A stretch of 8,038 bases of DNA. Source: Synergistaceae bacterium (GTDB lineage Bacteria > Synergistota > Synergistia > Synergistales > Aminobacteriaceae). This document shows positions 1-8,038 of the stretch, piece after piece (position 1 is the first letter of the stretch; every line of letters starts with the position of its first letter). The notes under the pieces are model-generated. The model searched no databases, was not told the DNA's origin, and saw nothing but the letters and a program-made list of their open reading frames with translations. Both the position numbers and the translations under genes were made by a program. The stretch spans positions 1-8,038 of the forward strand of contig JAFVEW010000233.1 in the NCBI GenBank assembly GCA_017475805.1. The letters are read 5' to 3'.

Positions 1-45
1 GCTTCAGAGCTGGAGAAATTTATGACGTGTTGTAATTTTCTTCGT

Positions 46-77
46 TCAGTTCCTTGAAAATCGGGGAACTGATTTTT
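46..77 (+). terminator. Rho-independent terminator, plus strand
   Basis: Inverted repeat TCAGTTCC (46-53) and GGAACTGA (65-72), 8-bp perfect arms with an 11-nt loop, followed directly by five T residues (73-77). The orientation suits a plus-strand gene ending to the left of the window. On the minus strand no T tract follows. Confidence 0.6.
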
Positions 78-78
78 C

Positions 79-104
79 ATTACTATATTTATTACGACAA
101 AAAT
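79..104. repeat. Left copy of a long-range direct repeat (candidate att or recombinase-binding site)
   Basis: ATTACTATATTTATTAC followed by GACAAAAATC. It matches 7959-7984 (ATTACTACATTTATTAC, TACAAAATC) with two substitutions and one base of length difference, in the same orientation about 7.88 kb apart. Each copy contains two 9-bp half-repeats of the ATTACTACA type separated by TTT. Confidence 0.5.
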
Positions 105-140
105 CGCGCTTCAATGCACACGCCATAACCGTTTGAGCGT

Positions 141-218
141 TTAGTTAATTAAAATTTTTGAATCAAATTTTTTCTCATTCCTCCTTTGAAATTTTTTCAT
201 AAAGACTCGCGCGCTCAT
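141..218 (-). CDS. Possible 25-residue ORF downstream of the primase
   Basis: ATG at 218 with a strong GGAGAGG ribosome site 5-8 nt upstream, giving a basic peptide beginning MSARVFMKKFQRR and ending at TAA 141. The same frame is open upstream to a TTG at 290 (49 residues) but that start has no good ribosome site. No family is recognised. It could be a decayed gene end or a small basic protein read from the primase transcript. Confidence 0.28.
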   Translation of the reverse strand: MSARVFMKKFQRRNEKKFDSKILIN

Positions 219-335
219 GATTTCCTCTCCTCTAATGTCCGTTGAAAAACTGTAAGCCTCGTAGCCTGTATCAGCTTTGAGAGCTTTCAATAATTCTTTT
301 TATCACCCTATTCAAATAAAGACATCAGCGAGGCG

Positions 336-2768
336 TCAGACTACGAAATCGCGCCTTTCAAACGCTACAAGATCATCAAGACGTTCAAAGTCTAAACAAC
401 GTTTCTGAATGTCGTTTTTATAATCATCGAGAGAAAAATTTACGCTTCTCGCTTCTTCCCCCTCGATAAATGGGGGCGGACGAACTAAAAAAGCGAAATA
501 TGGACGCAAAAAGAAAGGCGCGCTGTTTGATATTTTCACCGTCAGAGCACCAACAGAACGTTCTCTCTCAAGCCTAACGAACCAAACAACAGAGTCTGCT
601 TCAAAATCAAAAATAACGTTTGTCTTAAAATAAAAAAGTTTTCTTACTACCTTAGCCGCGTCAAAAGTAAAAGTCTTGCCAACAACAAAACTGAAATCCC
701 TTTCTCTCTCAAAATCCCAAACAGAAAAACAATAAACCTTTATCCCCTTATAAAATTCTCCCTCACTTCTCCCCCTCATAATATAGGAAAAAGTAGTGCA
801 AATCGCTCTTAAAAGCACTGGTGATAAGTGTTTAAGTGCTTCGTTTTTCTCTTTAATTTTTTTGTTTTTTTCCGCTCTATCGTAAAACCATTTTCTGCGA
901 GAAATTCCTTCGTCTATCCAGGGCGCAAGACTCTCAATCGAAGGCTTTTTCGATTTTTTTTCTTTCTTGGGGAACGCTCGCAAGACTTCAAGATCAATCT
1001 GTTCTGTCGCTGTGATGCCTAATTGTTCGATAATAGTTTCAGTCTTCGCGTTATATAAAGGCTTGTCCTTGCTGATAAATCTTACTTTCAAGGAATTAAA
1101 CAGCTTTAAGTTCGTTTCACTTTGGAACTTAACGCCGTTCTTGTCGATTAATTTTTGAGTTAATGCGTCAAATTCGTCAACGTTTTTGACTAATCTTGCT
1201 TGAATGGCAAAGTTCATCGCCCAGAATACGCTTAATTCACGATGTCCCTGCGGTATTTCGCCGTTATGATCCGCCCTAAGCTCCATTAATTTCACGATGT
1301 CAGCGAAACGTTGAGCGGCCTGTCCTGTAAATGAGCCTGTCCGTTTTTTCGGCTTGATTTTGAAGGACGCAAGATTTTTAAGTGTGCGTTCAGCCTTAGC
1401 CTTAGCTTTTTCTTCGGCCTTTTTCTTTTTATATTCCCTGACTTCGTCTTGAGAGAAACGCAAAATTTTTGATGCTAAATCGTCAAATTTATATCTCGCG
1501 TTTAATTTCAAGATTTCGGCTTTTTTATTCGTAAATTCAGCGATCGGCAACAACGCTGAAACTTCTTGATATTCGAGGTTGTCCTTCGCTCCCCAGTCAG
1601 CGAAATGATAATTAATTATTTCTTGAGTTCTCTGCCAGCGTGATAGAGCTTTGCCCGGCAAATAATCAAAATATTTCCAAGCAACGACTAATTTTCCGTC
1701 GAGCAACATTAAAGCATTCGGCATCGGGATTCCTAAGCCATTCCAATATTCAGAGCAGCGTTTCAAGACGGTTATTGTTTTTTCTTTGAGATTCGAGCCG
1801 CGAATCTTTTCAGCTGACAAAACGGCATAGTTGCAGTAAATTCTCTCAACGGTGTTTACGTCCGGCTGTTCAAAATTACTTATCGAACGACTTAAGACAT
1901 GAGTTTTATCCTGACGCCTCAAAAAATCAGGAATTTCTGATTCTTTCACGAATTTTTCTTCGCCTGTCGTTTCGTTCTTAATTTTGAAATATGGCGAATC
2001 GCATAACGGCGGCGGAGTCGTTGCCGATTTTTTAGGCTTTGACACAAGAACAAGAGCTTCAACTTTCGCTTCTTTAACTGCGGGCTCGGCGACTTTGGGC
2101 TTCTCTGTCGTCTTGAACTCCACGTAAATTTCTTGAGAGTCATCATAGCCGGATAAATCAAAAATTTTTTTCGCAAAATCTTCAAAGGAGTAGCGTTCAG
2201 GATTTGAATAAACAACTCTAACGTCCCTGTCTTTAGTTTCGGGCTTGCAATTTTTCGTTCCCGGAACTCTTAAAACTCGCGCCGCGTCTTTTGCCTGAGC
2301 GTCTGCGCCTAAATCTTTGAAAATCAGCCAAAGTTTTCTCTGAAGCATAGTCCAGCGGTTTAATTTTTCCCGCGTGATTGCTTTTCTATAGAGCCATTTA
2401 ACGTGAAGCCCGTTGCCGCTGAAAACGATAATGCTCGGCATCGGAATTTCTTTCTCGCGGCAATATTCGATTATTAAATTCGACCATTCTTCGGGCGTTA
2501 AATCTTTTTGTTCCGTCGCAAATTTTCCGTCAATATCAAGGAAGCTGAGACTAAGTGAAGCAACATTGTCGACAGCTCTGCTACGGTGATCCATAAATTT
2601 CGCCTGCGAAACGTAAATATTTTTGCTGTCAAAATCTGACTCGAAGTAGAGATCGACCAATTTTCTCTCTAAATTTCTCGATTGAACGAAAAACTGCTTC
2701 CATGCTCCGTTTTTATTATTCTTGAAACATACGCAAACATAATGAGCGCTTGCTCTATGAATTTGCAA
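336..2768 (-). CDS. RepB'-like primase / replication protein with a duplicated, degenerate second primase domain
   Basis: Residues ~1-205 form an archaeo-eukaryotic primase-type domain like the RepB/MobA primases of mobilizable plasmids. It has a metal-binding FLDID (76-80), SGNGLHVKW (117-125, with His122) and ARVLRVPGTKN (163-173). Such proteins make primers for plasmid replication in the cytoplasm. Residues ~300-440 repeat the fold (PMPNALMLLDGKLVVAWKY at 348-366 aligns with PMPSIIVFSGNGLHVKWLY at 111-127), but LDID has become LSAE and the His is lost. A Lys/Ala/Glu-rich linker (447-466) follows, then a helical region and a possible helix-turn-helix around GISRRKWFYDRA (621-632). The last ~150 residues are Phe/Val/Arg-rich and look unlike a folded domain. 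The start given is a TTG with no clear Shine-Dalgarno site; the frame stays open upstream and the true start is probably near 2918. It lies downstream of a related 313-residue gene. The primase-family call is firm; the role as element replication protein is inferred. Confidence 0.82.
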   Translation of the reverse strand: MQIHRASAHYVCVCFKNNKNGAWKQFFVQSRNLERKLVDLYFESDFDSKNIYVSQAKFMDHRSRAVDNVASLSLSFLDIDGKFATEQKDLTPEEWSNLIIEYCREKEIPMPSIIVFSGNGLHVKWLYRKAITREKLNRWTMLQRKLWLIFKDLGADAQAKDAARVLRVPGTKNCKPETKDRDVRVVYSNPERYSFEDFAKKIFDLSGYDDSQEIYVEFKTTEKPKVAEPAVKEAKVEALVLVSKPKKSATTPPPLCDSPYFKIKNETTGEEKFVKESEIPDFLRRQDKTHVLSRSISNFEQPDVNTVERIYCNYAVLSAEKIRGSNLKEKTITVLKRCSEYWNGLGIPMPNALMLLDGKLVVAWKYFDYLPGKALSRWQRTQEIINYHFADWGAKDNLEYQEVSALLPIAEFTNKKAEILKLNARYKFDDLASKILRFSQDEVREYKKKKAEEKAKAKAERTLKNLASFKIKPKKRTGSFTGQAAQRFADIVKLMELRADHNGEIPQGHRELSVFWAMNFAIQARLVKNVDEFDALTQKLIDKNGVKFQSETNLKLFNSLKVRFISKDKPLYNAKTETIIEQLGITATEQIDLEVLRAFPKKEKKSKKPSIESLAPWIDEGISRRKWFYDRAEKNKKIKEKNEALKHLSPVLLRAICTTFSYIMRGRSEGEFYKGIKVYCFSVWDFERERDFSFVVGKTFTFDAAKVVRKLFYFKTNVIFDFEADSVVWFVRLERERSVGALTVKISNSAPFFLRPYFAFLVRPPPFIEGEEARSVNFSLDDYKNDIQKRCLDFERLDDLVAFERRDFVV
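458..476. repeat. GC-rich palindrome inside the primase 3' region
   Basis: CCCCC (458-462) and GGGGG (472-476) with a 9-nt AT-rich loop, in an otherwise AT-rich stretch. It looks like a dispersed intergenic palindrome rather than codons under protein selection, and it lies in the atypical C-terminal tail of the primase frame. Confidence 0.35.
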
Positions 2769-2945
2769 AACGTCTTGTTGAATCTGATTTAAGAACTCTC
2801 TATGTTTTTTTGTTTTCAGAGAATCGGCTTCGATTTCTTCTGATGTTGTTATTATTTCCGCCTTTATGCCGATTTCTTCAAGTTCTTCTAAAAAATCTAA
2901 AATTTTTGTCGTATTCGTGATATAATCTCCTCGATATAATCTTAT
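2769..2945 (-). other. Probable N-terminal extension of the primase, no canonical start
   Basis: The primase frame stays open for 59 codons above the TTG at 2768, back to a TAA at 2946-2948. The translation looks like protein (KILDFLEELEEIGIKAEI, then TTSEEIEADSLKTKKHREFL). Its first residues, RGDYIT, match the N-terminus of the neighbouring 313-residue paralogue (DGDYIT). There is no ATG, GTG or TTG in frame before 2768. A strong Shine-Dalgarno GAGGAG (2927-2932) sits 8 nt before an in-frame ACG (2916-2918), so either ACG is used as a start or the original start codon has been lost. Relative to the paralogue, the junction carries about 8 extra bases that remove the ATG. Confidence 0.6.
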
Positions 2946-3010
2946 TTAATCTTTTTAGATATCCGTTATTTTATCATAAATAACGGGAAAATTTTTTTAT
3001 TTAAGAAGGT
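2916..3010 (-). repeat. Gene-junction repeat, copy A
   Basis: Spans the last codons of the 313-residue gene, the stem-loop and the start region of the primase. Shared with copy B are a run of the form CTTC..TAAATAAAAAAA, GATAAAATAACGGA (GATAGAATAACGGA in B) and GATTATATCAC near the next gene's start. It implies that the adjoining genes arose by tandem duplication. Confidence 0.6.
2963..2986 (+). terminator. Stem-loop at the 313-residue gene/primase junction, possible plus-strand terminator
   Basis: Perfect 9-bp arms CCGTTATTT (2963-2971) and AAATAACGG (2978-2986) with a 6-nt loop. On the plus strand a T7 run follows after GAAAA. It covers the stop codon of the 313-residue gene. The minus-strand transcript has no T tract after the stem, so it would not terminate the operon. 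It is homologous to the stem at 3912-3939. Confidence 0.4.
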
Positions 3011-3907
3011 ATTTTCATTTACATGACTTGTCAATGAAAATTTTTCTTCAACTCTATTCCAGAAATTCAAAAATTCTTCGTTGTCTTTTTGAAATTCTTT
3101 TAACTTAGCTTGAAGGTCTGGACGCTTGATTGGCTTGTAGCGTTTAAGCCTGTCGCAAACGTATTCAAGACCTTTTTTAATTTCTTCGACTGTCGTTTTT
3201 TCTGCGATATGAAAAACTCTAACGGGTGCGTTCGCGTGAGTGTTAAACGTTCCCGGCACTCGCAACAATGTCAGCGCGTGTTTTTTCTGAGGATTCGCGC
3301 CGAGATATTCAAAGTCCTTATATAACAAGTCTTGAATATCGTTCCAGTCGAGATTGAAAGCAAATTCGTTAAAGACAATCCGCCCTCTGTTATTCTCGTA
3401 AGAATTTCGACCTTTCTTATACGGCACTTTTAACGGCCACACTACAGCTAATTCTTCATGGTCGCCCCAAATTAAAGGCTCAGATAAACCGCGCTGATGA
3501 CAATGTTCAAGAACAAGCTCGGCCATCTGTTCACCCGATAAATTAAAATCAAGATTAAGATTTTCAGCTTCGACAGCCTCGTACAAATCAAGAATTAAGA
3601 AATGACAAGGCATATACGAAATCCATTTTTCGCGCAAAACGGGCTTGTCGTCATCGTCTGTAATGCGCTTTGAAACTTCTGCGGCTGAAATCCAGTAATC
3701 TTTATCGGCGTCAATGGCATTCTTTACTTTTTCAAAATATAAGTCGTTCGTTTCTAACCAGTAAAAATTATTTTTTTTCTCATTCCTTCCCCTTTTACCG
3801 ATTATTTTTTCCTTGAAGTACACATACCTTGCGATGCTGTCGTGCCATTCATGAATTTTTTTTAGTTCGTCGACTGTGATATAATCACCATCAATTAATT
3901 TATACAT
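2966..3907 (-). CDS. Catalytically degenerate primase-family protein (paralogue of the downstream primase)
   Basis: This 313-residue protein aligns by eye along the primase domain of the next gene: KIHE/QIHR near the start, then HFLILDLYE (102-110) where the primase has SFLDID, WGDHEELAVVW (147-157) where it has FSGNGLHVKW, and ALTLLRVPGTFN (211-222) where it has ARVLRVPGTKN. The second metal-binding Asp is Tyr109, and the motif His is replaced by Ala, so primer synthesis by this copy is unlikely. The fold landmarks are kept. Residues 255-290 are a charged, helix-rich tail. The ATG at 3907 has a modest GGAA Shine-Dalgarno site. It follows the 45-residue ORF after one in-frame TAA and three codons, and precedes the large primase, so the three probably share an mRNA. 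A structural or regulatory partner of the active primase is the simplest guess. An independent DNA-binding role is also possible. Confidence 0.72.
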   Translation of the reverse strand: MYKLIDGDYITVDELKKIHEWHDSIARYVYFKEKIIGKRGRNEKKNNFYWLETNDLYFEKVKNAIDADKDYWISAAEVSKRITDDDDKPVLREKWISYMPCHFLILDLYEAVEAENLNLDFNLSGEQMAELVLEHCHQRGLSEPLIWGDHEELAVVWPLKVPYKKGRNSYENNRGRIVFNEFAFNLDWNDIQDLLYKDFEYLGANPQKKHALTLLRVPGTFNTHANAPVRVFHIAEKTTVEEIKKGLEYVCDRLKRYKPIKRPDLQAKLKEFQKDNEEFLNFWNRVEEKFSLTSHVNENTFLNKKIFPLFMIK

Positions 3908-3960
3908 TTGCTTCCGTTATTCTATCACAGGTAGCGGAGAATTTTTTTTATTAAGGGAAG
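3873..3960 (-). repeat. Gene-junction repeat, copy B
   Basis: Spans the last codons of the 45-residue ORF, the wobble-paired stem-loop and the first codons of the 313-residue gene. Homologous to copy A at both DNA level and encoded tail (LNKK...PL at both C-termini; GDYIT at both following N-termini). It is about 8 bases shorter than A between TAACGG and ATTATATCAC. Confidence 0.6.
3912..3939 (+). terminator. Homologous stem-loop at the small ORF/313-residue gene junction
   Basis: CCGTTAT (3914-3920) can pair with GTAGCGG (3931-3937) in plus-strand RNA using G-U pairs, extendable by two pairs, with T8 (3942-3949) downstream. In minus-strand RNA the changed positions would be C-A mismatches. 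The structure is therefore better kept in the antisense direction. Confidence 0.35.
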
Positions 3961-4054
3961 CGTCTTCAAATTGACAACGTGAAATTGAATCAGAATTTTT
4001 CGGTTCTTCGTTCTGATTTTTTTGTTCATATTCAAAATCATCAAATGTTGCCAA
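3917..4054 (-). CDS. Small 45-residue leader ORF ahead of the replication genes
   Basis: A TTG start at 4054 is preceded, 9 nt upstream, by a very strong Shine-Dalgarno GGGAGG (4064-4069). The product begins MATFDDFEYEQ and is acidic and hydrophilic, with no recognisable domain. An in-frame TTG at 4114 would give 65 residues but has a poorer ribosome site. The last residues, SLNKKNSPLPVIE, resemble the C-terminus of the next protein (FLNKKIFPLFMIK), and the DNA of the two gene ends is homologous. This ORF may therefore be the remnant 3' end of a further primase-like gene copy. It could also act as a translated leader coupling ribosomes into the 313-residue gene, whose ATG is 9 nt past the stop in the same frame. 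Function unknown. Confidence 0.5.
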   Translation of the reverse strand: MATFDDFEYEQKNQNEEPKNSDSISRCQFEDASLNKKNSPLPVIE

Positions 4055-4141
4055 TTTTTTACGCCTCCCTTCTAAGTTAATTTTTTTTTCCTTAGTTAGG
4101 TCTGGCAGGGGCAATATTTACAAAATAATTTGATTTATTCT

Positions 4142-4170
4142 TTGACCTGTGTTAGTAAAAATGCTAAAAT
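4142..4170 (+). promoter_or_regulatory. Plus-strand promoter upstream of candidate antisense RNA
   Basis: TTGACC (4142-4147), 17-nt spacer, TAAAAT (4165-4170), with TG one base before the -10 (4162-4163), an extended -10 form. It faces away from the replication genes and towards a terminator at 4271-4306, with no protein gene in between. Confidence 0.55.
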
Positions 4171-4171
4171 A

Positions 4172-4196
4172 ATTGCGTTAAAAATGTTAACGCAAT
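4172..4196. promoter_or_regulatory. Perfect palindrome, candidate operator for the XRE repressor
   Basis: ATTGCGTTAA (4172-4181) and TTAACGCAAT (4187-4196) with a 5-bp centre. It sits at the predicted start of the plus-strand RNA and within the spacer of a possible minus-strand promoter (TTGCGT at 4190-4195 and TATTTT at 4166-4171, 18-nt spacing). A repressor bound here could block both directions. XRE proteins bind such dyads; the pairing with the adjacent XRE gene is inferred. Confidence 0.5.
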
Positions 4197-4306
4197 ATAA
4201 AAGCATAACTCGTTTTTACGGACGAGTACGAATCAAAAAATAAAGACAATAATTCGCTTGTATTGCGCCCCGCCTTAGTGCCCAAAACTAAGGCGATGTT
4301 GTTTTT
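4177..4306 (+). ncRNA. Candidate ~130-nt small RNA antisense to the leader of the replication genes
   Basis: A promoter at 4142-4170 puts the start near 4177, and the transcript would end at a rho-independent terminator. Inside is a 6-bp stem ACTCGT/ACGAGT (4208-4213, 4222-4227, 8-nt loop) with no matching ORF. On the opposite strand lies the untranslated gap between the XRE gene and the 45-residue ORF. Small countertranscribed RNAs in this position control replication genes on many plasmids. No RNA family is recognised, so function is inferred from position. Confidence 0.42.
4271..4306 (+). terminator. Rho-independent terminator of the candidate small RNA
   Basis: CGCCTTAGT (4271-4279) and ACTAAGGCG (4287-4295), perfect 9-bp arms with loop GCCCAAA, followed by ATGTTG and six T residues (4301-4306). 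The plus strand has the U tract; on the minus strand the stem is followed by GGGCGC, so it should not stop minus-strand transcripts. Confidence 0.55.
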
Positions 4307-4337
4307 TAAGGACAATTTTACTGTTCCGCGATTAAAA

Positions 4338-4580
4338 CTACTGAACATTTTTACTGTCCTCGTTTTCTTCGTTTTCCGCTGTGGGATGCAGTAACTCAGT
4401 TTCAGTTACACCGAAAATTTCCGCCAACTCTATCAGACCATCAACAGTCGGCTTAATTTCTCCTTTTTCCCAACGTGATACGGTGGATTTATCAGCACCT
4501 ACAATGCTACCTAAACCAGCCATCGTAAGATTCATTCTCTTACGATTAAGTCTAATTCCATCTTTAAGTGTAAGTACCAA
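4338..4580 (-). CDS. XRE-family (Cro/C1-type) helix-turn-helix repressor
   Basis: An 80-residue single-domain DNA-binding protein. Residues ~5-65 carry the classic XRE fold: LTMAGLGSIVGADKSTVSRW (18-37) gives the helix-turn-helix, followed by EKGEIKPTVDGLIELAEIFG and an acidic tail. The start is a TTG at 4580, chosen because AGGTGG lies 6 nt before it. It has its own promoter (4626-4654). Directly downstream is a perfect 10-bp-arm palindrome placed among promoter-like sequences upstream of the replication genes, which makes this protein a good candidate for the element's copy-number or maintenance repressor. The family is certain; the operator assignment is inference. Confidence 0.9.
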   Translation of the reverse strand: MVLTLKDGIRLNRKRMNLTMAGLGSIVGADKSTVSRWEKGEIKPTVDGLIELAEIFGVTETELLHPTAENEENEDSKNVQ

Positions 4581-4625
4581 AATTTTCCACCTGCCTTATT
4601 AAAAAATAAATTTTTTCTATGAGTT

Positions 4626-4654
4626 ATTATAGCTTATTGTTTCCGAAAACTCAA
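4626..4654 (-). promoter_or_regulatory. Promoter of the XRE repressor gene
   Basis: On the minus strand, TTGAGT (4649-4654), 17-nt spacer, TATAAT (4626-4631). The XRE TTG start is about 45 nt further on. A 6-bp inverted repeat, TGAGTT (4620-4625) and AACTCA (4648-4653), brackets the promoter and may bind a regulator. Confidence 0.65.
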
Positions 4655-4672
4655 CTGAACAAAAATTGATTT

Positions 4673-5251
4673 TCACAACATTTGATACATGAAAATACAT
4701 TCGCTATCGTAACGAGGCTTCAATCTTCTGTGAAGTTCGTCCTCGTGTTCAGCAGGAAGCCTCATGAAGCCATATCTGCCATACTGTCTTATAAGCCCCT
4801 CGAAAGGCAAGGCAAAAATATATAAAACTTCAACCCCTACACGGTCAGAAACATCCCTAACTATGGGTAGAATAAAATCATTGAAAATTAAAAGCCCTAA
4901 ACCTTTTGCATTCGGATTTTTATCGAGATAGTCTTTATTGACGGCAAAATTTGCAAGTTCTATTCCGGGCAAAGTGTCAAAATTTGCTATTTCATTTTCA
5001 TTGCTTTCGTTAAATGAAATTAGTCCGGCTTTTAATGAAAAATACCCCGTAAGTTCTGAAGAATTGTTAGCCCTGACTAAATACGTGCGCATCCGCTTAT
5101 GGGCTTCATCTTCAAATGCAAAATTTTTTATGTAGTTCAAAAGTCCTGAGCCTCGAACATCTTTAATGGAAAAATTTTCTATATCGTGAGCATCATTTAC
5201 GGAAGCTCCAAGATGTTCGCAGTAAAACGCGCTATTTCTGAGCAAAGGCAT
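4673..5251 (-). CDS. GNAT-family N-acetyltransferase, possible toxin
   Basis: 192 residues with a GNAT-like layout. A central strand region, TGYFSLKAGLISF (68-80), is followed by LPGIELANFAV (94-104), an acetyl-CoA pyrophosphate-loop-like segment NPNAKGLGLLIFND (112-125), and a C-terminal YGRYGFMRL (157-165) matching the usual Tyr...Gly-Phe end of GNAT domains. GNAT enzymes transfer acetyl from acetyl-CoA to amines; on plasmids and mobile islands some acetylate charged aminoacyl-tRNA and act as toxins paired with a small antitoxin. Here the ATG lies inside the last codons of the 60-residue upstream ORF (20-bp overlap), the tight coupling expected of such a pair. The AT-rich spacer before the ATG contains only a weak Shine-Dalgarno site, which fits translation by coupling. 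Toxin function is inferred from arrangement, and the substrate is unknown; an ordinary accessory acetyltransferase remains possible. Confidence 0.7.
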   Translation of the reverse strand: MPLLRNSAFYCEHLGASVNDAHDIENFSIKDVRGSGLLNYIKNFAFEDEAHKRMRTYLVRANNSSELTGYFSLKAGLISFNESNENEIANFDTLPGIELANFAVNKDYLDKNPNAKGLGLLIFNDFILPIVRDVSDRVGVEVLYIFALPFEGLIRQYGRYGFMRLPAEHEDELHRRLKPRYDSECIFMYQML

Positions 5252-5414
5252 TTTTTTGTTCCCGGGCTTTCATTATTCTTTCCATTATTCGCGCACTTTC
5301 AGCTCTAAGTTCAGTATGGTCTGCCGGAGGAGTGTTGCGTATTTGTTCAAATTCCTCACGAGTAAAACTCGTTGTGCTGCGCCGTCCGTATCTGCGGCTG
5401 TCAATTACGCTCAT
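5232..5414 (-). CDS. Small protein overlapping the GNAT gene, candidate antitoxin
   Basis: 60 residues, beginning MSVIDSRRYGRRSTTSFT and continuing with a charged helical stretch, HTELRAESARIMERIMKARE (33-52). The ATG at 5414 has a GAGGT Shine-Dalgarno 6 nt upstream. Its stop falls 20 bp inside the following GNAT gene. A disordered Arg/Ser-rich N-terminus plus an amphipathic helix is compatible with an antitoxin that wraps a partner, but I recognise no named antitoxin family: it lacks a clear ribbon-helix-helix or helix-turn-helix. It begins 49 bp after the traG stop, with TATAAT-like hexamers in that gap but no convincing -35, so it may be read from the traG transcript or a weak local promoter. 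Confidence 0.6.
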   Translation of the reverse strand: MSVIDSRRYGRRSTTSFTREEFEQIRNTPPADHTELRAESARIMERIMKAREQKNAFAQK

Positions 5415-5463
5415 TTTTTTACCTCAAAATTATATTTTTGATTTTTGAAAATTATACATGAAT

Positions 5464-7365
5464 TTACGCCGCCTTTTGTTCAATGACATCGCTTTTTTCC
5501 GGCGCGTCAATTTTCGAGCGTTCAGAAAAAATCTTGTCGAGGAAATATAAAATCTGTTTGCCGTAAATCGGTGGAAATCCTGCCGAAAAAATTAACATGT
5601 CGCCCGGCTCTACAATATTTTGATTTACGTCCTTAACAGGTCCGGGAAGTCTCATAATTTCATCTGGCGTTAAGACAGCCCGCTGAACTTCCTGCTGGGA
5701 TTTAGTTACGCTCTTTTTTGCGAAAATTCCAGTTCCGCCCTGAAACGAAATACTTTCCTGCTCTTTGATTACCGTTGTTACGCCTAATCGGTCTGAAAGA
5801 TATTTTGCCGTATCGACCTTGTTCGGCGCATAAGCTATTGTTACATGACAGTTTGAAGTTATCGATTCGTCCTTTCCATAAGCCGCGTCAAGTTGTGCTT
5901 TATCCTGACAGATTAAATAAGCCTTAATGTTCCAGCCTCCGAAATAAGCTATTGCTTGTTCAAAAATTCCTAACTTTCCTAACGCCGGGAACTCGTCAAG
6001 CAACAATAAAAGCCTATGTTTATAAGGGGCTTTCATCTGTCCGCCCTTAAATTCCATTTCAGGCATTAGAATAAAAATTAACTGAGAAATGAAAAGTCGG
6101 ACTAATGGCTTCAATCGCTGAATATTTGTCGGATTCAAAACGAGATACAGCGACACGGGCGAATCGTTGTCCATAATATCTTGAATACGAAAATCGCTCA
6201 TTGACGTATTTCTCGCAACGACAGGGTCAGTGTAGAGTCCTAATTTAGCTACAGCTGTCGATAAAACTGACGAGGCTTCCTCTTCAGCGCGATTCAACAT
6301 TTCATTAGCTACTTGTTCAACGACAGGATGACAGGGACTTTCGCGAACTTTACCAGTAGGGTCGTAAAAAATATCGCCATCTCGTTTATGTTCGTACTGT
6401 TTCCATGAATTAGCCATGTCTTCGTAGCCGTTGCCTGTGAGTTCGTGCAGGACTTCGGATAAATTTCCTGTCCGGCCTTCGTTCCGCGCCTTATAAGTTA
6501 CATGAGTTATTGCGCCTATCAGCAAAGACCGCGCTGTCTGCTCCCAATGTCCTTCTACGCCTTTGCCGTCAGGGTCAACTAACAGGGTCGCAACATTCAT
6601 AACATCGCCCGTTTCGTAAACCGTTCCGATTCTGATTTCAGCGAGCGGATTATATCGTGCGCTTCTGCCTTCTATTGCGTCAGTCGGGTCCCAACGTAAA
6701 ACCTTATGGCCATTTTGATGTCTCCAGCCCGAAGTCAAAGCCCAATTTTCTGATTTTATGTCGAGAACTACCACCGAATGTTCCCAAGATAAAAGCGTTG
6801 GAATTACTAAGCCTACTCCTTTTCCTGAACGTGTCGGAGCAAAGGCTATTACGTGTTCTTTTCCGTTATGCCGAAGATAATACTGTTGACCGTCTTTCGG
6901 ATTTATCCAGCCGCCGACATAAACGCCTTTGCCTTTTTCACCTTTTGGTGGCAAAAGTCCAGCTTCACGGATTTCATCAAGTTCGGCATACTGAGCCGAC
7001 CCGTAAAGATTCGCCGCGTCCTGTTTTACGTTGCGGTTTCGGATAGTTACAGCGATTAACGAAACTCCCATAAACGCACAACCGCCCATAACGATTAAAG
7101 TTTCCGTAAAGTCTTTCATGTCGCGGTGAGTTTTCTTCCATAATTTTAGCCACTCTAAAATTTCTATTGGCGAATAAATTTTTATTCCGGCGTAGCTAAA
7201 AATTTCATTAGGGAGCCTGTTTTGACCTACGTTCCAAGCAAAATATTGAGTACCTGCAAAAAACGAAAGAAAAATTAAAATCAGCCCTATAACCGCAGGA
7301 GCTTTTGAAATTTTTTGTTTTGAGGCTTTTCTGAATGAATAATTGCCTTTTATTGTCGTCTTCAT
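5464..7365 (-). CDS. traG: TraG/VirD4-type conjugative coupling protein (T4CP ATPase)
   Basis: 633 residues, close to the ~635 of IncP TraG. Two membrane helices lie near the N-terminus (about 23-44 and 88-108) with a short periplasmic loop. The cytoplasmic NTPase follows: YGSAQYAE (121-128), Walker A APTRSGKGVG (176-185), VLDIKSENW (200-208), Walker B LLLLLDEFPALG (452-463), and a conserved Gln in LICQDKAQL (484-492). Coupling proteins form hexamers at the inner membrane that pass the relaxase-DNA complex to a type IV secretion channel. The ATG at 7365 has AGGAGG 10 nt upstream and lies 2 nt after the stop of the KfrB-like ORF, so the two are probably co-translated. No secretion-channel genes are in the window. 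The gene is intact and the assignment is secure; TraG is used here as a family name. Confidence 0.96.
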   Translation of the reverse strand: MKTTIKGNYSFRKASKQKISKAPAVIGLILIFLSFFAGTQYFAWNVGQNRLPNEIFSYAGIKIYSPIEILEWLKLWKKTHRDMKDFTETLIVMGGCAFMGVSLIAVTIRNRNVKQDAANLYGSAQYAELDEIREAGLLPPKGEKGKGVYVGGWINPKDGQQYYLRHNGKEHVIAFAPTRSGKGVGLVIPTLLSWEHSVVVLDIKSENWALTSGWRHQNGHKVLRWDPTDAIEGRSARYNPLAEIRIGTVYETGDVMNVATLLVDPDGKGVEGHWEQTARSLLIGAITHVTYKARNEGRTGNLSEVLHELTGNGYEDMANSWKQYEHKRDGDIFYDPTGKVRESPCHPVVEQVANEMLNRAEEEASSVLSTAVAKLGLYTDPVVARNTSMSDFRIQDIMDNDSPVSLYLVLNPTNIQRLKPLVRLFISQLIFILMPEMEFKGGQMKAPYKHRLLLLLDEFPALGKLGIFEQAIAYFGGWNIKAYLICQDKAQLDAAYGKDESITSNCHVTIAYAPNKVDTAKYLSDRLGVTTVIKEQESISFQGGTGIFAKKSVTKSQQEVQRAVLTPDEIMRLPGPVKDVNQNIVEPGDMLIFSAGFPPIYGKQILYFLDKIFSERSKIDAPEKSDVIEQKAA

Positions 7366-7367
7366 TT

Positions 7368-7640
7368 TTATCTATCCTCCTGCTGACTGCGACTTCGGCT
7401 GTGGCACTGTTCGCGTTCAATGGCTTTCACAGCTTGAGCTTTTTCCTGACCTGTCGGCCATCTTAAATCCAATTTTTCACCGACTTGTCCGACAGCAGGA
7501 GCTTTGAGTTCAAGACGTTTTAATTCATAAATAAAAAGGCTTCGGCCCTTGATTAGAGTCAGAGTTTCTTTTGTTCGTGAAATAATTTCCGCGCCTTTAA
7601 GATTCTGGAATTGTCCAGCTCGGACGATTTTATTTTTCGT
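7368..7640 (-). CDS. KfrB-like small protein upstream of traG, ACG or missing start
   Basis: A 90-codon frame running from an ACG (7638-7640) to a TAA 2 nt before the traG ATG. GAGGGG lies 5 nt before the ACG, and no ATG, GTG or TTG offers a sensible start nearby. The centre, KGAEIISRTKETLTLIKGRS then LFIYELKRLELKAPAVGQVG and EKLDLRW, resembles the KfrB-type domain often found as a separate protein or as the C-terminus of transfer-region proteins (a ligand-of-strands pattern ending in PAVG...and an aromatic). The frame continues upstream to an ATG at 7679 (MKFEADRII), but a TGA at 7650-7652 interrupts it. The gene may use ACG, or it may be a nonsense-mutated copy of a protein starting at 7679. 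Codon pattern and coupling to traG support that it was a real gene. Confidence 0.5.
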   Translation of the reverse strand, partial: TKNKIVRAGQFQNLKGAEIISRTKETLTLIKGRSLFIYELKRLELKAPAVGQVGEKLDLRWPTGQEKAQAVKAIEREQCHSRSRSQQEDR

Positions 7641-7712
7641 GATTTCCCCTCAGATAATCCGGTCTGCTTCAAATTTCATCGCCTTAGCATATGAATTGTA
7701 TTTTTCCTTTCA

Positions 7713-7742
7713 GAAGTTGTTAACTAAGGTTTTAACAACTTC
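7713..7742 (-). promoter_or_regulatory. Stem-loop in the traG leader near the translation start
   Basis: Perfect 11-bp arms GAAGTTGTTAA (7713-7723) and TTAACAACTTC (7732-7742) with an 8-nt loop. No T tract follows on the minus strand, so it is not a terminator. It lies just upstream of an AAAGGAAAA ribosome-site-like stretch (7702-7710). The loop sequence (CCTTAG in the mRNA) is complementary to CTAAGG at 7682-7687 further downstream. Confidence 0.45.
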
Positions 7743-7798
7743 ATATGAAAATAGCAACTGGATTTTTGCCACTTTCTACGGTACAATGTGTCAATAAA

Positions 7799-7829
7799 CT
7801 TGTTATACCTTGACAAAAATAACAAGGTA
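7799..7829. promoter_or_regulatory. Overlapping, mutually exclusive inverted repeats in the traG leader
   Basis: CTTGTTAT (7799-7806) can pair with ATAACAAG (7819-7826), while TACCTTG (7806-7812) can pair with CAAGGTA (7823-7829). The right arms overlap, so only one stem forms at a time. The octamer GGTACAAT also occurs at 7780-7787 and 7826-7833. This may be an operator, an RNA switch or part of an oriT. Confidence 0.35.
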
Positions 7830-7838
7830 CAATAAAAT
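7810..7838 (+). promoter_or_regulatory. Possible opposing plus-strand promoter in the traG leader
   Basis: TTGACA (7810-7815), 17-nt spacer, TAAAAT (7833-7838) on the plus strand. It would fire towards the strong minus-strand promoter at 7896-7925, giving a convergent arrangement. No plus-strand gene follows within the window, and in such AT-rich DNA a chance match is possible. Confidence 0.3.
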
Positions 7839-7895
7839 ATTTTATAAATATTCCGCCGCCGTTAATGTGTTTGCACGACGAAAAATTACAGACAT

Positions 7896-7925
7896 ATTAT
7901 AGACGGGATATATTTTTTTTGTCAA
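7896..7925 (-). promoter_or_regulatory. Strong promoter for the KfrB-like/traG transcript
   Basis: On the minus strand, TTGACA (7920-7925), 18-nt spacer, TATAAT (7896-7901), both perfect consensus hexamers. Transcription would start near 7889, leaving a long leader of roughly 250 nt before the KfrB-like frame that contains the stem-loops at 7799-7829 and 7713-7742. Confidence 0.65.
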
Positions 7926-7958
7926 TATTTACATTTATCGTAAAAAAATCTCAATTTT

Positions 7959-7984
7959 ATTACTACATTTATTACTACAAAATC
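7959..7984. repeat. Right copy of the long-range direct repeat
   Basis: The two internal half-repeats are identical here: ATTACTACA, then TTT, then ATTACTACA. It is the partner of 79-104. Together the two copies bracket all genes seen in the window, which is what attL/attR or paired recombinase sites would do, but no integrase is visible to support this. Confidence 0.5.
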
Positions 7985-8038
7985 TTAAAATTTTTCGTTA
8001 TTCATGCCGATTTTTATTTTCTTTTGCCTGAGATTTTA

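What the first reader, a model, noticed from the sequence alone, without database searches (positions are those of the whole stretch)
336..3907. One active and two inactivated primase modules in a single replication locus
Three copies of the same primase-type fold can be aligned by eye. The N-terminal domain of the large protein keeps LDID, SGNGLHVKW and RVPGTKN. The second domain of the same protein has LSAE, LLDGKLVVAWKY and ALLPIAEFTNKK at those places. The upstream 313-residue protein has LDLYE, WGDHEELAVVW and LLRVPGTFN. Both extra copies lose a metal-binding Asp and the His while keeping the fold landmarks, as if retained for template binding, regulation or assembly. An active primase with intrachain and separate pseudo-primase partners is unlike the single-domain RepB' proteins I know.
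Basis: partly seen in the sequence, partly recalled or inferred. Interest (0 to 1): 0.75.

Follow-up and report, generated by a model that had tools for sequence, protein, structure and literature searches.

The report
Primase with built-in dead copies
A replication protein of a gut-bacterial mobile element carries one working DNA primase flanked by further copies of the same fold that have lost their catalytic residues yet are still kept intact by natural selection, which suggests that the dead copies do a job of their own.

Summary
The 810-aa ORF contains an intact archaeo-eukaryotic (AEP) primase module (M2) and a catalytically dead one (M3); the 313-aa ORF is another dead module (M1). Profile comparison (97-99.7%; reversed and unrelated controls under 1%), AlphaFold models and PDB matches support the shared fold, though M3 was not searched against solved structures on its own. 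In relatives (Synergistaceae MAGs and two Treponema-labelled MAGs) M1-M2-M3-helical domain is one polypeptide, about 1,000-1,370 aa, and one branch adds a fourth dead module (M0). M2 keeps Asp, Asp, His and Asp in 31 of 31 rows; M1, M3 and M0 never keep a full set. Each module forms one clade, and in the two informative codon comparisons M1 and M3 have dN/dS close to that of M2 (about 0.1), against 0.6 for the tail. So these are old, selected pseudo-primase modules. In the window the gene is split at two copies of a palindromic repeat. Two plasmid Rep proteins examined have only M2 plus the helical domain. I think the dead modules read or hold the template for the one active site; this is inferred, and a scaffold role is the close rival. 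New variant of a known kind.

The parts
336..2768 (-). ORF for the 810-aa protein M2-M3-CT-tail (TTG start; an in-frame CTG lies at 2819 where the homologue P0002 has its first Met)
2157..2762 (-). M2, the active AEP/RepB'-type primase module (residues 3-204): DID at 78-80, H122, D161
   Evidence: PF16793 hit; own profile 330 bits; model and PDB matches; catalytic residues
1998..2156 (-). linker between M2 and M3, mostly low confidence
   Evidence: block pLDDT 31-57 in residues 211-260
1446..1994 (-). M3, second AEP-fold module without motif I acids and without His (residues 259-441)
   Evidence: own profile 268 bits; hhalign to M2 98.6%; same order of strands and helices in the model; residue tables
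1368..1451 (-). 28-residue helix 440-467 after M3, at the place of the 28-aa linker helix of RepB'
   Evidence: PMC4434180 passage
861..1343 (-). CT, helical domain (residues 476-636), shared with the single-module Rep proteins L001-L003
339..830 (-). C-terminal tail, low confidence in the model and weakly constrained as protein in relatives
   Evidence: pLDDT under 50 from residue 647; dN/dS about 0.6 in two relative pairs
771..785 (-). TATATTATGAGGGGG, a DNA motif shortly after CT, repeated at the same place in relatives and not in one reading frame
2966..3907 (-). ORF for the 313-aa protein M1
3137..3871 (-). M1, catalytically dead AEP module (residues 13-257)
   Evidence: profile 350 bits; model pLDDT 85.8, pTM 0.84; PDB matches
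3029..3112 (-). 28-residue helix after M1 (residues 266-293)
3917..4054 (-). N-terminal leader of the gene (TTG after GGAGG, by eye), homologous to the N terminus of P0041 and P0046, separated from M1 by a stop
3876..3955 (-). palindromic repeat, copy A, at the leader/M1 break
2917..3005 (-). palindromic repeat, copy B, at the M1/M2 break (hairpin CCGTTATT...AATAACGG at 2963-2986)
5464..7365 (-). TraG/VirD4-type coupling protein, marking a conjugative element
   Evidence: PF02534 381.7 bits; NF010453 687.4 against a cut-off of 586
4338..4580 (-). XRE-type repressor upstream of the primase gene
   Evidence: PF01381

Best explanation
This is the initiation primase of a conjugative or plasmid-like element. 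SHOWN computationally: one AEP module (M2) with an intact active site lies between two homologous modules (M1 before it, M3 after it) that lack the usual metal ligands, followed by a helical domain (CT) that also follows the single primase domain in the plasmid Rep proteins examined; the dead modules are old and under purifying selection. INFERRED: M2 makes the primer; CT is a helix-bundle-type domain that positions the first nucleotides, as in pRN1; the dead modules are nucleic-acid readers or clamps that hold the (possibly structured) initiation site and the template for M2. M3, which sits just before the 28-residue helix and CT where RepB' has its catalytic domain, would be the template-anchoring partner of CT. 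M1 would be a second anchor that can act from its own chain, which would explain why splitting it off is tolerated. Likelihood by step: architecture and inactivity 0.93; dead modules functionally retained 0.85; template or initiation-site binding as their main job about 0.45.
Against: Charge does not favour simple DNA binding: mean net charge M1 -1.8 (window M1 -5), M0 -10.0, against M2 +0.6, M3 +1.6, CT +6.4. M3 loses the Arg that M1 mostly keeps (Pro in 30 of 30). No ssi-like site was identified. M1 and M3 are 9 and 6 points (median) less conserved than M2 in the same pairs. The other codon pairs compared were saturated or near-duplicates. M3's fold was not compared with the PDB on its own, because M2 filled the list.
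Confidence: 0.45

Rival explanations
1. The dead modules are protein-protein scaffolds: they recruit a helicase or tie the primase to the replisome, as the inactivated polymerase module of DNA polymerase epsilon does, rather than touching DNA.
For: Pol epsilon precedent: the chain is a fusion of an active and an inactivated polymerase; in yeast the inactivated half contacts the CMG helicase and is essential while the active half is not (PMC7544198 passage; contacts with Mcm2 and Mcm5 in PMC12593628 passage). M1 is near neutral to acidic and M0 acidic. The protein has no helicase domain of its own. One relative, L012, has a D5-type helicase gene about 1.1 kb upstream of its primase gene, and L013 a SNF2-type helicase-like gene further off. 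M1 on its own chain is compatible with a docking subunit.
Against: No partner protein was identified in the window. Neighbours of relatives were only sampled: 17 proteins of six loci scanned, and a replicative-type helicase was seen next to the primase in one of them.
Confidence: 0.33
2. The window's gene is a damaged allele: the original fused gene was broken twice by a palindromic repeat and the two ORFs are remnants or poorly expressed.
For: Stops lie inside both repeat copies; the 810-aa ORF has no ATG start and no ribosome-binding site that I could see by eye before its TTG or CTG. In L008 the M0 module is broken.
Against: Both ORFs are otherwise open over their whole module lengths. P0002 (828 aa) and P0003 (832 aa), from contigs of 20,011 and 15,049 bases, also begin at M2, so the split form may recur; their upstream DNA could not be read, and no M1 protein from contigs of these lengths appeared. 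This rival concerns the allele, not the family.
Confidence: 0.25
3. M1, M3 and M0 are passive leftovers of tandem duplication, drifting.
For: M0 is found in only 7 of 31 alignment rows and is broken in L008. M1, M3 and M0 are less conserved than M2 (mean identity 0.41, 0.46, 0.36 against 0.51, 0.51, 0.48 in the same pairs).
Against: dN/dS near 0.1 for M1 and M3 in the two informative pairs; the order M1-M2-M3-CT is kept in all 8 of 10 close loci whose ORF is not cut before M1.
Confidence: 0.05
4. The odd modules are enzymes after all, with another chemistry (nucleotide binding or transfer with other metal ligands).
For: M1 keeps one motif I acid in 13 of 25 rows and an Arg in 22 of 27; M3 has Glu at the motif III place in 15 and Asp in 2 of 30; M0 keeps Asp there in 4 of 7.
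Against: No module outside M2 has both motif I acids in any row, and what replaces them varies within each module, unlike a new active site.
Confidence: 0.06

Closest known systems
RepB' primase of RSF1010 (PDB 3h20, 3h25)
   Same: AEP catalytic fold; RepB_primase Pfam model; a 28-residue helix, a flexible stretch and a helical domain follow the AEP fold
   Different: RepB' has one catalytic module and, by PMC5862659, Gln in motif II; here M2 has His and two to three additional dead modules are present
Single-module Rep proteins: RepA of pHH2-227 (L001), replication protein of pXAS27 (L002), and an unannotated ORF of a phage-collection record (L003)
   Same: M2 and CT profiles both match, in that order, in one ORF of 464-592 codons
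   Different: no M1 or M3; M3 lies between M2 and CT in the window protein
Cyanophage S-2L PrimPol AEP domain (6zp9)
   Same: best structural match of both M2 and M1
   Different: a single AEP domain in that structure
DNA polymerase epsilon catalytic subunit
   Same: works like: an active and an inactivated copy of one polymerase fold in one chain (PMC7544198 passage)
   Different: unrelated polymerase family, eukaryotic; here a primase with two or three dead copies
PriS/PriL/PriX archaeal primase
   Same: a catalytic AEP with non-catalytic partners
   Different: PriX and the PriL C-terminal part are helix-bundle domains (PMC5862659, PMC11009956 passages), not dead AEP copies

Membership tests
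AEP (Prim-Pol) superfamily, catalytic member | motif I hhhDhD/E, motif II sxH, motif III hD/E (definition: PMC10345425 passage), in M2 | tested here: met
   31 of 31 rows
AEP (Prim-Pol) superfamily, catalytic member | the same motifs in M1 and M3 | tested here: not met
   first motif I Asp 0 of 24 (M1) and 0 of 31 (M3); His 0 of 26 and 0 of 31; motif III Asp 0 of 27 (M1), 2 of 30 plus 15 Glu (M3)
AEP fold | predicted structure of M1 matches solved AEP structures | tested here: met
AEP fold | predicted structure of M3 matches solved AEP structures | tested here: inconclusive
   M3 blocks have pLDDT 81-96 and the M2 order of elements, hhalign 98.6% to M2, but the PDB list was filled by M2
RepB' family sensu Kazlauskas et al. 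2018 | Gln instead of His in motif II | tested here: not met
   M2 has His in 31 of 31; definition from PMC5862659 passage
RepB' family sensu Kazlauskas et al. 2018 | primase domain followed by PriCT-1 | tested here: inconclusive
   a helical CT domain is predicted but no PriCT model matched
RepB' family sensu Kazlauskas et al. 2018 | origin-specific priming at ssi hairpins | not testable with these tools
   needs biochemistry
Pfam PF16793 RepB_primase | score above gathering cut-off | tested here: met
   M2 26.2 against 24.3 bits; 20 of 31 family members hit at E<=0.01

The most novel reading that the evidence does not exclude
A primase architecture in which one active AEP module is embedded in a fixed array of two or three dead AEP modules that together read a multi-part initiation site and measure the primer, so that template specificity and primer counting, elsewhere done by unrelated subunits (PriL, PriX, helix bundles), are done by pseudo-primase copies of the enzyme itself.
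Probability: 0.35. Interest if true: 0.78.

Novelty: new variant of a known kind. Interest (0 to 1): 0.62.

Why it matters
Dead copies of polymerases are known to organise eukaryotic replisomes, but I found no print record of tandem dead primase modules (searches, open library only, most papers seen as listings). A family with one active and two to three inactive modules, sometimes on separate chains, makes it directly testable what a primase fold does besides catalysis: template choice, start-site selection, primer length, or helicase contact.

Tried and rejected
Scans of the genome and viral collections with the window protein alone found no relative; with alignment A2 they gave 23 and 19 loci, of which ten (L004-L013) are close. 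No near DNA match in the plasmid collection. No Rfam family. Sequence search against PDB chains found nothing for either protein alone and only weak hits with profile A3 (best 3vw4 Rep, E 0.0012). Whether the palindromic element is dispersed was tested in 183 genomes: perfect hairpin pattern 0 of 183; copy A 0 of 183; copy B 3 of 183 with 22- to 35-base hits. The window's own species is not held, so mobility is neither shown nor excluded. The hairpins are not unusually stable (z -0.98 and -1.37). The tree puts M0, M1 and M3 together against M2 and single-module Reps (99/93); I do not use this as evidence of one inactivation, because shared loss of active-site residues and long branches can produce it. 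No PADLOC hit. A Foldseek search of viral models with M1 found phage primase-helicases and 'Replication protein B', in line with the fold but adding no function. Papers opened for inactivated primase domains and found without them in the passages shown: PMC6563490, PMC11071308.

Corrections made on re-checking: the motif II columns of M1, M3 and M0 and the motif I columns of M0 were off by one or gap-shifted; one search recounts them (residue three before the conserved Trp; M0 places after the profile alignment) and the report uses for these. The motif II script (17 rows, one mis-parsed) is not used. The script failed in its second pair; reran six pairs: two informative (L004-L005, L011-L013), one near-duplicate (L004-L006), three saturated.

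Rows dropped before counts: of 39 proteins I used 30 plus the window in A2; P0004, P0005 and P0034-P0036 were left out as short or partial, P0037-P0040 as weak.
Full report
What is in the window. All relevant genes lie on the minus strand: a TraG/VirD4-type coupling protein (5464-7365), a 60-aa and a 192-aa ORF that overlap (5232-5414, 4673-5251), an XRE-type repressor (4338-4580), a short leader (3917-4114), the 313-aa ORF (2966-3907) and the 810-aa ORF (336-2768). TraG scores 687.4 bits against the NCBIfam conjugal TraG model, cut-off 586, so this is probably a conjugative element. The host is probably a gut Synergistaceae bacterium: the close homologues that bear an organism name (P0004, P0008, P0041) are from Synergistaceae MAGs, and contig L013 of a Synergistaceae MAG carries a TraG 92% identical over 631 residues together with a multi-module primase.

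Three modules, checked. PF16793 (RepB_primase) hits the N-terminal module M2 at 26.2 bits, cut-off 24.3; nothing above a cut-off hits M3 or the 313-aa protein M1. I cut module alignments out of a 31-row family alignment and compared profiles: M1-M2 99.6%, M2-M3 98.6%, M1-M3 97.5%, M0-M2 99.7%; the unrelated helical domain CT gives 0.07-0.56%, and reversed M0, M1 and M3 profiles give 0.12-0.38%. On the window proteins themselves the M3 profile, built without any M2 row, also matches M2 (residues 26-204, E 8e-16); the M2 profile matches the 313-aa protein (residues 187-247, E 4e-9) and M3 (326-423, E 5e-8); M3 against the 313-aa protein is weak (E 9e-4). The 313-aa protein alone finds plasmid RepB-type replication proteins by tblastn, 168 records, 155 with at least 80% coverage.

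Catalytic residues. In the 31 rows M2 has Asp, Asp, His and Asp without exception. M1: first motif I place 0 Asp of 24, second 13 of 25, His 0 of 26, motif III place 0 of 27. M3: 0 Asp of 31 at both motif I places (one Glu at each), His 0 of 31, motif III 2 Asp and 15 Glu of 30. M0: 0 Asp of 7 at both motif I places, His 0 of 7, Asp at the motif III place in 4 of 7 (rows with a gap at a place are not counted). The missing His alone would prove little, because the RepB' family has Gln there (PMC5862659, passage). The missing acids weigh more: changing the DID of PolpTN2 to LIL abolished both activities (same paper, passage).

Relatives show the natural architecture. Of the 35 close homologues of the 810-aa protein, 26 (P0006-P0031) are 967-1,369 aa, and M1, or part of it, lies N-terminal to M2 in the same chain. 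Of the ten close loci from the genome collection, eight (L004-L008, L010, L012, L013) have M1-M2-M3-CT in one ORF, L010, L012 and L013 with M0 in front; L006 is cut inside CT by the contig end, and L009 and L011 start inside the gene at the contig end and show what remains of the same order. M0 is present in 7 of 31 alignment rows. Single-module relatives exist: RepA of pHH2-227 (L001), the replication protein of pXAS27 (L002) and L003 carry an M2 followed by CT and nothing between; the other plasmid records were not examined one by one. The simplest reading is that M1, M3 and M0 were added to an M2-CT core; that M3-CT is the older unit and M2 the copy is not excluded. Distribution looks narrow: 9 of 185 genomes of the phylum match at E<=0.001, four of them with an M1-M2-M3-CT ORF and one (G054) with M2-M3; two Treponema-labelled MAGs also carry it and may be mis-binned.

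Age and selection. In a tree of 67 module sequences every module is one clade: M1 99/98, M3 100/100, M2 89/91, M0 90/60, with the same three sub-groups of rows in M1, M2 and M3. The duplications are therefore probably older than the family's diversification. Codon by codon, L004 against L005 gives dN/dS 0.12 for M1, 0.10 for M2, 0.10 for M3, 0.08 for CT and 0.64 for the tail, with bootstrap ranges of 0.06-0.20, 0.05-0.16, 0.04-0.19, 0.04-0.13 and 0.35-1.09; L011 against L013 gives 0.13 (74 codons), 0.08, 0.11, 0.05 and 0.61. Three more distant pairs were saturated at silent sites and one repeated the first. Over all pairs M1 and M3 are 9 and 6 points (median) less conserved than M2.

The split in the window. 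M1 and M2 are separated by a stop in copy B of a repeat (2917-3005), and the leader and M1 by a stop in copy A (3876-3955). Both copies contain AATAACGG and GATTATATCAC. By eye, P0046 and P0047 read an equivalent insertion in frame, while P0041 and P0044 lack it. GATTATATCAC occurs three times in 604 kb (window plus L001-L045; 0.29 expected with equal bases): the two window copies and the broken M0 of L008. I read this as a recurrent insertion that splits the gene; mobility is not shown. P0002 and P0003 also start at M2, so the split form may not be unique. How the 810-aa ORF is started is unclear.

How it most likely works. M2 makes the primer. CT is taken to be a helix-bundle-type domain that prepares the first nucleotides, as in pRN1 primase (PMC11009956, passages). 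The dead modules most likely hold or read the template or initiation site for M2: in RepB' the catalytic and helix-bundle domains each bind ssiA on their own (PMC4434180, passage), so a dead catalytic domain could still be a specific DNA reader; and in the unrelated CCPol-MP primase of SCCmec a partner without the polymerase active site is needed for priming (PMC7581432, passages). Against this, M1 is near neutral to acidic and M0 acidic, which keeps a scaffold role close behind; the inactivated half of Pol epsilon, which contacts the CMG helicase and is essential in yeast, is the model for it (PMC7544198, passage; PMC12593628, passage).

Known or new. AEP primases of mobile elements are well described, and Kazlauskas et al. 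list their domain organisations (PMC5862659; abstract and passages seen). In the passages that I saw no tandem or inactivated AEP module is described, and 'inactivated', 'tandem' and 'duplicat' do not occur in that text. Library searches for inactivated or tandem primase domains gave nothing of this kind in their listings, nor did the passages of the papers opened from them. Geibel et al. 2009 and Iyer et al. 2005 were not held, so earlier mention of tandem AEP domains cannot be excluded. I file it as a new variant of a known kind.

Noticed in passing
window 771-785 (minus strand); L004 3927, L005 4393, L008 4984, L009 1922, L010 4161, L011 2431, L012 12712, L013 13462: YATATTATGA, followed by G-rich or GCGC runs in most, shortly after the CT domain in 8 of 10 close loci and the window (none in L006, whose contig ends inside CT; L007 has a variant), in differing reading frames and in a tail with little protein constraint. 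Looks like a DNA-level site, perhaps an origin, nick or priming site; unexplained.
   Followed up: partly
window 2917-3005 and 3876-3955: Two copies of a palindromic repeat sit at the two breaks of the primase gene; P0046 and P0047 read an equivalent insert in frame. May be a small element that inserts into coding sequence.
   Followed up: partly
L008 1610-1936: The fourth module M0 is broken in this locus and GATTATATCAC lies near the break; the locus also carries DUF2800, an Enc34-type ssDNA-binding protein and a family A DNA polymerase, so here the primase sits in a phage-like replication cluster.
   Followed up: partly
window 4673-5251 and 5232-5414: Overlapping 60-aa and 192-aa ORFs; the 192-aa protein has 686 homologues at E<=0.001 and no Pfam match above a cut-off or PADLOC hit; toxin-antitoxin-like layout. 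Contig lengths of P0061 (20,011) and P0068 (9,811) equal those of the primases P0002 and P0045, so the linkage to the primase is perhaps conserved.
   Followed up: partly
window 75-102 and 7955-7982: 28-base direct repeat, 89% identical, near both ends of the window; could be an attachment site, iteron or shared non-coding element.
   Followed up: no
window 4173-4195: Perfect inverted repeat TTGCGTTAA/TTAACGCAA between the XRE gene and the primase leader (by eye); a candidate operator.
   Followed up: no
L012 5644-7887; L010 4563-7343: A D5-type (SF3) helicase gene and an MmeI-type restriction-modification gene near multi-module primases.
   Followed up: no
L066 1306-2616: A 437-codon ORF with M2 and M3 only, no CT, in another genome of the phylum.
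   Followed up: no
L004, L005, L006: Multi-module primases in two goat-gut MAGs labelled Treponema; either mis-binned contigs or transfer between phyla.
   Followed up: no
L009, L010, L011, L012, L064: One Synergistaceae MAG (G005) has five contigs with parts or whole of such primase genes, so several different elements of this kind may share one host.
   Followed up: no
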